From NCBI GenBank assembly GCA_017436955.1, contig JAFSCD010000016.1, forward strand, positions 1 through 64,000: a stretch of DNA of 64,000 nucleotides, written 5' to 3'. This document shows, in pieces, positions 1 to 64,000 of this stretch. Below the pieces are notes generated by a model. It made no database searches, was not told the DNA's origin, and was given only the letters and a program-made list of their open reading frames with translations. The stretch is from Oscillospiraceae bacterium (GTDB taxonomy: Bacteria > Bacillota > Clostridia > Oscillospirales > Oscillospiraceae). Within the stretch, counting starts at the first letter, position 1; each line of letters opens with the position of its first letter. The position numbers and the translations under genes are program-made.

Positions 1-813
1 ATTCAGTTCCACGCTGAAACTGCCGGTGAGAATGCAAAGGCGATTGTGAAGATGGCTATTGAGAACTTCAAGAACCGTAAGGCTGAGCTGGTGAACATCC
101 CCGGCCAGAAGCAGAAGGCGCGCGTGGGTTACTCCGTGGAGGCCATCAAGAAGGTTCTGGACGGCGTTGCCAACTCCCAGCTGGATGAGTTCGGCACCAC
201 CAAGCCCCTGATCGAGTGTGTCCATTCCGGTGTCCTCCGCGGCGCTGTGGCAATGGTCGGCTGTAACAACCCCAAGGTTCGTCCCGACACTGCCCACATC
301 GAGCTGATGAAGAAGATGCTGGAGAACGACATCATCGTTATCACCACCGGCTGTTCCGCTCAGGCTGCTGCCAAGGCAGGTCTGATGGATCCCGAGCAGG
401 CTAAGGAATACTGCGGCGCAGGTCTGAAGCGTGTTTGTGAGCTGGCCGGCATTCCTCCCGTGCTGCACATGGGTTCCTGCGTGGATATCTCCCGTATGAT
501 GATCTTGGCTGCGGATATCGCCAAGGACTGGGGTATCAACATTTCTCAGGTTCCCGTTGTGGGCTGCGCTCCCGAGTGGATGTCTGAGAAGGCTGTTTCC
601 ATCGGTAACTACGTTGTGGCTACCGGTATCGAGACCTTCTTGGGCGTGGATCCCTACTCCAAGGGCTCTTCCGAAGTCACCGAGCTGCTGCAGGGCGAAA
701 ACGGCGTGAACAAGTGGGTCGAGGCTAAGTTCGTGGTCGACACCGACATCGAATCCCTCGGCGACAAGATGATCGCTTGCATTGAAGCAAAGCGTGCCGC
801 ACTTGGTATCTGA
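1..813 (+). CDS. acsA: Anaerobic CO dehydrogenase catalytic subunit, C-terminal part (5' end outside window)
   Basis: The reading frame is open from base 1, so only about the last 270 residues are present. This is the Ni-Fe-S CO dehydrogenase (CooS/AcsA) that interconverts CO2 and CO and, with acetyl-CoA synthase, makes the carbonyl group of acetyl-CoA in the cytoplasm. Visible C-cluster ligand contexts known from the family are GCNNPK, TTGCSAQA, GSCVDISR and GCAPEW, followed by SEKA, which holds the conserved acid-base lysine. All expected C-terminal ligands are present, so the enzyme looks intact. It is followed by cooC and acsB in the same direction, which marks it as the ACS-linked form rather than a lone CODH. 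The start and the B/D-cluster cysteines lie upstream and cannot be checked. Confidence 0.93.
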   Translation: MQFHAETAGENAKAIVKMAIENFKNRKAELVNIPGQKQKARVGYSVEAIKKVLDGVANSQLDEFGTTKPLIECVHSGVLRGAVAMVGCNNPKVRPDTAHIELMKKMLENDIIVITTGCSAQAAAKAGLMDPEQAKEYCGAGLKRVCELAGIPPVLHMGSCVDISRMMILAADIAKDWGINISQVPVVGCAPEWMSEKAVSIGNYVVATGIETFLGVDPYSKGSSEVTELLQGENGVNKWVEAKFVVDTDIESLGDKMIACIEAKRAALGI

Positions 814-843
814 TCTCAGCCGATCTTTTTCACCGGATCTGCC

Positions 844-889
844 CGATCATAACTTTGAAATACACAAAGTATGTCTGCAGTTATGATCG
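844..889. repeat. Inverted repeat between acsA and cooC
   Basis: CGATCATAACT at 844-854 is exactly complementary to 879-889, and the loop holds a second small stem (CTTTG/CAAAG). No T-run follows, so it is not a standard terminator. It could be an mRNA processing or stability stem, or an operator. Confidence 0.55.
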
Positions 890-970
890 AACAGCCCGAC
901 AAAAAATCTCTGGCTGATCTACTCTGAATAACTGTAAAGATACGCTTTACAGAAATCTTGAGGTTTTTTC

Positions 971-1735
971 ATGAAAGTTGCGATTACCGGTAAGGGCGGC
1001 GTGGGCAAAACCACCCTGTCCTCCACTCTGGCAAGACTGTATGCCGACGAAGGCCGGACGGTTCTGGCCGCCGATGTGGATCCCGATGCCAATCTGGGTC
1101 TGGCCCTTGGCCTAACCCAAGAGGAAGTGGATTCCATCGTTCCCATCTCCAAAATGCGTACTCTGGTGGAAGAGCGCACCGGCGCCAACGCCGCCAATAA
1201 GTTCTTTAAGCTGAACCCGCAGGTTTCGGATATTCCCGATACCTTCTCCAAAGAGATCAATGGTGTGAAGCTTTTGGTAATGGGTACTGTGGATGTGGGC
1301 GGCAGCGGTTGTGTCTGTCCCGAGCATGTGATGCTCAAGTCCATCCTGTCTGCTATGACCTATCGGAAAAACGATGTGGTCATTATGGACATGGAAGCGG
1401 GACTGGAACATCTGGGCCGGGGAACGGCAGCCAATATGGACCAGTTCATCGTGGTCATCGAGCCCGGTGCCCGGTCCGTGCAGACCTACAGAAATGTGAA
1501 GCGCTTGGCTTCCGATCTGGGCGTGAAACAGGTGCGGGTGGTTGCCAACAAGGTCCGGGATTCAGCGGATGAAGAATTTGTCCGCAACAATATCCCCGCG
1601 GAAGACCTGCTGGGCATGATCCACTACAACACCGAGGTCATCGACGCCGACCGTCAGGGGAAATCGCCTTATGACTTCAGCCCCAAAGCAATTGAAGAGA
1701 TCCGCAAGATCAAATCCATTCTGGATCAAGAATAA
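971..1735 (+). CDS. cooC: CO dehydrogenase maturation ATPase CooC/AcsF type
   Basis: A 254-residue MinD/ParA-type P-loop ATPase. It starts directly with the nucleotide loop GKGGVGKTT (residues about 7-15). The aspartate-rich switch (DVDPDANLG) and a Cys-x-Cys (GCVCPEH, near residue 115) are seen; in characterised CooC proteins this CxC pair binds metal at the dimer interface. Family role: ATP-dependent nickel insertion into the CODH C-cluster (CooC) or the ACS A-cluster (AcsF); sequence alone does not tell which. Its position between acsA and acsB supports either. The ATG at 971 has GAGG about 7 bases upstream. AcsB follows after 19 bases. Confidence 0.9.
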   Translation: MKVAITGKGGVGKTTLSSTLARLYADEGRTVLAADVDPDANLGLALGLTQEEVDSIVPISKMRTLVEERTGANAANKFFKLNPQVSDIPDTFSKEINGVKLLVMGTVDVGGSGCVCPEHVMLKSILSAMTYRKNDVVIMDMEAGLEHLGRGTAANMDQFIVVIEPGARSVQTYRNVKRLASDLGVKQVRVVANKVRDSADEEFVRNNIPAEDLLGMIHYNTEVIDADRQGKSPYDFSPKAIEEIRKIKSILDQE

Positions 1736-1754
1736 CTTATAGGAGGATAAAACG

Positions 1755-3887
1755 TTGACACTTTTTGATAGAGTTTTCGGCGGTAACGACTACAACTACA
1801 ACCGTACTGTCGCCGCCATTGACGCTGCTATCGCTCAGTACGGCGAAGCAGAACCCGTTGCATTCCCCGACACCGCCTATAGCCTGCCCTGCTACTACGG
1901 TATCACCGGCGTGAAGATCACCAACTTGGGTGAGATGAAGGCAGCCATGGAGACCATTAAGGGCATGATGGGCCGCAACCCCCGCTTGCAGGACGTGTTC
2001 GACAGCGGTGTTGCTTCCGCTCTGTGCGCAGAGTTCTTGGAAGCTTTGAAGTACCTGCACGGTGCAACCCCCTACACCGAGCCTGAGATGGGCTTCCTGA
2101 CCGACGCATTCGTCCGTAATCTGGGCGTGCCGCTGGTTACCAACGATATCCCCGGCGTGGCCGTTATCATCGGTGGTGCTGAGGATCCCGCTGAGACTGT
2201 GGAGCTGGCTAAGTCCTACCAGAATCAGGGTATTCTGGTGACCCTGACCGGCGACAGCATCAAGCACTGTGCCGACGCCGGCATGAAGCTGGGCGAAGGC
2301 GTTCGTGTGGTGCCTCTGGGCTTCGAGATGCAGTCTGTTATCCATGTTGTTTCCGTGGCTGTCCGTGCCGCTCTGATCTTTGGTAACGTGACCCCCGGCG
2401 ACTACAAGACCCTGTACAAGTACACCATGGACCGTATCCGCGCTTTCGTCAATGCTTACAAGCCCCTGTCTGACGAGATCGTTTCCTACGGTGCCGGTGC
2501 TATCTGCTTGGGCTTCCCCGTTATCTCCAACGAGACCGAGAACATGTTCCGCGTTCCCAAGAGCCTGATCCAGCAGCTGGATACCGCTAAGTGGAATGCC
2601 ACCTCTCTGGAAGCTCGTGATATCAAGATCAAGATCACCAAGATCGATATCCCCGTTTCCTACGCCACCGCTTTCGAAGGCGAAATCATTCGCCGGGGCG
2701 ATATGCAGGTGGAAGTGGACGGCTCCCGCGTGGACTGCTTCGAGCTGGTGCAGACCAAGGATGCTGCCGAGATCGAGGATCACAAGATCGAAGTCATCGG
2801 ACCCGAGATCGATCAGATCGAGGTTGGCTCCAAGATCTCCCTTTCCTACACCGTCGAGGTTGCCGGCAAGGCTATGCAGGCTGACTTCGAGTCCGTCATG
2901 GAGCGTAAGTTCCATGCTTACCTGAACTGCATCGAAGGCGTGATGCACACCGGTCAGCGCGACATGATCCGTATCCGTATCAGCAAGGCTGACTACGAGG
3001 CCGGCTTCAAGTTCGCACACTTGGGCGAAGTGCTGTACGCCAAGATCAAGTCTGAGTTCGAGGCTGTTGTTGACAAGTGTCAGGTCCGCATCGTTGTGGA
3101 TGCCGAGAAGAACAAGGAGCTCCGCGCAGCTGCCAACGAAGTGTTTGCGAAGCGTGACGACCGTCTGCGTAGCATGACCGACGAGTCTGTGCCCGTTTAC
3201 TACACCTGCATTATGTGTCAAGCCTTCTCCCCCAGCCACGTATGTATCGTTACCCCCGAGCGTCTGGGTCTGTGTGGCGCTGTGTCTTGGCTGGATGCAA
3301 AGGCTACCAATGAGCTGGATCCCACCGGTCCCTGCCAGATCGTTCCCAAGGAGCGCTGCGTGGACGAGGCTCTGGGCCGTTACGAGGACGTGGATGAGGC
3401 CATTGAGAAGTACTCTCACGGCGCTCTGGAGCACGTGACTCTGTACTCCCTGTTCCAAGATCCCATGACCTCCTGCGGCTGCTTCGAGTGTATCTGCGGC
3501 GTTGAGCCCTGCTCCATGGGCGTGGTGATCACCTCCCGTGAGCATGCCGGCGTAACACCTCTGGGTATGAGCTTCTCCGACATGGCTTCCATGACCGGCG
3601 GCGGCGTGCAGACCCCCGGCTTCATGGGTCACGGCAAGCAGTTCATCTTCTCCAAGAAGTTCATCGCTGCCGAAGGCGGCCCCGGCCGTATCGTTTGGAT
3701 GCCCAAGGAACTGAAGGATCAGGTCCGGGAGCGTCTGGATGCTACCGCTCTGGAAATGTACGGTGTTGAGAACTTCACCGACATGATCGCTGACGAGACC
3801 GTCTGCACCGACGATCCCGAGCAGCTGCTGGGCTTCCTGTCCGAGGTGGGCCACCCTGTTCTGGGTATGGAACCCTTCGATATGTAA
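1755..3887 (+). CDS. acsB: Acetyl-CoA synthase (CODH/ACS beta subunit)
   Basis: A 710-residue protein, close to the long bacterial form (about 730 residues in Moorella) that keeps the N-terminal CODH-binding domain. It joins CO, a methyl group from the corrinoid protein and CoA into acetyl-CoA at the Ni-Ni-Fe4S4 A-cluster. The Fe4S4 ligands are C485, C488, C497 and C507, with the same spacing as Moorella C506/C509/C518/C528; the distal-nickel Cys-Gly-Cys is C574-G-C576. The start is TTG at 1755, chosen because AGGAGG lies at 1741-1746 and the protein then begins as expected. The corrinoid protein and methyltransferase genes (acsC, acsD, acsE) are not downstream, as a terminator follows at once, so they must be upstream or elsewhere. 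Confidence 0.95.
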   Translation: MTLFDRVFGGNDYNYNRTVAAIDAAIAQYGEAEPVAFPDTAYSLPCYYGITGVKITNLGEMKAAMETIKGMMGRNPRLQDVFDSGVASALCAEFLEALKYLHGATPYTEPEMGFLTDAFVRNLGVPLVTNDIPGVAVIIGGAEDPAETVELAKSYQNQGILVTLTGDSIKHCADAGMKLGEGVRVVPLGFEMQSVIHVVSVAVRAALIFGNVTPGDYKTLYKYTMDRIRAFVNAYKPLSDEIVSYGAGAICLGFPVISNETENMFRVPKSLIQQLDTAKWNATSLEARDIKIKITKIDIPVSYATAFEGEIIRRGDMQVEVDGSRVDCFELVQTKDAAEIEDHKIEVIGPEIDQIEVGSKISLSYTVEVAGKAMQADFESVMERKFHAYLNCIEGVMHTGQRDMIRIRISKADYEAGFKFAHLGEVLYAKIKSEFEAVVDKCQVRIVVDAEKNKELRAAANEVFAKRDDRLRSMTDESVPVYYTCIMCQAFSPSHVCIVTPERLGLCGAVSWLDAKATNELDPTGPCQIVPKERCVDEALGRYEDVDEAIEKYSHGALEHVTLYSLFQDPMTSCGCFECICGVEPCSMGVVITSREHAGVTPLGMSFSDMASMTGGGVQTPGFMGHGKQFIFSKKFIAAEGGPGRIVWMPKELKDQVRERLDATALEMYGVENFTDMIADETVCTDDPEQLLGFLSEVGHPVLGMEPFDM

Positions 3888-4135
3888 TCTACTTAACCCT
3901 AACAAAAGGACCCGTCGAAAGACGGGTCCTTTTTATAGCTTGGTGGATCATTGTGATTTTCCCATTTACGGCGGGTTCCCCTGTTGCGGTGCCCGATAAA
4001 ATCTTCGGGCTTACGCGAATCCTCGATTTTATCGACCGCGGCCACTCGCTCAGGTCGCTGTTTCCGCCACAGGCGGCGCTCCCATCGCTCCCCCTTCGAC
4101 ATGTAATCTACTTAACCCTAACAAAAGGACCCGTC
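3872..4135 (+). repeat. Direct repeat of the acsB 3' end and terminator arm (3872-3916 and 4092-4135)
   Basis: About 44 bases covering the last codons and stop of acsB, the spacer and the left terminator arm occur again about 220 bases downstream, with a single difference (GATATG versus GACATG). The second copy has no gene in front of it. The DNA between holds a short inverted repeat (CGATAAAATC and its complement) but no convincing gene. A repeated 3' gene end is the usual footprint of site-specific integration or of a local duplication. Confidence 0.85.
3904..3933 (+). terminator. Rho-independent terminator after acsB
   Basis: A 13-bp stem begins AAAAGGACCCGTC, with loop GAAA (3917-3920), and runs into T's. 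It ends the acsA-cooC-acsB transcript. Confidence 0.9.
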
Positions 4136-4152
4136 TTTCGACGGGTCCTTTT
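4123..4152 (+). terminator. Second, loop-inverted copy of the acsB terminator
   Basis: It has the same 13-bp stem as the terminator at 3904-3933, but the loop is TTTC instead of GAAA, that is, its reverse complement. The hairpin is therefore flipped relative to the first copy. It is likely functional from either side. Confidence 0.8.
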
Positions 4153-4488
4153 TGCGTGGTAAATTGGAATTTTTTGCGCAAAATGGGCAGGTGCTTGCTC
4201 CCGCCGTTTCCGGCTTTTATATTACTGTGCCTTCCGGTGCCTGCTGGCGGCGGTACTTTCTTGTCCCGCCAAGAAAGTACCCAAAGAATGCGGCTGGGGA
4301 GGGCTTGAGTGCCTTGCTCCCGCAAGGCAAGCCACCTCCCCAGACCCCACCGGGCGCGCACTTTCGATACTGCGGCTTACCCCTTATGCGGTTTAAGAAG
4401 CGGTCTATCTTGAGGAGGTGCAGTGCCTTTTCGTCACATGGAAACCGAAAGCCTGCTATTTTAGATGTTCGATAAATCGGCATTTGAA
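4153..4488. other. Intergenic, hairpin-rich DNA without a credible gene
   Basis: Open frames here show no family features. The stretch contains inverted repeats: GGTACTTTCTTG near 4252 with its complement near 4270-4281; CTGGGGAGGGCTTG with CAAGCCACCTCCCCAG (about 4292-4344); and an inner GCCTTG/CAAGGC stem. This resembles a structured intergenic repeat, but no second copy was noticed in the window. Confidence 0.5.
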
Positions 4489-4518
4489 CAAAGAGCCGGG
4501 GATGCCCCCGGCTCTTTC
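4489..4518 (-). terminator. Terminator of the AEC transporter gene
   Basis: An AAAGAGCCGGGG stem with complement CCCCGGCTCTTT lies just past the minus-strand stop at 4521 and is followed by T's on the minus strand. Confidence 0.8.
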
Positions 4519-4520
4519 CG

Positions 4521-5474
4521 TTATACAAACAACCGCAGTACCCAGTAAAGCACCGGAATGGTAACCACAGACAGCACCGTGCTTCCCAAGGTCAGGATCA
4601 CTGCGTTTTCTCCGTCGCCGCCGTACTGGTCCGCGAAGGCGGATGCCAAGCCTGCCACCGGCATGGCGTAAGCCACAAAGAACGCCAAAACGCCGTCGGT
4701 ATGCAGGTTCAGGAAGGGGATCCTATTATTAAGCAACATTACGCCCACCGCCAGCGCCGGATACAGGATCAGCCGCAGGCCGGAAACATAGTACATTTTT
4801 CCGGAGGTGAACAGTTTCTTCATGGGCACTTCCGCCAGCTTCATGCCCAGCACCAGCATGGAAAGGGGGGTGACGATGCCGCTGAAATGGGTGGCGTAGG
4901 TCTGCAGCTCCGGCAGGAACTTGTTCACACCCAGAAGGTTCAAGGCAACGCCGGCAAGGAATGCCAGCAGCACGGGATTGAGCAGAGCCTTTTTCACATT
5001 GACGGACTTTTTATCCCCGGACACCAGATATACGCCCAAGGTAAACATCAGCACATTGTTCAGGATATTCAGAATAATAATGTAAGCCATTACAATACTG
5101 TCCGAGCCGAATACCGCCGCCACCAAGGGAATACCGATAAAGCCGTTGTTGGCAAAGATGGCGCAAAAGCGCATCATGCCCCGGGCCTTTTCCTGCGGAT
5201 CCCGGCAAAACAGCGCCGTGGTAAAGAACATGAACAGGATAAAGAGGACACCCAGTACCCCCACCACAATGATGTTTTTGGTGAGTTCACCGTTAAATTC
5301 CAGCTTCAACGCGCTGGACAGGATCAAAAAGGGCATGCCGATATTGGTCAGCAGCTTGGAAAGCACGCCGGACTCCTTGGCGGAAAGAACCTTGCCCCGG
5401 ACCAGCAAATAGCCGGGCACTGCCAGCAGCACAAAGATCAGCACATTTTTCAGCATGATCAAAAAGGTATCCAT
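4521..5474 (-). CDS. AEC-family (auxin efflux carrier-like) transporter
   Basis: A 317-residue, very hydrophobic protein with about ten membrane segments in two five-helix halves. The conserved unwound-helix motif of the AEC/bile-acid-symporter fold is visible (FANNGFIGIPL, about residues 107-117), and a second half-motif includes MPVAGLASAFA near residue 270. Family members carry organic anions such as malate or malonate in bacteria; the substrate here is unknown. It is a single-gene unit with its own terminator. The ATG at 5474 is preceded on the minus strand by an AAAGGAG-like site. Confidence 0.88.
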   Translation of the reverse strand: MDTFLIMLKNVLIFVLLAVPGYLLVRGKVLSAKESGVLSKLLTNIGMPFLILSSALKLEFNGELTKNIIVVGVLGVLFILFMFFTTALFCRDPQEKARGMMRFCAIFANNGFIGIPLVAAVFGSDSIVMAYIIILNILNNVLMFTLGVYLVSGDKKSVNVKKALLNPVLLAFLAGVALNLLGVNKFLPELQTYATHFSGIVTPLSMLVLGMKLAEVPMKKLFTSGKMYYVSGLRLILYPALAVGVMLLNNRIPFLNLHTDGVLAFFVAYAMPVAGLASAFADQYGGDGENAVILTLGSTVLSVVTIPVLYWVLRLFV

Positions 5475-5609
5475 AGCAAATACGCTCCTTTAAAAATCTT
5501 CCTACAGTATATACGATTTATTGATATAATGCAAGGAAAAGCCGCCCAGCGGAATATCCCATGCGTCAGTATATATCGCAAAATCCGTCAGGAATTTATA
5601 TCGCTGAAT

Positions 5610-6959
5610 CTATTGTTTGCAAAGGCAAACAATAGATTCTACATGGGCGCATCTTGGGAACAGGTCGGCGGCTTGGGCAGAGGCGACCCGGTAACCTTTT
5701 TCTTTCAAAAGCGCCACATCCCGGGAAAGGGTTGCCGGGTCACAGGATACATAGACGATCCGCTTGGGCTGCATTTTTGCCATAGCCGCAATGGCGTCGG
5801 CATTCAAACCTTTCCGGGGCGGGTCTACCACCACCACATCCGGAACGATTCCCTTTTGCTCCAGTTCCAGCGCCGCCTTGCCTGCGTCACCGCAGAAAAA
5901 CTCCGCGTTTTCAATGCCGTTGCGGCGGGCGTTTTCCCGGGCATCCAGAACGGCCTGCTCTACCACCTCGACACCAATGACTTTGCCGGCAGCTTTTGCC
6001 ATGGCCAAGGTGATGGTGCCTACGCCGCAATAAAGATCCAGCACCAGATCCTTTTTGGTGATCTGGGCCTGCCGGATGGCGGCTTCGTAAAGCCGCTGGG
6101 CCTGATGGTGATTCACCTGATAGAAAGACCGGGGAGAAAGCCGGAACTGCAATCCGCAGAGGGTATCTTCAATATAGCCCGGGCCGTAAAGGATGATCTC
6201 CTCGTCTCCCAGCACAGTATTGCCGGATTTGGTGTTCACCGACAGCACCAAGCTGGTAAAGCCGGGAACGGCCTTTAATTTCTCGATCAAATGCTCCGGA
6301 TGGGGGAGCTTGCGTCCGTTGACTACCAGACACACCAGCACCTGACCGGAAACCCCGCCCCGGCGGACATAAATATGCCGCAGAAGGCCCTTTCCGGTAG
6401 CCTCATTATAGGCGGTGATCCGGTAGTGGTTTACATAATCTATTACAATGTTCTTGACCCGGTCCGTGTCTTCCGGCAGGATCAGACAGCGCTGATTCTC
6501 AACCACCTGATGAGTACCCGCTTTGAAAAAGCCCGCAAACACCCTGCCCTTTTCACTGGATACAGGGTACTGGGCCTTATTGCGGTAGCCGTGGCAATCC
6601 GGTGCTGCCAAAATCGGCACTTCCGCCAATTCTTCCCCGCCGATCCGGTTGAGTGCCTGCCGGACTCTGTCCGCTTTCAGCCGGGTTTCCTCGGTATAAT
6701 CCATGTGCCAGAAGTCGCAGCCGCCGCAGAGCTTTGCCACAGGACATTCCCGATTCACCCGATGGGGTGATTTTTCCAAGATCTGGGTGATCTTGCCGGC
6801 AGCCCAAGTCTTTTGGGCCTTTTCGATCCGGACAAGGCATTTTTCACCGGCGACGGCATTGGGAATAAATACGGCGCAGCCTTCGATCTTAGCAACGCCT
6901 TGTCCTTCGGCGGTGTAATCTGTGATCACTGCCTCATAAATTTTGCCTTTTTCCAGCAT
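5610..6959 (-). CDS. rlmD: 23S rRNA (uracil-5-)-methyltransferase, RlmD/RumA type
   Basis: A 449-residue class I SAM methyltransferase that makes 5-methyluridine in 23S rRNA (U1939 or U747 in the family; the Firmicute RlmCD can do both). An N-terminal TRAM RNA-binding domain (about 1-60) is followed by the Fe4S4 cysteines in CPVAKLCGGCDFWH, the SAM site LDLYCGVGTITLAMA, VVVDPPRKGL, and the catalytic cysteine in YVSCDPATLSRD. The frame extends upstream, but ATG 6959 (MLEKGKIYEA) was chosen because it opens the TRAM domain and has AAAGGA about 8 bases before it. TrmA-family tRNA methylase is the alternative; the iron-sulfur motif argues for RlmD/RlmC. Confidence 0.9.
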   Translation of the reverse strand: MLEKGKIYEAVITDYTAEGQGVAKIEGCAVFIPNAVAGEKCLVRIEKAQKTWAAGKITQILEKSPHRVNRECPVAKLCGGCDFWHMDYTEETRLKADRVRQALNRIGGEELAEVPILAAPDCHGYRNKAQYPVSSEKGRVFAGFFKAGTHQVVENQRCLILPEDTDRVKNIVIDYVNHYRITAYNEATGKGLLRHIYVRRGGVSGQVLVCLVVNGRKLPHPEHLIEKLKAVPGFTSLVLSVNTKSGNTVLGDEEIILYGPGYIEDTLCGLQFRLSPRSFYQVNHHQAQRLYEAAIRQAQITKKDLVLDLYCGVGTITLAMAKAAGKVIGVEVVEQAVLDARENARRNGIENAEFFCGDAGKAALELEQKGIVPDVVVVDPPRKGLNADAIAAMAKMQPKRIVYVSCDPATLSRDVALLKEKGYRVASAQAADLFPRCAHVESIVCLCKQ

Positions 6960-7064
6960 AACCGATCCTTTCAAATCCTGATTTACCGAACAGGTTCGTA
7001 TAACGCGCCGACCCTTGCCCCCCGCGCTTGCGAGGGGCCAAGATGGGTGCAAATTGGAACCTGC

Positions 7065-7081
7065 CCGATCAATTGGAATTT
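7065..7081. repeat. Short repeat related to the 7621-7665 palindrome
   Basis: CCGATCAATTGGAATTT matches, with one or two changes, the right arm of the perfect inverted repeat at 7621-7665. The two sites lie on opposite sides of the GNAT gene. Confidence 0.5.
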
Positions 7082-7093
7082 AACCCTTAATTC

Positions 7094-7567
7094 TTATTTC
7101 TCTAAAATGGTTTCCATGCCCACTTTTTGGGGCAGCATGCCCAAGGATTTATAAAACGCCATGGCATTTTCATTGCAGGACCACACATTCAAGGTCACAT
7201 TGTAGCACTTGCGCATTTTGGCGTAGCGGAGGATTTCTTCATAGATCGCCTTGCCGATATGTTGCCCACGGCAAGTTTCCTCCACACACAGATCGTCGAT
7301 GTATAGCTCCGTATGATCCGCAATCACCGGGTCATTTTTATGCGCTTTTATAATGCAAAAGCCGTAGCCAACCACCTTGCCACCATGTACTGCCACAAAA
7401 ATAGGCGTCTTGCTGCTGTCCAGCATGGCGATCACTTGGCTTGCACCGTACTTTTGGGCGTTGCTGCGGAAAATGTCCGGCCGTCCCTCGTGGTGGACAC
7501 GGCCCACCTGCTTTAGAAGGCTCAAAATACCTCCCACATCCTCCGGCTTTGCAAAACGAATATCCAT
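7094..7567 (-). CDS. GNAT-family N-acetyltransferase
   Basis: A 157-residue GCN5-type acetyltransferase. It opens with IRFAKPEDV, typical of strand 1 and helix 1 of the fold. The central IDDLCVEETCRGQHIGKAIYEE carries the acetyl-CoA pyrophosphate loop (R-G-Q-H-I-G), and NVWSCNENAMAFYKSLGM is the conserved helix 4 / strand 6 end. It transfers acetyl from acetyl-CoA to an unknown amine. ATG 7567 is chosen over an upstream in-frame start because a GGGAGGGG site precedes it. It is a lone gene flanked by short related repeats. Confidence 0.88.
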   Translation of the reverse strand: MDIRFAKPEDVGGILSLLKQVGRVHHEGRPDIFRSNAQKYGASQVIAMLDSSKTPIFVAVHGGKVVGYGFCIIKAHKNDPVIADHTELYIDDLCVEETCRGQHIGKAIYEEILRYAKMRKCYNVTLNVWSCNENAMAFYKSLGMLPQKVGMETILEK

Positions 7568-7620
7568 AAATACCCCTCCCGGCCATTTTTTCTTATCATA
7601 CCACATCGCAACCCATAACG

Positions 7621-7665
7621 CAAATTCCAAATGATCGAGCTGCTGGCACGATCATTTGGAATTTG
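7621..7665. repeat. Perfect 17-bp inverted repeat between the GNAT gene and pckA
   Basis: The arms at 7621-7637 (CAAATTCCAAATGATCG) and 7649-7665 are exactly complementary, with an 11-base loop. No T-run follows on either strand. Confidence 0.75.
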
Positions 7666-7678
7666 AAGAATAGAACAT

Positions 7679-7704
7679 GCCCGGTGTCCAAGAGGACACC
7701 GGGC
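7679..7704 (-). terminator. Terminator downstream of pckA
   Basis: GCCCGGTGTCC (7679-7689) pairs exactly with GGACACCGGGC (7694-7704), loop AAGA. It sits 17 bases past the pckA stop; the T-run is weak. Confidence 0.7.
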
Positions 7705-7721
7705 AATGATGTTTATTCAGC

Positions 7722-9326
<1,605 letters not shown>

Positions 9327-9401
9327 AACGGTATACCTCTTTCATTTTTAAGTAATACCCGGCTGAAGAAGTCAGCGGAGTATCCCATATTTTGCAATGA
9401 T

Positions 9402-9430
9402 ATCATACACGATGCGGAAATAAAAATCAA
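9402..9430 (-). promoter_or_regulatory. Candidate sigma-A promoter of pckA
   Basis: On the minus strand: -35 TTGATT (9425-9430), 17-bp spacer, -10 TATGAT (9402-9407), about 75 bases before the start codon. Confidence 0.6.
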
Positions 9431-9555
9431 TATTTTTTCGCAAATTCTCCTGCGCCACTGCCCACTTTTTTACATTTGAACAACAATTCCTTTTCCTGCC
9501 AAATTTTTTGTGTGTAAAAATACCCGGTTTTCGTCCATTTTGGTACAAATGCATA

Positions 9556-9584
9556 TTTACAATTTTCTTCCTGCGTGGTAAAAT
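9556..9584 (+). promoter_or_regulatory. Candidate sigma-A promoter of the oxaloacetate decarboxylase operon
   Basis: -35 TTTACA (9556-9561), 17-bp spacer, -10 TAAAAT (9579-9584), about 75 bases before the ATG at 9661. It is back to back with the pckA promoter. Confidence 0.65.
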
Positions 9585-9660
9585 GTATTCGGTGAGAATT
9601 GGGTTTTTCAATAATACCCTTAAAAATCTATATATTTTATCTTTGGAGGTATCATACAAA

Positions 9661-11043
9661 ATGGCAAAAAAAGTTCAATTTGTAGAGACTGTCCTGCGTG
9701 ACGCGAACCAGTCTCTCATCGCCACCCGTCTGCCCTACTCCAAGTTCGAGCCTATGCTGGAAACCATCGACAGAGCCGGTTACTACGCCGCAGAATGCTG
9801 GGGCGGCGCAACCTTCGACGTCTGCCTGCGTTACTTGAACGAGGATCCCTGGGAGCGTCTGCGCAAGATCCGCGCCAAGATGCCCAACACCAAGCTGCAG
9901 ATGCTGCTGCGCGGTCAGAATGTTTTGGGCTACTCCCACTATCCCGATGATTTTGTCAAGCTGTTTGTGCAGAAGGCTGTCGAAAACGGTATGGACATCA
10001 TCCGTATCTTCGACGCGCTGAACGATACCCAGAATATGAAGGTAGCTATGGAAGCCTGCGTCAACGCCGGCGCCATCGCTTCCGGTACCATCTCCTACAC
10101 CACCAGCCCCGTCCATACCCACGCCAAGTATGTGGAAATGGTCAAGGAGCTGAAGGAAATGGGCGCCGGCACCATCTGCATTAAGGATATGGCCGGCATT
10201 ATGGGTCCCCAGGAGGCTTATGATCTGGTCAGCGCCATCAAGGACGCTGTGGATCTGCCCATCGACCTGCACACCCACTCCACCACCGGTCTTGCCTTTA
10301 TGACCTACCTGAAGGCCATCGAAGCCGGCTGCGACATTATCGACACCGCCATTTCTCCCTTCTCCGGCGGCACCAGCCAGCCTGCCACCGAGACCCTGGC
10401 TTACGCACTGCGTCAGCTGGGCTACGAGGTGGATCTGGATGATACCTGCACCAAGCAGATCGCTGACTACTTCAAGACCGTGCGTGACGAGTTCGTGGCT
10501 GACGGCACCCTGATGCCCAAGTCCATGGCTACCGATACCCAGTGTCTGACCTACCAGATCCCCGGCGGTATGCTTTCTAACCTGCTGAGCCAGCTCAAGC
10601 AGATGAACGCTCTGGATAAGTTCGACGAAGCTCTGATCGAGACGCCGCAGGTCCGCAGAGATCTGGGCTTTCCCCCGCTGGTCACCCCCACCTCCCAGAT
10701 GGTGGGCGTGCAGGCAGTTACCAATGTTCTGCAGGGCGAGCGCTATAAGAAGGTCTCCAAGGAAGTGAAGGCTTACTGCCGCGGCGAATACGGTCGTACG
10801 CCCGCTCCCATTGATCCCGAGGTCCAGAAGCTGATCCTGGGTGACGAGCAGCCCATCACCGGCCGCTACGCCGACACCCTGGCTCCCGTGGTGGAAAGCA
10901 CCCGTGAGAAGCTGGGCGATCTGGCAAAAACCGATGAGGACGTTTTGAGCTACATCGCATTCCCCAACCTGGCTGAAAAGTTCCTGGAAGAACGCAAGGC
11001 CAAGGAAGAGAATGTTGCTACCTACTCCATCGTGGAGTGCTAA
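9661..11043 (+). CDS. oadA: Oxaloacetate decarboxylase alpha subunit (carboxyltransferase), without fused biotin domain
   Basis: A 460-residue carboxyltransferase of the pyruvate carboxylase/OadA family. It moves carboxyl from oxaloacetate to biotin. Metal-site and substrate motifs: LRDANQSLIATR near the N-terminus, ICIKDMAGIMGP (active-site lysine, about residue 178) and DLHTHSTTGLA (metal-binding histidines). Full OadA carries a C-terminal biotin domain; here the chain stops before one, and biotin is supplied by the separate gene at 11409. The frame is open from 9508, but ATG 9661 has GGAGG 11 bases upstream and matches the family start. Pyruvate carboxylase subunit B is the main alternative name; the gamma and beta subunits that follow favour the Na+-pumping decarboxylase. 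Confidence 0.92.
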   Translation: MAKKVQFVETVLRDANQSLIATRLPYSKFEPMLETIDRAGYYAAECWGGATFDVCLRYLNEDPWERLRKIRAKMPNTKLQMLLRGQNVLGYSHYPDDFVKLFVQKAVENGMDIIRIFDALNDTQNMKVAMEACVNAGAIASGTISYTTSPVHTHAKYVEMVKELKEMGAGTICIKDMAGIMGPQEAYDLVSAIKDAVDLPIDLHTHSTTGLAFMTYLKAIEAGCDIIDTAISPFSGGTSQPATETLAYALRQLGYEVDLDDTCTKQIADYFKTVRDEFVADGTLMPKSMATDTQCLTYQIPGGMLSNLLSQLKQMNALDKFDEALIETPQVRRDLGFPPLVTPTSQMVGVQAVTNVLQGERYKKVSKEVKAYCRGEYGRTPAPIDPEVQKLILGDEQPITGRYADTLAPVVESTREKLGDLAKTDEDVLSYIAFPNLAEKFLEERKAKEENVATYSIVEC

Positions 11044-11055
11044 GGAGGCAGTATT

Positions 11056-11406
11056 ATGATGATGCTTGCTGCCGCTGCTGACAATATGGGCATTGCGGAT
11101 GCCGGTATCGTGGCTCTGCTGGGTTACGGCGTTGTTTTCTTCGGCCTGATCCTGCTGCTGATCGTGGTTTCCATTTTGGGCAAAGCCTTCACCAGAGGTG
11201 AGAAAAAGCCCGAAAAGGTGGAAGAGCCCGCACCTGCGCCTGCTCCCGTTGTAACCGAACCCCAGCTGGCTCCTGGCTCTGCCGGTCAGCTGAAGCTGCA
11301 CGATGTTCCCCCGAAAACCGCTGCCATGCTGATGGCGATCGTAGCCGACAAAATGGGCAAGCCCCTGAACGAGCTGCGCTTCATTTCCATTAAGGAGGTC
11401 AAGTAA
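11056..11406 (+). CDS. oadG: Oxaloacetate decarboxylase gamma-type subunit (OadG)
   Basis: A 116-residue small membrane subunit that would anchor the carboxyltransferase to the beta channel. One membrane segment is seen at about residues 19-43 ([19 protein letters not shown]), then a charged and Pro/Ala-rich linker ([10 protein letters not shown]), then a C-terminal tail [17 protein letters not shown]. The tail resembles an extra helical domain found in some Clostridia OadG proteins (recollection). Start AAGGAGG is at 11043. It lies 12 bases after oadA and 2 bases before the biotin-carrier gene. Confidence 0.82.
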
Positions 11407-11408
11407 TT

Positions 11409-12128
11409 ATGAAATATAAGGTTACCCTCAATGGTCGTACCTACGAGGTCGAGGTCGAAGCCGGCAAGGCTATGCTCCTGAATGAGTACGCCGCCGTTGC
11501 CCCTGCTGCAGCTCCCGTGGCTGCTCCCGCATCCGTGGCCGCTGCTCCTGCTGCCGCACCTGCCGCACCTGCTGCCGGCGTTACCGTTTCCGGAGGTGAG
11601 AGCGTTACCGCTCCCATGCCCGGCAACATCCTGAAGGTCAATGTCGCTGCCGGTCAGGCTGTCAAGAAGGGCGATGTTCTGATCGTTCTGGAAGCTATGA
11701 AGATGGAAAATGAGATCATGGCTCCCTGTGACGGCGTTGTTTCCGCTGTTCCCGTAGCCAAGGGCGCTACCGTCAATACCGGCGATCTGCTGGTTGCCAT
11801 CGGCGGCACCGTTACCGCTGCCGCACCTGCTCCCGTAGCTGCGCCTGCACCTGCTGCCGAGCCCGCAGCCGTACCCGTGGCTGCTCCCGCACCCGTGGCC
11901 GCCGCTCCCGTTGCCGGTGAGGCTGTGAAGGCTCCTATGCCCGGCAACATCCTGAAGGTCAACGTTGCTGCCGGTCAGGCCGTCAAGGAAGGCGACGTTC
12001 TTCTGGTTCTGGAAGCCATGAAGATGGAAAATGAGATTATGGCTTCCAAGTCCGGCACCGTTGCGCAGGTGCTGGTATCCAAGGGCGCCAGCGTAAATAC
12101 CGACGATGTTCTGGTCGTCCTGGCATAA
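11409..12128 (+). CDS. Biotin carrier subunit with two tandem biotinyl domains
   Basis: A 239-residue protein: an N-terminal strand ([17 protein letters not shown]), an Ala/Pro-rich linker, one biotinyl domain, a second Ala/Pro linker and a second biotinyl domain. Both domains keep the biotin-accepting EAMKMENEI motif, with target lysines K98 and K205 exactly 107 residues apart, and share the entry [22 protein letters not shown] of the two domains is close to 90% alike by eye (11610-11724 versus 11931-12045), so the duplication is recent or kept alike. Carriers in glutaconyl-CoA and oxaloacetate decarboxylases usually have one such domain. It would shuttle carboxyl between the alpha and beta subunits. 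BioY at 24380 could supply biotin. Confidence 0.93.
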
Positions 12129-12139
12129 GGAGGATCCCA

Positions 12140-13405
12140 ATGAATATCAATATCGGTGAAGTTCTGCTGAATTTGTGGAACGATTCCGGTTTTTCTGCCA
12201 TCATCAACGGCTTTGGTGCCGGTGGCTGGCAGAATCTGGTTATGATCATTATTGGCTGCGTGCTGCTGTACCTGGGTATCGTCAAGCAGTTTGAGCCGCT
12301 GCTGCTGGTGGGTATTGCATTCGGCTGTATTTTGAGCAACCTGCCTCCCGTTCCCGGCGCTGCTGCCATGTACAATCAGGATCTGTGGAACGCTTACATC
12401 AACGGATCTGCCTACCAGGTGCTGAACGAGGCCGGCGAGGTCATCAAGACCATTGAGGAGATCCACTTTACAGACATTATTCACTACGGCGGTCTGCTGG
12501 ACATCTTCTATATCGGTGTCAAGGCCGGACTTTATCCCTGCCTGATCTTTATGGGCGTTGGCGCAATGACCGACTTTGGCCCTCTGCTCTCCAATCCCAA
12601 GAGCCTGCTGTTGGGCGCTGCTGCACAGATGGGCGTATTTGCCGCATTCTTTGGCGCTGTCGCCCTGGGCTTTACCGGTCAGGAGGCCGCTTCCATCGGT
12701 ATCATCGGTGGTGCTGACGGTCCTACCGCCATCTTCCTGACTACCAAGCTGGCGCCCCATCTGCTGGGTGCCATCGCTGTGGCTGCTTACTCCTATATGG
12801 CGCTGATCCCCCTGATCCAGCCGCCCTTTATGAAGATGCTGACCACCGCAAAGCAGCGCAAGATCAAAATGGTGCAGACCCGGAACGTGTCCAAGACCGA
12901 GAAGATCATCTTTCCCATTCTGGTTACCATCTTCGTGGCGCTGCTGCTGCCCGATACCGCACCGCTGGTAGGCTGCCTGATGCTGGGCAATCTGTTTAAG
13001 GAAACCGGCGTTACCGACCGCCTGAGCGACACCGTACAGAATGCGCTGATGAACATCGTCACCATTCTGCTGTCCACCGCTGTTGGCGCTACCATGGTAG
13101 GCTCCACCTTCCTGACGGTAGAGACCCTGAAGATCGTTGTGCTGGGCGTTTGTGCGTTCATTCTGTCCACCTGCGGTGGCCTGGTTGGCGGCGTTATCAT
13201 GTGCAAGTTGACCGGTGGTAAGGTCAATCCGCTGATCGGCTCTGCCGGTGTGTCCGCCGTTCCTATGGCAGCCCGTGTTGCCAATAAGGAAGGTCAGAAG
13301 GCCAACCCCTCCAACTTCCTGCTGATGCACGCTATGGGCCCCAACGTGGCCGGCGTTATCGGCTCTGCCATCGCTGCAGGCTTCCTGCTCAGCGTTTTTG
13401 GTTAA
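12140..13405 (+). CDS. oadB: Na+-translocating decarboxylase beta subunit
   Basis: A 421-residue polytopic membrane protein of the OadB/GcdB/MmdB family. It decarboxylates carboxybiotin and pumps Na+ outward. It has about nine or more membrane segments, and the family region GIIGGADGPTAIFLTTKLAP, which carries the Na+-coupling aspartate (DGPT), is intact around residue 195. The C-terminal block GSAGVSAVPMAARV is also typical. Start AAGGAGGATCCC precedes ATG 12140. It is the last gene of the operon. The beta subunit alone does not set the substrate; the pyruvate carboxylase-type alpha subunit points to oxaloacetate. Confidence 0.94.
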   Translation: MNINIGEVLLNLWNDSGFSAIINGFGAGGWQNLVMIIIGCVLLYLGIVKQFEPLLLVGIAFGCILSNLPPVPGAAAMYNQDLWNAYINGSAYQVLNEAGEVIKTIEEIHFTDIIHYGGLLDIFYIGVKAGLYPCLIFMGVGAMTDFGPLLSNPKSLLLGAAAQMGVFAAFFGAVALGFTGQEAASIGIIGGADGPTAIFLTTKLAPHLLGAIAVAAYSYMALIPLIQPPFMKMLTTAKQRKIKMVQTRNVSKTEKIIFPILVTIFVALLLPDTAPLVGCLMLGNLFKETGVTDRLSDTVQNALMNIVTILLSTAVGATMVGSTFLTVETLKIVVLGVCAFILSTCGGLVGGVIMCKLTGGKVNPLIGSAGVSAVPMAARVANKEGQKANPSNFLLMHAMGPNVAGVIGSAIAAGFLLSVFG

Positions 13406-13412
13406 GTAAGCC

Positions 13413-13456
13413 AATCCCCACGCAAGCTTCTGCTTGCGTGGGGATTTTCTTTTTTT
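13413..13456 (+). terminator. Terminator of the oad operon
   Basis: AATCCCCACGCAAGC pairs with GCTTGCGTGGGGATT across a short loop and is followed by TTCTTTTTTT. Confidence 0.92.
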
Positions 13457-13465
13457 ATTTCCGCA

Positions 13466-13505
13466 GGGGATTGCCACGTCGGGCATTCGCCCTCCTCGCA
13501 ATGAC
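13466..13505 (+). repeat. 40-bp dispersed repeat, copy 1 (degenerate centre)
   Basis: It begins GGGGATTGCCACG and ends CTCGCAATGAC. It has the same ends as the copies at 18116-18155 and 34310-34353, but the middle differs (TCGGGCATTCGCCC). Confidence 0.7.
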
Positions 13506-13756
13506 ACACTGTTTTAACATCGCAGCAAATTGCGACAAATTTACCCTACACAATTCGTGTACAATACCCCTGAAAGGAGGGTAAAAACCGCCGTAAAATA
13601 TTTCTATTTTTTGATTGCATTTTTATCTCGAAGCTTTGGAAAAAATCCTTGAATTTTCCACAAAAATGTGTTAAAATTTACGGTGAGGAAATATCGCATT
13701 TTTTACAGTTTTTCAACTGGTTTTTTCGAGATTTTGCACCGAAAGGAGCTAAAATT
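13506..13756 (+). promoter_or_regulatory. dnaA upstream region with promoter and DnaA box
   Basis: A 250-bp AT-rich stretch without a gene. Promoter: -35 TTGAAT (13649-13654), 17-bp spacer, -10 TAAAAT (13672-13677). A DnaA-box-like TTTTCCACA (13654-13662) lies inside the spacer, so DnaA could repress its own promoter. The ribosome site AAAGGAG is at 13742. It may also be one half of the replication origin. Confidence 0.65.
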
Positions 13757-15070
13757 ATGTATTCATCTGCCTATGTTTGGGCCAAGGTTCTCAACCATAT
13801 GGAAGAACGCCTGGGCTCTGTGACCGTATCGGCCTGGTTTGACGATGCGGAGGTGGTGGAGCTGACAGAGGAGCACCTGATTTTGCACACCTCCTCGGAG
13901 TTCCGCCAGGAGATCATCCGCCGGCGCTGCACCGAATTTATCCGGGATGCGCTGAAGGAAATTTTCAATTCCGACGCCAAGCTGCTGGTATTTGGCGATG
14001 CGGAGCTGGAGGCTTTCCGCTCCAAGGATAAGAAGGACAGCACTTTGGATTTTAATCCCCAGTTTTCCTTTGACAGCTTTATCGTAGGTCCTTCCAACCG
14101 CTTTGCACACAGCGCGGCCATAGCCGTAGCCAGCCATCCCGGTGACGTCTACAATCCCCTGTTCATTTACGGACCTCCCGGTGTGGGCAAGACCCATCTG
14201 CTGTATGCCATCGCCAACGGCATCCGCAACACCAATCCCGATGCCAAGATCGTATACATCAAGGGTGACCAGTTCACCAACGAGCTGATCGCCGCCATCC
14301 AAAGCGGTAAGAACATCGAATTCCGCAGCAAATACCGGGAAGCGGATCTGTTTCTGATCGACGACGTGCAGTTTATTGCCGGCAAGGAATCCACTCAGGA
14401 GGAATTCTTCCATACCTTCAATACGCTGTACGAAGCCCGCAAGCAGATCGTTATGACCGCTGACCGGAAGCCCAGCGATATGCTGACCCTGGAGGATCGG
14501 CTGCGTACCCGTTTTGAGTGGGGTCTGCTGGCGGATATTCAGCCGCCGGATTATGAGACCCGTATGGCGATCCTGAAAAACAAGGCTGACCGTCTGGGTC
14601 TTGAGTTAAGCGACGAGGTCTGCCACTACATCGCCAACAACATCACCAACAATGTCCGCCAGATCGAAGGCACCGTCAAGAAGATTCTGGCATACCGTGA
14701 CCTGAACGATATGCCGCTGGATCTGCCCAACATCTCCCGCGCCATTGAGGATATGTTCAAGGCCGAAGGCAGCGCGCTGCCCACGCCTAACCTGATCATC
14801 AGCCAGGTCTGCAAATTCTACAGCATCGACGAAGCCACGCTGCGGAGCACTTTGAAGAGCAAGGGTACTGCCGAGGCCCGTCAGGTGGCGATGTATCTAG
14901 TTCGCAAGCTGACGAATCTGAGCCTGCCGGACATCGGTCAGGAATTCCGCCGGGACCATTCCACCGTTCACCACGCCATCAATAAGGTGGAAGCCGGGCT
15001 GAAAAACGGCGATGTAACATTGCAGAACAACATCCGGGATATCACCGCAAACATCAATTCCTGCCTGTAA
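13757..15070 (+). CDS. dnaA: Chromosomal replication initiator DnaA
   Basis: A 437-residue DnaA. Domain I at about 1-80, then a short linker (KDSTLDFNPQFSFDSF marks the start of domain III), the AAA+ P-loop GPPGVGKTHLL, Walker B FLIDDVQF, sensor region and arginine finger (LRTRFEWGL), and domain IV with the DnaA signature (FRRDHSTVHHAI near the C-terminus). It binds DnaA boxes and opens oriC. ATG 13757 with AAAGGAG is used; an upstream in-frame ATG at 13649 overlaps the promoter and is not used. It heads the dnaA-dnaN-recF-gyrBA cluster. Confidence 0.98.
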   Translation: MYSSAYVWAKVLNHMEERLGSVTVSAWFDDAEVVELTEEHLILHTSSEFRQEIIRRRCTEFIRDALKEIFNSDAKLLVFGDAELEAFRSKDKKDSTLDFNPQFSFDSFIVGPSNRFAHSAAIAVASHPGDVYNPLFIYGPPGVGKTHLLYAIANGIRNTNPDAKIVYIKGDQFTNELIAAIQSGKNIEFRSKYREADLFLIDDVQFIAGKESTQEEFFHTFNTLYEARKQIVMTADRKPSDMLTLEDRLRTRFEWGLLADIQPPDYETRMAILKNKADRLGLELSDEVCHYIANNITNNVRQIEGTVKKILAYRDLNDMPLDLPNISRAIEDMFKAEGSALPTPNLIISQVCKFYSIDEATLRSTLKSKGTAEARQVAMYLVRKLTNLSLPDIGQEFRRDHSTVHHAINKVEAGLKNGDVTLQNNIRDITANINSCL

Positions 15071-15314
15071 AGTTATCCACATCAGGCTGTGGAATGTGGA
15101 AAGATAACCTGTGCATAACCTGCACTGCGAAATATGTCAAATCCCGCTGTTGAAAAGTTATCCTTTTTCCAATTCCGCCTGTGGATAAAAAGTGCCCGGA
15201 TTTACTGGACGAATTAGGGTTTTCCACATAAGTTTGGACTACTGATACTGTTACTGCATTATTTCTTATTTTTATATATAAATTAGATTCTAATAGACAG
15301 AAAGGAAATTTGCT
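15071..15314 (+). other. Likely replication origin (oriC) segment between dnaA and dnaN
   Basis: Exact DnaA boxes occur at 15073-15081 (TTATCCACA) and 15180-15188 (TGTGGATAA, reverse). Near boxes are at 15220-15228 (TTTTCCACA) and about 15095-15103 (TGTGGAAAG). An AT-only run around 15258-15296 could be the unwinding element. A dnaN promoter should lie here too, but no clear -35/-10 pair stands out. Confidence 0.72.
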
Positions 15315-16424
15315 ATGCGTTTTACCTGTGAAAAAAGTATGCTGGTTGCCGGCCTGAATATTGCCAGCCGCACCGTTGCCCAGAAGAGCTCGCTTTCCGC
15401 ACTGGAGGGTATCCTCTGTAACGCAGCCGATGGTCTGACCCTCACCGGCTATAATATGGAAACTGCTATCAGCTATTGTATCGAGGCCGAGGTTACCGAG
15501 GCTGGTCAGTGCATTCTGCCTGCAAGACTTTTCGGTGATATCATCCGCCGACTGCCGGAAGGTCCCGTTACCGTTCTGGTGGATGACAACTATAAGATCT
15601 CCATCCGCGCCGGCTATGCTTCTTTCACCATCAGCGCCGAAAGCGCCGAGGATTATCCGGAGCTGCCGGAGGTATCCGAGGGTCGCCCCGTGCAAATTCC
15701 CCAGAATGTACTGAAGGATCTGATTTCCGGCACCATCTTTGCCGTTTCCGAAAATCAGGGCAGACCCATCCACACCGGCGTGAAATTTGAGGTGGAAAAC
15801 GACAGTATCTCCGCCATTGCCGTGGACGGCTTCCGTCTGGCACGCAAGACCTATCACACGCCCGAACAGACCGGCTGGAATCTGAACTTTGTTGTTCCTG
15901 CTGCCGGATTGAAGGAAGTGGAAAAGATCCTGACCGACAGCGATGATGACGCGTTCTTCACCCTGGGCAGCAAGCACATTCTGTTTAGGATCGGTGACGC
16001 GACCCTGATCTGCCGTCTGCTGGAGGGTGATTTCCTGGATTGGCGCAGAGTCGTGCCCCAGAACTGCCCCATCAAGCTGACCGCCCACGTCAGTGATCTG
16101 GCAAGCTCCATCGAGCGCGTGGGTCTGATCGTTTCTGAAAAGTACAAAAGCCCGGTGCGCTGCGTATTTGCGGATCAGGTGCTGCAGCTGCGTACCCAGA
16201 CCACCATCGGCGCCGCAGAGGATCGCTGCGCTATTGCCGGTGACGGTAAGGATCTGGAGATCGGCTTCAACGTCCGTTATCTGGCGGATGCCCTGCGTGT
16301 GATCCCCTCCGAGGAGGTCGTTATGGAGCTGACCAACGGCTTAAGCCCCATCGTGCTGACCTCTGCAGAGGAAAAGTATGACTTTGCTTATATGATCCTG
16401 CCGGTGCGGATCAAGAACGGATAA
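15315..16424 (+). CDS. dnaN: DNA polymerase III beta sliding clamp
   Basis: A 369-residue sliding clamp, the ring that tethers replicative polymerase to DNA. The three-domain length fits. The opening MRFTCEKSMLVAGLNIASRTV and the closing TSAEEKYDFAYMILPVRI (the usual P-[VM]-R-[IL] end) are characteristic. GAAAGGAAAT precedes the ATG. It follows the oriC segment and is followed within 7 bases by the S4 gene. Confidence 0.97.
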   Translation: MRFTCEKSMLVAGLNIASRTVAQKSSLSALEGILCNAADGLTLTGYNMETAISYCIEAEVTEAGQCILPARLFGDIIRRLPEGPVTVLVDDNYKISIRAGYASFTISAESAEDYPELPEVSEGRPVQIPQNVLKDLISGTIFAVSENQGRPIHTGVKFEVENDSISAIAVDGFRLARKTYHTPEQTGWNLNFVVPAAGLKEVEKILTDSDDDAFFTLGSKHILFRIGDATLICRLLEGDFLDWRRVVPQNCPIKLTAHVSDLASSIERVGLIVSEKYKSPVRCVFADQVLQLRTQTTIGAAEDRCAIAGDGKDLEIGFNVRYLADALRVIPSEEVVMELTNGLSPIVLTSAEEKYDFAYMILPVRIKNG

Positions 16425-16430
16425 TTGGCT

Positions 16431-16676
16431 ATGAAAGTTACCGTACGGAAAAAAGAAAATCATATTCCCGTTGTGATCGGCACGGAGTTTATCAAGCTGG
16501 AATCTGCCATGAAGCTGGCGAATATCATGCCCTCCGGCGGCAGCGCCAAGCAGGAGATCCAGGCCGGTTACGTGCTGGTAAACGGTGAGATCTGCACGAT
16601 GCGTGGCAAGAAGCTGTATCCCGGCGATACCTTCAGCTACGACGGCGAGACCTGGTGTATCCATGCGGCTGTGTGA
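16431..16676 (+). CDS. S4-domain RNA-binding protein (YaaA/RlbA type)
   Basis: An 81-residue single S4 domain: FIKLESAMKLANIMPSGG, then KQEIQAGYVLVNGEICTMRGKKLYPGD, the RNA-binding loop of the fold. Genes of this family sit between dnaN and recF in most Firmicutes (B. subtilis yaaA). Their role is not firmly settled; ribosome assembly has been proposed. ATG 16431 lies six bases after the dnaN stop without a strong ribosome site, so translational coupling to dnaN is likely. It overlaps recF by 14 bases. Confidence 0.9.
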   Translation: MKVTVRKKENHIPVVIGTEFIKLESAMKLANIMPSGGSAKQEIQAGYVLVNGEICTMRGKKLYPGDTFSYDGETWCIHAAV

Positions 16677-17763
16677 TATTACGCTCCGGGATTTTCGAAA
16701 TTACGAATGTCAGCAGATCGCATTTGATCCCGGTGTAAATTTGATCGTGGGCGATAATGCCCAGGGTAAGACCAATCTTCTGGAAGCTATCTGCTATTTA
16801 GGCTCCGGAAAGAGCTTCCGGGCGCAAAAAACGGGAGAAATGGTGCGCTTTGGCGCGGATTTTGCCGATATTGAAGGCAGCGTGTTCTCCCAGGAGCGGT
16901 TGCAGACCCTGCGTTGGGTGCTGTTTTCCGGCTCCCGACCCCGACAGCTTTGGAAAAACGGCGTGAAAAAGAAAACGGCGGCGGATATATCCGGTGTTAT
17001 GTCAACCGTTTTATTCTGCCCCGAGGATCTGATGGTGCTCAAATCCGGCGCCTCCGCACGGCGGCGCCTGGGTGACCACGCCCTGTGCCAGCTGCGCCCC
17101 AACTATGACGCGGCGCTAACGGAGTACAACCGTATTCTGGAGATCAAGAGCAAAATACTGAAGGATCATTTTGAAAATCCTGCGGTGCTGGAGATCCTGC
17201 CGGAGTACAACACCCGGCTGTGCCAGGTAGGCGCGCTGCTCATCAGCTACCGTGCCAGATTTTATGAAGGTCTCGGTAAGGAGGCTGCCCGGTATCATCA
17301 GCAATTTTCCGGCGGCGCCGAAGAATTTGTGCTGGATTACAAAACCGTTTCCACGGTTGCGGATCCCTTTGCCCCGGTGGATACGCTGGTTGCGGCTTTG
17401 CAGGAACATCTGGAAAGTCATTATCGGGCGGAGCTGGAAACGGCACAGTGCCTTACCGGTCCCCATAAGGATGATTTTTCTGTCAGCCTTTCCGGGATCG
17501 ACCTGAAAGCCTACGGCTCCCAGGGGCAGACCCGGACGGCGGCCATCAGCCTGAAGCTGGCGCAGCGTGAGCTGATGAAACGGGAATCGGGCGAAGAGCC
17601 GGTGCTGCTGTTGGACGATGTTCTGTCGGAATTGGACCCCGGCCGGCAGGATTTTGTGCTGAATCAGATCGTTTCCGGTCAGGTGTTTATCACCTGCTGC
17701 GAGCCCGGCCGCTTCACCAAGCTGGGAAAGACCATTGAAATTGAAAAAGGAAATGTAAAATAA
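16663..17763 (+). CDS. recF: DNA replication and repair protein RecF
   Basis: A 366-residue SMC-like ATPase that helps RecOR load RecA at gaps. It opens MRLCDITLRDFRNYE; the P-loop is GDNAQGKTN, the signature region SQGQTRTAAISLKLA, and Walker B VLLLDDVLSELD. ATG 16663 lies inside the S4 gene, 14 bases before its end, typical of this cluster. In B. subtilis remB and gyrB follow; here a foreign-looking GIY-YIG gene intervenes and remB has moved behind rnhA. Confidence 0.96.
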   Translation: MRLCDITLRDFRNYECQQIAFDPGVNLIVGDNAQGKTNLLEAICYLGSGKSFRAQKTGEMVRFGADFADIEGSVFSQERLQTLRWVLFSGSRPRQLWKNGVKKKTAADISGVMSTVLFCPEDLMVLKSGASARRRLGDHALCQLRPNYDAALTEYNRILEIKSKILKDHFENPAVLEILPEYNTRLCQVGALLISYRARFYEGLGKEAARYHQQFSGGAEEFVLDYKTVSTVADPFAPVDTLVAALQEHLESHYRAELETAQCLTGPHKDDFSVSLSGIDLKAYGSQGQTRTAAISLKLAQRELMKRESGEEPVLLLDDVLSELDPGRQDFVLNQIVSGQVFITCCEPGRFTKLGKTIEIEKGNVK

Positions 17764-17767
17764 TTAT

Positions 17768-17807
17768 GTCATTGCGAGCCAGTGCGAACACTGGCGTGGC
17801 AATCCCC
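17768..17807 (-). repeat. 40-bp dispersed repeat, copy 2: left inverted end of the GIY-YIG unit
   Basis: An exact 40-base reverse complement of the copy at 18116-18155. It begins GTCATTGCGAGCCAGTGCGA on the plus strand. It starts five bases after the recF stop. Confidence 0.95.
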
Positions 17808-17823
17808 TGGAAAGAGGAGTAAT

Positions 17824-18111
17824 GTGAATTATTACGTTTATATTCTCACCAACGCACACAAAACTGTATTGTATACAGGCGTCACAAATGACCTTAAGCG
17901 AAGGGTATATGAGCATAAGAATCACTTAGATAAAGGAAGTTTTACATCCCAATATAATGTCGAATATCTAGTATATTATGAAGTAACCAATAATATCGAG
18001 TCTGCGATTTCCAGAGAAAAGCAAATCAAAGGCTGGAATAGAAAAAGAAAAGAAAAACTAATTGAGCAGAAAAACCCAAATTGGAGTGATATTTATGATA
18101 GTATCCTTTGA
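17824..18111 (+). CDS. GIY-YIG nuclease-domain protein inserted between recF and gyrB
   Basis: A 95-residue stand-alone GIY-YIG domain of the small UPF0213/YhbQ-like type: YYVYILTN (GIY strand), LYTGVTNDLKRRVYEHK (YIG strand with T for I, and the catalytic arginine), and ISREKQIKGWNR with the metal-binding glutamate; NPNWSDIYD is a common family ending. GTG 17824 is the start, with AAAGAGGAG upstream. Base composition is foreign: 27% and 33% GC in the lines 17941-18060, against about 60% in neighbouring gyrB. The gene is bracketed by perfect 40-bp inverted repeats that also occur alone elsewhere in the window. Cutting activity and target are unknown; a role in spreading the repeats is inference. 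Confidence 0.9.
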   Translation: MNYYVYILTNAHKTVLYTGVTNDLKRRVYEHKNHLDKGSFTSQYNVEYLVYYEVTNNIESAISREKQIKGWNRKRKEKLIEQKNPNWSDIYDSIL

Positions 18112-18115
18112 ACTT

Positions 18116-18155
18116 GGGGATTGCCACGCCAGTGTTCGCACTGGCTCGCAATGAC
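18116..18155 (+). repeat. 40-bp dispersed repeat, copy 3: right inverted end of the GIY-YIG unit
   Basis: It begins GGGGATTGCCACGCCAGTGT and ends GCTCGCAATGAC. Its interior can form a CCAGTG/CACTGG stem. It is exactly complementary to 17768-17807. Confidence 0.95.
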
Positions 18156-18185
18156 CGCTTTAATTTTACATTAGGAGGACTATGC

Positions 18186-20111
18186 ATGTCTGACGAAATG
18201 AAAGTAACGCAGGAATATGGTGCGGAGCAGATTCAGGTTCTGGAAGGTCTGGAAGCTGTCCGCAAGCGCCCCGGTATGTATATCGGCTCTACCTCCGCGT
18301 CCGGTCTGCACCATCTGGTGTACGAGATCGTGGATAACTCCATCGACGAGGCGCTGGCAGGCTACTGCAAGCACATTACCGTTACCATCAACCCCGGTAA
18401 TTCCATTACCGTCACCGATGACGGTCGTGGTATCCCCGTAGATATTCAGCCCCAGACCGGCAAGCCTGCTCTGGAGGTCGTATTTACCGTGCTGCACGCA
18501 GGCGGTAAGTTCGGCGGCGGCGGTTACAAGGTTTCCGGCGGTCTGCACGGCGTTGGCGCGTCTGTTGTGAACGCGCTGTCCGAATGGCTGAAGGTACGGG
18601 TCTACAAGAACGGCAACATCTATGAGATGAAGTTCTCCCGCGGACACATCACCCAGCAAATGCAAATCGTCGGCACCACCGACAAAACCGGCACCGAGGT
18701 CACCTTCCAGCCCGATCCGGAAATGTTCGACGCACTTGAATATGACTACAATATCCTTCACGAGCGTATGCGTGAGGAGGCGTTTCTGAACGCCGGTCTT
18801 TCCATCGCCATTACCGATGCCCGCGGTGAAGAGCCCGTCAGCGAGACCATGTGCTACGAAGGCGGCATCCGGGAGTTTGCTACCTGGTGCAACCGTAACA
18901 AGACACCGCTGCACAGCGATGTGATCTATATGAACGGAACCAAGGGCGATGCCTCCGCGGAGATCGCCATTCAATACAACGATGGCTACAACGAGTTTAT
19001 GCTGTCGTTTGCCAACGATGTCCGCACGCCGGAAGGCGGTATGCACGAAACCGGCTTCCGCACCGCGCTGACCCGTGTGCTGAATAACTACGGTCTTAAA
19101 AACCGCATTTTGAAGGATGACGATAAAGTATCCGGCGAGGATTGCCGTGAAGGCATCACCGCCATCATCTCCGTCAAACTGACGGATGCCCAGTTTGAAG
19201 GTCAGACCAAGGCAAAGCTGGGCAACGCCTACATCCGTACCCTGGTGGAGCAGATCGTAGGCGAGCAGCTGGCAATTTACTTTGAGGAGCATCCCGCTGT
19301 TGCCAAGACTATCCTTGAGAAGGCAATGATGGCCAACAGAGCCAGAGAAGCCGCACGTCGGGCACGGGAATCCATCCGCCGGAAAACCGGTCTGGAGTCC
19401 GGTCAGATGCCTGACAAGCTGCAGGATTGCAACGAGCGTGACCCCGAGCTGTGCGAGATCTACATCGTCGAGGGTGACTCCGCAGCCGGCTCTGCCATTC
19501 AGGGCAGAGATTCCCGTTTCCAGGCGATCCTGGCTATGTGGGGTAAAATGCTGAACGTGGAAAAAGCCCGTGCCGACAAGGTCTACGGCAACGATAAGCT
19601 GTATCCGCTGATCGTGGCGCTGGGCGCCGGCATCGGCGAGGATTTTGATATTGAAAAGCTGCGCTACCACAAAGTTGTCATTATGTCTGATGCGGACGTG
19701 GACGGCGCCCATATCCGGACGCTGCTGCTGACCTTCTTCTTCCGCTATATGCGGCCGATGATCGAAAACGGCTTCGTTTACTCCGCAGTGCCGCCGCTAT
19801 ACAAGCTCAAGCGCGGCAAGACCGAGCGGGTGGCATATTCTGACGAAGAAAGAGATCTGGTTTCCGCTGAAATGCGGGGCGAAAGCAACGCCAAGGTGGA
19901 AATTTCCCGGTTCAAGGGCTTGGGCGAAATGGATCCCCACGAGCTGTGGGAGACTACCATGGACCCGGAAAAGCGCACGCTGCGCCGCATTACGCTGGAC
20001 GATGCCCGCCGGGCTGACGAGATCTTCACCATCCTGATGGGTGAGCAGGTGGAGCCCCGTAAGGAATGGATCGAGCGCAACGCAAAATACGCCATCAATA
20101 TTGATATTTAA
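18186..20111 (+). CDS. gyrB: DNA gyrase subunit B
   Basis: A 641-residue ATPase subunit of gyrase, which introduces negative supercoils with GyrA. GHKL ATPase motifs: [22 protein letters not shown] and [31 protein letters not shown] and [15 protein letters not shown]. The C-terminal GyrB signature is [22 protein letters not shown] 18186 (MSDEMKVTQ) has TAGGAGG just upstream; the frame is open earlier only through the repeat. GyrA follows after 14 bases. Any original promoter between recF and gyrB may have been displaced by the insertion. Confidence 0.98.
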
Positions 20112-20125
20112 GGAGGTGGCGCAAA

Positions 20126-22624
20126 ATGGCAAAACACAATCGTAGCTACACACCTGATGACATCCGCTTCCCGGATCAGCACATCATTACCTCTGATCTG
20201 GTAGGCGAAATGGAAAAAGCCTATATCGAATACGGTATGAGCGTCATCGTCGGCAGAGCGCTGCCCGACGTCCGTGACGGATTGAAGCCCGTTCACCGCC
20301 GTATTTTGTATACTATGTACGAATCCGGTCTGACCTCGGACAAGCCTTTCAAAAAGTCCGCGACCTGTGTCGGTGATGTGCTGGGTAAGTACCATCCCCA
20401 CGGTGACAGCTCTGTTTACGATGCAATGGTGCGTCTGGCGCAGGATTTCTCCATGCGCTATATGCTGGTGGACGGTCACGGTAACTTCGGCTCCGTGGAC
20501 GGCGATCCTGCGGCTGCTTACCGTTACACGGAAGCCAGATTGAGCAAGCTGTCCAACGAAATGCTCCGGGATATCGACAAGGAGACCGTCAACTGGGATC
20601 CCAACTTCGACGAATCCCGGAAGGAGCCCAGAGTTCTCCCCAGCCGGTTCCCTAATCTGCTGGTCAACGGCTCCACCGGTATCGCCGTTGGTATGGCTAC
20701 CAACATTCCGCCCCATAACCTGACCGAGGTCATCAACGCCTGCGTGGCAGTGCTGGACGATCCCGAGATCACCATGGTGGATCTGATGGAGCATATTTCC
20801 GGTCCGGATTTCCCCACCGGCGGCATTATTATGGGTCGCACCGGTATCCGCGCCGCCTATGCCACTGGTCGTGGCAAGGTGGTCGTCCGTGCCCGGACAG
20901 AATTTGAAGAATTCGGCAATGACCGGGTGCGGATCATCGTCACCGAGCTGCCCTACCAGGTCAATAAGCGCCAGCTGATCAAGACCATTGCCGAGCAGGT
21001 GAAGGACAAGCGGCTGGACGGCATCTCCGACCTGCGTGACGAGACCGACCGCAACGGTATGCGTATGGTCATCGAGCTGAAAAAGGACGTCAATCCCCAG
21101 GTGGTGCTGAACAATCTGTTCAAGCAGACCGCGCTGCAGTCTAGCTTCGGCATCATTATGCTGGCACTGGTGGACGACCAGAAGCAGCCCAGAATCCTGA
21201 CGCTGCGGCAGATCATCGACGAATATCTGGCACACCAGAACGATGTTCTGACCCGCCGCACCCAGTTTGACCTGCGTAAGGCACAGGAGCGTGCCCATCT
21301 GTTGGAGGGTCTGCTGATCGCCCAGGATAATATCGACGAGGTCATCCGCATTATCCGCAGCGCTTATGACGATGCAAAGCAGAAGCTGATGGAGCGCTTC
21401 GGTCTGGACGATGTGCAGGCACAGGCGATCCTGGATATGCGCCTGAAGGCTCTGCAGGGTCTTGACCGGGAAAAGCTGCAGGCAGAATTCGACGAGCTGC
21501 AGCAGCGCATTACCTATTATCAGGAGCTGCTGGCTGACCCGGCAAAGATGCGCGGCGTGCTGCGTGACGAGCTGATCGAGATCCGGGATAAGTTCGGCGA
21601 CGAGCGCAAGACCGAGATCCAGGATGTGGAGGACGAGATCGACATCGAGGATCTGATCGAGGAAGAGACCTGCGCCTTCACCATCAGCAAGCAGGGCTAC
21701 ATCAAGCGGATGCCCGTGGACATTTACCGCACGCAGGCCCGCGGCGGTCGTGGCGTCAATGCCCAGAATCTGAAGGAAGAGGACTATGTCAAGTCCCTGA
21801 ATATCGCTTCCACCCACGATCATATTCTGTTCTTTACAGATACCGGACGTGTGCATCACCGCAAGGGTTACCAGATCCCCGAGGCCGGCAGAACGGCCCG
21901 TGGCACTGCCATTATCAATATTCTGCCTCTGGAGCCCGGCGAAAGCGTCACCGCAATGGTGATCACCCGGGAATTCCATGAGGATGAATTCCTGATGATG
22001 TGTACCAGAAACGGTACTGTCAAGCGCATCCCGTTTATTGCCCTCAAGACCAACCGCAAGGGCGGTATCCGTGCGCTGACGCTGGATGAGGGCGATCAGC
22101 TCATCAATGTGATCCGCACCAACGGCAACGATAACATTATTCTGGCGACCCGGTTGGGTATGGCGATCTGCTTCAATGAAAACGATGTCCGTCCCATGGG
22201 CAGAGATGCTATGGGCGTCAGGGGTATCGCATTGAGCGAGGACGATTGTGTCATCGGCGCCGAAAAGGCAGAGGATGGCAAGACTTTGCTGACCGTTACC
22301 GAAAACGGCTACGGCAAGCGCACCGAGCTGGTGGAATATCTGCGCACCGGTCCCGACGGCGAGAAGCAGCCCCAGCAGCGCGGCGGTAAGGGTCTGAAGA
22401 ACTACAATATCACCGCCAAGACCGGCGCCATCGCCGGCTGCCGTGTGGTCAGTGAGACCGACGATGTGATGCTAATCGAGAGCAGCGGTGTCATTATCCG
22501 TATCCCTGCCAATACCATTAACGTCTACAAGCGTGATGTTCAGGGCGTTATTGTAATGCGCATCGAGGAAGAAAATCGCCTGGTATCTATGGAACGGGTG
22601 GAGCAGATGGAGACCGAGGAATGA
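20126..22624 (+). CDS. gyrA: DNA gyrase subunit A
   Basis: An 832-residue breakage-reunion subunit. [22 protein letters not shown] opens the winged-helix domain, the catalytic tyrosine lies in [12 protein letters not shown], and the C-terminal beta-pinwheel carries the GyrA box region [10 protein letters not shown], which marks gyrase rather than topoisomerase IV. A strong AAGGAGGTGG site precedes the ATG. The stop overlaps the rnhA start (ATGA). Confidence 0.98.
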
Positions 22625-23058
22625 AAACCGTAACGCTTTACACAGACGGTGCCTGCTCCGGAAATCCCGGACCCGGCGGCTGGGGTGCGATCTTGGAGTA
22701 TGAAGGTCACGAAAAAGAGCTTTCCGGCGGCGAAGAAAGCACCACCAATAACCGCATGGAGCTGACTGCGGTGATCCGTGGTCTGCAGGCGCTGAAGGAA
22801 AGCTGTATCGTGGAGCTGTATTCCGACAGTAAGTACGTCATTGACGGTCTTGAGAAGGGCTGGGCTGCCTCCTGGCGGAAAAACGGCTGGAAAAAGGCGG
22901 ACAAAAAGCCGGCTTTGAACCCGGATCTGTGGGAAATTCTGCTTTTGCTGACCGAAAAGCACCATTTGCACTACCATTGGGTGAAGGGTCACGCGGAAAA
23001 TCCCAAAAACAACCGCTGCGATCAAATGGCGGTTGAGGAATGGAAAAAGCTGAAATAA
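22621..23058 (+). CDS. rnhA: Ribonuclease HI
   Basis: A 145-residue RNase H1 that removes RNA from RNA-DNA hybrids. [16 protein letters not shown] opens the fold with the first catalytic aspartate; [13 protein letters not shown] gives the glutamate; [12 protein letters not shown] the second aspartate; and [17 protein letters not shown] the histidine and last aspartate. The basic protrusion ([12 protein letters not shown]) is present. It is translationally coupled to gyrA (4-bp overlap), so RNase H is co-made with gyrase; both limit R-loops. Confidence 0.96.
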
Positions 23059-23080
23059 CTGTATGCAGCCTTATAAATCT

Positions 23081-23118
23081 GTCATTGCGAACCAGTGTGC
23101 GCACTGGCTCGAAATGAC
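23081..23118. repeat. 40-bp dispersed repeat, copy 4 (symmetrical form)
   Basis: It begins GTCATTGCGAACCAGTGTGC. Unlike the other copies both ends are of the GTCATT...AATGAC kind, making a nearly perfect palindrome directly upstream of remB. Confidence 0.8.
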
Positions 23119-23137
23119 ATAATGAGGTACTTAATCT

Positions 23138-23380
23138 ATGTATCTATCCATCGGTAATGATATGGCGGTGCGCTCCGGCTCCATTGTGGGCATTTTCGAT
23201 CTGGACAACACCACGGTGACGAAACGGGGACGCCTGTATCTGGAACAAGCGGAAAAAGAGGGTCGGGTGGTGCCCTGCGACGATCTGCCGAAATCCTATG
23301 TGGTAACGGCAGAATACGGCATCGAGCGGATCTATTTGACCCCATTTAACGCCTCCACCTTGGAAAAAAGGTTGAAATAA
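23138..23380 (+). CDS. remB: RemB/YaaB-type DUF370 regulatory protein
   Basis: An 80-residue protein of the RemA/RemB (DUF370) family: MYLSIGNDMAVRSGSIVGIFDLDNTT and SYVVTAEYGIERIYLTPFNASTLEKR. RemA is a DNA-binding activator of matrix genes in Bacillus; RemB function is less clear. In B. subtilis remB lies between recF and gyrB; here that place is taken by the GIY-YIG unit and remB sits behind rnhA. The ATG at 23138 has a GAGGT site about 10 bases upstream. A terminator follows at once. Confidence 0.87.
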   Translation: MYLSIGNDMAVRSGSIVGIFDLDNTTVTKRGRLYLEQAEKEGRVVPCDDLPKSYVVTAEYGIERIYLTPFNASTLEKRLK

Positions 23381-23382
23381 GC

Positions 23383-23407
23383 AAAAGCCTCCCAAATGGG
23401 AGGCTTT
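23383..23407 (+). terminator. Terminator after remB
   Basis: An AAAAGCCTCCC stem, loop AAAT, complement GGGAGGCTTT. It closes the origin cluster. Confidence 0.82.
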
Positions 23408-23429
23408 CGCATTTGTAAGATGGAGCGAT

Positions 23430-23558
23430 AAGGCCCCCTTGTGTAAAGGGGGCTGTCAGAAACCGAAGATTTCTGACTGGGGGATTGTAATGTTCGTATA
23501 CAGACAATCCCTCCGTCACGGCTTGCGCCGTGCCACCTCCCTTTACACAAGGGAGGCT
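23430..23558. repeat. Multi-hairpin repeat, family C copy 1
   Basis: The outer arms AAGGCCCCCTTGTGTAAAGG (left) and its near-complement ending CTTTACACAAGGGAGGCTT (right) enclose three further stems: TCAGAAA...TTTCTGA, GGATTGT...ACAATCC and CACGGC...GCCGTG. Each outer arm is also self-complementary. It is almost the same as 24949-25078. Confidence 0.85.
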
Positions 23559-23561
23559 TTT

Positions 23562-24335
23562 TTATGCAAACAGCTCCGAAATGGGTGCGAAGCGGTAGCC
23601 CATCTCCTCCCATTTGGTGAGCAATTCGTCCAGAATTTCCGCATTGGTTGCCGAGGTGGAATGCAGCAGCACCACCGCACCGTCGTGGGTACGGGGCAGC
23701 AGCTTGGAATAGGCGTATTCCGCCGTGGGCTGGTCATCATTGTTCCAATCCACGTACGCCAGACTCCAGAAAACCGTCTTGTACCCCAGCGCCTTTGCCA
23801 TCTGCAGATTGCTTTCGGAGTATATGCCTTGGGGCGGACGGTAATATTTCTCCATATCCTGCCCGGTGACCTCCCGATACAGCGCCTCCAGCTCGGTCAG
23901 TTCCTTCTCAAATGCCGATTGAACAGAAATCTTGCTCATATCGTAATGGTGCATGGTGTGATTGCCTACGGTATGCCCCTCTTTTACCATGCGGCGCACC
24001 AGATCCGGATTTTGCGCAATATAATTTCCCACCAGGAAAAAGGCAGCCGGCGCGTCGTGCTTTTTCAGCGTGTCCAGGATCTTCCCGGTGCAGCCGTTTT
24101 CATAGCCGGCGTCAAAGGTCAGGTACAAGACCTTCTCACTGGTGTCTCCGATATAGGCGGCATCGTATCTTTTTAGCTGCTGACTTGACGCCGGTCCCTG
24201 GGGCGCTGCGCCCTCTGAACGGAAGCTCAAGCCCCAGTTAGCGGTTGACATAACATCACTACGAAGCAGATGGACGGTAAGCACTGTGGCTACCAGCAGT
24301 GCGGCGATCAGCAAAATCAAATCCCGTTTACGCAT
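23562..24335 (-). CDS. pdaA: PdaA-like polysaccharide deacetylase
   Basis: A 257-residue NodB-fold deacetylase with an N-terminal signal anchor (LILLIAALLVATVLTVHLL, residues 6-24). NWGLSF followed by VLYLTFDAGYENG matches the PdaA subfamily, which removes acetyl from N-acetylmuramic acid to allow delta-lactam formation in the spore cortex. Zinc histidines lie in GNHTMHHYD; RPPQGIYSE and LLHSTSATN are the later NodB motifs. It acts outside the membrane. GGAGGGG precedes the ATG. A spore-cortex role is inferred from the family; vegetative homologues exist. Confidence 0.88.
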   Translation of the reverse strand: MRKRDLILLIAALLVATVLTVHLLRSDVMSTANWGLSFRSEGAAPQGPASSQQLKRYDAAYIGDTSEKVLYLTFDAGYENGCTGKILDTLKKHDAPAAFFLVGNYIAQNPDLVRRMVKEGHTVGNHTMHHYDMSKISVQSAFEKELTELEALYREVTGQDMEKYYRPPQGIYSESNLQMAKALGYKTVFWSLAYVDWNNDDQPTAEYAYSKLLPRTHDGAVVLLHSTSATNAEILDELLTKWEEMGYRFAPISELFA

Positions 24336-24379
24336 AAAAAATCCCCTCCTGCGGACAACTTATGTCCCCAGGAGAGGTG

Positions 24380-24892
24380 TTATGCAGGCAGAAGCCGTTT
24401 CAGCCTGCCGGAAAGGAAATATGCCAGTAGAAATTTCACTGCATCCGGCAGAAGATAAGGTAGAACGCTTTGCGCCAGGATCGGTATCAGTGCGCCGGGT
24501 GCATACATCGTAAACCAAACTGTTCCGCAGATATAGACGATGACCATAGAAGCAACTGCGGCGTAAATATTGGACTTTTCTCCAAAAATAGAGGTTATTC
24601 CCAAAAATACAAAGCAGGAAATTAAAAAACCCCACAAATAGCCACCGTTTACATTCAGCAGCGCACCCAGTCCGCCCCGGAAACCGGAGAATACCGGAAG
24701 ACCCACGGCACCCAGCAGCAGGTACACCGCAACGGACACCGTTGCGCCCCTTCCGCCCAGCAAAAAAAGCGCCAGGATCAGGGCGAAGCTCTGCAGCGTA
24801 AAGGTCATATTTCCGATGGGAATACTGATCCAGGCGCAGACGCACAGCAGCGCGGAAAACAGCGCGCACCGGGCAAGAAAGGTTGGTTTCAT
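24380..24892 (-). CDS. bioY: BioY-type biotin transporter S-component
   Basis: A 170-residue membrane protein with about six helices. The BioY blocks are clear: IPIGNMTFTLQSFALILALFLLGG, YLLLGAVGLPVFSGFRGGLGALLN and GYLWGF. It captures biotin, alone or with an ECF energising module (not in the window). ATG 24892 (MKPTFLARC) has GAGGT six bases upstream; an in-frame ATG nine codons earlier is less well placed. The cell depends on biotin for the decarboxylase at 9.6-13.4 kb, and no biotin synthesis genes are seen here. Confidence 0.92.
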   Translation of the reverse strand: MKPTFLARCALFSALLCVCAWISIPIGNMTFTLQSFALILALFLLGGRGATVSVAVYLLLGAVGLPVFSGFRGGLGALLNVNGGYLWGFLISCFVFLGITSIFGEKSNIYAAVASMVIVYICGTVWFTMYAPGALIPILAQSVLPYLLPDAVKFLLAYFLSGRLKRLLPA

Positions 24893-24948
24893 AGATACCT
24901 CGAGGTTTACATAAGACATACAGATGCGATAATATTTGTATTCCGCTA

Positions 24949-25078
24949 AAAGGCCCCCTTGTGTAAAGGGGGCTGTCAGAAATCATTGATTTCTGACTGG
25001 GGGATTGTAATGTACCAATAAAGACAATCCCTCCGTCACAGCTTGCGCCGCGACACCTCCCTTTACACAAGGGAGGCT
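24949..25078. repeat. Multi-hairpin repeat, family C copy 2
   Basis: Same orientation and nearly the same sequence as 23430-23558. The differences cluster in loops (CCGAA versus TCATT in the second stem; the stretch after GGATTGTAATGT). The two copies bracket pdaA-bioY. Confidence 0.85.
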
Positions 25079-25091
25079 TATGTGAAAGGTA

Positions 25092-25115
25092 GTGCCCCGC
25101 AGAAGCGGGGCACAC
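25092..25115 (-). terminator. Hairpin downstream of mscL
   Basis: GTGCCCCGC pairs with GCGGGGCAC across AGAA, 12 bases past the mscL stop. The T-run is weak. Confidence 0.6.
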
Positions 25116-25126
25116 ATGAGATGTAA

Positions 25127-25615
25127 TTACTTATCCTTCAGCAGGTCGCGGATCTCGGTCAGCAGAACTTCTTCCGCAGTGGGAGCGGGAGGCGCGGGCT
25201 CTGCGGCCGGGGCTTCCTCTTCCTTCTTGCCGATCTCGCTCAGCTTGTTGATGCCCTTAACGATAAAGAACACCACCAGCGCCAGAATGAAGAAATTGAT
25301 AACAGCGGACAGGAAATTACCCACGGTCAGGTAATTCTCGATCAGCTGCGGCACTTCCTCGCCGGCTTCGTTTACGATCATCTCAAACTTTTCGGGTACC
25401 CAGGGCATCCGGGGCAGCTTGATCTTGATGTCGCTGAAATCGGTACCGCCCAGGAAAATGTTGACCACGGGCATAATGACATCGTCGGTCAGGCTTTTGG
25501 TGATGGTGGAGAATGCGGCGCCGATGATGGTACCGACGGCCAGAGCCATCGCGTTGCCCTTAACGGCAAACTCGGTAAATTCTTTCCACAGGGACTTTCC
25601 GTTTTTCTTGCTCAT
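25127..25615 (-). CDS. mscL: Large-conductance mechanosensitive channel MscL
   Basis: A 162-residue channel that opens under membrane tension to release solutes. FTEFAVKGNAMALAVGTIIGAAF is the conserved N-terminal helix and first membrane span; the second span is NFFILALVVFFIVKGINKL (about residues 105-123). A Pro/Ala/Glu-rich linker (EEAPAAEPAPPAP) and the C-terminal helix EEVLLTEIRDLLKD complete it. It lies 15 bases downstream of serS, so probably co-transcribed. Confidence 0.96.
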   Translation of the reverse strand: MSKKNGKSLWKEFTEFAVKGNAMALAVGTIIGAAFSTITKSLTDDVIMPVVNIFLGGTDFSDIKIKLPRMPWVPEKFEMIVNEAGEEVPQLIENYLTVGNFLSAVINFFILALVVFFIVKGINKLSEIGKKEEEAPAAEPAPPAPTAEEVLLTEIRDLLKDK

Positions 25616-25630
25616 ATTGTTCTTCCTTTC

Positions 25631-26956
25631 TTACTTTTCAATAATCTCCAAACCGCCCAGGTACTTGCGCAGGCACTCCGGCACCACGATGGAGCCGTCA
25701 GCACGCTGATTTTGCTCGACCAGAGCGGGGAAAATACGGGAGGTTGCCAGACCGGAGCCGTTCAGGGTATGAACGAAATCAATCTTGCCGTCGGCACGGC
25801 GATAGCGGATATTGCCGCGGCGCGCCTGATAATCCCGGGCATTGGACACGGAGGAGACCTCCTTATAGCCGTCCATAGAGGGAATCAGGATCTCAATATC
25901 GTAGGTTCTTGCCATAGATGCGGAGCAGTCGCCGGCGGCCAGCTTCACGGTACGGAAATGGAAGCCCAGACCCTCAACCAGCTTTTCAGCCTTGGTTACC
26001 AGCTCGTCAAATGCCTCGTCGGAGGTTTCCGGGGTGGTGAACTGGAACATTTCCACCTTATTAAACTGGTGTCCGCGCACCATACCCCGCTCATCAGCCC
26101 GGTGAGAGCCGGCTTCCCGGCGGAAGCAGGGGGTGTAGGCAAAATATTTCTTGGGAAGCTCTGCTTCCGTCAGGATCTCGTCACGGTAAACGCTGGCGAG
26201 GGCTGCCTCTGCGGTGGGCAGCATATAATGCATACGGTCATCGGTGGGATTGGCGATCTTGTAGACCTCGTCGGCAAATTTGGGGAACTGACCGGCGGTC
26301 TCACCGCACTGGTACTCCAGCATGTGCGGCGGCAGGATAAATTCGTAGCCGTCAGCGGTGTGCATATCAATAAAGTAGTTCAGCAGCGCCCATTCCAGCC
26401 GCGCGCCCATACCGGTGTACATCCAGTTACCGGAGCCGGCCAGCTTGACGCCGCGCTCATAGTCGATCAGACCCAGGCTGGTGCAAAGATCCACGTGATG
26501 CTTGGGCTCAAAGTCAAATTCCGGCTTCTTGCCCACATAGCGCAGGGGCTGGTTGTTTTCCTTGCCGCCGGGCAGCAGATCGGCATCCGGCAGATTGGGC
26601 AGGCTCAGCATAGCCACACGGTACTCGGCACTTAACTCACGCAGCAAAGCGGCTTCGTCCGCGATCTCGGCGTCCAAAGCGATACTGCGCTGCTTGTTTG
26701 CCTCGATCTGGGCATCCAGGGCGGAAGTGTCCTGACCCTGCCTTTCCGCGGACTTCTTCTGACCAAACAGCTTGCCATTTTCCTTTGCCAGCTTGTTCTT
26801 TTCCGCGGTTTTTCCCTCGGTGGAGGTCTTAAGTCCACGGATCTGCACGTCCAGCTCCAGAATACGGTCGATGGTTGCGTCGCAATCCACTTCCTTTGCC
26901 CGAAGACCGGCCTTGACCGCATCAGGATTTTCCTTGATTCTACGAATATCCAGCAT
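25631..26956 (-). CDS. serS: Seryl-tRNA synthetase
   Basis: A 441-residue class II synthetase charging tRNA-Ser. The N-terminal coiled-coil arm (about residues 30-110, rich in Lys/Glu/Ala) binds the long variable arm of the tRNA. Motif 2 is FRREAGSHRADERGMVRGHQF; motif 3 lies in VHTLNGSGLATSR near the C-terminus. AAGGAG precedes the ATG. Only 20 bases separate it from the PspC-type gene, and no T-box leader is visible. Confidence 0.97.
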   Translation of the reverse strand: MLDIRRIKENPDAVKAGLRAKEVDCDATIDRILELDVQIRGLKTSTEGKTAEKNKLAKENGKLFGQKKSAERQGQDTSALDAQIEANKQRSIALDAEIADEAALLRELSAEYRVAMLSLPNLPDADLLPGGKENNQPLRYVGKKPEFDFEPKHHVDLCTSLGLIDYERGVKLAGSGNWMYTGMGARLEWALLNYFIDMHTADGYEFILPPHMLEYQCGETAGQFPKFADEVYKIANPTDDRMHYMLPTAEAALASVYRDEILTEAELPKKYFAYTPCFRREAGSHRADERGMVRGHQFNKVEMFQFTTPETSDEAFDELVTKAEKLVEGLGFHFRTVKLAAGDCSASMARTYDIEILIPSMDGYKEVSSVSNARDYQARRGNIRYRRADGKIDFVHTLNGSGLATSRIFPALVEQNQRADGSIVVPECLRKYLGGLEIIEK

Positions 26957-26976
26957 ATTACTAACTCCTTAGTTGA

Positions 26977-27186
26977 TTATTCAGCGTCAATGATTTGGGG
27001 ATCATCCGGCTTTTCCGGGATCACCAGAGCGCAAACGATGTATGCCAGCACGCCGGCACCGGATAGCGCCACCAAAGCCCAGATCACACGGACAACGGTG
27101 GGATCCATATTGATATATTCTGCCAGACCGGCGCAAACACCGGCGATTTTCTGATCCTTCCTGGATCGGTACAGCTTTTTCTCCAT
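26977..27186 (-). CDS. PspC-domain small membrane protein
   Basis: A 69-residue protein made of a single PspC domain: KLYRSRKDQKIAGVCAGLAEYINMDPTVVRVIW followed by one or two membrane segments (ALVALSGAGVLAYIVCALVIP). PspC proteins take part in envelope-stress signalling in proteobacteria; the role of these short Firmicute forms is not established. AAAGGAG precedes the ATG. A parS site lies just upstream, between it and parB. Confidence 0.88.
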   Translation of the reverse strand: MEKKLYRSRKDQKIAGVCAGLAEYINMDPTVVRVIWALVALSGAGVLAYIVCALVIPEKPDDPQIIDAE

Positions 27187-27206
27187 GATAAAACTCCTTT
27201 CAGCAA

Positions 27207-27222
27207 TGTTTCACGTGAAACA
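27207..27222. promoter_or_regulatory. parS site 1
   Basis: TGTTTCACGTGAAACA, a perfect 16-bp match to the bacterial chromosomal parS consensus, lies just downstream of parB. Confidence 0.96.
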
Positions 27223-27226
27223 AGTC

Positions 27227-28087
27227 TTACTTTTTGATCTGCATCAGGGCGTCCAGCAGATTCTGCAGGTCATCCTGACCGTAGAATTCCAACTCGAAGC
27301 GACCCTTGCGCTTGCCGTTGATGATTTTTACGCCGCGACCGAGATGCTTACTCAGGCTCTTTTCACATTCGCCGATGTAATCCACCTTCAGGGTGGGAAT
27401 TTCCTTCTTCGGCTTTGTGGGATGCTCTTTGCACAGCAGCTCCGCCTGCCGGACGGAAAGTCCCAAAGCGATGATCTTCTGCGCCATATTCAGCTGTTCC
27501 TTCTCGGATTTCAGGGAAAGCAGCGCTCTTGCGTGCCCAGCGGACAGCAGACCTTCCCGGACCTTTTGCAGCACCGCGTCGCTTAAATGCAGCAACCGCA
27601 GGGCGTTTGCCACCGCAGGACGGGATTTGCCCACCCGGGCAGCCGCTTCCTCCTGGGTCAGTCCGTGTTCGGACATCAGCGTCTGGTAGCCCAGCGCTTC
27701 TTCCACGGGGTTCAGGTCCTGCCGCTGTAGATTTTCGATCAGCGCCAGCTCCATAACCTTCTTGTCGTCCGCTTCAATGACGACCACGGGAATTTCCTGC
27801 AAATTCACCATTCTTGCGGCACGCCACCGCCGCTCACCGGCGATGATCTGATAATACCCGGAGTTCAGCTCCCGCACCGTCAGCGGCTGGATAATGCCGT
27901 GCTGCGCGATGGATTCTGCCAAAGCCTCCAGCTCCAGCTCGTCAAAATCCTGCCGGGGCTGTCCGGGATTGGGCTCAATTTTGTAGATGGGCAGCAGCTT
28001 GTAGGGGGTATTTTCGTGGGATTCCACGGAAAAATCGCCCAGCAGCGCACCCAGACCTTTTCCAAGACCCTTCTGTGATGCCATCAT
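27227..28087 (-). CDS. parB: Chromosome-partitioning protein ParB (Spo0J)
   Basis: A 286-residue CTP-dependent DNA clamp that loads at parS and spreads. KGLGKGLGALL opens the protein as in most ParB proteins; the CTP-binding segment is GERRWRAARM; the helix-turn-helix follows in SEHGLTQEEAAARVGKSRPAVANALRLLHL; the C-terminal dimer domain is basic. The start is ATG 28087 or the next codon, 28084; the AAAGGA site fits either. It lies 11 bases after parA, with parS sites on both sides of the pair. Confidence 0.97.
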   Translation of the reverse strand: MMASQKGLGKGLGALLGDFSVESHENTPYKLLPIYKIEPNPGQPRQDFDELELEALAESIAQHGIIQPLTVRELNSGYYQIIAGERRWRAARMVNLQEIPVVVIEADDKKVMELALIENLQRQDLNPVEEALGYQTLMSEHGLTQEEAAARVGKSRPAVANALRLLHLSDAVLQKVREGLLSAGHARALLSLKSEKEQLNMAQKIIALGLSVRQAELLCKEHPTKPKKEIPTLKVDYIGECEKSLSKHLGRGVKIINGKRKGRFELEFYGQDDLQNLLDALMQIKK

Positions 28088-28098
28088 ATCATCCTTTC

Positions 28099-28854
28099 TT
28101 ATAGCTTTGCCTTGACCTCTGCAGCCATCGCCCTGTATGCCACAGCACCCTTGCTGGAGCGATCATAGGCGGTTACGGGCAGGCCGTGGCTGGGAGCTTC
28201 CGCAAGGCGGATGTTTCTGGGGATAACGGCGGTGAAAACCTTGCCGGGAAAATGCCTGCGCACCTCCTGCGCCACCTGGGTGGAGAAATTGGTGCGACCG
28301 TCAAACATGGTCAGCGCCACGCCGAAGATCTCCAGACCGGGGTTGATGCGCCGTTTGACCATACGCAGAGTGGACATCAGATCGGATAGTCCCTCCAGCG
28401 CGTAATACTCGCACTGCACCGGCACCAAAATGCCCTCGGCAGCCGCCAGACCGTTCAAAGTCAGCAGCTCCAGCGACGGCGGACAGTCAATGAGAATAAT
28501 GTCATACGCGTCCTTTACGGCGTGCAGGGCATCCCGAAGCCGATAGTTGCAATTTTCAATGCCGATCAGCTCGATGGCCGCGCCGGCAAGATCTGCCGAT
28601 GACGGCAGCACGTCGCCGAATTTGGTGCGGATAATTGCCTCCTGGGTGGGAATTTCGTCAATGATGACGTCATAAATATCCCGCTTGATCTTCCGCTTGT
28701 CAATGCCAAAGCCGGAGGTTGCATTGGCCTGGGGGTCAAAGTCGCACAGCAGCGTCCGCAGACCCAGCTCATGAAGTGCGGCTGTCAGATTGACGGCAGT
28801 GGTGGTTTTGCCAACGCCGCCTTTTTGATTGACCACGGCAATAATTTTACCCAT
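28099..28854 (-). CDS. parA: Chromosome-partitioning ATPase ParA (Soj)
   Basis: A 251-residue ParA/Soj ATPase. NQKGGVGKTTTAVNLTAAL is the deviant Walker A; DFDPQANATSGFG and ILIDCPPSLELLTLN follow. It drives origin segregation and in B. subtilis regulates DnaA. Upstream lies the second parS. The parAB pair is about 12 kb from dnaA on the minus strand instead of in the usual Firmicute gidAB-parAB-dnaA neighbourhood. Confidence 0.97.
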   Translation of the reverse strand: MGKIIAVVNQKGGVGKTTTAVNLTAALHELGLRTLLCDFDPQANATSGFGIDKRKIKRDIYDVIIDEIPTQEAIIRTKFGDVLPSSADLAGAAIELIGIENCNYRLRDALHAVKDAYDIILIDCPPSLELLTLNGLAAAEGILVPVQCEYYALEGLSDLMSTLRMVKRRINPGLEIFGVALTMFDGRTNFSTQVAQEVRRHFPGKVFTAVIPRNIRLAEAPSHGLPVTAYDRSSKGAVAYRAMAAEVKAKL

Positions 28855-28874
28855 TGTGTACCTCTCTGAATCTA

Positions 28875-28890
28875 TGTTTCACGTGAAACA
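28875..28890. promoter_or_regulatory. parS site 2
   Basis: The second perfect TGTTTCACGTGAAACA lies between parA and the zinc-ribbon gene, just before parA's start. Confidence 0.96.
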
Positions 28891-28891
28891 A

Positions 28892-29185
28892 TTACAGCTG
28901 CACGTACAAATATTGCAGCAGCATCGCCACCACCAGCAAAAAGCAGATGAAAACCACAGCCAGTGTGATATGGGCTAAACGAAGCTTGGCCTTTACCCGG
29001 CGCAGCTGTTCTTCCTGGGGAAGATTCCGCTTCCGGGTCTTTTTCTTACTGACCGGTGCTTCTTTCCGTGGGGGCAGGGTTACGGTGATGTCGGGCTTCA
29101 CCGGGTATTTGTCCATTTCCGCCAGGCACGCGTCGCAGAAAACCTGCTCGCCCGGCAATTCTGTGCCGCATTTGATGCAGTTCAT
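28892..29185 (-). CDS. Zinc-ribbon protein with C-terminal membrane anchor
   Basis: A 97-residue protein of unknown function. An N-terminal zinc ribbon (CIKCGTELPGEQVFCDAC, four cysteines) is followed by a basic stretch (SKKKTRKRNLPQEEQLRRVKAK) and one C-terminal membrane helix (HITLAVVFICFLLVVAMLL). The layout suggests a tail-anchored protein facing the cytoplasm. GGAGGGC precedes the ATG. It is upstream of parA in the same direction, with a parS in the gap. Confidence 0.78.
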   Translation of the reverse strand: MNCIKCGTELPGEQVFCDACLAEMDKYPVKPDITVTLPPRKEAPVSKKKTRKRNLPQEEQLRRVKAKLRLAHITLAVVFICFLLVVAMLLQYLYVQL

Positions 29186-29583
29186 CGGTTTTGCCCTCCT
29201 ATCCCATCATAATTACAGTTATTATACACCTTTTTTTCGCCGCAGTAAAGAGGAAAATGCATTTTCTGCGAGAGGAGCGTATGCGCAAGCACATCAATAA
29301 TGTTATGTAAACCAATACGGGTTGCGCAGGAGCGATCAAAGGTCGCTCCCAACGGATACATCTATACCCTCTCCCGGGGAGAGGGTGGATTTTGCGGAGC
29401 AAAAGACGGGTGTGGAACGGCGTGCAGTGAAGAATAGTAAAGGTCTTGAAATTCTGCGAATTATATGATTTCTGCCCGTATTCCGCATCCGCCGAGTTTC
29501 TGCAATTTTAGGGCGGGTAGACCCCACCCCTACGGATGGGATAACGGAAAATATGAATGATCTGTAAAATTATAAAATTGCCA
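29186..29583. other. Intergenic stretch without a recognisable gene
   Basis: It holds fragments of repeats (CCTCTCCCGGGGAGAGG near 29350; GGGCGGGTAGACCCC near 29511, echoed at 34217). No coding sequence has family features or a good start. Confidence 0.5.
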
Positions 29584-29612
29584 TTGACAATCACGCGACC
29601 GTATGATACAAT
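29584..29612 (+). promoter_or_regulatory. Sigma-A promoter of the DUF1836-hflKC unit
   Basis: -35 TTGACA (29584-29589), 17-bp spacer, -10 TACAAT (29607-29612), 30 bases before the start codon. Confidence 0.85.
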
Positions 29613-29641
29613 CAAGTCACCACGACGAAGGAGGGATTACA

Positions 29642-30211
29642 ATGCAGTGGAACATACCCGGAACGGTCATTCCGGTAGATCTCAACCAGGATCCCCATAT
29701 TGAGGACAGGATCAAAGGCATGTTTCTCGGCGGCGGTATGATGCTGGGGCAGATCACAGCGGTGACGGGTCTGGAGCCGTACACCGTGCAGAATTGGGTC
29801 AAGCGCGGCTTCCTGAAAGCGCCGGAAAACAAGCGCTATACCCTGCGGCAGCTTTGCCGGATCATCAATATCAATATGCTGAAGGATGTTCTGGTAATGG
29901 AGGATATCTGCGGCTTGCTGCAGTATATTAACGGCAATCTGGGCGACGAAAGCGATGACCTGATCGACGATTCGCAGCTGTATTTTCTGTTTCTGCGGCT
30001 GGCGGTGTGCCACGCCCGTACCCACACGCCCTTTGAATCGGACGAGTATCTGGATGCCGTTTTGCAGGAATATCAGGAGCCGATTCCCGGCGCGAAGGAA
30101 CGTGTAAAAAAGGTTTTAAGAATTATGTTAACCGCCTGGGCAGCCGCCCAGCTAAAGCAAAAGGCGCAGAACTGGCTTTTGTGCCTGAAAGAAAGTGAAG
30201 AAAAGGAGTAA
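29642..30211 (+). CDS. DUF1836 protein with MerR-like DNA-binding domain
   Basis: A 189-residue DUF1836-type protein: LGQITAVTGLEPYTVQNWVKRGFL then KRYTLRQLCRIININMLKDVL, a MerR-like winged helix, with a C-terminal helical part. Members are presumed transcription regulators; no target is established. The frame opens at 29603, but that codon lies at the -10 of the promoter, so ATG 29642 with GAAGGAGGG upstream is the start. It is seven bases from hflK and may regulate or merely share its transcript. Confidence 0.85.
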   Translation: MQWNIPGTVIPVDLNQDPHIEDRIKGMFLGGGMMLGQITAVTGLEPYTVQNWVKRGFLKAPENKRYTLRQLCRIININMLKDVLVMEDICGLLQYINGNLGDESDDLIDDSQLYFLFLRLAVCHARTHTPFESDEYLDAVLQEYQEPIPGAKERVKKVLRIMLTAWAAAQLKQKAQNWLLCLKESEEKE

Positions 30212-30217
30212 TGTAAA

Positions 30218-31201
30218 ATGCAATACAATAGTTCGGGATTTTACAGCTATGCCCAAGGGAAAAAGCCATTTGATTGGCAAAAAATTAAGAAATGGGTCAT
30301 TTTCGGCGCGATCGCACTGGTGGTGCTGATCGGAATTCTCACCTGCTTCTACACGGTAGACGATAAGCAGCAGGCAGTTGTCACCACCTTTGGCAAGGTC
30401 ACCGACGTGACCGACGCCGGTCTGCACTTCAAGTGGCCCTTCGGTATTCAGCAGGCCCATAAGGTGGATGTGAACGTTTACCAGAAGATCGAACTGGGCT
30501 ACACCACCGATTCCAAGGGTAACGCCGTTACCAACACCAGCGAAAGCACTATGATCACCGGCGATTACAACATCGTCAACGTGGATTTCTATGTGGAATA
30601 CAAAATTTCCGACCCGGTGCAGTATCTGTATTCCTCTACTGACCCGGAGACGATCCTGCGCAACCTGATTCAAAGCCAGGTGCGAAACGTGGTCGGCTCC
30701 TCCACCGTGGACAGCGTGCTGACCGACGGCAAGGAAAACATCCAGATGCAGGTCAAGGAGCTGGTCACCCAGATCCTTGAGGAATATGACATCGGTCTGA
30801 CCCTGGTGGATGTCCGTATTCAGGATGCCGAGCCGCCTACCAGCGAGGTTATTGAAGCCTTCAAGGCGGTGGAAACCGCGAAGCAGACTGCCGAAGCGGT
30901 GGTAAACGAGGCAAAAGCCTACGAAAACGCCCAGGTGCCTGCGGCAGAGGCACAGGCCGACAAGCTGCGCCAGAATGCCGAGTACCTGAAGCAGAAGCGC
31001 ATCAACGAAGCGCTGGAGGCTGTGGCGATGTTTGAGGCAATGTACGAAGAATACGCCAATGATCCCGATATCACCCGTGCCCGTATGTATTACGAGGCCA
31101 TAGCGGAGATCCTTCCCGGCGTGACGATCTATATCAACACCGGCGACGGTCAGGCTGTGGATATGCTACTTCCGCTGGAGAGCTTGGTAGGAGGTAATTA
31201 A
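30218..31201 (+). CDS. hflK: HflK-like SPFH membrane protein
   Basis: A 327-residue SPFH/prohibitin-fold protein with an N-terminal membrane helix (WVIFGAIALVVLIGILTCFYTV, about residues 27-48). DDKQQAVVTTFGKV and DAGLHFKWPFGIQ are typical HflK entries; EVIEAFKAVETAKQTAEAVVNEA starts the long helix. With HflC it forms a cage around FtsH protease in E. coli and limits its access to membrane substrates. FtsH is not in the window. AAAGGAG precedes the ATG. Confidence 0.9.
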   Translation: MQYNSSGFYSYAQGKKPFDWQKIKKWVIFGAIALVVLIGILTCFYTVDDKQQAVVTTFGKVTDVTDAGLHFKWPFGIQQAHKVDVNVYQKIELGYTTDSKGNAVTNTSESTMITGDYNIVNVDFYVEYKISDPVQYLYSSTDPETILRNLIQSQVRNVVGSSTVDSVLTDGKENIQMQVKELVTQILEEYDIGLTLVDVRIQDAEPPTSEVIEAFKAVETAKQTAEAVVNEAKAYENAQVPAAEAQADKLRQNAEYLKQKRINEALEAVAMFEAMYEEYANDPDITRARMYYEAIAEILPGVTIYINTGDGQAVDMLLPLESLVGGN

Positions 31202-31204
31202 ACT

Positions 31205-32083
31205 ATGAAAAAAGCGATTATTTTCGGCGCCATCGCGCTGCTGCTGATCATTGTGGTGGCAACGTCTGTTTACACCGTCCGGGAGGATGAGTACGCCTGC
31301 ACCTTCCGCTTCTCCGAGATCGTGCATACGGAGACGGAGCCTGGTCTGCATTTCAAGATCCCCTTCCTGGATGCGGTCAAATATTTCCCCAAGGCATCTA
31401 TGCTCTATGACATTCCCCCTTCCGAGGTGCTGACCTCCGATAAGCAGAATATGACCGTGGACTGCTATATTCTGTGGAATATCTCCGATGCCCAGAAGTT
31501 CTATCAGACCGTGGGCACCACCCAGGAGGCGGAATCCCGTCTGAACGCAATCACCTACAACGCCCTGAAAACTGCCATGGGTACCCTGGCACAGGCGGAT
31601 ATTATCAATATGAATGACGGCTCGGAGCGAAATGAGATCTACGACAGCATCGCTGCCACCGTCAATGTGGAGACCGTCAAGTACGGTATCTTCGTTGAGG
31701 ATGTGAAGATCAAGCAGTTTGACCTTCCTGACAGCAACCTGAACGCGGTTTACCGCCGTATGATCTCCGAGCGTAACCAGATGGCGGAAAAGTACACCGC
31801 CGACGGCAATTATGAAGCCTCCGTTATCCGCAACGAGGTGGATAAGACCGTAAATATCACCATTTCCAACGCCGAAGCGGACGCTGCCAAGCTGGTAGCC
31901 GAGGGCGAAGCGGAGTATATGCAGAAGCTGGCGGAAGCCTATGATTCCGCGGACAAGAAGGATTTTTACGAGTTCATTCTGGCGCTGGACGCCCTGGAAA
32001 AGAGCCTGACCGGCGAGAATAAGACCATCATTCTGGACGCCGATTCCGCTCTGGCGCAGCTCCTTGCCGGCACTACGAATTAA
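31205..32083 (+). CDS. hflC: HflC-like SPFH membrane protein
   Basis: A 292-residue partner of HflK. It has an N-terminal membrane helix (AIIFGAIALLLIIVVATSVYTV), EDEYACTFRFSEI, PGLHFKIPFLDAVKYFPK, and the HflC-type RRMISERNQMAEKYTADGNYEA region. Start AGGAGGTAATTAAACTATG overlaps the end of hflK, so the pair is translationally coupled. Confidence 0.9.
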   Translation: MKKAIIFGAIALLLIIVVATSVYTVREDEYACTFRFSEIVHTETEPGLHFKIPFLDAVKYFPKASMLYDIPPSEVLTSDKQNMTVDCYILWNISDAQKFYQTVGTTQEAESRLNAITYNALKTAMGTLAQADIINMNDGSERNEIYDSIAATVNVETVKYGIFVEDVKIKQFDLPDSNLNAVYRRMISERNQMAEKYTADGNYEASVIRNEVDKTVNITISNAEADAAKLVAEGEAEYMQKLAEAYDSADKKDFYEFILALDALEKSLTGENKTIILDADSALAQLLAGTTN

Positions 32084-32117
32084 AGCCGTAATGACGGGCG
32101 ACCCTTGCGGTCGCCCC

Positions 32118-32238
32118 AAAGGCTTCTCCTGGGAGAAGCTGGCAAAAATCTCTGATTTTTGACTGATGAGGGGTTTTCTTGTAGTTCGTTATACCCTCAT
32201 CCGCCCCTACGGGGCACCTTCCCCCAGGGGAAGGCTTT
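32118..32238. repeat. Multi-hairpin repeat, family B copy 1
   Basis: Outer arms AAAGGCTTCTCCTGGGAGAA and the right arm TTCCCCCAGGGGAAGGC enclose stems AAAATC...GATTTT, GATGAGGGG...CCCTCATC and CGCCCCTACGGGGC. Confidence 0.8.
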
Positions 32239-32254
32239 GTGCGCAAATATGAAT

Positions 32255-32285
32255 AACCCCGGCAGAGTAGTTCTGTCGGGGTTTT
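32255..32285 (+). terminator. Terminator between hflC and the MATE gene
   Basis: AACCCCGGCAG pairs with CTGTCGGGGTT and is followed by TTCTTTATT on the plus strand. It may also serve the convergent MATE gene. Confidence 0.75.
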
Positions 32286-32296
32286 CTTTATTGGTT

Positions 32297-33676
32297 TTAT
32301 TGCTGCAAACTTTGCTTCGCTTTTTTTACCTTGTGTACCATATAGATGGCGATGGGGATGCCCAGCACAAGGCTCAGCACATCTGCCGCCGCCTGCACAG
32401 TACCGATGCCGTATTCCCCCCAAAGGCTTGCCATGGGGAAAAGTATGGGAATAAAGCAAAGTCCCTGCCGGGCGGTTGCCAGCAAAAACGCACCGATTGC
32501 GTTGCCGAGACCGGCGCAGAACATATTTACCACCGCGACCCAGGCGTGGATCGGCAGTGTAAGACCCTGCGTAATGATGCACAGCGCGCCGATCTCCCGC
32601 ATTTGCGGATCACTGCCGGCGAACAGCACGATAATGGGGTCTGCAAAGAGCGCCAGCAGCACCGCCATCACCGCGGAGCCCAGCAGCGCCACCATTCCGG
32701 CGAAGCGGTAGCTGCGCATTGTCCGGTCATACTGTTTTGCGCCCCAGTTGTAGCCGGCTACCGGCTGGAAGCCGTTGCCGAAGCCCAGAATAATGCCGAA
32801 GGGGAACATCATCACCTTGGTGCAGACGCCCACACCGGCCAGAACGGAGTCGGAAATGTTGCCTGCCAGATCATTCAGCAGGATGCCGGCGATCACCGCC
32901 AGACCGGAGCGGAACATGGACGATGCGCCCACGCTGACGATCTGCCCCACAATATCCAGGCAGAAATGGAAATTCTTTACGGAAAGGTGCAGCAGGCTGC
33001 GCCTGGTGATATAGGGGAAGATCAGGATCGCAAAGCTGATGACCTTGGAAATAGCGGTGGCCAGCGACGCGCCGGCAACGCCCATATCGAAGGTGAAGAT
33101 AAACAGCGGATCCAAAAGGCAGTTCAGAATGCCGCCAATGCCCATGCCCAGCATGGACAGTGTGGCGCTGCCTTCGGAGCGCAGGCATTGATTCATCACG
33201 AAGCTGGTGGCCATAAATGGCGCTGCCAGCAGAACGTAGGTGGCATAGTCCACGCTGTACTGCTCGCAGGTGGGGGTCGCGCCCAGCAGCCGCACCATGG
33301 GGTGCATAAAGCTCATACCCAGGATCAGCAGCAGCGTGCCCATACCGGCAGCCAGGAAAAACGCGGTGGAAAGCACCTGGGATGCCTTTTTTTCGTTGCC
33401 GCCGCCCAAAAGGCGGGCGATGTAGCTGTTCGCGCCCACTGCCAGCATAGAGCCGCACATCAGGATCAGTTGATCCAGGGATGCGTTGACGCTGACGGCT
33501 GCGGTGGCATTGGTACCCAACGAACTGACGAAATAAGTATCCGCCAGAGAATAAATGGAATTGATCAAAAAAGCGATGATGGTGGGAAGTGCCATCTTCA
33601 AAATTGTTTTTTCTACCGGCTCGGTCAGCATTTGCCGGCGGCGCTGCGCCTGCCGCAGCTCCATATCCTGCGCCAA
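32297..33676 (-). CDS. MATE-family efflux transporter
   Basis: A 459-residue polytopic protein with about twelve membrane helices in two halves: LTEPVEKTILKMALPTIIAFLINSIYSLADTYFV opens the first and FPFGIILGFGNGFQPVAGYNWGAKQ lies in the second. MATE proteins export drugs or metabolites by Na+ or H+ antiport; the substrate is unknown. The frame opens at TTG 33697, but AAAGGGGAG six bases before TTG 33676 makes that codon the more likely start; ATG 33664 is a third choice. A good promoter lies at 33710-33737. Confidence 0.88.
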   Translation of the reverse strand: MAQDMELRQAQRRRQMLTEPVEKTILKMALPTIIAFLINSIYSLADTYFVSSLGTNATAAVSVNASLDQLILMCGSMLAVGANSYIARLLGGGNEKKASQVLSTAFFLAAGMGTLLLILGMSFMHPMVRLLGATPTCEQYSVDYATYVLLAAPFMATSFVMNQCLRSEGSATLSMLGMGIGGILNCLLDPLFIFTFDMGVAGASLATAISKVISFAILIFPYITRRSLLHLSVKNFHFCLDIVGQIVSVGASSMFRSGLAVIAGILLNDLAGNISDSVLAGVGVCTKVMMFPFGIILGFGNGFQPVAGYNWGAKQYDRTMRSYRFAGMVALLGSAVMAVLLALFADPIIVLFAGSDPQMREIGALCIITQGLTLPIHAWVAVVNMFCAGLGNAIGAFLLATARQGLCFIPILFPMASLWGEYGIGTVQAAADVLSLVLGIPIAIYMVHKVKKAKQSLQQ

Positions 33677-33709
33677 GACGATCTCCCCTTTCGTCAAAAT
33701 CTCAAAAGT

Positions 33710-33737
33710 ATTATAACACAGCGGCAGAAATTATCAA
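33710..33737 (-). promoter_or_regulatory. Candidate promoter of the MATE gene
   Basis: Minus strand: -35 TTGATA (33732-33737), 16-bp spacer, -10 TATAAT (33710-33715). Confidence 0.7.
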
Positions 33738-33754
33738 GTACCGGCAAAAAAAGG

Positions 33755-33782
33755 TTGCATTCCGTACTGCCGGGATTATAAT
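33755..33782 (+). promoter_or_regulatory. Candidate promoter of the small membrane protein gene
   Basis: -35 TTGCAT (33755-33760), 16-bp spacer, -10 TATAAT (33777-33782), with AAAGGAGGG at about 33789. It diverges from the MATE promoter. Confidence 0.7.
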
Positions 33783-33803
33783 AAAGGCAAAAGGAGGGAT
33801 ACT

Positions 33804-34214
33804 GTGGGTAAACGTAATTGGTATATCGCCTGGGGCGTGCTGTACGCGCTGTGCGCGGGTCTGGGCTTCGTGCCCGATCCGAAAGGGTTGGGATATGCGG
33901 CGCTGTTTATCCTTGCCCTGCTGTTTTTTGTGCCGCCGGCGGTTTTGACGTATCACGCCGTAAAAGAGCGGGATGTTCCGGAGCTAAAGCGGCTGCGTGC
34001 CATTTGCCTGATCTGGCTGGGGATAACGCTGGTGCTGCTGGCGCTGAATTTCCTTTCCGTTGGCTTCACGGCAGAGGCAGGAAGATTCGTTTATTGGCTG
34101 CTGATCCTCGGCTCTGCGCCTATGGTCTGCGGACAGGTTTGGGTGGTCAGCATTTTTCTGTGGGGCTGCCTGCTGTCGGCAACCTGGCAGGCACTTTTTA
34201 AGAGAAAAAGATAA
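33804..34214 (+). CDS. Small four-helix membrane protein, function unknown
   Basis: A 136-residue protein starting at GTG 33804 behind AGGAGGG. Four membrane segments can be drawn: WYIAWGVLYALCAGLGFV, GYAALFILALLFFVPPAVL, RAICLIWLGITLVLLALNFL and VVSIFLWGCLLSATWQALF, ending in a basic tail (KRKR). No family is recognised. It stands alone with its own promoter, divergent from the MATE pump. Confidence 0.75.
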   Translation: MGKRNWYIAWGVLYALCAGLGFVPDPKGLGYAALFILALLFFVPPAVLTYHAVKERDVPELKRLRAICLIWLGITLVLLALNFLSVGFTAEAGRFVYWLLILGSAPMVCGQVWVVSIFLWGCLLSATWQALFKRKR

Positions 34215-34309
34215 AAGCTTCGGGCGGGCAGACCCCGCCCATACCACTGCACTGAAGGTTTCCCTTTTGCCATTCCGAGGCTTTTTTCGCGGCGACCACC
34301 CAGCATCCA

Positions 34310-34353
34310 GGGGATTGCCACGCCAGTGACCGATGTCACCGGCTCGCAATGAC
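34310..34353 (+). repeat. 40-bp dispersed repeat, copy 5
   Basis: GGGGATTGCCACGCCAGTGA at the left and GGCTCGCAATGAC at the right, with a slightly longer centre (CCGATGTCAC). Confidence 0.85.
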
Positions 34354-34366
34354 AGGATAAAATCAG

Positions 34367-34400
34367 AAAAGCGCCGTCTCAATCGAGACGGCGCTTTTTT
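34367..34400 (-). terminator. Bidirectional terminator after the SDR gene
   Basis: AAAAGCGCCGTCTC pairs with GAGACGGCGCTTTT across AATC, with T/A runs on both sides. Confidence 0.88.
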
Positions 34401-34407
34401 CTGATCT

Positions 34408-35208
34408 TTACGGGCGCAGACCCATACCACCCTCCAGGGTGATGGTCTCGCCGTTCATATACTTGAAATCGGGATGGGCGATCTGCACGCAGACGCGACC
34501 GATCTCCGTTTCGGCATCGCCAAAATGACCGGCAGGCGGCATTTTTACATTCGCCTTAAACGCATCGGGATACGCCTGCTGGAATTTCTCCAGCTGTGCC
34601 GTCCATGCCAGGGGGCAGATGATGTTGGTGTTGATGCCGTCCTTTGCCCATTCGGTGGCAGCCACACGGGACAGACCGCGGATGCCTTCCTTGGCGGCGG
34701 CGTAGGCGCACTGACCGTAGTTGCCGAACAGACCTGCGCCGGAGGCAAAGTTGATGATGCTGCCCTTGGTTTCCTTCAGGTAGGGATAGCAGGCCTTCAT
34801 ATAGTAGAAGGTAGCATACAGACCCGAATACATTGCCAGGTCAAACTGCTCGGTGGTGTGATCCTGAATGGTAACGCCGGAGGCGGAAGCCTGGGCGTTG
34901 TTGATCAGCACGTCGATGCGACCGAATTCGGCAAACGCCGCGTCAGCCACCTTCTTTGCGGTGGCTTCGTTGTCAAGGCCGGCGGCAATATCGGCGGCAA
35001 GGATCAGCACCTTGATACCGTAGAGCTTTTCCAGCTCCTGCTTGGCCTTTTCCAGCTTGGCGACGTTTCTGCCGGTGATCACCAGGTTGGCACCCTCTTT
35101 TGCGAAGGCGGTGGCAATACCGTAGCCGATGGAGCCGCATTTGCCGTCAGACAGAGCGGCAAAGCCTGCGCCGGTGATGATAGCGGTTTTGTTATTCCAG
35201 TAACCCAT
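34408..35208 (-). CDS. Short-chain dehydrogenase resembling clostridial 12alpha-hydroxysteroid dehydrogenase
   Basis: A 266-residue SDR. The catalytic serine lies in NFASGAGLFG and the Tyr-Lys pair in YAAAKEG; RNVAK after the second strand suits an NADP preference. The stretches NNAQASASG, GLYATFYYMKACYPYLKET, GIRGLSRVAATEW and DFKYMNGETITLEGGMGLRP closely follow the 12alpha-HSDH of Clostridium ATCC 29733 as I remember it. That enzyme oxidises the 12-hydroxyl of bile acids. Odd: the glycine loop (TGAGF...GSIGYGIA) carries roughly seven extra residues (AALSDGK region). Substrate cannot be proven from sequence; another ketoreductase role is possible. GGAGG precedes the ATG. It is a single-gene unit. 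Confidence 0.75.
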   Translation of the reverse strand: MGYWNNKTAIITGAGFAALSDGKCGSIGYGIATAFAKEGANLVITGRNVAKLEKAKQELEKLYGIKVLILAADIAAGLDNEATAKKVADAAFAEFGRIDVLINNAQASASGVTIQDHTTEQFDLAMYSGLYATFYYMKACYPYLKETKGSIINFASGAGLFGNYGQCAYAAAKEGIRGLSRVAATEWAKDGINTNIICPLAWTAQLEKFQQAYPDAFKANVKMPPAGHFGDAETEIGRVCVQIAHPDFKYMNGETITLEGGMGLRP

Positions 35209-35240
35209 AGTGTTTACCTCCTATAGACTTATGTATGTGT

Positions 35241-35269
35241 ATCATACAATATTCTATCCAGATTTGCAA
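35241..35269 (-). promoter_or_regulatory. Candidate promoter of the SDR gene
   Basis: Minus strand: -35 TTGCAA (35264-35269), 17-bp spacer, -10 TATGAT (35241-35246). Confidence 0.65.
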
Positions 35270-35352
35270 GAAAAAATTGTAGGAATTTGTATTAACGGAA
35301 ATTCTCCCCGGCTCGGAATGACAGAAAAGGTAGCGGGGGCTAAAAATTACCA

Positions 35353-35400
35353 TTGACAAAACTGTACTAATACAGTATAGTAACTGTACTAGTACAGTTC
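35353..35400 (+). promoter_or_regulatory. Promoter and twin operators of the GntR/ABC operon
   Basis: -35 TTGACA (35353-35358), 17-bp spacer, -10 TATAGT (35376-35381). ACTGTACTAATACAGT (35361-35376) fills the spacer and the perfect palindrome AACTGTACTAGTACAGTT (35383-35400) covers the transcription start. Two copies of one palindrome over the promoter indicate repression by the GntR protein encoded next. Confidence 0.9.
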
Positions 35401-35420
35401 AAACACTGGGAGGGATGTTT

Positions 35421-35783
35421 ATGATTCTTTTGGATTACCGTGATGCGCGACCCATCTATGCCCAGATCTGTGACGGCTTCCGGGATCAGATCTGCGCCGG
35501 AATTCTCAGACCGGGTGACAAATTGCCCTCTGTCCGGGAGCTGGCGACCCAGCTGACCATCAACCCCAATACCATCCAGCGAGCCTATCGGGAGCTGGAG
35601 GCGCAGGGCTGGGTGTCATCGGAGGCGGGCAGAGGCAGCTTTGTTCTGGGTGTACCGGAAAACGGAGAAAACGAGGCGCTTTTGAAGGAATTCGACAAGC
35701 TCACAGCCCGGCTGCTGGCTGCCGGTGTGAGTCGGGAGACCCTGCTGCAGCACCTTGGTAAAGGAGGTAACGACAATGCTTGA
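35421..35783 (+). CDS. GntR-family (YtrA subfamily) repressor
   Basis: A 120-residue regulator: GntR winged helix in PIYAQICDGFRDQICAGILRPGDKLPSVRELATQLTINPNTIQRAYRELEAQGWV, then only a short helical tail, as in the YtrA subfamily that controls ABC transporters. ATG 35421 has GGGAGGG at a workable distance; ATG 35415 is too close to it. It probably binds the ACTGTA/TACAGT operators over its own promoter. It overlaps the ATP-binding gene by 8 bases. Confidence 0.93.
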   Translation: MILLDYRDARPIYAQICDGFRDQICAGILRPGDKLPSVRELATQLTINPNTIQRAYRELEAQGWVSSEAGRGSFVLGVPENGENEALLKEFDKLTARLLAAGVSRETLLQHLGKGGNDNA

Positions 35784-36657
35784 AATGAAAAACATAACCA
35801 AGACCTTCGGCACCTTCAAGGCGCTGGATGATCTGAATATGACCGTGCCCAAGGGTGCGGTGTACGGTTTGGTAGGACCCAACGGTGCCGGCAAATCCAC
35901 CGCCATCCGGGTGCTGACCGGCATTTACCGCCCCGACAGCGGCGAGATCGCTATGGAGGGACAGCCCATTTACGAAAATCCGGAGCAAAAAGCCCGGATC
36001 GGTCTTGTGCCTGACGAGATCTTCTACTTCCCCTCTGCCACGCTGGAGGAGATGCGCAAATTTTACGCCGGCATTTACCCAAATTTCGACAATGATCTGT
36101 TTGAGCGGCTTTACGAAGTGTTCAAGCTGCCCAGAAAGAGCCCTATCCGCCGGTTTTCCAAGGGTATGCAGAAGCAGGCGGCTTTCCACCTGACGCTGTG
36201 TACCCGTGCGGATGTACTGGTGCTGGATGAGCCGGTGGACGGTTTGGATCCGGTGATGCGCCGGCAGGTCTGGAATCTGATCCTGGCGGACGTTGCCCAG
36301 CGGCAGACCACGGTGCTGATCTCCTCCCACAACCTGCGTGAGCTGGAGGATATCTGCGACTATGTGGGCATTATGGATCACGGAAAAATGCTGCTGGAGC
36401 GCTCTCTTGCGGATATGCAGGGCGCGATCCACAAGCTGCAGCTGGTGGGCGAAGCGCCCCGGGAGCTGGATGTTCTCCACGAAAGCCAGTCCGGTCGGCT
36501 GCGGACGCTGATCGTCCGGGGCAGCGCGGAGGAGATCGAGAAGAGAATGTGGGAGACGCAGTGTCCCTATTTTGACGTTTTGCCGCTTTCCTTGGAGGAG
36601 ATATTCATCTATGAGCTGGGAGGTGTAGACTATGAAGTTAAAAGCATTATCCTGTAA
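35776..36657 (+). CDS. ABC transporter ATP-binding protein
   Basis: A 293-residue ATPase. Walker A is GPNGAGKST, the signature is degenerate (RRFSKGMQKQAAF in place of LSGGQ-type), Walker B is VLVLDEPVDGLDP, and the switch histidine lies in ISSHNLREL. Such KGMQ signatures are common in YtrB/BcrA-like exporters that protect against cell-wall antibiotics or maintain the envelope. AAGGAGG precedes ATG 35776. It overlaps the permease gene by 26 bases. The substrate is unknown. Confidence 0.93.
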   Translation: MLEMKNITKTFGTFKALDDLNMTVPKGAVYGLVGPNGAGKSTAIRVLTGIYRPDSGEIAMEGQPIYENPEQKARIGLVPDEIFYFPSATLEEMRKFYAGIYPNFDNDLFERLYEVFKLPRKSPIRRFSKGMQKQAAFHLTLCTRADVLVLDEPVDGLDPVMRRQVWNLILADVAQRQTTVLISSHNLRELEDICDYVGIMDHGKMLLERSLADMQGAIHKLQLVGEAPRELDVLHESQSGRLRTLIVRGSAEEIEKRMWETQCPYFDVLPLSLEEIFIYELGGVDYEVKSIIL

Positions 36658-38380
36658 CAAGACCCTGCTGCGCAAGGATATTTTCCGGTTTGCACCGCTG
36701 TGGGGCATTTATCTGATCGGCGGACTTCTGGTGATGCTGTCCTCCCTGACAAACGTTGCCGATCAGGATGCCTACTGGCTCAGCGCGACCTTGGGACCCT
36801 TTGCCATTATCAATATGATCTATGCGGTGCTGGTGGCACAGATGCTGTTTGGCGATCTGTATAAGAGCCGGCTGTGCAACGCGCTGCACGCCCTGCCTAT
36901 GCGCCGGGAGACCTGGTTTTGCACCCACGTGGTTGCGGGACTTGCCTACAGCCTTGTGCCCCATCTGATCGGCGCGGTATTCTTTATGACCACCCTGGGA
37001 CAGTATGGCTGGGTGGCGCTGACCTGGGTGGCTGTAATGCTGATGGAGTATCTGTTCTTCTTCGGCGTGGCAGTATTTTGCGTATTTTGCACCGGTAACC
37101 GGTTTGCCCAGGTGGCTGTGTATGCCATCGTGAATTTCTTTGCTATGATCGTCTACTGGTTTGTCACCGTGATCTATCAGCCTATGCTGTACGGCGTGCA
37201 GATCAATGAGGATGTCTTTAAGCTGTTTTGCCCTGTTGCCCAAATGGTCAGCTCGCAGTTGCTGAAATTTGAATGGGTCGTTCCTACCAGCGCATTGAGC
37301 CACATCCATGCCGAAGGTCAGTGGACATATATGGGTCCCGGCGAGGGCTGGGGCTATCTGGGCATTTGCGCCGGTATCGGTGTGGCGCTGCTGGCGGCGG
37401 CGCTGCTGCTGTACCGCAGACGCCGGCTGGAATGTGCCGGTGAATTTGTGGCGATCCAGCGGCTGAAGCCGGTGCTGGGAGTGGTGTTCGCGCTGTGCGT
37501 CGGTGCGGTGGTGGCAGCCTTTGGTCAGGAAATGATGGGGTCCGACGGTTATCTGGTGTTTTTGATCATCGGTTTGGCGGTGGGCTGGTTTGCCGGGCAG
37601 ATGCTGCTGCAGCGTACCGTCCGGGTGTTTACCGGCAAGACTTTTGCCCATCTGGTGGCTTTGGGTCTGATCCTGGCAATGACCGTAGGTCTGACCGCCT
37701 GGGATCCCATCGGCATTACCCGCTACGTTCCCCCGACGGAAGCCGTTCAATCGGTGGAAATTGACAGAGGTTTATTTTACAGCTATAACGAGCCGGATAT
37801 GAAGATAACGGATGATGAAGGCATCGAGCTGGTTCGCAGCATTCATCAGCAGGCGCTGCAGGAGCGGTGGAACGGCAGCGGAAATTACAGCACCTACAGC
37901 ATCCGCTATACGCTGGAAAGCGGACAGCAAGTGATCCGGTCCTACAAGATCCTCTCAGGCAGCAAGGCTGCGGAATTGATCCAGACCCTTTACAGCAGAC
38001 CGGTATTTCTGCTGGGCGAAACGGACTGGGCAACGTGGTATCAGTCTATTCGGAACATACAGTTCTGCGGATATACTGTGGAGCAGCTTGTGATCAATTA
38101 CAACGAACTGATGAAAGAGGAGCTGAAAGTGCCGCTTTCGTCATACACGGTGAAGAATGAACTGCTCAGGGCCATCTGGGACGATGCCCACGCAGGAAAT
38201 CTGAATGAGATATACGATAAAGACTACGAAGAGCTATCCTTTTACTATGTGAGCTTTGACCGCAACCTGGAAAACGGACGCGCGCAGTGGAAAGAATTCT
38301 ATGTATACAAAAGGGCAGAAAACTGCCAAAAATGGATCGAAAAGTACCAACAAGTTCTGATGGTCAACGGGATCATCTGA
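36632..38380 (+). CDS. ABC-2-type transporter permease with large C-terminal soluble part
   Basis: A 582-residue membrane protein. About eleven hydrophobic segments fall in residues 20-375 (for example GIYLIGGLLVMLSSL, GFVYSA-free stretches such as VAVMLMEYLFFFGVAVFCVF, and LVALGLILAMTVGLTA), followed by about 200 soluble residues presumably outside the membrane. It is the partner of the preceding ATPase; GGAGGTG lies before the ATG inside that gene. The combination GntR-ATPase-permease matches the ytr-type operons induced by wall-targeting stress in Firmicutes; induction here is inferred. Confidence 0.87.
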   Translation: MKLKALSCNKTLLRKDIFRFAPLWGIYLIGGLLVMLSSLTNVADQDAYWLSATLGPFAIINMIYAVLVAQMLFGDLYKSRLCNALHALPMRRETWFCTHVVAGLAYSLVPHLIGAVFFMTTLGQYGWVALTWVAVMLMEYLFFFGVAVFCVFCTGNRFAQVAVYAIVNFFAMIVYWFVTVIYQPMLYGVQINEDVFKLFCPVAQMVSSQLLKFEWVVPTSALSHIHAEGQWTYMGPGEGWGYLGICAGIGVALLAAALLLYRRRRLECAGEFVAIQRLKPVLGVVFALCVGAVVAAFGQEMMGSDGYLVFLIIGLAVGWFAGQMLLQRTVRVFTGKTFAHLVALGLILAMTVGLTAWDPIGITRYVPPTEAVQSVEIDRGLFYSYNEPDMKITDDEGIELVRSIHQQALQERWNGSGNYSTYSIRYTLESGQQVIRSYKILSGSKAAELIQTLYSRPVFLLGETDWATWYQSIRNIQFCGYTVEQLVINYNELMKEELKVPLSSYTVKNELLRAIWDDAHAGNLNEIYDKDYEELSFYYVSFDRNLENGRAQWKEFYVYKRAENCQKWIEKYQQVLMVNGII

Positions 38381-38385
38381 AAACA

Positions 38386-38415
38386 GGGGCGTGGCTGACA
38401 GCCACGCCCCGTTGT
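38386..38415 (+). terminator. Terminator of the GntR/ABC operon
   Basis: GGGGCGTGGCTG pairs with CAGCCACGCCCC directly after the permease stop; the T-run is weak (GTTGTTATT). Confidence 0.7.
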
Positions 38416-38454
38416 TATTGCCCGTCCGCATACCCTCTCCTGGGGAGAAGGGAT

Positions 38455-38485
38455 AAAAAAGCCACCTCGGGTGAGGTGGCTTTTT
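38455..38485 (-). terminator. Terminator of the heterodimeric ABC exporter operon
   Basis: AAAAAAGCCACCTC pairs with GAGGTGGCTTTTT. It is bidirectional, 17 bases past the minus-strand stop. Confidence 0.9.
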
Positions 38486-38501
38486 ATAGTATGCCAATAA
38501 A

Positions 38502-40400
38502 TTACTCCAGCTCAAAAGCGCCGGTGTAGAGCTGATAATAGGTACCCTTCTGGGCGATCAGCTCCTCGTGGGGACCGCGCTCGATAATACGTCCGTTCTC
38601 CAGCACCATAATGCAATCGGAATTCATAACCGTGGACAGCCGGTGGGCGATGACGAAGGTGGTCCTGCCCTTCATCAGCGCATCCATGCCCTTCTGCACC
38701 AACGCCTCGGTACGGGTGTCGATGGAGGAGGTCGCCTCATCCAAAATCATAACGGGAGGATCCGCAACCGCCGCCCGGGCGATGGCGATGAGTTGCCGCT
38801 GACCCTGGGACAGGTTGGCGCCGTTGCCGGTGAGCATGGTCTGATAACCCTCCGGCAGCCGGGTGATGAAATCGTGGGCATTTGCCAGTTTGGCAGCTAC
38901 GATGCACTCCTCATCGGTGGCTGTCAGGTTGCCGTAGCGGATATTGTCCATCACCGTGCCGGTAAACAGGTTGGTATCCTGCAGCACGATGCCCAGCGAC
39001 CGCCGCAGATCCGATTTGCGGATCTTGTTGATATTGATGCCGTCATAGCGGATCTTGCCGTCGGCAATATCGTAGAAGCGGTTGATCAGGTTGGTAATGG
39101 TGGTCTTGCCGGCGCCGGTGGCACCTACGAAGGCGATCTTTTGACCCGGCGTGGCGTACAGCGAGATGCCGTGCAGCACCGTTTTTTCCGGTACATAGCC
39201 AAAGTCCACATCAAACATGGTGATATCGCCCTTCAGCTCGGTGTAGGTCACGGTGCCGTCCGCCTGATGGGGGTGCTTCCACGCCCATTTGCCGGTGCGC
39301 TTTTCGGATTCGGTGATGTTGCCGTTCTCGTCAATATTGGCGTAGACCAGGGTCACATAGCCGTCATCGGTTTCCGGCTCGGCATCCATCATCTCAAAGA
39401 TGCGCTCCGCGCCGGCCAGCGCCATAACGATGGCGTTGATCTGATTGCTGATATGACCGATGGGCATATTGAAGCTGCGGCTTAAGGTCAGGAAGCTGAC
39501 CAGACCGCCCAGGGTCATCAGCGTTTCGCCGGACAGCACTGCCATCAAGCCGCCGATCACCGCCAGAATGGTGTACTGCAGATAGCCCAGATTGTTGTTC
39601 ACCGGACCCATCATATTGGTGAACGCGCCGGCCTTGAAGGCGTTGGTGCGCAGGCGCTCGTTGATCCGGTCAAATTCGTTGCGGCAGGTCTCTTCCCGGC
39701 AGAACACCTTGACGACACGCTGACCGCTAATCATTTCCTCCACGTAGCCGTTGGCTTCGCCAAGGCTGCGCTGCTGCCCGATAAAAAATTTTGCGGATTT
39801 TCCGGCAACGGTCTTGGTAACCATCAGGATACCGAAGGCGGTCAGCAGCACCACCGCCGTCAAAATGGGCGAGGTGGTGATCATAGCGATAAATACGGCG
39901 ATCAGTGTTGCCACAGAGGAAATGCATTGGGGGATCGCCTGGGTGATGAGCTGTCGAAGGGTGTCGATATCGCCGGTGTAGCGGCTCATCAGGTCGCCGG
40001 CGGTGTGGGTGTCGAAATAGCGGATGGGCAGGGTCTGCATGTGCGAGAACAGCTTATCGCGCACCTCTTTTTGCGTGCCCTGACCGATCTTTGCCATCAG
40101 GAAGCTGCTGAGGAAATTGCTGACGATGCCGATGAGGTAGATCACCGCCATCACGATCAAAAATGTGATCAGCGGCAGGAAATCGGGGTCCGTCTGCCCT
40201 ACCAGCGGCGCAATATAATCGTCAATAACATACTGGATGGACTTGGAGCTTGCCGCCTGGGCAACCGCTGCCAGAAGCAGGCAGACCATAGAGATAATCA
40301 GTTGCACCTTGTAGGGCTTCATATAGCTGAAAAGCCGCAGAAGGGTCTTTTTGGGATCTTTGGCCTTGCGACCGTCACCCCGCATTTTGATAGGAGGCAT
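38502..40400 (-). CDS. ABC exporter half-transporter (catalytic Walker B subunit)
   Basis: A 632-residue type IV ABC exporter half: six membrane helices in about 30-330, nucleotide domain with Walker A FVGATGAGKTT, Walker B MILDEATSSID (catalytic Glu present) and the changed signature LSQGQ. The transmembrane/ATPase linker holds a distinctive insert (about residues 345-390, DDGYVTLVYANIDENGN). It pairs with the next gene; the altered signature here would face the altered site of the partner. Likely a drug or lipid exporter. Start ATG overlaps the partner's stop (TAATG). Confidence 0.94.
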   Translation of the reverse strand: MPPIKMRGDGRKAKDPKKTLLRLFSYMKPYKVQLIISMVCLLLAAVAQAASSKSIQYVIDDYIAPLVGQTDPDFLPLITFLIVMAVIYLIGIVSNFLSSFLMAKIGQGTQKEVRDKLFSHMQTLPIRYFDTHTAGDLMSRYTGDIDTLRQLITQAIPQCISSVATLIAVFIAMITTSPILTAVVLLTAFGILMVTKTVAGKSAKFFIGQQRSLGEANGYVEEMISGQRVVKVFCREETCRNEFDRINERLRTNAFKAGAFTNMMGPVNNNLGYLQYTILAVIGGLMAVLSGETLMTLGGLVSFLTLSRSFNMPIGHISNQINAIVMALAGAERIFEMMDAEPETDDGYVTLVYANIDENGNITESEKRTGKWAWKHPHQADGTVTYTELKGDITMFDVDFGYVPEKTVLHGISLYATPGQKIAFVGATGAGKTTITNLINRFYDIADGKIRYDGININKIRKSDLRRSLGIVLQDTNLFTGTVMDNIRYGNLTATDEECIVAAKLANAHDFITRLPEGYQTMLTGNGANLSQGQRQLIAIARAAVADPPVMILDEATSSIDTRTEALVQKGMDALMKGRTTFVIAHRLSTVMNSDCIMVLENGRIIERGPHEELIAQKGTYYQLYTGAFELE

Positions 40401-42127
40401 TACTCCTCGCCTCCTTTCACCTGGGATTCGTAGACCTCGCGGTAAATGTCCGAGGTCTTGAGCAGCGTTTCGTGATCGCCCTGTGCCACGACGCTGCCGC
40501 CGTCCAGCACCAGGATCAGGTCAGCCTCCTGCACGGAAGCCACACGCTGGGCAATGATCAGCTTGGTGGTATCGGGGATCTCCTCCCGGAACGCCTGGCG
40601 GATCATCGCATCCGTCCGGGTATCAACGGCAGAGGTGGAATCGTCCAGGATCAGGATCTTCGGCTTTTTCAGCAGCGCCCGGGCGATGCAAAGCCGCTGC
40701 TTCTGACCGCCGGAAACGTTGGTACCACCCTGCTCGATATGGGTGTCATAGCCGTCGGGGAAAGCGGTGATAAAATCGTGGGCGCAGGCAAGCCGGCAGG
40801 CGTGCTCCATTTCTTCGTCGGTGGCGTCGGGGTTGCCCCAGCGCAGATTGTCCTTGATAGAGCCGGAGAACAGTGTGTTTTTCTGCAGCACCATGGAAAC
40901 GGCGTTTCGTAAGGTCTGGATGTCATATTCCCGGACATCCACGCCGCCTACCGTCAGGCTGCCGTCGGTCACATCGTAAAGCCGGGGGATCAGCTGCACC
41001 AAAGTGGATTTGCTGGAGCCGGTGCCGCCGATAATGCCTACGGTCTGACCGGAGGCGATGCGGACATTTACGCTGTCCAGCGCATTTTTGCCGGCGGTCT
41101 CGGAATAGCGGAAGCAAACATTTTGAAACTCAATAGACCCGTCTTTTACCTCATATACGGGATTTTCCGGATTTTTCAGCGCAGGTTCTTCCGTCAGCAG
41201 CTCATAGGCTCTGCGCATGGGCGCGCGGCTCATGGTGTACATTACGAATACCATACTCATCATCATCAGACCGCTCAGGATCTGACCGGTGTAGGTAAAC
41301 AGCGCCGTCAGGTCAGCCACGTCCAGCTCGCTGCCCACCACCATCCGGGCGCCGAAATAGGAGATGAGGATCATGCAGGTATACACCGAAAGCTGCATCA
41401 TGGGGCTGTTGAAGGACAAGATCCGCTCCGCCTTGACGAAATCTCTGTAAACGGCGTCGGAGGTCTCCTGGAATTTTTCGATCTCCTTGTCCTTGCGGAC
41501 GAAGGATTTGACAACACGGATGCCGTGGATATTTTCCTGCACCACGTTGTTCAGCCGGTCATAGGTCTTGAAAACACGCTCGAAAATGGGATGTACAACG
41601 CCGATCAGGCTGAACAGACCGAATGCCAGCAGCGGCAGGGTCACACAGTAGATAATGCTCATTCTGGGGCTGATGCGGAAGGCCATTACCAGCGCCATCA
41701 CCAGCATCACCGGCGTGCGGAAGATCATCCGTATGGACATCTGGAAGGTCATCTGCAGCGTGGCTACGTCGGAGGTCAACCGGGTCACGATGGACGAGGA
41801 AGAAAATTTGTCGATATTGCCAAAGTCAAAGGTCTGTACCTTATGGAACATATCGTGCCGCAGATTCCGGGCGAAGCCGGTGCTGGCGTAGGAGGCGAAA
41901 AACGCGGATGCCACACCGAAGCAAAGGCTGCACATCGCAAACAGCGCCAGCTTTCCGCCGTAGCGCCAGACCTCGGTCATAACGCCCGGCTCAATGCCGA
42001 AGCGGATCATATCCGCGATCACCAGCGGGATCAGGATCTCCATGGTAACCTCGCCCACCATACAGATGGGGCTTAAAAGCGCAGCCCATTTATACTCCCG
42101 AATGGATTGGGCAAGTTTTTTGATCAT
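40400..42127 (-). CDS. ABC exporter half-transporter (degenerate-site subunit)
   Basis: A 575-residue partner half-transporter: six membrane helices, Walker A IIGGTGSSKST (Ser in place of the usual Gly), intact signature VSGGQKQ, and Walker B LILDDSTSAVD in which the catalytic Glu is Asp. This is the pattern of asymmetric heterodimers such as TM287/288, BmrCD and LmrCD, where one ATP site hydrolyses and the other holds ATP. It is the first gene of a two-gene operon, translationally coupled to the second. Confidence 0.94.
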   Translation of the reverse strand: MIKKLAQSIREYKWAALLSPICMVGEVTMEILIPLVIADMIRFGIEPGVMTEVWRYGGKLALFAMCSLCFGVASAFFASYASTGFARNLRHDMFHKVQTFDFGNIDKFSSSSIVTRLTSDVATLQMTFQMSIRMIFRTPVMLVMALVMAFRISPRMSIIYCVTLPLLAFGLFSLIGVVHPIFERVFKTYDRLNNVVQENIHGIRVVKSFVRKDKEIEKFQETSDAVYRDFVKAERILSFNSPMMQLSVYTCMILISYFGARMVVGSELDVADLTALFTYTGQILSGLMMMSMVFVMYTMSRAPMRRAYELLTEEPALKNPENPVYEVKDGSIEFQNVCFRYSETAGKNALDSVNVRIASGQTVGIIGGTGSSKSTLVQLIPRLYDVTDGSLTVGGVDVREYDIQTLRNAVSMVLQKNTLFSGSIKDNLRWGNPDATDEEMEHACRLACAHDFITAFPDGYDTHIEQGGTNVSGGQKQRLCIARALLKKPKILILDDSTSAVDTRTDAMIRQAFREEIPDTTKLIIAQRVASVQEADLILVLDGGSVVAQGDHETLLKTSDIYREVYESQVKGGEE

Positions 42128-42221
42128 AGGGTCAACTCCTTGCTGGAAAAATGCAAATACAGGTTAATTCTACCACCATAAATGCCAAAACGCAAGGTCT
42201 GCATAAAAAGTTTACAATTCC

Positions 42222-42376
42222 AAAGGCTTCCCCTGGGGGAAGCTGGCGAAAATCATTGATTTTTGCCTGATGAGGGGAATAATAGAACGGAAAGTTTTGC
42301 CACGGCTAACGCCGTGGGGATAACCCTCATCCGTCACGGCTGGCGCCGTGCCACCTTCTCCCCAGGAGAAGGCTTT
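42222..42376. repeat. Multi-hairpin repeat, family B copy 2 (with extra hairpin)
   Basis: Outer arms AAAGGCTTCCCCTGGGGGAA and TTCTCCCCAGGAGAAGGC. The third stem loop is longer than in other copies and carries its own hairpin (CCACGGCTAACGCCGTGG). Confidence 0.8.
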
Positions 42377-42411
42377 ACGGGCGATTCGTGAATCGCCCCT
42401 ACGGAAGCGCC

Positions 42412-42490
42412 TTTCCTCCTCCTTTGGGGGAGGTGGCCTCGCGCCAGCGAGGTCGGAGGGAGTGTCGTTAATATTACAGGACACTCTCCC
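42412..42490. repeat. Partial hairpin repeat related to family C
   Basis: CCTCCTCCTTTGGGGGAGG, then CTCGCGCCAGCGAG, then GGAGGGAGTGTC...GACACTCTCC. It resembles the right half of family C in reverse orientation; the other half is missing. Confidence 0.6.
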
Positions 42491-42496
42491 GTTTCC

Positions 42497-42537
42497 GGGG
42501 GATTGCCCCGCCAGTGTGCGCACCGGCTCGCAACGAC
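42497..42537 (+). repeat. 40-bp dispersed repeat, copy 6
   Basis: GGGGATTGCCCCGCCAGTGT to GGCTCGCAACGAC. It has a few changes from the copy at 18116-18155. Confidence 0.8.
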
Positions 42538-42562
42538 AGGTGTGATGGCTGCATCTGCGAAA

Positions 42563-42595
42563 AAACAGCGCTCTGCAAAAAGCAGAACGCTGTTT
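42563..42595 (-). terminator. Terminator of metG
   Basis: AAACAGCGCTCTGC pairs (one mismatch) with GCAGAACGCTGTTT, and T's follow on the minus strand. Confidence 0.88.
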
Positions 42596-42605
42596 CTTTA
42601 TTCTC

Positions 42606-44564
42606 TTAACACAGCTTTGCGCCGGCAGGGATGGAATCGCTGATCATGATCAGATTCAGCTTCTCCTCACCCTTCTCGGTGTGGACAGCGCTCAGCAGCA
42701 TACCGCAGGACTCCCGACCCATCATCTTTCTGGGCGGCAGATTGGTGATGGCGACCAATGTCTTGCCGATCAGCTCCTCCGGCTTATAATACTTGGCGAT
42801 ACCGGAGAGGATCTGCCGGTCGGTGCCGGTGCCGTCATCCAGCGTGAAGCACAGCAGCTTGTCGCTCTTCTTTACCGGCTGGCAGTCCTTGACCTTCACA
42901 GCCCGGAAATCGGACTTGCAGAAGGTGTCGAAATCCACGGTCTGCTGGGCATAAGGCTCAATTTCCAGCGCAGGCAGCGCGGCCTTTGCCTTGGCTTCGT
43001 TGAAGGCGTTGATCTCCTCCATCTTCTTCACGGGATCCAACCGGGCAAAGAGGATCTCGCCTGCGCCCACCTTGCTGCCAACGGGCAAAGCGCCAAAGGT
43101 ATTCAGGCTCTCCAGACCGCCGTTTTCGATGCCCAGCTGGGCAAGGATCCGTGCGGAGGTGTCCGGCAGGAAAGGCTCCAGCGCGATGGCTGCGAAGCGG
43201 ATGGACTCCAGCAGATTATAGAGAACTGTGCCCAGACGGCCGTGGTTTGCTTCGTCCTTCGCCAGCGCCCAGGGCGCGGTCTCGTCGATATACTTGTTTG
43301 CGCGGCGCAGCAGCACGAAGATCTCGTCAATGGCGTCGGCGACCTTCAGCTCGTCCATTCTGGCGGCCACCTTGCCGGGCATTGCCAGGGCAACAGCCTT
43401 CAGATCCTCATCCAAAGCATCGGTAAATTCAGCAGACTTGATCTCACCGCCGAAATACTTGTTGCTCATAGCGATGGTGCGGTTCACCAGGTTGCCCAGA
43501 ATGTTGGCAAGCTCGCTGTTAACACGCTCGATGATCAGCTCGTAGGTCATAATGCCGTCGGCGGCGAAGGGGATCTCGTGCAGCACGAAATAACGCACCG
43601 CATCCACGCCAAACAGCTCCACCAGATCGTCAGCGTAGATCACGTTGCCCAGACTCTTGGACATCTTGTCACCCTTGACCAGCAGCCAGGGATGACCGAA
43701 CACCTGCTTGGGCAGCTCCTCACCCATGCTCATCAGGAAAATGGGCCAGTAAATGGTGTGGAAACGGACGATATCCTTGCCGATCAGATGCAGATCCGCA
43801 GGCCAGAACTTTTGGTAATGCTCGTCGTGGTTGCCGTCGGGATCATAGCCGCAGAAGGTAATGTAGTTGCTTAATGCATCCAGCCACACGTAGCTGACGT
43901 GACCGGGGGCAAAGTCCAGCGGCACGCCCCAGGTGAAGCTGGAACGGCTGACGCACAGATCCTGCAGACCGGGCTTCAGGAAATTGTTGATCATCTCGTT
44001 CTTCCGGCTTTCGGGCTGGATGAAATCGGGATGGGTCTCAATGTGCTGCATCAGCCGGTCGGCATACTTGCTCATCTTGAAGAAATAGGCTTCTTCTTCC
44101 GCGTCCACGCACTCTCTGCCGCAGTCGGGGCATTTGCCGTCCACCAGCTGGCTCTCTGTCCAGAAGGATTCGCAGGGGGTGCAGTACTTGCCGCTGTACT
44201 TGCCCTTGTAGATGTCGCCCTTTTCGTACATACGGCGGAAGATCTTCTGCACCTTGGACTTGTGTTCCGGGTCGGTGGTGCGGACAAAGCGGTCATACGT
44301 GGTGTTCATCAGATCCCAGATGCCTTTGATCTGACCGGCAACATTGTCCACATATTCCTGGGGACTGATGCCGGCGGCCTCTGCCTTCTGCTGGATCTTC
44401 AGACCGTGCTCATCGGTGCCGGTCTGGAAATACACGTCGTAGCCCTGCTGGCGCTTGTGCCGGGCGATGGCATCGGCCAGCACGATCTCATAGGTGTTGC
44501 CAATGTGGGGCTTCGCAGAGGTATAGGCAATGGCAGTGGAAATATAGTAAGGTTTCTTGCTCAT
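42606..44564 (-). CDS. metG: Methionyl-tRNA synthetase with C-terminal tRNA-binding domain
   Basis: A 652-residue class I synthetase. The HIGH-type motif is AKPHIGNTYE, the zinc knuckle CTPCESF...CPDCGREC, KMSKS is exact (KGDKMSKSLGN), and the C-terminal EMAP/Trbp domain (FDTFCKSDFRAVKVKDCQPV...ITNLPPRKMMGRESCGMLL) aids tRNA binding and dimerisation. It has a strong minus-strand promoter 35-60 bases upstream. It is a single-gene unit. Confidence 0.97.
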   Translation of the reverse strand: MSKKPYYISTAIAYTSAKPHIGNTYEIVLADAIARHKRQQGYDVYFQTGTDEHGLKIQQKAEAAGISPQEYVDNVAGQIKGIWDLMNTTYDRFVRTTDPEHKSKVQKIFRRMYEKGDIYKGKYSGKYCTPCESFWTESQLVDGKCPDCGRECVDAEEEAYFFKMSKYADRLMQHIETHPDFIQPESRKNEMINNFLKPGLQDLCVSRSSFTWGVPLDFAPGHVSYVWLDALSNYITFCGYDPDGNHDEHYQKFWPADLHLIGKDIVRFHTIYWPIFLMSMGEELPKQVFGHPWLLVKGDKMSKSLGNVIYADDLVELFGVDAVRYFVLHEIPFAADGIMTYELIIERVNSELANILGNLVNRTIAMSNKYFGGEIKSAEFTDALDEDLKAVALAMPGKVAARMDELKVADAIDEIFVLLRRANKYIDETAPWALAKDEANHGRLGTVLYNLLESIRFAAIALEPFLPDTSARILAQLGIENGGLESLNTFGALPVGSKVGAGEILFARLDPVKKMEEINAFNEAKAKAALPALEIEPYAQQTVDFDTFCKSDFRAVKVKDCQPVKKSDKLLCFTLDDGTGTDRQILSGIAKYYKPEELIGKTLVAITNLPPRKMMGRESCGMLLSAVHTEKGEEKLNLIMISDSIPAGAKLC

Positions 44565-44597
44565 AATTTGCCTCCTGACAGGTATACTTTACCAAAT

Positions 44598-44627
44598 ATT
44601 ATACCCGCAGTTTGGAAGATTTGTCAA
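44598..44627 (-). promoter_or_regulatory. Sigma-A promoter of metG
   Basis: Minus strand: -35 TTGACA (44622-44627), 18-bp spacer, -10 TATAAT (44598-44603). Both hexamers are perfect. Confidence 0.85.
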
Positions 44628-44664
44628 CTGTATTTGTAACTGCAAACGCAAAGGAAAGCAAAAC

Positions 44665-44786
44665 AAAGGCTTCCCCTGGGGGAAGCTGGCAAAAATCTTT
44701 GATTTTTGACTGATGAGGGTGTTCCTTATTAATGCTTACCCTCATCCGGCTCGGCTTCGCCGATCCACCTTCCCCCAGGGGAAGGC
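44665..44786. repeat. Multi-hairpin repeat, family B copy 3
   Basis: Outer arms AAAGGCTTCCCCTGGGGGAA and TTCCCCCAGGGGAAGGC. Inner stems AAAATC...GATTTT, GATGAGGGT...ACCCTCATC and GGCTCGGCTTCGCC-type. Confidence 0.85.
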
Positions 44787-44791
44787 ATAAT

Positions 44792-44818
44792 AAAACCCCG
44801 CCAAACTGGCGGGGTTTT
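44792..44818 (-). terminator. Terminator of lpd
   Basis: AAAACCCCGCCA pairs with TGGCGGGGTTTT directly past the lpd stop. Confidence 0.9.
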
Positions 44819-44829
44819 GTTAATTTGAA

Positions 44830-46203
44830 TTAGTCCTTGAACTCCCACAGGGTCTCGCGGATGATCTCGCTGACAGTGGGATGGGGGAAGATGATCTGCC
44901 GGGCATCGGTGACACGCAGCTGCATCTCGATCATAGCAGCAGCACCCCAGATGATCTCGCCGGAGTAAGCGCCGATCAGGTGGACGCCCAGAACATTCCG
45001 CTTCTTCTTGTCGATAATGACCTTGCACAGACCGTCTGCGCCTTCGTTTTCAGCCACGAAGCGACCGGAGTAGACCATAGGCAGCTTGGCGACCTCGTAC
45101 TCGATACCCTTGGCCTTGCACTCCTCCTCGGTCTTGCCCACGGAGCCGATCTCGGGCTGGGTGTAGATGACGGAGGGATTTGCGTGGTAGCGCATATTGT
45201 CGGGCTTGCCCAGAATGGTGTTGATGGCGACCTCTGCTTCACGGTAAGCGGTGTGTGCCAGCATGTGGTGACCGTTGACGTCGCCGATGGCGTAAACGCC
45301 GGGCACGTTGGTGCGACCCATAGTATCGGTGGGAACACCGCGGTCGATCTCCACGCCGATGGACTCCAGACCGATACCCATACAGTTAGCGCGGCGGCCG
45401 ATGGACAGCAGCACCTTGTCAGCGGCAACGCTGACCTTCTCGCCATTGGCCTTTTCGGCGTGGACCATACCCTTTTCCACAGACTTCACTGCGGTGCTGA
45501 GCATAAAGGTAACGCCCTTGGCCTCCAGCTCCTTCTGCAGCATGGAGCTGATCTCCAGATCGGTAGCGCCGGCGATGTGATCCAGCATTTCGATAACGGT
45601 GACCTTGGAGCCGACGGCAGCATAGTAAGCAGCCATTTCCAGACCGATAACGCCGCCGCCGATGACGGTGAAGTTCTTGGGGATCTCCTGCAGCTCCAGC
45701 ACCTCGCGGTTGGTCAGCACGAAGTCACCCAGCAGCTCCTTAACGCCGGGAATGGGGGGCACGGCAGCGCTGGAGCCGGTGGCGATGATCAGGTTCTTGC
45801 CCAGATAGGTGGTGCCGGCAGCGGTAACGGCAAAGTTTGCGCCGTCCTTACCGGTAACGGTGGCTTCTTCCATCACCACGGTGACGCCTGCGCCACGCAT
45901 TTTGGCCTTCACGCCGGCAACCAGGGTGCGGACCACCTTGGCCTTACGGGTAACGACGGCCTTCTGGTCGATGGTGACGTTGTCGCAGGAAACGCCGTAG
46001 ACCTTGGCGTGCAGGGCGTGCTCGTAATGCTTGGCGGAATTCAGCAGAGCCTTGGAGGGAATGCAGCCTTCGTTCAGGCAAACGCCGCCCAGAGAACGCT
46101 TTTCGAACAGCAGGGTCTTCAGACCTGCGTGGGAGCCGCGCTCGGCAGCCAGATAACCGCCGGGACCGCCGCCAATGACGATAAGATCATAAACAGTAGA
46201 CAT
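44830..46203 (-). CDS. lpd: Dihydrolipoyl dehydrogenase
   Basis: A 457-residue flavoprotein disulfide reductase. FAD motif GGGPGGYLAA, redox pair CLNEGC in GGVCLNEGCIPSKALL, NAD motif GGGVIGLE, second FAD motif YAIGDVNG, and the C-terminal HPTVSE with the catalytic histidine. It reoxidises dihydrolipoyl groups of 2-oxoacid dehydrogenase or glycine cleavage complexes; none of those genes is nearby, so its partner is unknown. GGAGG precedes the ATG; promoter at 46239-46267. Confidence 0.95.
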   Translation of the reverse strand: MSTVYDLIVIGGGPGGYLAAERGSHAGLKTLLFEKRSLGGVCLNEGCIPSKALLNSAKHYEHALHAKVYGVSCDNVTIDQKAVVTRKAKVVRTLVAGVKAKMRGAGVTVVMEEATVTGKDGANFAVTAAGTTYLGKNLIIATGSSAAVPPIPGVKELLGDFVLTNREVLELQEIPKNFTVIGGGVIGLEMAAYYAAVGSKVTVIEMLDHIAGATDLEISSMLQKELEAKGVTFMLSTAVKSVEKGMVHAEKANGEKVSVAADKVLLSIGRRANCMGIGLESIGVEIDRGVPTDTMGRTNVPGVYAIGDVNGHHMLAHTAYREAEVAINTILGKPDNMRYHANPSVIYTQPEIGSVGKTEEECKAKGIEYEVAKLPMVYSGRFVAENEGADGLCKVIIDKKKRNVLGVHLIGAYSGEIIWGAAAMIEMQLRVTDARQIIFPHPTVSEIIRETLWEFKD

Positions 46204-46238
46204 GGATAATACCTCCGTATGTATGAGTTTGTAACACC

Positions 46239-46267
46239 ATCATAACACATATAAAAAATAAATTCAA
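46239..46267 (-). promoter_or_regulatory. Candidate promoter of lpd
   Basis: Minus strand: -35 TTGAAT (46262-46267), 17-bp spacer, -10 TATGAT (46239-46244). Confidence 0.65.
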
Positions 46268-46356
46268 TCGCTTTTCATAAGAAAAAGGCAACAAAAACTG
46301 CTCTCCGCACGGTCATTTTGAGGAGGGCGGATTGGAAATCCGCCCTATTGTTGATT

Positions 46357-47022
46357 TTATTCTTCTGCCTTCTGCTTTTCTTCCAGTTCGGCGTTGCCGT
46401 CGGTCATATCCCAATAGTTGGAGAACACCTTAACGAAGGATTTGTAGGTGCAAAGGCAGTAAACGATGGGCGATGCGATCAGCGTGATGCACAGCACCAG
46501 CGCCGGCGCGTAAATATTTACCACCGCGCAAAGGAAAAACACCAGAACGATCAAAAACGACTGGGGCAGATGGGCAAAGGTCATGATCAGCGTGTTTTTC
46601 AGCACGGCTTTGATGGGATCGTCAATGTGGGAGATGTAGGGGAACCAATACTGCATCCACATTACCGCCAGCGCCGCCATGATCGTGAAAATTACGGTCA
46701 GGGCGCCCATATTTTCCGCGCCTTGCAAAACCAGCAAAATGTAAAGATCCGCGCCGAAGATCAGCATAATTACCAGCGCGATCAAGCCCAGCAGGAAGCC
46801 CTGCTTAAAATTGGCGCGGAATTGCTGCCAGAAGGAGCCCCATACGTAGCCGTTGCCGTTTTTGATCACCTTGTGATGGGCGCTGTACAGCGCGGTGCAG
46901 GCAGGCCCGACGGTAAAAATGGGAATGCAGGCCAGAAACCAGGCAAGACCCAGGATCAGGTAGTTGGTGATTTTGGAGAGGGTCTTGTAAAATTGTCCTT
47001 CAATGTTTAGAAAACTGAACAT
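46357..47022 (-). CDS. YesL-like DUF624 membrane protein
   Basis: A 221-residue DUF624 protein with about five membrane helices: NYLILGLAWFLACIPIFTVGPACTALYSAHHKV opens it, WGSFWQQFRANFKQGFLLGLIALV follows. In Firmicutes DUF624/YesL genes accompany LplB/YtcP-type sugar ABC transporters and glycosidases; the molecular role is unknown. It overlaps the preceding GH gene by 16 bases, so it belongs to that transcript. Confidence 0.88.
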   Translation of the reverse strand: MFSFLNIEGQFYKTLSKITNYLILGLAWFLACIPIFTVGPACTALYSAHHKVIKNGNGYVWGSFWQQFRANFKQGFLLGLIALVIMLIFGADLYILLVLQGAENMGALTVIFTIMAALAVMWMQYWFPYISHIDDPIKAVLKNTLIMTFAHLPQSFLIVLVFFLCAVVNIYAPALVLCITLIASPIVYCLCTYKSFVKVFSNYWDMTDGNAELEEKQKAEE

Positions 47023-49865
47023 ATTGTGCCTTCTTTCTGATAAAAAGTGCGGAATTTATACCTGGGATCGCCGTTTTCCGTGGCAGGAATATCGCTGGTT
47101 TCAAACAGCGTGGGGCATACGAAGCTCTCTGCCCCGGCGGCGTGGAACGGGCCTAAAAGATTGCGGTTGCCCAGCATAAAGGTGACGGAAATTTCATTTT
47201 CACCGGGCTTGGCAAATCGGGAGATATCCACGGCGTTTTCAAAGCAGATCTCGCTGGCAAACTGACCGTTTACGGCAATTTTCGCTGTCAGGAAATCGCC
47301 CTCCAGCGCCAGGCGGATGTTGGGATCGGGCAGATCCACGGTCTGCGTCAGGGTCAGCTCGCCCCTAAAGAAGGGCAAGCCGTCCGTAACGGTTTCGCAA
47401 ACCGTTTCCGGTGCTTTGCCGATGTAGAATTTGCTGCCCAGCAGGTGCTTTTCATCATGCTTTTCCCAGGCGTTGTGGGCGTATACGCCGAAATGACCGG
47501 CAAGATACACTGCCTCGATCTCACTGTCGTAGGCGATGCAGTTGCGCAGGCTTTCGGTGACGCCTTCGCCGAACAGCGCATAGTAGGTGGCTTCGCTCTG
47601 ATGCCAGTGCATCACGGTCTCGTAGTGATTTGCGCCCTTTTGCAGGTATGCGGAGATATCCGCAGCCCGGAAGCAATGATCCTCCTCCAGGGTGTGGGAG
47701 AATGTGATCTCATGACCGTTGAGCAGGTGCTGCGCATCGCTCTTTTCCGCGATTATGTGCATTTTTTCGGGAATTTCCTGCAGCTCGAAGCTGTAGCGCA
47801 GCCACAGCTTGCCCTCGTAGCGGCGGCGCAGCAGCAGGGCGTTCAGCTCGTTGCACAGCATGGGCCGGGAATAATTTACGCCATCTTCCGACCACTGCAG
47901 CGTGTCCAGGGTCAGGAAGTTTTGGTCGAATTTTGCCTTTGCGCCGTGAAAACGCAGGGTAAATACCGGCTTTTCAGTGGCTTCCGGGGCGGCATCGGGG
48001 CTGACCTGCAGCAAAAGGGACTCGTTTTTGTCCAAAGTGACGGTCAGCGGCAGCTTTTTGGTCTGCATCGTGACGGGGTCAATGGCAATAAAGCTGCCGC
48101 CCTCGGCAAACCGGAAGGTCTGGGTGAAGGATTTTTCGCCCGATGCGTTTTGCACGAACAGATACTGTTTGCCCTCAAAAATACGGTAGGTGCAGTAAAG
48201 TGCTGTGTCGGTATTTTCCACGCTGAAGGGCTGGGCGGCGATGATATCCGCCAGCGAAACGTTGCTGCTTAAGTAAGTATAATCGAACTTTTCACCCTCC
48301 AAATAACCGGGTTTATCATCCAAAAGCAGAATTTTACCGCCATTTTCAACGAATTTGCGCAGCAGCATTTCCGTGTGCCTGCCCATTGTCAAAATTTTGG
48401 GCAGCACCAGATATGTATACCTGCACTGTCCGCAGCCAATGGCGTCGCCATCCACGAAGCCGTACTTTTCAAGCAAGGTTTCGTCCAGGAAATGATAGCC
48501 GATGCCCCGGCAGGACAGGGTGCGGCAAGCGTGGCGCTGGCTGGGATCCAGCCAGCTTTCCGGGATGTCCACGGTGCCGCGCTTGTAGTCGAAATAGGCA
48601 CTGCGCATGGGGTGCAGCATCGCCACGTTTACCGGCTCCTCGCTTTCGGCAAGCAGGTAGCCCAATCGTGCGAAATAATCGTTAAAATCCTTGAAATGGG
48701 TGTCGATCCAGGGGTTTATCGGGTTAAAATGTGCAGGATAATCCCGTTTTCTCTGCCCGTGTTCGGAGTATGGGATCAGATGATGGCACATCAGATTGGC
48801 GCCGCAGGCGTACTGGAAGCCGGCGATCCGATGCAGCTCTGCCGGAGTCACGTTCCAGCCGCAGCAGCCGAAGGTTTCCGTCAAAGTCTGCTTTTTGCCC
48901 AGCTGCCGGGCGGCGCTGCCCAGCTGCCGGGGAGACAACTCGTTGTCGGTATCCTTACCAAGCCAGTCAATGCCGGGAATGGTCTCGTACTCATAAAAGG
49001 GCATGGTGCCGGCACAGCACATCAGCTGCGCGCCCATGGAAACCTCCTCCACGTAGTGACCGGTGAAGGCGATGCCGTTGTCGCAGCACCAAGTATAAAG
49101 CTGTTTGGCGAAGCTGTCCAGCATCAGCTTTTGCATCGCCAGCCAGTAGCGGTAGCGGAAGGTGCGGTAGCCCTCCTTTTCCAGAAACAGCAGACCGAGA
49201 CCGTCCAGAATATCCTCGCCGTATTCTTCGCGGAAATAGCTTTCCAGCATAGGCGTGTAGGGGGTATCTGCCCGGTAATACTGGGGCTCGTCGGTGAAAA
49301 AGCCCTTCAGATCCGCAGAAAAAGCGCTGCCCAGCCGCTTTTTATAGGCTTCGTGGGTCACGTCCAGGAATTTGCGCACCACGGCAGGATTCAGAATGTC
49401 CACGGTGGAGGCGGAGCGGTGCATATATATATTAAGGTATTCCCCACCCTCGTCGGCGGTGGCACGAATCAGGGTTGCTTCACCAATTTTGTAGGAAATA
49501 TCGGCGTCGTGGTCGAATTTACCCCGGGTTTGGGTCAGGTACATATCCCGGTTTTGCATATCCTCCAGCAGCAGACCGCCGGCAAAGCCGCTGGGCCAGC
49601 CGTTTTCGTCATAAGCCCAGGCGTCCATTCCTAAATTTTTGGCCTCGTCGCAGCACACTTCGATGCACTGCATCCATTGCTCGCCCAGGTAAGGGGTCTT
49701 GAGACCGCCACGGGCGTGCATGAAAAATCCGCCGATCCCGCTTTTATGCATCCAGCGGATCTGCTCGCGCAGCCGCTCCGGCTCCAGTTCGTCATTCCAG
49801 GACCAGAACGGAATGGGACGGTAGGCGGCGGGTAAATTCATCCATTTTGATAAAAGCGCCTGCAT
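47007..49865 (-). CDS. Large glycoside hydrolase, GH106 / alpha-L-rhamnosidase-like
   Basis: A 952-residue protein without a signal peptide, so probably cytoplasmic. The N-terminal barrel starts PIPFWSWNDELEPERLREQIRWMHKSGIGGFFMHARGG; acidic residues in YDENGWPSG and GFFTDEPQYY are candidate catalytic groups; the C-terminal part has beta-rich, GH2-like modules (YEGKLWLRYSFELQEIP; PNIRLALEGDFLTAKIAVNGQ). This layout fits the broad Glyco_hydro_106 group; activity within it is not certain. ATG 49865 has AGGAGG upstream; a longer frame to 49919 lacks that. It is divergent from the sugar transporter operon and shares its control region. Confidence 0.72.
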   Translation of the reverse strand: MQALLSKWMNLPAAYRPIPFWSWNDELEPERLREQIRWMHKSGIGGFFMHARGGLKTPYLGEQWMQCIEVCCDEAKNLGMDAWAYDENGWPSGFAGGLLLEDMQNRDMYLTQTRGKFDHDADISYKIGEATLIRATADEGGEYLNIYMHRSASTVDILNPAVVRKFLDVTHEAYKKRLGSAFSADLKGFFTDEPQYYRADTPYTPMLESYFREEYGEDILDGLGLLFLEKEGYRTFRYRYWLAMQKLMLDSFAKQLYTWCCDNGIAFTGHYVEEVSMGAQLMCCAGTMPFYEYETIPGIDWLGKDTDNELSPRQLGSAARQLGKKQTLTETFGCCGWNVTPAELHRIAGFQYACGANLMCHHLIPYSEHGQRKRDYPAHFNPINPWIDTHFKDFNDYFARLGYLLAESEEPVNVAMLHPMRSAYFDYKRGTVDIPESWLDPSQRHACRTLSCRGIGYHFLDETLLEKYGFVDGDAIGCGQCRYTYLVLPKILTMGRHTEMLLRKFVENGGKILLLDDKPGYLEGEKFDYTYLSSNVSLADIIAAQPFSVENTDTALYCTYRIFEGKQYLFVQNASGEKSFTQTFRFAEGGSFIAIDPVTMQTKKLPLTVTLDKNESLLLQVSPDAAPEATEKPVFTLRFHGAKAKFDQNFLTLDTLQWSEDGVNYSRPMLCNELNALLLRRRYEGKLWLRYSFELQEIPEKMHIIAEKSDAQHLLNGHEITFSHTLEEDHCFRAADISAYLQKGANHYETVMHWHQSEATYYALFGEGVTESLRNCIAYDSEIEAVYLAGHFGVYAHNAWEKHDEKHLLGSKFYIGKAPETVCETVTDGLPFFRGELTLTQTVDLPDPNIRLALEGDFLTAKIAVNGQFASEICFENAVDISRFAKPGENEISVTFMLGNRNLLGPFHAAGAESFVCPTLFETSDIPATENGDPRYKFRTFYQKEGTICSVF

Positions 49866-50173
49866 AAAGGACCTCCTGAGGGCAAAACCCCAATATCTTG
49901 TGTGCTTATAGCATATCACATACTAAAGGTTTTGGGATATGAAAAATTTGTAAAAAAATGCAAATTGAGCATTTTGCACAAAACAAAAGGATTCCTGGCG
50001 ATTCCAAGCCCTGGAAATTGGGCAAAATATGAAACGGGAATAAGAACAACCGGTTGCACAAATTGATTTCGGCAAAAAATGTGAATATATATAGTAAGAT
50101 GCACAATAAAATATGGCTTGAATTTTTAAAATTGTGTGATATGATATATGTATTCATATTGGAGGTGTATTGC
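49866..50173. promoter_or_regulatory. Divergent control region of the glycan locus
   Basis: 308 AT-rich bases with no gene. TTGCACAAA occurs at 49974-49982 and 50054-50062, and again twice before the beta-helix gene. A candidate plus-strand promoter is TTGATT (50063-50068), 17 bp, TATATA (50086-50091). The ribosome site GGAGGT is at 50161. Confidence 0.55.
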
Positions 50174-51142
50174 GTGAAAACAAAAACCCCTGTTACAACG
50201 CCTGCAAAGAAAGGCGGCAGCAGCATCCGCAAGATTCAAAGAAAAGACAACTGGCAGTTGTTTTCTCTGGCGATTCCCGGCCTGATCGTGCTGATCCTGT
50301 TTAGCTATCTGCCGATGTTCGGTGTGGTTCTGGCATTTAAGGACTACCGCGCCATCGACGGCATTTTCGGAAGCGCCTGGTGTGGCTTCAAGAACTTCAC
50401 CTTCTTCTTCAAGGGTGACGGCGCCATGCTGAAGCGTCTGCTGACCAACACGGTCGGCTTGAACGTGCTGTATCTGGTCGTCAATACAGTGGTTACCATT
50501 ATTATGGGCATGCTGCTGTTCGAACTGAAGAACCGTCTGGCGATCCGTGTGTATCAGACCATCGTGTTCCTGCCCTTCATCGTGTCCTGGGTTGCCGCAG
50601 CTTACGCTGTCACCGCAAACCTGACCTACCAGAACGGTATTATCAACAGTGCCCTGGCAAAAATGGGTCTGGAAAAGATCAACTGGTATATGGAGCCCGA
50701 GCGCTGGACCTGGATCTTAATGATCGCGTACCTATGGAAGAGAGTCGGACACGGCACCATCGTCTATTACGGCAACCTGATGTCGGTGGACACCTCGCTG
50801 TTCGAAGCTGCCAAGCTGGACGGCGCAAACCGTGTGCAGGTCATGCTGAACATTTCCTGGCCCCACATCCGCCCCGTTGTTATCAGCTTCTTCATTCTGT
50901 CCATCGGCGGCGTGTTCAACTCCGACTTCGGTATGTTCTATTATCTGACCAATGACTCTACCGCGCTTTATGCCCGTACAGACGTTATTGATACATACGT
51001 TATCCGCGCACTGCGTACCGGCGGCAACAACGTCGGTATGTCCACTGCCATCGGTCTGATGCAGTCTGCTGCCGGCTTTATCGTGTTGATGGTCGTCAAC
51101 AAGCTGGCTGAGCTGGTCGATGAGAAAGGTACGGTGTTTTAA
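50174..51142 (+). CDS. Sugar ABC transporter permease, LplB type
   Basis: A 322-residue CUT1-type permease with six membrane helices. LAIPGLIVLILFSYLPMFGVVLAFKDY is the typical LplB/YteP opening, and the EAA loop that contacts the ATPase is SLFEAAKLDGANRVQVMLNISWPHIRPV. GTG 50174 after GGAGGT is the start; the open frame before it runs through the control region. It is the first gene of a permease-permease-lipoprotein operon; as usual for this family no ATPase gene is present, a shared MsmK-like one being expected. Confidence 0.92.
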   Translation: MKTKTPVTTPAKKGGSSIRKIQRKDNWQLFSLAIPGLIVLILFSYLPMFGVVLAFKDYRAIDGIFGSAWCGFKNFTFFFKGDGAMLKRLLTNTVGLNVLYLVVNTVVTIIMGMLLFELKNRLAIRVYQTIVFLPFIVSWVAAAYAVTANLTYQNGIINSALAKMGLEKINWYMEPERWTWILMIAYLWKRVGHGTIVYYGNLMSVDTSLFEAAKLDGANRVQVMLNISWPHIRPVVISFFILSIGGVFNSDFGMFYYLTNDSTALYARTDVIDTYVIRALRTGGNNVGMSTAIGLMQSAAGFIVLMVVNKLAELVDEKGTVF

Positions 51143-52026
51143 TGAAACTCTTTGGAAAGAAAATCGACTTTGTCAATCTGCTGATCCATATTTTCTTCAT
51201 CGCGCTGTGTTTGGTGATGATCTACCCCTTCATTTCTATGCTGTCCGTTTCTCTGGTCTCCGTGGAAGAATCCCAGGCCATCGGTTATTCCATCTGGCCT
51301 AAGAAACCCACCCTGATCGCCTATCAGCTGGTGCTGGAGAACTTTGAGCCCGTTGCGAAAGCACTGCTGACCTCTTTTGCGGTCTGTATTTCCACCACCC
51401 TGCTGACTGTTATGCTGAACGCTATGTACGCATATACTGTCAGCCGCCCCACCTTCCCTGCCCGCCGGATCATCAACTTCATCCTGCTGTTTACCATGTT
51501 CTTCGGTGGCGGCGCTGCTGCCAGCTACATCGTTAATGTTAACTGGCTGCATATGAAGAATAACCTGCTGATCCTGATCGTTCCCGGCAGTGTCGGCGCA
51601 ATGAGTGTTATCATTATCCGCTCCTTCTTCCAGGGTCTGCCCTACGGTCTGGTGGAATCCGCCAAGCTGGACGGCGCCAGCGAGTATCAGATCTTCTTTA
51701 AGATCATGCTGCCGCTGTCTACCCCCGCGCTGGGCACCATCGCCATCTCCGCATTTATCGGCGCGTGGAATGCTTACTATGCACCTATGATGTACTTTGA
51801 CTACGGCAAGGCTACCACACTGTCTTTGTTCCTGCAGAGACTGATGAACAGCATCGAGATGCTCAGGAGCAATCCCGGCTTTAACGATGCTTTGCTGGAT
51901 CAGATCCCCGGCACCGGTCTTACCATGGCGGTTGCCTGTATCACCGTGCTTCCCATGGTCTTCGTGTTCCCCTGGTTCCAGAAGTACTTTGTAAAAGGTA
52001 TGGCAATCGGCGCTGTTAAGGCTTAA
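51142..52026 (+). CDS. Sugar ABC transporter permease, YtcP/LplC type
   Basis: A 294-residue partner permease with six membrane helices; the EAA loop is LVESAKLDGASEYQIFFKIMLPLSTPALGTI, and the C-terminal FPWFQKYFVKGMAIGAVKA is the family hallmark. Its ATG overlaps the previous stop (TAATG). LplB/LplC pairs import oligosaccharides. Confidence 0.94.
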   Translation: MKLFGKKIDFVNLLIHIFFIALCLVMIYPFISMLSVSLVSVEESQAIGYSIWPKKPTLIAYQLVLENFEPVAKALLTSFAVCISTTLLTVMLNAMYAYTVSRPTFPARRIINFILLFTMFFGGGAAASYIVNVNWLHMKNNLLILIVPGSVGAMSVIIIRSFFQGLPYGLVESAKLDGASEYQIFFKIMLPLSTPALGTIAISAFIGAWNAYYAPMMYFDYGKATTLSLFLQRLMNSIEMLRSNPGFNDALLDQIPGTGLTMAVACITVLPMVFVFPWFQKYFVKGMAIGAVKA

Positions 52027-52071
52027 GCCAATAGTTGCTGAATGACATAAAAATTTTTAAGGAGAATGAAT

Positions 52072-53595
52072 ATGAAAAAGATTCTTGCTTTGACCCTGGC
52101 GCTGATTATGGTTCTGGGCATGTTTGCCGGCTGTCAGCCCACCACCCGCGAGAAGGCTAACGAGCCTCTGGGCGCTGACCTGACCAAGGAAGAAAAGTTT
52201 GCTGAGCACGTCACCCTGACCTGGTGCTTCCCCGACGGCAAGCAGGCTGCTGATTTCTCCGAGTGGGATCGTATCGTTGAGGCTATCAACGAGATCACCG
52301 AGCGCGAGATCAACACTACCATCAACATCGAGGTTATTCCTCTGGGCGAATACACCGAGAAGATGAGCATGAAGTTCAACGCCAACGAAAAGTGGGACGT
52401 TTGCTTCACCGGCGCATGGAACCCCTACACCACCGCTGTTTCTATGGGTGTTTACGAGCCCTTGACCCAGGAGTACATTGACACCTATATGCCCAACACC
52501 CTGGCTACCATGAACCCCCTGTACAAGGAAGCTATGACCATCAACGGCGAAATTTATGGCTTCCCCATCGAGCAGATCTACGTCCGTCAGTCCGGTATGC
52601 GTTTCGAGACCGACTGGGCAAACGAGGTCGGCTTCGACTACACCCAGGTCAAGGAATTGACCGACCTGGAGCCCTATTTCGACACCCTGCTTTCCATGGG
52701 CTACACCGAGTGCTTCTTCTCCGCCGGTGATGACCTGATGACCAACCTGGTTTCCTACCTGGGCTTCGATCCTCTGGTCGACGCTATGTCCCCCGGTGTT
52801 GTTGAGTACCGTGACGAAACCTGCACGGTTATCAATCAGTACGAGTCCGAGCAGTTTATGGAGCTGGCAAAGCTGATGAAGAAGTGGTACGACAAGAAGT
52901 ACTTCACTTCCGGCGCTCTGACCGGCGAGCAAGATAACCCCATCTTCGAGGAAGACCGTCACCCCGTTGACATCAACCCCGCTTACAAGCCCGGCGGCGA
53001 TGCAGAATCCAGCCGTTCCTACGGCCTGGAGATCAAGACCATCCCCTTCGGCGACGCCGTTCTGACCTCCTCCGCTATTCAGATGACCGCTATGGCAATT
53101 TCCGTGAACTGCGAGTATCCCGGTCGTGCAATGGCCTTCATTGACCTGCTGAACTCCAACGAAGAGCTGCTGAACCTGGTCTGCTGGGGCGAAGAGGACA
53201 TCGACTGGGTTTGGGTCGATAAGGAGCAGAACCTGATCGAGATCCAGGAAGGCGCATACCCCGGCAACCACGCATTCCTGGTTGGTAACACCTTCCTCAC
53301 CCACTACGTGGACGAGAGCCAGGTCGGCACCTGGGAAGAGACCATCGCTATCAACTCCAGCGCTGACGGTTCCTGCATCCTGGGCTTCACCTTCGACGCC
53401 TCCAACGTTTCCGGCGAGCTGGCAAACATCAACGCCGTTCTGCCCGAGCACCTGAACTCCATCCTCTGCGGTATGGCCACCGGCACCGTTGAAGATGCAG
53501 TTACCGCTATGAACAATGCTCTGTATCAGGCCGGTCTGCAGACCGTTCTGGACGAGATGCAGCGTCAGGTCGATGCCTGGAAGGCTTCCAAGTAA
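52072..53595 (+). CDS. Extracellular sugar-binding lipoprotein (LipO-like)
   Basis: A 507-residue substrate-binding protein. Signal sequence KKILALTLALIMVLGMFAGC ends in a lipobox with cysteine C21. Solute-binding fold: VTLTWCFPDGKQAADFSEWDRIVEAINE at the front and an AMTINGEIYGFPIEQ segment typical of this family; the C-terminal part is DUF3502-like. It captures glycans outside the membrane for the two permeases. ATG 52072 is preferred over 52066, which abuts AAGGAG. Confidence 0.92.
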   Translation: MKKILALTLALIMVLGMFAGCQPTTREKANEPLGADLTKEEKFAEHVTLTWCFPDGKQAADFSEWDRIVEAINEITEREINTTINIEVIPLGEYTEKMSMKFNANEKWDVCFTGAWNPYTTAVSMGVYEPLTQEYIDTYMPNTLATMNPLYKEAMTINGEIYGFPIEQIYVRQSGMRFETDWANEVGFDYTQVKELTDLEPYFDTLLSMGYTECFFSAGDDLMTNLVSYLGFDPLVDAMSPGVVEYRDETCTVINQYESEQFMELAKLMKKWYDKKYFTSGALTGEQDNPIFEEDRHPVDINPAYKPGGDAESSRSYGLEIKTIPFGDAVLTSSAIQMTAMAISVNCEYPGRAMAFIDLLNSNEELLNLVCWGEEDIDWVWVDKEQNLIEIQEGAYPGNHAFLVGNTFLTHYVDESQVGTWEETIAINSSADGSCILGFTFDASNVSGELANINAVLPEHLNSILCGMATGTVEDAVTAMNNALYQAGLQTVLDEMQRQVDAWKASK

Positions 53596-53618
53596 TCGCT
53601 GAAAAACAGATCTTAATC

Positions 53619-53650
53619 AATATGGGGCCCGCCTAGGCGAGCCCCATATT
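53619..53650 (+). terminator. Terminator of the sugar ABC operon
   Basis: AATATGGGGC pairs with GCCCCATATT, followed by TTC and a T-rich tail. Some read-through to the GH20 gene is possible. Confidence 0.8.
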
Positions 53651-53735
53651 TTCAAATTTTTGCTGCCAAAAATGCCGGTAAGCTGTGGCTTTCCGGCAGT
53701 AAACCCTATTTTTCGTAATCATCGGAGGGTAAGCG

Positions 53736-55481
53736 ATGAAACTGTTTCCGCAACCGAAAAACGTTACCCTGCTGGAGGAGACCTCCGGCAGAGAAGTTCT
53801 GAAAAATCGCCAAAATGTGGTAAATTCCGCACTGGGCGAGGAGGAATATATCCTGCGCATCGACGCCGCCGGCATCACCGTGGAGGCATCCTGCGACAAG
53901 GGCTTTTATTATGCCGATCTGACGCTGGAGCAGCTTCTGCGCCGGCAAGGTCAGCAGGTAAAGCACTGCGTGATTCACGATTTTCCGGATTTTGCCCAGC
54001 GCGGCGTGATGATGGATCTGGGCAGAAACCATGTGCCCACTTTGGAAAATCTGAAGCGGATCGTGGACATCCTGTCCAAAGTGAAGATCAACCATTTTGA
54101 ACTGTATTTTGAGGGCTTCCCCTTCGCTTACGCCTCCCATCCGAAGGTATGGAAGAACAAGGATGTGCTGACGCCTGCCGATATTCAGGAGCTGGATGCC
54201 TACTGCAAGACCAAGTTTGTGGAGCTGGTGCCCTGCCTCAACGCCTTCGGTCACATGAAGCACTGGATCCAGCGCGATGAATACCGGGATCTGGCGATCA
54301 CGCCCGATGATCCCAACGGCTATAAGATGCCCTGGGGCTACGAAAAGGGCTTCTCCACCCTGGATCCCGACAAGCCCGGCTCCTGGGAGCTGACAAAGAG
54401 CCTGTTTGATGATCTGCTGCCCTGTTTCACCGCGGATATCATCAATATTTGCTGCGACGAGACCTTTGAGATCACCGAAAAGGCCAAGGAAGGCAAGAAT
54501 CCCACCCGGGTCTATCTGGATTACGTGCTGCGGATCTACCGTTACATCAAATCCCAATATCCGGAGAAGACCCTGCTGTTCTGGGGCGATATTATCCAGC
54601 GCCATCCGGAATTCTTCGATGAGATCCCCGAGGATCTGGTGCCGATCCTGTGGGCTTACGGCGAGGAATCTCCCTCCTTGGAGACCTGCCAGGAATACAC
54701 CAAGGCGAAGCAGTATTACATCTGCGGCTCCACCAATACCTTCTGCACCATCGCCGGTAAGACCGGCGTGATGATCGGCAATACCAACACCTGCACCACC
54801 AACGGCAAAGCCACCGGCGCCGTGGGCTATCTGCAGACCAAGTGGCAGGATCTGGGCGGCTGGGACGAGACCTGCGTTTCCTACCCGGGCTTCATTTACG
54901 GCGGCGTCCAGAGCTGGAACAGCGAATATAAGCACGACATTGTCCCTTATCTGAACGAGTATGTATTCTGCGACGCGGCGGGGCTGATGGCGCAGATCTC
55001 TATGGAGCTGGGCGACTTTTACCACTTCGACCCCAAGCACTGGTACAACGGCAACGGCATTATCCGGACGCTGTACTACGATCAGCTGATGAATGAGGAT
55101 CACGATCTGGATTTCTGCAATCTGCCGCCGCTGGATATGGCATATTTCGACAAGGTGGAAGCCCACGTTGCCAAGTATATGCGGCTGCTGGAGCAGACGG
55201 ATATGGGCTGCGACGATGCGGCGCTTATCAAGGCGGAATACCGGCTGAATATGCGTATGCTGATGCATGGCGTTATGCTGGGCAAGTATAAGCTGCTTGG
55301 GCATACCGACCGGGAAAAGGCCTGGGAGTTGCTGGATGATATTGAGACCATTATGGCGGATTACCGTGCGCTGTGGCTGCAGCGGAACAAGAATATCAAC
55401 CTGGAAAATTCCATGTTCAAGTTCTACGAGCTGCGCCGGCAGTACATCGAGCATCTGGATCTGTACCGGGTGAAAGTGTAA
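53736..55481 (+). CDS. GH20-family beta-N-acetylhexosaminidase-like enzyme
   Basis: A 581-residue protein with no signal peptide. A small N-terminal domain (YILRIDAAGITVEASCDKGFYYADLTLEQLL) precedes the GH20 barrel: DFAQRGVMMDLGRNHVPTLENLKRIVDILSKVKINHFELYFE. The catalytic Asp-Glu pair expected in GH20 is D241-E242 (NICCDETFE). It would release N-acetylhexosamine from imported oligosaccharides, acting in the cytoplasm. CGGAGGG precedes the ATG. It lies between the transporter operon and the giant surface protein, which suggests an amino-sugar-containing substrate such as a host glycan. Confidence 0.82.
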   Translation: MKLFPQPKNVTLLEETSGREVLKNRQNVVNSALGEEEYILRIDAAGITVEASCDKGFYYADLTLEQLLRRQGQQVKHCVIHDFPDFAQRGVMMDLGRNHVPTLENLKRIVDILSKVKINHFELYFEGFPFAYASHPKVWKNKDVLTPADIQELDAYCKTKFVELVPCLNAFGHMKHWIQRDEYRDLAITPDDPNGYKMPWGYEKGFSTLDPDKPGSWELTKSLFDDLLPCFTADIINICCDETFEITEKAKEGKNPTRVYLDYVLRIYRYIKSQYPEKTLLFWGDIIQRHPEFFDEIPEDLVPILWAYGEESPSLETCQEYTKAKQYYICGSTNTFCTIAGKTGVMIGNTNTCTTNGKATGAVGYLQTKWQDLGGWDETCVSYPGFIYGGVQSWNSEYKHDIVPYLNEYVFCDAAGLMAQISMELGDFYHFDPKHWYNGNGIIRTLYYDQLMNEDHDLDFCNLPPLDMAYFDKVEAHVAKYMRLLEQTDMGCDDAALIKAEYRLNMRMLMHGVMLGKYKLLGHTDREKAWELLDDIETIMADYRALWLQRNKNINLENSMFKFYELRRQYIEHLDLYRVKV

Positions 55482-55488
55482 TATTTCC

Positions 55489-55520
55489 GGGCGCCGTCCT
55501 TTGGGACGGCGCCCTCTTTT
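55489..55520 (+). terminator. Terminator after the GH20 gene
   Basis: GGGCGCCGTCC pairs with GGACGGCGCCC and is followed by TCTTTTCTT. Confidence 0.9.
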
Positions 55521-55819
55521 CTTCCGCAGCCCGGGCACAGTTGAAAAATGCACAGCGATAATAGAAAAAGATAAAACTAATTTGCACAAACCAGTTTACA
55601 AAAAACGGGATTTGTGTTAGTATAAATAGACAATGGAGCAATAGCTGAAAAAGCGTCATTTGTGGAATTGTACATATATAAGTAAGAATTGCACAAATGC
55701 CCGTCAATTTGGCGGTGTAGCCGGAGCGAAATGTTCCAAAATCCGCAGGGACGGGACCTTGCGGAAACCACCAACGTAAAAAACGGTGTTCCCAGCCGTT
55801 AAAAAAAGGAGGAAAACAC
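55521..55819 (+). promoter_or_regulatory. Control region and structured leader of the giant surface protein gene
   Basis: TTGCACAAA is at 55582-55590 and 55689-55697; the sequence around the second (ATATATAAGTAAGAATTGCA) resembles 50084-50107 before the transporter operon. Downstream are stems TCCGCAGGG/CCTTGCGGA (about 55740-55764), GGAAACCACC/GGTGTTCC and AACGG/CCGTT, then AAAGGAGG before the ATG. No known riboswitch class was recognised. Confidence 0.5.
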
Positions 55820-58800
55820 ATGAAATCTAGCAAGCATATGTGGAAGCGCATTCTCAGCGCACTGCTGGTGCTGGTTATGGTTGCGGCGTTCATTCTGCCC
55901 AACATCCATGTCAGTGCTGCAGACACAGATGCCGACCTGTGGATCGATCCTGTCAACGGTAGCGATACCAATGACGGTACCACAGAAGCAACCGCACTGA
56001 AGACCATTCAGGCTGCCAAGACCAAGGCGGCAGAGCTGAGTGAGTCCAAGGACGTCGTCGTTGTCCTGAAGGCAGGCACCTACGACGCTTCCGAGACCAT
56101 CGTCTTTGGTGAGGCTGATTCCGGCAAGAACGGTCATACCATCACTTACCGCGCTGCATCCGGCGATGAGGTCATCATCTCCGGCGGCACCAGCCTGGAT
56201 GGTTGGACCCTGCACGATGCTGATAAGAATATCTATGTGACCGACGTCCCCGCAGGCAGCGAGCTGGCTCGCTCCTTCTATGTGGACGGCAAGGTCCAGA
56301 CCATGGCTTACATGGAGCAGAGCCCCATTGACTGGCAGGTTCTGTCCTCCGGCGGCTATCGGTCTCCCTATGTCAGCAGCGCCGACAATCACGAGTACCT
56401 GATCCTGGATCTGGGCGAGGACAAGCTGATTTCCGGTCTGACGCTGTACGCCGGCTCCGAAAGAGCCCAGGACGGCAACGCTGCTGCATTCCCCAAGGAC
56501 TTCACCATTCAGACCTCTTCCGACGGTGTTCATTGGTACACCCAGGCCGAGGAAACTGATTGCGAAGCTCCCATCGCAAGAAGCGCCAAGGCATTTGAGT
56601 TCCCCGCTGTGGGCGCCCGCTACATCAAGCTGGATGTTACCGAGCTGGGTAACGCACCCCGTGGCACCGAGAAGTACCACCTGGCTCTGTCCGAGATCCT
56701 GGTTGGTCTGTCCGGCAAGGAGAACAAGCTGAACCTGAATCTGGTACAGCACGTCAATTTGGACACCCCCATCAAAACCAAGAGCGGTGTCGAGCTGACC
56801 GCTAACGAAGGCTACGTTATCGATCTGGGTGTTGATCCCGTTGTGCTCGCCGGCATCGCTCTGAATGCCGCTGCTCTGAACGGCGTCCGTGCTGACCTGA
56901 AGATCGAAGTCAGCGCCAACGGCTCTACCGATTGGGTCACTGTTCTGAACAGAAAGAACTATACCTTTGAAACCACCAACGACGTCACCTTCAATCCCAC
57001 CGTGGGCACCGCTGTCCGCGTAACCCTGGGCGTTGCGGCAACTGCCGATATGAAGGTTTACACCACCGCTTCTCTGGAAACCTCCGGCTATGATGCTGCT
57101 GGTCAAAATGGCGGATACCTGATCGACGGTAATTTCTCCAGCGTCTACGAAGGCCCCAGCTCCATGACGCCCGTTATCAATGAGGGTGACATCATCATCG
57201 ACCTGGGCTCCATCCAGGATGTTGGCGCAGTTCGTCTGTACCCCACCTATGACAACGGCAAGGCTGTCGGCTACCTGAAGGCTGCCCGTATTCTGACCTC
57301 CAAGGATGGCGCCGAGTGGACCACCGCTCTGGAGCTGGCTGAGATCGATCAGCCCGAATTCGGCGCACAGCTGCTGCTGTTTGCCAAGGGTGCCAAGGCA
57401 CGGTACATCAAGATCCAGCCCCTGCTGGTGACCGAGGTTGGCGGCAACTATCGCCTGCAGCTGCAGGAGATCGAGATCGTTCCCACCAAGGTCGAGGTCA
57501 ATGAGAACGAAGGCCCCCAGATCGGCTACAAGAATGTTTACACTCCCGTTTCCCTCAGCGGCGCTGTTCCCTCTCTGGGTTACTTTGAAGACGTAAATGA
57601 CCTGGTCATGAGCAAGTTTGTTGATTCACAGAGAGAAGATGTTACCACTCCCGGCGAAGAGGCTGGCTGCATCATCGATAAGAAGGCAAACTCCCACGGC
57701 TGGTCCGGTCTGTTCAACATGGGCAACCTGGTCGCTCACGGTGGTACGAAGGTTCCTGCTTTCCTTCTGTCCTTCGGCGCTGCAACTCCCATCAACACTA
57801 TTGACATCGTCATGGATAAGGACATCTGGGGCGCACCCCGTGATTACGAGGTCCAGGTCTTTGACGGCACCCAGTGGATCACTGTTGCTGAGGCAACTGA
57901 CGCTGCCTGGACTTCTCAGAACTACTCCATCCATGCCGAGTTCGAGACCATCAATGCAACTGTTGCCCGTATCCTGGTTTACGATCTGTATATGCCCGAC
58001 GGCACCTATCCTGAAGACGCTGACACCAACGCAGCTGTGTATAACACTCGCTTTATCCTCAACGAGTTCAATCCTCAGCTGATGACCAAGGTCCCCTATG
58101 AGATCGAAGTCAACACCGACGCTGACACCGTTGAGTACAACGAGATTACGCTGACCAAGGACAATGTTGTTGGCCTGGGCTACTACAGAGGCAGCGACAG
58201 AACCGAGATCATCCCCTACTACACCGGTTATAGCAACGATACCAACGGCGTCCTGATGAAGAATGCTGCTGCCGCTATTTTCGACGGCAACGAGGAAACC
58301 TACGGTGGCGCCGGCGCACAGCAGTATCAGTGGATTCCTCCCGTTGGCGGCAATGTTCCCACTCTGCTGGTGGATCCTTCCTTGAGCAATAGCGGCAATC
58401 CCGTCCTCATCAACGCCATCGAGCTGGTCGTTCGTGAAGATGGCCGCAACGCTCCTTACGATTATGTGATCGAGGTCAACACCTCCGCAACCGGCGACAA
58501 CTGGGTCACCATCGCGGAAGAGGTTGAGAAGGACTGGAGCATTGGCAACAAGGTTACCTACAGGTTCCCCGCCATGGAGATCTATCAGGTACGCGTGGTT
58601 TCCACCTTCACCACCCCCGATGCAAACATTCCTCTGGAGAACTGCTACGGCTCTGTTTACACCTCCCTGCAGCTGGCTGAGCTGTCCCTGCTGAACATCA
58701 ACGATCCCACCAACCCTGTTGCTGACAACCTCTGCACCCAGGGTACAAAGGCTTCCGGCAATCTGGAATACAACATCACTTCCGTTACCGCGAAGAATGA

Positions 58801-61800
58801 CAACACTGACTTTGTTTACAACGCAAACAAGGCTGCTGACGGCTACATCGATCCCGTTAACGAGAACGGCTTCTATGTTCCCACCAAGTACAACTTTGAC
58901 GAGCTGTGGCATCCCGAGTACGTTGAGATGCACACTCTGTATCTGTGGTACCACAACGTTCAGCACTTCACCGGCGCGTCCGGTGACGGCACCGAGATCT
59001 ATCTGGAGACCGGCCTGATGCCCACCTGGGTTGCCAACGACTACTTGTTCATCGACAGCGTTGGCGAGTGGTACATCGACCGCGACACCAACAAGATCTA
59101 CTACAAGGCTGACGGCACTATGGACGGCAAGGAAGCCATCCTGCCTCTGGCTGAGCAGATCATCCAGATGGACTATGCTTCCAACATCAAGTTTGAAGGC
59201 ATCACCTTCTCTCACGCCACCTGGACGCACATGAGCACCGAGGCGTACAATGACCAGCAGGCCAACTGCTACTATGACGGCTCCAAGTGGATCCAGGTTC
59301 CCGGCAGCATCCTGCTGACCGGCTGTGAAGCCATCACCTTCGACGACTGTGACTTTACCAATCTGGGCCCCGCTGCGGTCAAGATCAAGTCCACCGGCGA
59401 CAAGACCTCCGATGGCAACAGCATTATCAACAGCCGCTTCCATGACATCGGCTTCGCCGGCGTCATCGTTGGTGAGGTTTACGGCCACCACGGCTACCAG
59501 AGCTATATGCTGGTCAAGAACACCACCATCAAGAACAACTACTTCACCCGCGTTGGTCTGGAAATGCGTGACTCCCCCGCGATCATCGCTACCTACACCA
59601 ACGGCACTGTGATCGAGCACAACGAAATCGCTTACTGTCCCTACACCGGTATCTCCACTGGTTGGGGTTGGGACTCCGAAGAATTCGGCACTACTGGCTA
59701 TAACAAGAACCAGAAATTCCTGGATGAGGTTGGCAATAACAAGGTTATTTACAACTACGTCCACGATACCGGTAAGAACAACCGCGACGGCGGCTCTATC
59801 TACAACCTGGGCTCCTCCAAGGGCTCCGAGGTCGCTTACAACTACATCTACAACAGCTGGGACGGCGACGATGTTTACGAGAACGGTCTGTATCTGGACC
59901 AGGGCTCCGCACACATCGAAGTCCACCACAACGTTGTTGGCGAGAATGTGGGCTACTGGATGCACCAGTGGATGTCCACCATTCACGACAACGTCTGGCA
60001 CGATAACTACTATGTCGAAACCAAGGCTCGTGATAACGGCACCAACAACACCGCTTACGACAACACCAAGGTCGTCGATATGGACGAGATGATGACCTAT
60101 CCCGAGGCTGTGGAGATCATGAACAACGCCGGTCTGCTGGATGAGTCCGTTAAGGACGGCGTATGGGAAGGCTTCGCTCCCATGCACGATATGGTTCAGG
60201 AATTCTGGCCCGGCGAGAACTCCAGATATATGGAGCCCGATTGGGGCTGGCAGGATGTTGCCATCGCTGGCCAGGTCGGCAGAACTCTGTACGACTCCAT
60301 CAAGAAGACCGTTAACATCAACGTTAAGGAAGACACCGATCTGACCGCTCTGGCTCTGATCTTCACTCTGTACGACGGCTGGACCTGCGACAAGGCTTCC
60401 GGTTCCGTTCAGGACTTCTCCGAGTCTGTTGTTTACACTCTGTCTGACGGCAAGGGCAACACGGTTGAGTGGACTGTCAATGTCAAGAAGCAGGTGGACT
60501 CCGGCGGCGAGATCCCCGGTGAGGAGATCGACCTGGGCACCATCATCGCAGGCTATGAGCCCGGTCAGTGGACCGTGGATCCCGTTGGCGGCAGCGCAGC
60601 AGCCGGCGTCCTGCACTTCAATGATTACTCCGGCTACACCGCACAGTACTTCGGCGACAACACCATCTTCCTGTTCGACCTGAACATCGACGTGGATGGC
60701 AACAGCGGCATTTCCGCGATCTCCCTGAACAACCAGGATCCCACTGTGGACTGGTCCAATGGCTCTACTGAGTACATGATCAACTTCTACCTGGATTCCA
60801 TCGAGGTTCAGAAGTTCGTCGGCGGTCAGCGTACCGTTTACTACGGCGAGCAGGCAGACCATGTTTCCATGTACGGCACTCTGCCCAACCACTTCTTCAC
60901 ACCCGGTGAGGTTCACAGCATCAAGACCGGTGCTATCAACACCGATGACGGTGGTGTCCGCCTGTTCCTGTACATCGACGGCAACCTGGTATTCGACTTC
61001 GTCGATACCGACGAGCCCATCCGTGACGGCGGTCACTTCGCAGTTTACGGCGTCAGCCAGATCATCTCCCTGAGAGGTCACACCGGTATCGACACCACTC
61101 CCGATCGCTCCGAGCTGGATTGGGCTCTGTATGTGGTTGACTCCCTGAACGTTCTGGACTACAAGCAGGAGACCTGGGGCAACCTGCAGACCGCTATCGT
61201 TACCGTTAACGAGATCCTGGCTTCCAACGGCGGTGTTACCCAGGCTATGGTGGATAACTGCACCGAGCTTCTGTGGGATGCACTGAATGCTCTGGAGCAG
61301 GTCGACGGCACTGCCGGCGCCATCATCCCCGAGCGTCCTCTGGAGCCCGGTGAGATTGACTGGTCCGCATTCGACGAGGCCTACAATATGCTGTACACGA
61401 TGGATTGGACCCAGTACACCGATGACTCCATCAACGCACTGTTTGCAGTGATCGATGAGATCGATGCGATCATTTACGGCGGTGAAGAGCTGACCCAGGA
61501 AGATGTTGATGCACTGACCGAGATGCTGGTCGATGCCATCAATGCCCTGGAGCCCATCGGCGGCCAGCTGCCTTCCGTTGACAGACCCGAGGGCCTGGAT
61601 TACACCTACATCGACGCAGCTCTGAAGGTTGCCTTCAGCGCTACCGAGGAGAACTATTCCGCAGCTACCTACGCTGCTCTGCAGGAAGCGATCGCCAATG
61701 CCTACGAGGTTATGAGCAATCCCGATTGCACGCAGGCTGAGGTCAACGCGGCTTACATCGCTCTGGTGAACGCCATTGAGGATCTGGTCTACATCGGCGA

Positions 61801-62065
61801 CGGCCTGCAGCCCATCATTCCTCCCATCAAGGTACCCGGCGCCGACGAGAACGACCCCGAGACTCCTGATGACGGCGACAATGACACTCAGGTGCCCGGC
61901 GGCGACAACACCGGTGACGACAACACCAATGTTCCCGACGATGGCAACCTGCCCGGCAAGACCGGCGACGACTTCGCAATGGTCACTCTGATCGTTCTGC
62001 TGGTTGTCGGTGTGGCTGGCGCGGCTGCAGCAGTGATCCTGCTGAAGAAGAACAGCGCCCGCTAA
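55820..62065 (+). CDS. Giant cell-surface right-handed beta-helix protein with discoidin-like, lectin-like and FIVAR-like modules
   Basis: 2081 residues. A signal peptide (about 1-34, cleaved near VSA-A) is followed by the first part of a beta-helix (ADLWIDPVNGSDTNDGTTEA, about 37-160). Then come several F5/8 type C (discoidin) domains (about 170-980; for example EYLILDLGEDKLISGLTLY), after which the beta-helix resumes (about 1030-1420: GEWYIDRDTNKIYY, FEGITFSHATW, NRDGGSIYNLGSS). The helix style recalls GH141-like enzymes. Next are an Ig-like segment (about 1495-1560), a concanavalin-like domain (about 1575-1755), three FIVAR-like helical bundles (about 1760-2010), a Asp/Asn/Thr-rich linker, LPGKTGDD (from L2044), one membrane helix and a basic tail (KKNSAR). 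It probably binds and degrades glycans at the wall; the activity is unproven. Confidence 0.85.
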   Translation: MKSSKHMWKRILSALLVLVMVAAFILPNIHVSAADTDADLWIDPVNGSDTNDGTTEATALKTIQAAKTKAAELSESKDVVVVLKAGTYDASETIVFGEADSGKNGHTITYRAASGDEVIISGGTSLDGWTLHDADKNIYVTDVPAGSELARSFYVDGKVQTMAYMEQSPIDWQVLSSGGYRSPYVSSADNHEYLILDLGEDKLISGLTLYAGSERAQDGNAAAFPKDFTIQTSSDGVHWYTQAEETDCEAPIARSAKAFEFPAVGARYIKLDVTELGNAPRGTEKYHLALSEILVGLSGKENKLNLNLVQHVNLDTPIKTKSGVELTANEGYVIDLGVDPVVLAGIALNAAALNGVRADLKIEVSANGSTDWVTVLNRKNYTFETTNDVTFNPTVGTAVRVTLGVAATADMKVYTTASLETSGYDAAGQNGGYLIDGNFSSVYEGPSSMTPVINEGDIIIDLGSIQDVGAVRLYPTYDNGKAVGYLKAARILTSKDGAEWTTALELAEIDQPEFGAQLLLFAKGAKARYIKIQPLLVTEVGGNYRLQLQEIEIVPTKVEVNENEGPQIGYKNVYTPVSLSGAVPSLGYFEDVNDLVMSKFVDSQREDVTTPGEEAGCIIDKKANSHGWSGLFNMGNLVAHGGTKVPAFLLSFGAATPINTIDIVMDKDIWGAPRDYEVQVFDGTQWITVAEATDAAWTSQNYSIHAEFETINATVARILVYDLYMPDGTYPEDADTNAAVYNTRFILNEFNPQLMTKVPYEIEVNTDADTVEYNEITLTKDNVVGLGYYRGSDRTEIIPYYTGYSNDTNGVLMKNAAAAIFDGNEETYGGAGAQQYQWIPPVGGNVPTLLVDPSLSNSGNPVLINAIELVVREDGRNAPYDYVIEVNTSATGDNWVTIAEEVEKDWSIGNKVTYRFPAMEIYQVRVVSTFTTPDANIPLENCYGSVYTSLQLAELSLLNINDPTNPVADNLCTQGTKASGNLEYNITSVTAKNDNTDFVYNANKAADGYIDPVNENGFYVPTKYNFDELWHPEYVEMHTLYLWYHNVQHFTGASGDGTEIYLETGLMPTWVANDYLFIDSVGEWYIDRDTNKIYYKADGTMDGKEAILPLAEQIIQMDYASNIKFEGITFSHATWTHMSTEAYNDQQANCYYDGSKWIQVPGSILLTGCEAITFDDCDFTNLGPAAVKIKSTGDKTSDGNSIINSRFHDIGFAGVIVGEVYGHHGYQSYMLVKNTTIKNNYFTRVGLEMRDSPAIIATYTNGTVIEHNEIAYCPYTGISTGWGWDSEEFGTTGYNKNQKFLDEVGNNKVIYNYVHDTGKNNRDGGSIYNLGSSKGSEVAYNYIYNSWDGDDVYENGLYLDQGSAHIEVHHNVVGENVGYWMHQWMSTIHDNVWHDNYYVETKARDNGTNNTAYDNTKVVDMDEMMTYPEAVEIMNNAGLLDESVKDGVWEGFAPMHDMVQEFWPGENSRYMEPDWGWQDVAIAGQVGRTLYDSIKKTVNINVKEDTDLTALALIFTLYDGWTCDKASGSVQDFSESVVYTLSDGKGNTVEWTVNVKKQVDSGGEIPGEEIDLGTIIAGYEPGQWTVDPVGGSAAAGVLHFNDYSGYTAQYFGDNTIFLFDLNIDVDGNSGISAISLNNQDPTVDWSNGSTEYMINFYLDSIEVQKFVGGQRTVYYGEQADHVSMYGTLPNHFFTPGEVHSIKTGAINTDDGGVRLFLYIDGNLVFDFVDTDEPIRDGGHFAVYGVSQIISLRGHTGIDTTPDRSELDWALYVVDSLNVLDYKQETWGNLQTAIVTVNEILASNGGVTQAMVDNCTELLWDALNALEQVDGTAGAIIPERPLEPGEIDWSAFDEAYNMLYTMDWTQYTDDSINALFAVIDEIDAIIYGGEELTQEDVDALTEMLVDAINALEPIGGQLPSVDRPEGLDYTYIDAALKVAFSATEENYSAATYAALQEAIANAYEVMSNPDCTQAEVNAAYIALVNAIEDLVYIGDGLQPIIPPIKVPGADENDPETPDDGDNDTQVPGGDNTGDDNTNVPDDGNLPGKTGDDFAMVTLIVLLVVGVAGAAAAVILLKKNSAR

Positions 62066-62084
62066 TCGCGAATAACGAAATCTT

Positions 62085-62118
62085 GGCAGGGTATGCTACG
62101 GCATACCCTGCCTTTTTT
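62085..62118 (+). terminator. Terminator of the giant surface protein gene
   Basis: GGCAGGGTATGC pairs exactly with GCATACCCTGCC across TACG, then TTTTTT. Confidence 0.95.
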
Positions 62119-62136
62119 GTTAAGAAAAAATGCCGT

Positions 62137-62235
62137 GCCTCCTCCTTTGGGGGAGGTGGCACGGCGTGAGCCGTGACGGAGGGAGTATCGTAAATTCGAA
62201 GCACACTCCCCCAGCTTCGCTTCGCTCAGCAGCCC
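62137..62235. repeat. Partial hairpin repeat related to family C
   Basis: CCTCCTCCTTTGGGGGAGG, then CACGGCGTGAGCCGTG, then GGAGGGAGT...ACTCCC. It is the same reverse half-element as at 42412-42490, with a fragment of a different right side (CAGCTTCGCTTCGCTCAGCA). Confidence 0.6.
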
Positions 62236-62332
62236 TGCCGGCCCGCGCCCCTTTTGTCTGCTTCGCAGACATTTTCCCCGCTAACGGGGAAATCTGCCCT
62301 CATAGAGGGGTCCCAGGTTGCGCAGCTTTTTC

Positions 62333-62360
62333 TTGCAAAACCCCTCATTCGTGCTACAAT
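62333..62360 (+). promoter_or_regulatory. Candidate promoter of the TIM-barrel isomerase gene
   Basis: -35 TTGCAA (62333-62338), 16-bp spacer, -10 TACAAT (62355-62360). Confidence 0.55.
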
Positions 62361-62384
62361 ATAATAAAGAAAGGGCTGATAAAA

Positions 62385-63239
62385 TTGCTGAAAACATCTA
62401 CGGAAATTGCGTCTATTGCGGAAATCGTGGGCGAGCTGAAGGCGGTGGAGCTGGTTGCGAAGGCCGGCTTTGACGGCTATGATCTTTCGCTGTTTGAAAT
62501 GGCGCGCTACGATGGCCGGCAGGTGGTGCAAAAGGGGCATTCGCTGCAATCGAAGGACGCGCTGCGCTATGTACGGGAGATCAGTCAGGTCGCTGCGGAT
62601 AACGGCATCGTCTGCAATCAATCCCACGCGCCGTTTCCCGTCTACTGCCCTGAGATCCGGGATCTGATGAAAACCGCCATCGAATTCACCGCGGAAGCCG
62701 GCGGTAAGATTGTGGTGATCCACCCAGATAATTACAGATCCGCGGAGGAAAACGCCGAGATGTACCTGCAGCTGCTGCCCTTTGCCAAGAGCTGCGGCGT
62801 AAAGATCGCCACGGAAAATATGTGGAACTGGTATGCCGGCGATGATCACGCGTCGCCCTCTGCCTGCAGCGATCCCGAGAGCTTTCTGGCGCATCTGTCG
62901 GCGGTAAACGACCCGGATTTTGTTGCCTGCCTGGACATAGGGCACGCTGCGATGGAAGGTATGAACACCTCACCTGCCGAGATGATCCACGCCCTTGGGC
63001 ACCATCTGCAGGCGCTGCACATCCACGATAACGATTGCCGCGGCGACCATCATCAGCTGCCCTTTACCATGAAGATCGACTTTGACGCGGTGGTGGGGGC
63101 GCTGAAGGACGTGGGCTACAGCCACTGGCTAACCCTGGAGGCGGATATGTACTGCCACGGCTGCTCCGCGGACGATGTTCCGCAAAAAGTTGTTGATATG
63201 GCAAATTCTGCCAGGAAAATTGCCGAAATGATGGGCTGA
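62385..63239 (+). CDS. Sugar phosphate isomerase/epimerase-like TIM barrel (AP endonuclease 2 superfamily)
   Basis: A 284-residue xylose-isomerase-like TIM barrel. KAVELVAKAGFDGYDLSLFEM opens the barrel; metal-ligand candidates are E and H in VVIHPDNYR, ATENMWNW, CLDIGHAAMEG, LHIHDNDCRGDHH and LTLEAD. Members isomerise or epimerise sugars such as hydroxypyruvate, tagatose or inosose derivatives; which one is unclear. The start is probably TTG 62385, after AAAGGG; no ATG fits, and the long upstream frame runs through repeat and terminator DNA. It is the last carbohydrate gene of the locus. Confidence 0.85.
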   Translation: MLKTSTEIASIAEIVGELKAVELVAKAGFDGYDLSLFEMARYDGRQVVQKGHSLQSKDALRYVREISQVAADNGIVCNQSHAPFPVYCPEIRDLMKTAIEFTAEAGGKIVVIHPDNYRSAEENAEMYLQLLPFAKSCGVKIATENMWNWYAGDDHASPSACSDPESFLAHLSAVNDPDFVACLDIGHAAMEGMNTSPAEMIHALGHHLQALHIHDNDCRGDHHQLPFTMKIDFDAVVGALKDVGYSHWLTLEADMYCHGCSADDVPQKVVDMANSARKIAEMMG

Positions 63240-63249
63240 AAATAAAATC

Positions 63250-63294
63250 TATGCCGCAAACGCACACCGGACAGCGTTTGCGGCATATTGTTTT
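63250..63294 (+). terminator. Terminator after the isomerase-like gene
   Basis: ATGCCGCAAACGC pairs with GCGTTTGCGGCAT, followed by ATTGTTTT. Confidence 0.87.
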
Positions 63295-63308
63295 CCGGAT
63301 GGCACCTC

Positions 63309-63337
63309 TTTACAAGGTGCGGAAAAAGCGGTATAAT
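63309..63337 (+). promoter_or_regulatory. Sigma-A promoter of the last gene
   Basis: -35 TTTACA (63309-63314), 17-bp spacer, -10 TATAAT (63332-63337), 20 bases before the ATG. Confidence 0.8.
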
Positions 63338-63356
63338 GTCGAAAAGGGGGGAGAGT

Positions 63357-64000
63357 ATGACCACGGTTATTTTTAACCCGGTTGAGGAGTACGAAGGCAA
63401 GCTCCAACAGCTTCACCGGGAGAATACCACCCGATTTTTTGACAAACTGGTGGAGACCTCCGGCATTGACATCGCGCAGAACCGGGAAACCGTCCGGCTG
63501 TACGACCAATACCGGGAAAATCTTGCCAAGCTGAAGCGTAAGCTGAACTGGCTGCGGTTTTTACGGGTGCTGATGTGCATTACCCTGATACTGATCCCGC
63601 TGGTGATCTGGAAAACCACCCCCAGGATCCGGCAGCTGCGAACGGAAATTGCGGAAGCGGACCAGCGGGTCGAGCAGCTTCTGGCGGAAGCGAACAATCA
63701 AATGCTGCCCCTGAACCGCTTGTTTACAGACCGGGATGCCCTGCAGCTCATAGAAGCCACGGTTCCGCTGTTGGATTTCGCGGATTGCTTCACCGCGGCG
63801 CAGGAGGCGGATATGCGGATCAATTACGATTTCACCGGCTACGAGGACATTGAGCAATCCACGCTGGATCTGCTGGCAGGACATTACAATGAAAACCCGT
63901 TCCTTTTTGAAAACCGGCGGATACATACCATGGGAACGGAAACCTACCACGGCTACAAAACCATTCACTGGACGGAGACCTATCGCGACGAGAAGGGGCA
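63357..64000 (+). CDS. Membrane-anchored protein of unknown function (3' end outside window)
   Basis: An open frame of at least 214 residues from ATG 63357 (GGGGGGAGAGT upstream) running off the window. It begins MTTVIFNPVEEYEGKLQQLH. A hydrophobic segment (WLRFLRVLMCITLILIPLVIW, about residues 70-90) lies between basic, helical flanks; the following region (IRQLRTEIAEADQRVEQLLAEANNQ) is a likely coiled coil. No family is recognised. It has its own promoter, so it is not part of the glycan locus transcript. Confidence 0.72.
   Translation, partial: MTTVIFNPVEEYEGKLQQLHRENTTRFFDKLVETSGIDIAQNRETVRLYDQYRENLAKLKRKLNWLRFLRVLMCITLILIPLVIWKTTPRIRQLRTEIAEADQRVEQLLAEANNQMLPLNRLFTDRDALQLIEATVPLLDFADCFTAAQEADMRINYDFTGYEDIEQSTLDLLAGHYNENPFLFENRRIHTMGTETYHGYKTIHWTETYRDEKG

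Follow-up and report, generated by a model that had tools for sequence, protein, structure and literature searches.

A stand-alone GIY-YIG nuclease gene, held between two outward-tagged inverted hairpins in the recF–gyrB gap of an Oscillospiraceae genome, belongs to a family whose members lie beside such hairpins well beyond chance across phyla. From the genome comparisons below, we think that the cassette is likely to represent a REPtron-like element of the CGTC/TGTC class of REPs, with this nuclease, not a tyrosine (HUH) transposase, as its cognate enzyme. The family-wide placement of the gene, the orientation of the tags, the lineage-specific pairing of nuclease with repeat, and the presence or absence of the gene at orthologous sites are all read directly from the genomes. 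A repeat served by a dedicated small enzyme is known from the RAYTs; what is new here is the class of enzyme and the repeat superfamily served, and nucleases of this GIY-YIG family may supply the partner enzyme that a common class of bacterial repeats has lacked. Among the papers listed by searches of the open-access literature (subscription journals and preprints lying outside their scope), none was listed as linking GIY-YIG genes to REP-type repeats, and the portions of PMC12306157 and PMC6006769 covered have no mention of GIY for the terms searched.

The cassette and its repeat class

The window, the whole 64,000-nt stretch of DNA that was analysed, carries the cassette between recF (ORF end 17763) and gyrB (start 18186, by reading). 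The left hairpin (17768–17807, plus strand), recognized from its sequence and predicted DNA fold, is REP-like and TGTC-tagged; from its outer side towards the gene it consists of an unpaired GTC tag, a 5-bp outer stem (ATTGC/GCAAT), an inner stem-loop and a CC tail, and the predicted fold shows this outer stem, bulges and the inner stem-loop. The right hairpin (18116–18155, minus strand), recognized from its sequence, is the exact reverse complement of the left over 40 of 40 bases, with its tag on the outer side; when extended, the arms match over 51 nt at 90%. Two 40-mer matches occurred in 0 of 100 dinucleotide shuffles of the window, where the mean number of matches (at most 3 mismatches) was 0.00. 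The single ORF enclosed by the arms is the nuclease gene (17824–18111, plus strand, 95 aa, stop included), identified by PF01541 (GIY-YIG, E 2.7e-16, the sole Pfam match at E 0.001) and an alignment of 40 proteins. Its GTG start at 17824 was picked by alignment with relatives; the mechanical ORF list gives 17782–18111, 109 aa. The initial annotation, which described a GIY-YIG gene inside exact 40-bp inverted repeats between recF and gyrB, was right on both counts. It was also right that the gene is AT-rich (32.6% GC), although the 60% GC that it gave for the neighbourhood is slightly high (54.6% for the window, 56.2% for gyrB).

The same 40-bp sequence had been said to recur at several other intergenic sites. 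No further site in the window matches it within 3 mismatches; there are instead four diverged relatives, namely solitary copies at 13464–13515 (minus strand, inner part GGAGGGCGAATGCCCGA, upstream of an ORF read as dnaA), 34306–34354 (minus strand) and 42493–42546 (minus strand), and a gene-free fused palindrome tagged at both ends (GTCATTGCGAACCAGTG...CACTGGCTCGAAATGAC) at 23073–23123. Two of the four lie clear of ORFs of at least 110 aa, and the remaining pair run into minus-strand ORFs from the mechanical list (11975–13507 and 33984–34430) that we take as spurious. In the source genome (1.54 Mb, 82% complete), a strict pattern finds 8 copies and a looser one 13, cassette arms included. Rfam gave no match to the repeats within window positions 13000–24000, only sub-threshold matches nearby; one of these, to ctRNA_pGA1 (35.7 bits, gathering threshold 45), lies at 13380–13460 beside a solitary repeat.

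The general format of the repeat is an unpaired [T/C]GTC tag and a 5-base outer stem starting with A, in most cases followed by GAG or GAA; next come an inner hairpin that varies, the strand that pairs with the outer stem, and CC or CT. In a set of 403 hairpins, those closest to the gene's relatives (rows not deduplicated), we found 26 distinct outer stems, including ATTGC, ATTCC, ATTCT, ATCCT, ACCCT and ATGCT. The base before GTC was T or C in 381 of these hairpins, AT began at least 376 stems (the T being left free by the search) and the tail started with CC or CT in 385. Because GTC, the A and the pairing of the two sides were imposed by the search, this set shows the diversity of stems and is no independent proof of covariation.

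Nuclease genes and outward-tagged hairpins across phyla

From a species-level genome collection we took the 80 best of at least 564 relatives, spanning more than ten phyla by record titles. An inverted repeat scoring at least 14 between the 250-bp flanks was present at 50 of 79 loci (one of the 80 left out); control positions shifted along those contigs gave 1 of 406. Outward GTC-tagged hairpins lay on both sides of the gene at 50 of 77 loci (three left out for short flanks) and on any side at 73 of 77; the corresponding counts for shifted controls were 3 of 409 and 48 of 409, and six permuted trinucleotide tags gave both-side hairpins in just 0–1 of the 77 loci. The prediction that relatives of the gene would be flanked by the repeat beyond chance thus holds across phyla. 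Inward hairpins were also commoner than in controls (upstream 31/77, downstream 32/77), because several loci contain clusters. A stricter control took other ORFs bordered on each side by a gap of 60 nt or more, some of them neighbours sharing a gap with a nuclease gene; here hairpins occurred on both sides in 10 of 82 cases and on any side in 32 of 82, against 48 and 71 of 74 nuclease loci (six having been dropped at locus edges). This contrast is smaller than that with shifted positions, yet large.

Within the window's genus, the close subfamily had hairpins on both sides at 22 of 29 loci and on any side at 28, and distant GIY-YIG paralogues had them at 0 and 1 of 24 loci, respectively (24 of 31, with 7 dropped that had no tblastn match). 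Among gene copies examined by phylum, both-side and any-side hairpins were found in 31 and 45 of 70 from Pseudomonadota (the top-scoring loci plus 40 lower-ranked regions picked by hand), 16 and 25 of 28 from Bacteroidota, and 21 and 28 of 32 from Chloroflexota (for the latter two, loci from the search, best matches first); shifted positions pooled over all sets, the global and genus loci included, gave 8 and 104 of 867. The sets overlap, since many ‘handles’ and some genus loci are loci of the global set of 80; their 279 matches, some of them two per locus, were reduced to 230 rows for the protein tree.

In some Pseudomonadota the gene is flanked by textbook CGTC REPs of the form CGTCATTCCCGCG..CGGGAATCCA. 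The initial annotation had named homologues lacking flanking repeats as grounds for giving up its reading, and some exist: 25 of the 70 Pseudomonadota copies have no outward hairpin within 250 bp, which counts against a cognate enzyme. Among 12 of 31 named records, each taken with 300 bp of flank (several labelled ‘plasmid’ look chromosomal), outward hairpins lay on both sides in 7, including Azospirillum lipoferum 4B, where the gene sits between sufB and sufC, and Neisseria gonorrhoeae. They did not in Novosphingobium aromaticivorans, two Rhizobium records, Photobacterium or Sinorhizobium meliloti, the last with one chance-like hairpin. N. aromaticivorans and S. meliloti are both given as CGTC-REP hosts in the portion of PMC3733652 used here, and these two cases likewise speak against the cognate-enzyme reading.

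Repeat class, protein lineage and occupied or empty sites

All 34 rows with proteins of the x-[GAC]-S-R kind (motif after the catalytic Glu, E-K-Q-I/L-K) had stems ending in GC, AC or GT. The other proteins, mostly W-type, had non-GC-type stems, nearly all CT/CC, in 104 rows and GC-type stems in 39, with Bacillota supplying 34 of the 39; rows with different stem classes on the two sides were set aside here and in the tree analyses. A simple W-versus-GS rule for repeat class was rejected because Bacillota break it, with GC stems in 34 of their 52 W rows, and we therefore limit the claim to lineage-wise pairing, the GS motif serving as a rule in one direction. When the motif columns were left out of the protein tree, the split between GC-type and other repeats required 15 changes over 186 rows, against a minimum of 40 and a mean of 49 in 300 within-phylum shuffles, and three repeat classes required 26 changes over 166 rows, against a shuffle minimum of 55. 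Judged on these trees, repeat type tracks protein lineage beyond host phylum. Well supported branches provide 3 independent contrasts of motif and repeat, all in the expected direction and not significant alone, which weighs against the cognate-enzyme reading.

Three genomes of the genus (G016, G044 and G057) carry two gene types each, every type beside its own repeat type. Across 62 genomes, GC-type repeats had a median of 43 copies in the 17 with a GC-type gene versus 2 in the other 45 (p 7.5e-6), and CT-type repeats a median of 18 copies in the 8 with a CT-type gene versus 0 in the other 54 (p 1.3e-4); these p values ignore relatedness in a set of related and often incomplete genomes, and, gene type having been read from the flanking hairpins, cassette arms are among the copies counted. 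In this comparison G099 was counted as gene-free without a gene search, G013, with a broken gene, as neither type, and the G034 gene has a stop. Neither gene type was associated with the other repeat class in the 62 genomes (p 0.35 and 0.67). Repeat-rich genomes without the gene, also named beforehand as contrary evidence, were found, yet repeat abundance tracks gene type: six genomes (G002, G005, G028, G029, G032 and G052) are rich in a repeat and lack the matching gene, G002 having 196 copies at 98% completeness, and they count against the cognate-enzyme reading.

Orthologous sites occur with and without the gene. For recF–gyrB, 55 of the 56 genus genomes with gyrB were read (G040 was left out) and one (G004) shows no recF. 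The cassette is present in 8 of the resulting 54, the gap is at most 60 bp in 21, and two (G052 and G053) have a gene-less head-to-head pair only. Occurrence of the gene at this one site in 8 of 54 genomes suggests inheritance there, not frequent movement, and weighs against the cognate-enzyme reading. The insertion had been described as breaking an exceptionally conserved gene order; the gap is not specially inviolate, holding the gene in some genomes and unrelated repeats, by eye, in others, and it may be a tolerant landing site in the genus. By eye, the gap contains several unrelated kinds of repeat or cassette (L122–L176), and four genomes have more GIY-YIG or DUF559 genes no further than about 2 kb from the gyrB start, outside the gap (G044:C7, G031:C4, G011:C15 and G057:C53).

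Elsewhere, sufB–sufC lacks the gene in Azospirillum oryzae, A. ramasamyi and strain B510, and by eye lacks CGTC repeats as well. In Sphingobium TYG46, TYG73 (gene frameshifted) and MM7A the gene is flanked by two hairpins at an orthologous site. Among the gene-free records compared there (TYG64, TYG74 and TYG72, with TYG65 left out), TYG64 has a single palindrome, tagged at both ends, that matches the two gene-flanking hairpins in their outer halves, TYG74 has the same palindrome with substitutions, and TYG72 has an unrelated palindrome. These sites would fit either insertion at the palindrome axis or deletion between direct repeats common to both hairpins. No clean empty site was found in Rhizobium CIAT894, and the Shinella H4-D48 gap is too diverged for a readable junction. 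In one genome of the genus (G035), 20 gene-less pairs were found in 21 stretches read, 19 of the 20 being 178–193 bp long and most having two hairpin types. Such stretches (L212–L231 and L025) hold gene-less elements of about 180 bp and uniform length, with two hairpins and an inner palindrome.

DUF559 is a second nuclease family with the flanking-palindrome layout, and its palindromes are different. DUF559 (PF04480) genes occur in 32 of 62 genus genomes, and also at recF–gyrB in G017 and G002. Among 30 loci (L430–L459) taken from a longer match list, inverted palindromes of their own class (CCTTCCCCCGGGGGGAAGGTGGC... or CTCCCTTGTGTAAAGGGAG...) flank the gene in 22, against 0 of 106 controls; the remaining 8 have no repeat above the score threshold, and with the threshold lowered to 12 the controls give 5 of 106. 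The palindromes are of a CTTCCCC/CTCCCTT type, unlike the GIY-YIG hairpins. By eye, two further DUF559 genes of the genus (L163 and L132) show the same layout, and a stretch at window positions 42290–42360 (GCCACGGC..GCCGTGG / CCTCATCCGTCACGG) resembles DUF559-associated palindromes. A Sphingomonas parapaucimobilis record (L427) has an annotated DUF559 gene at sufB–sufC, where Azospirillum lipoferum carries its GIY-YIG cassette.

Alternative explanations and known systems

From these patterns we infer cutting of the hairpin and movement of the repeat by the nuclease. The enzyme would recognize the hairpin (tag plus outer stem) extruded as a single strand or cruciform, perhaps reading it partly through the residues directly after the catalytic Glu, and would nick or cut there; host repair or recombination would then copy, join or delete the repeat-bounded DNA, so that gene-less pairs could spread in trans and the gene would be kept between two repeat copies. 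We know of no GIY-YIG nuclease that performs strand transfer, and repeat movement would therefore need host functions.

The REPs might instead have come first, with a free-standing GIY-YIG homing nuclease entering the axis of a REP palindrome as a parasite that has no role in gene-less spread. We think this unlikely. It would draw on the standing of GIY-YIG as a classical homing-nuclease domain (PMC1564403, in the part used here), and the Sphingobium palindromes, TYG64 with the outer halves of the flanking hairpins and TYG74 with the same plus substitutions, would fit such an entry; but a fused palindrome can also come from a head-to-head pair, by deletion between shared direct repeats, no intron or intein was seen around the gene, and the greater number of gene-less repeats of matching type in gene-bearing genomes is left unexplained.

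Eukaryotic Slx1 cuts branched DNA. A non-eukaryotic Slx1 group is listed in the same portion of PMC1564403, and the window family would probably be placed in it. On a related account, which we rate as improbable, the protein has a host or domesticated function as a bacterial structure-specific nuclease of Slx1-like type: it would clear away or resolve REP cruciforms, and selection or hairpin regulation would keep the gene beside this substrate. The catalytic residues are near-invariant in 230 relatives and present in the window protein, the closest solved structures by sequence profile are UPF0213 proteins (1zg2, E 1.7e-8; 1ywl, E 3.9e-4), and the gene stays at recF–gyrB in those 8 of 54 genomes, points that speak for a host function. 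Its distribution is patchy, however (profile matches at E 1e-20 in 95 of 398 Pseudomonadota, 129 of 296 Bacteroidota and 27 of 201 Chloroflexota genomes), and this patchiness, broken gene copies (G034, G013 and L428) and the low GC content of the window gene suggest a dispensable, horizontally moving gene. The window protein had no match in NCBIfam or PADLOC and two weak matches in PHROGs, and no phage relatives were found at E 1e-10 among 50,697 phage records.

Least probable, in our judgement, is a passenger: an AT-rich orphan gene that landed by chance in repeat-rich intergenic DNA or was carried by ordinary insertion sequences. Fluoribacter gormanii, with 17 matches where other genomes have one to ten, is a case in its favour: by eye, at least 14 copies about 95–99% identical (L262–L277) accompany IS66-type transposase fragments and GTAA ends, one of them (L266) with an 8-bp duplication together with IS66-like ends, so that the cassette may have been captured there by an insertion sequence. 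The association with hairpins is nevertheless much weaker or absent at shifted positions, wide-gap ORFs and distant paralogues, and repeat class tracks protein lineage. We set aside the F. gormanii copies as proof of self-mobility, given these by-eye IS66-like ends and single duplication, as well as tandem gene copies in G106, which look like a segmental duplication.

With the GIY-YIG nuclease as the probable cognate enzyme, lineage-specific nuclease–repeat pairs make the transposase gap of the CGTC REPs open to direct test with a single small protein and an oligonucleotide, and a role could be proposed for many genes named just ‘GIY-YIG nuclease family protein’. More tentatively, and with some doubt, we suggest that several independent nuclease–palindrome partnerships (GIY-YIG and DUF559) recognize and cut palindromes, and by doing so propagate and preserve a large share of the palindromic DNA scattered over bacterial chromosomes, each enzyme lineage reading its own stem; if true, repeats would be spread by a nuclease and host repair without a transposase. 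In evolving Legionella pneumophila populations, the portion of PMC12308824 used here describes 11 mutation and recombination hotspots beside GIY-YIG genes, 3 segments with a transposase and DUF559, and 27 of 61 long-range junctions with both ends near a hotspot, all hotspot types together. These data suggest activity at such loci; the nuclease–repeat pairing might explain the hotspots if the genes belong to the same subfamily.

Among known systems, classical IS and MITE elements differ in that no target-site duplication was seen by eye at the window cassette, an absence that also counts against the cognate-enzyme reading. Free-standing GIY-YIG homing endonucleases share the nuclease domain and possible insertion at their own target, but the window gene lies between hairpin repeats, with no second Pfam domain or associated intron or intein. 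UPF0213 and other small stand-alone GIY-YIG proteins (1zg2 and 1ywl) resemble it in sequence and length, whereas distant paralogues in the same genus lack the hairpin pair (0/24). The parallel with REPs and RAYTs drawn in the initial annotation is apt: as in REPtrons and REPINs, one small enzyme gene sits inside outward-tagged inverted hairpins with gene-less head-to-head pairs elsewhere, and each enzyme lineage is paired with its own repeat class (PMC3116915, in part, for the RAYTs). RAYT repeats, however, carry a GTAG tag and not TGTC/CGTC; RAYTs are HUH/Y1 tyrosine transposases (TnpA-REP), unrelated to the window enzyme, which shows GIY-YIG as its sole Pfam match at E 0.001 and no IS200/IS605-type HUH motif with catalytic Tyr; and RAYTs are reported as single copy, unlike GIY-YIG genes.

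Closest is the CGTC-tagged REP superfamily of Di Nocera, De Gregorio and Rocco (2013), which, in the part of PMC3733652 used here, is said to ‘apparently lack a dedicated transposase’ after tyrosine transposases and further transposase genes had been examined, and is characterized by a CGTC/TGTC tag, a paired AT at the stem base, a short CC(A) tail and head-to-head pairs. The window class shares the unpaired [C/T]GTC tag, for which permuted tags fail, the stem starting with a paired A-T (ATTGC/GCAAT in the window), the short CC/CT tail of gene-flanking repeats, the occurrence in several phyla, and the head-to-head pairs, both around the gene and, gene-less, in the G035 stretches read. It differs in build, combining a 5-bp outer stem and mismatches with an inner hairpin that varies, where those REPs have one 8–9-bp stem and a 4–5-nt loop, and in its enzyme: that part of PMC3733652 reports none in association with the repeats, whereas we propose a GIY-YIG partner.
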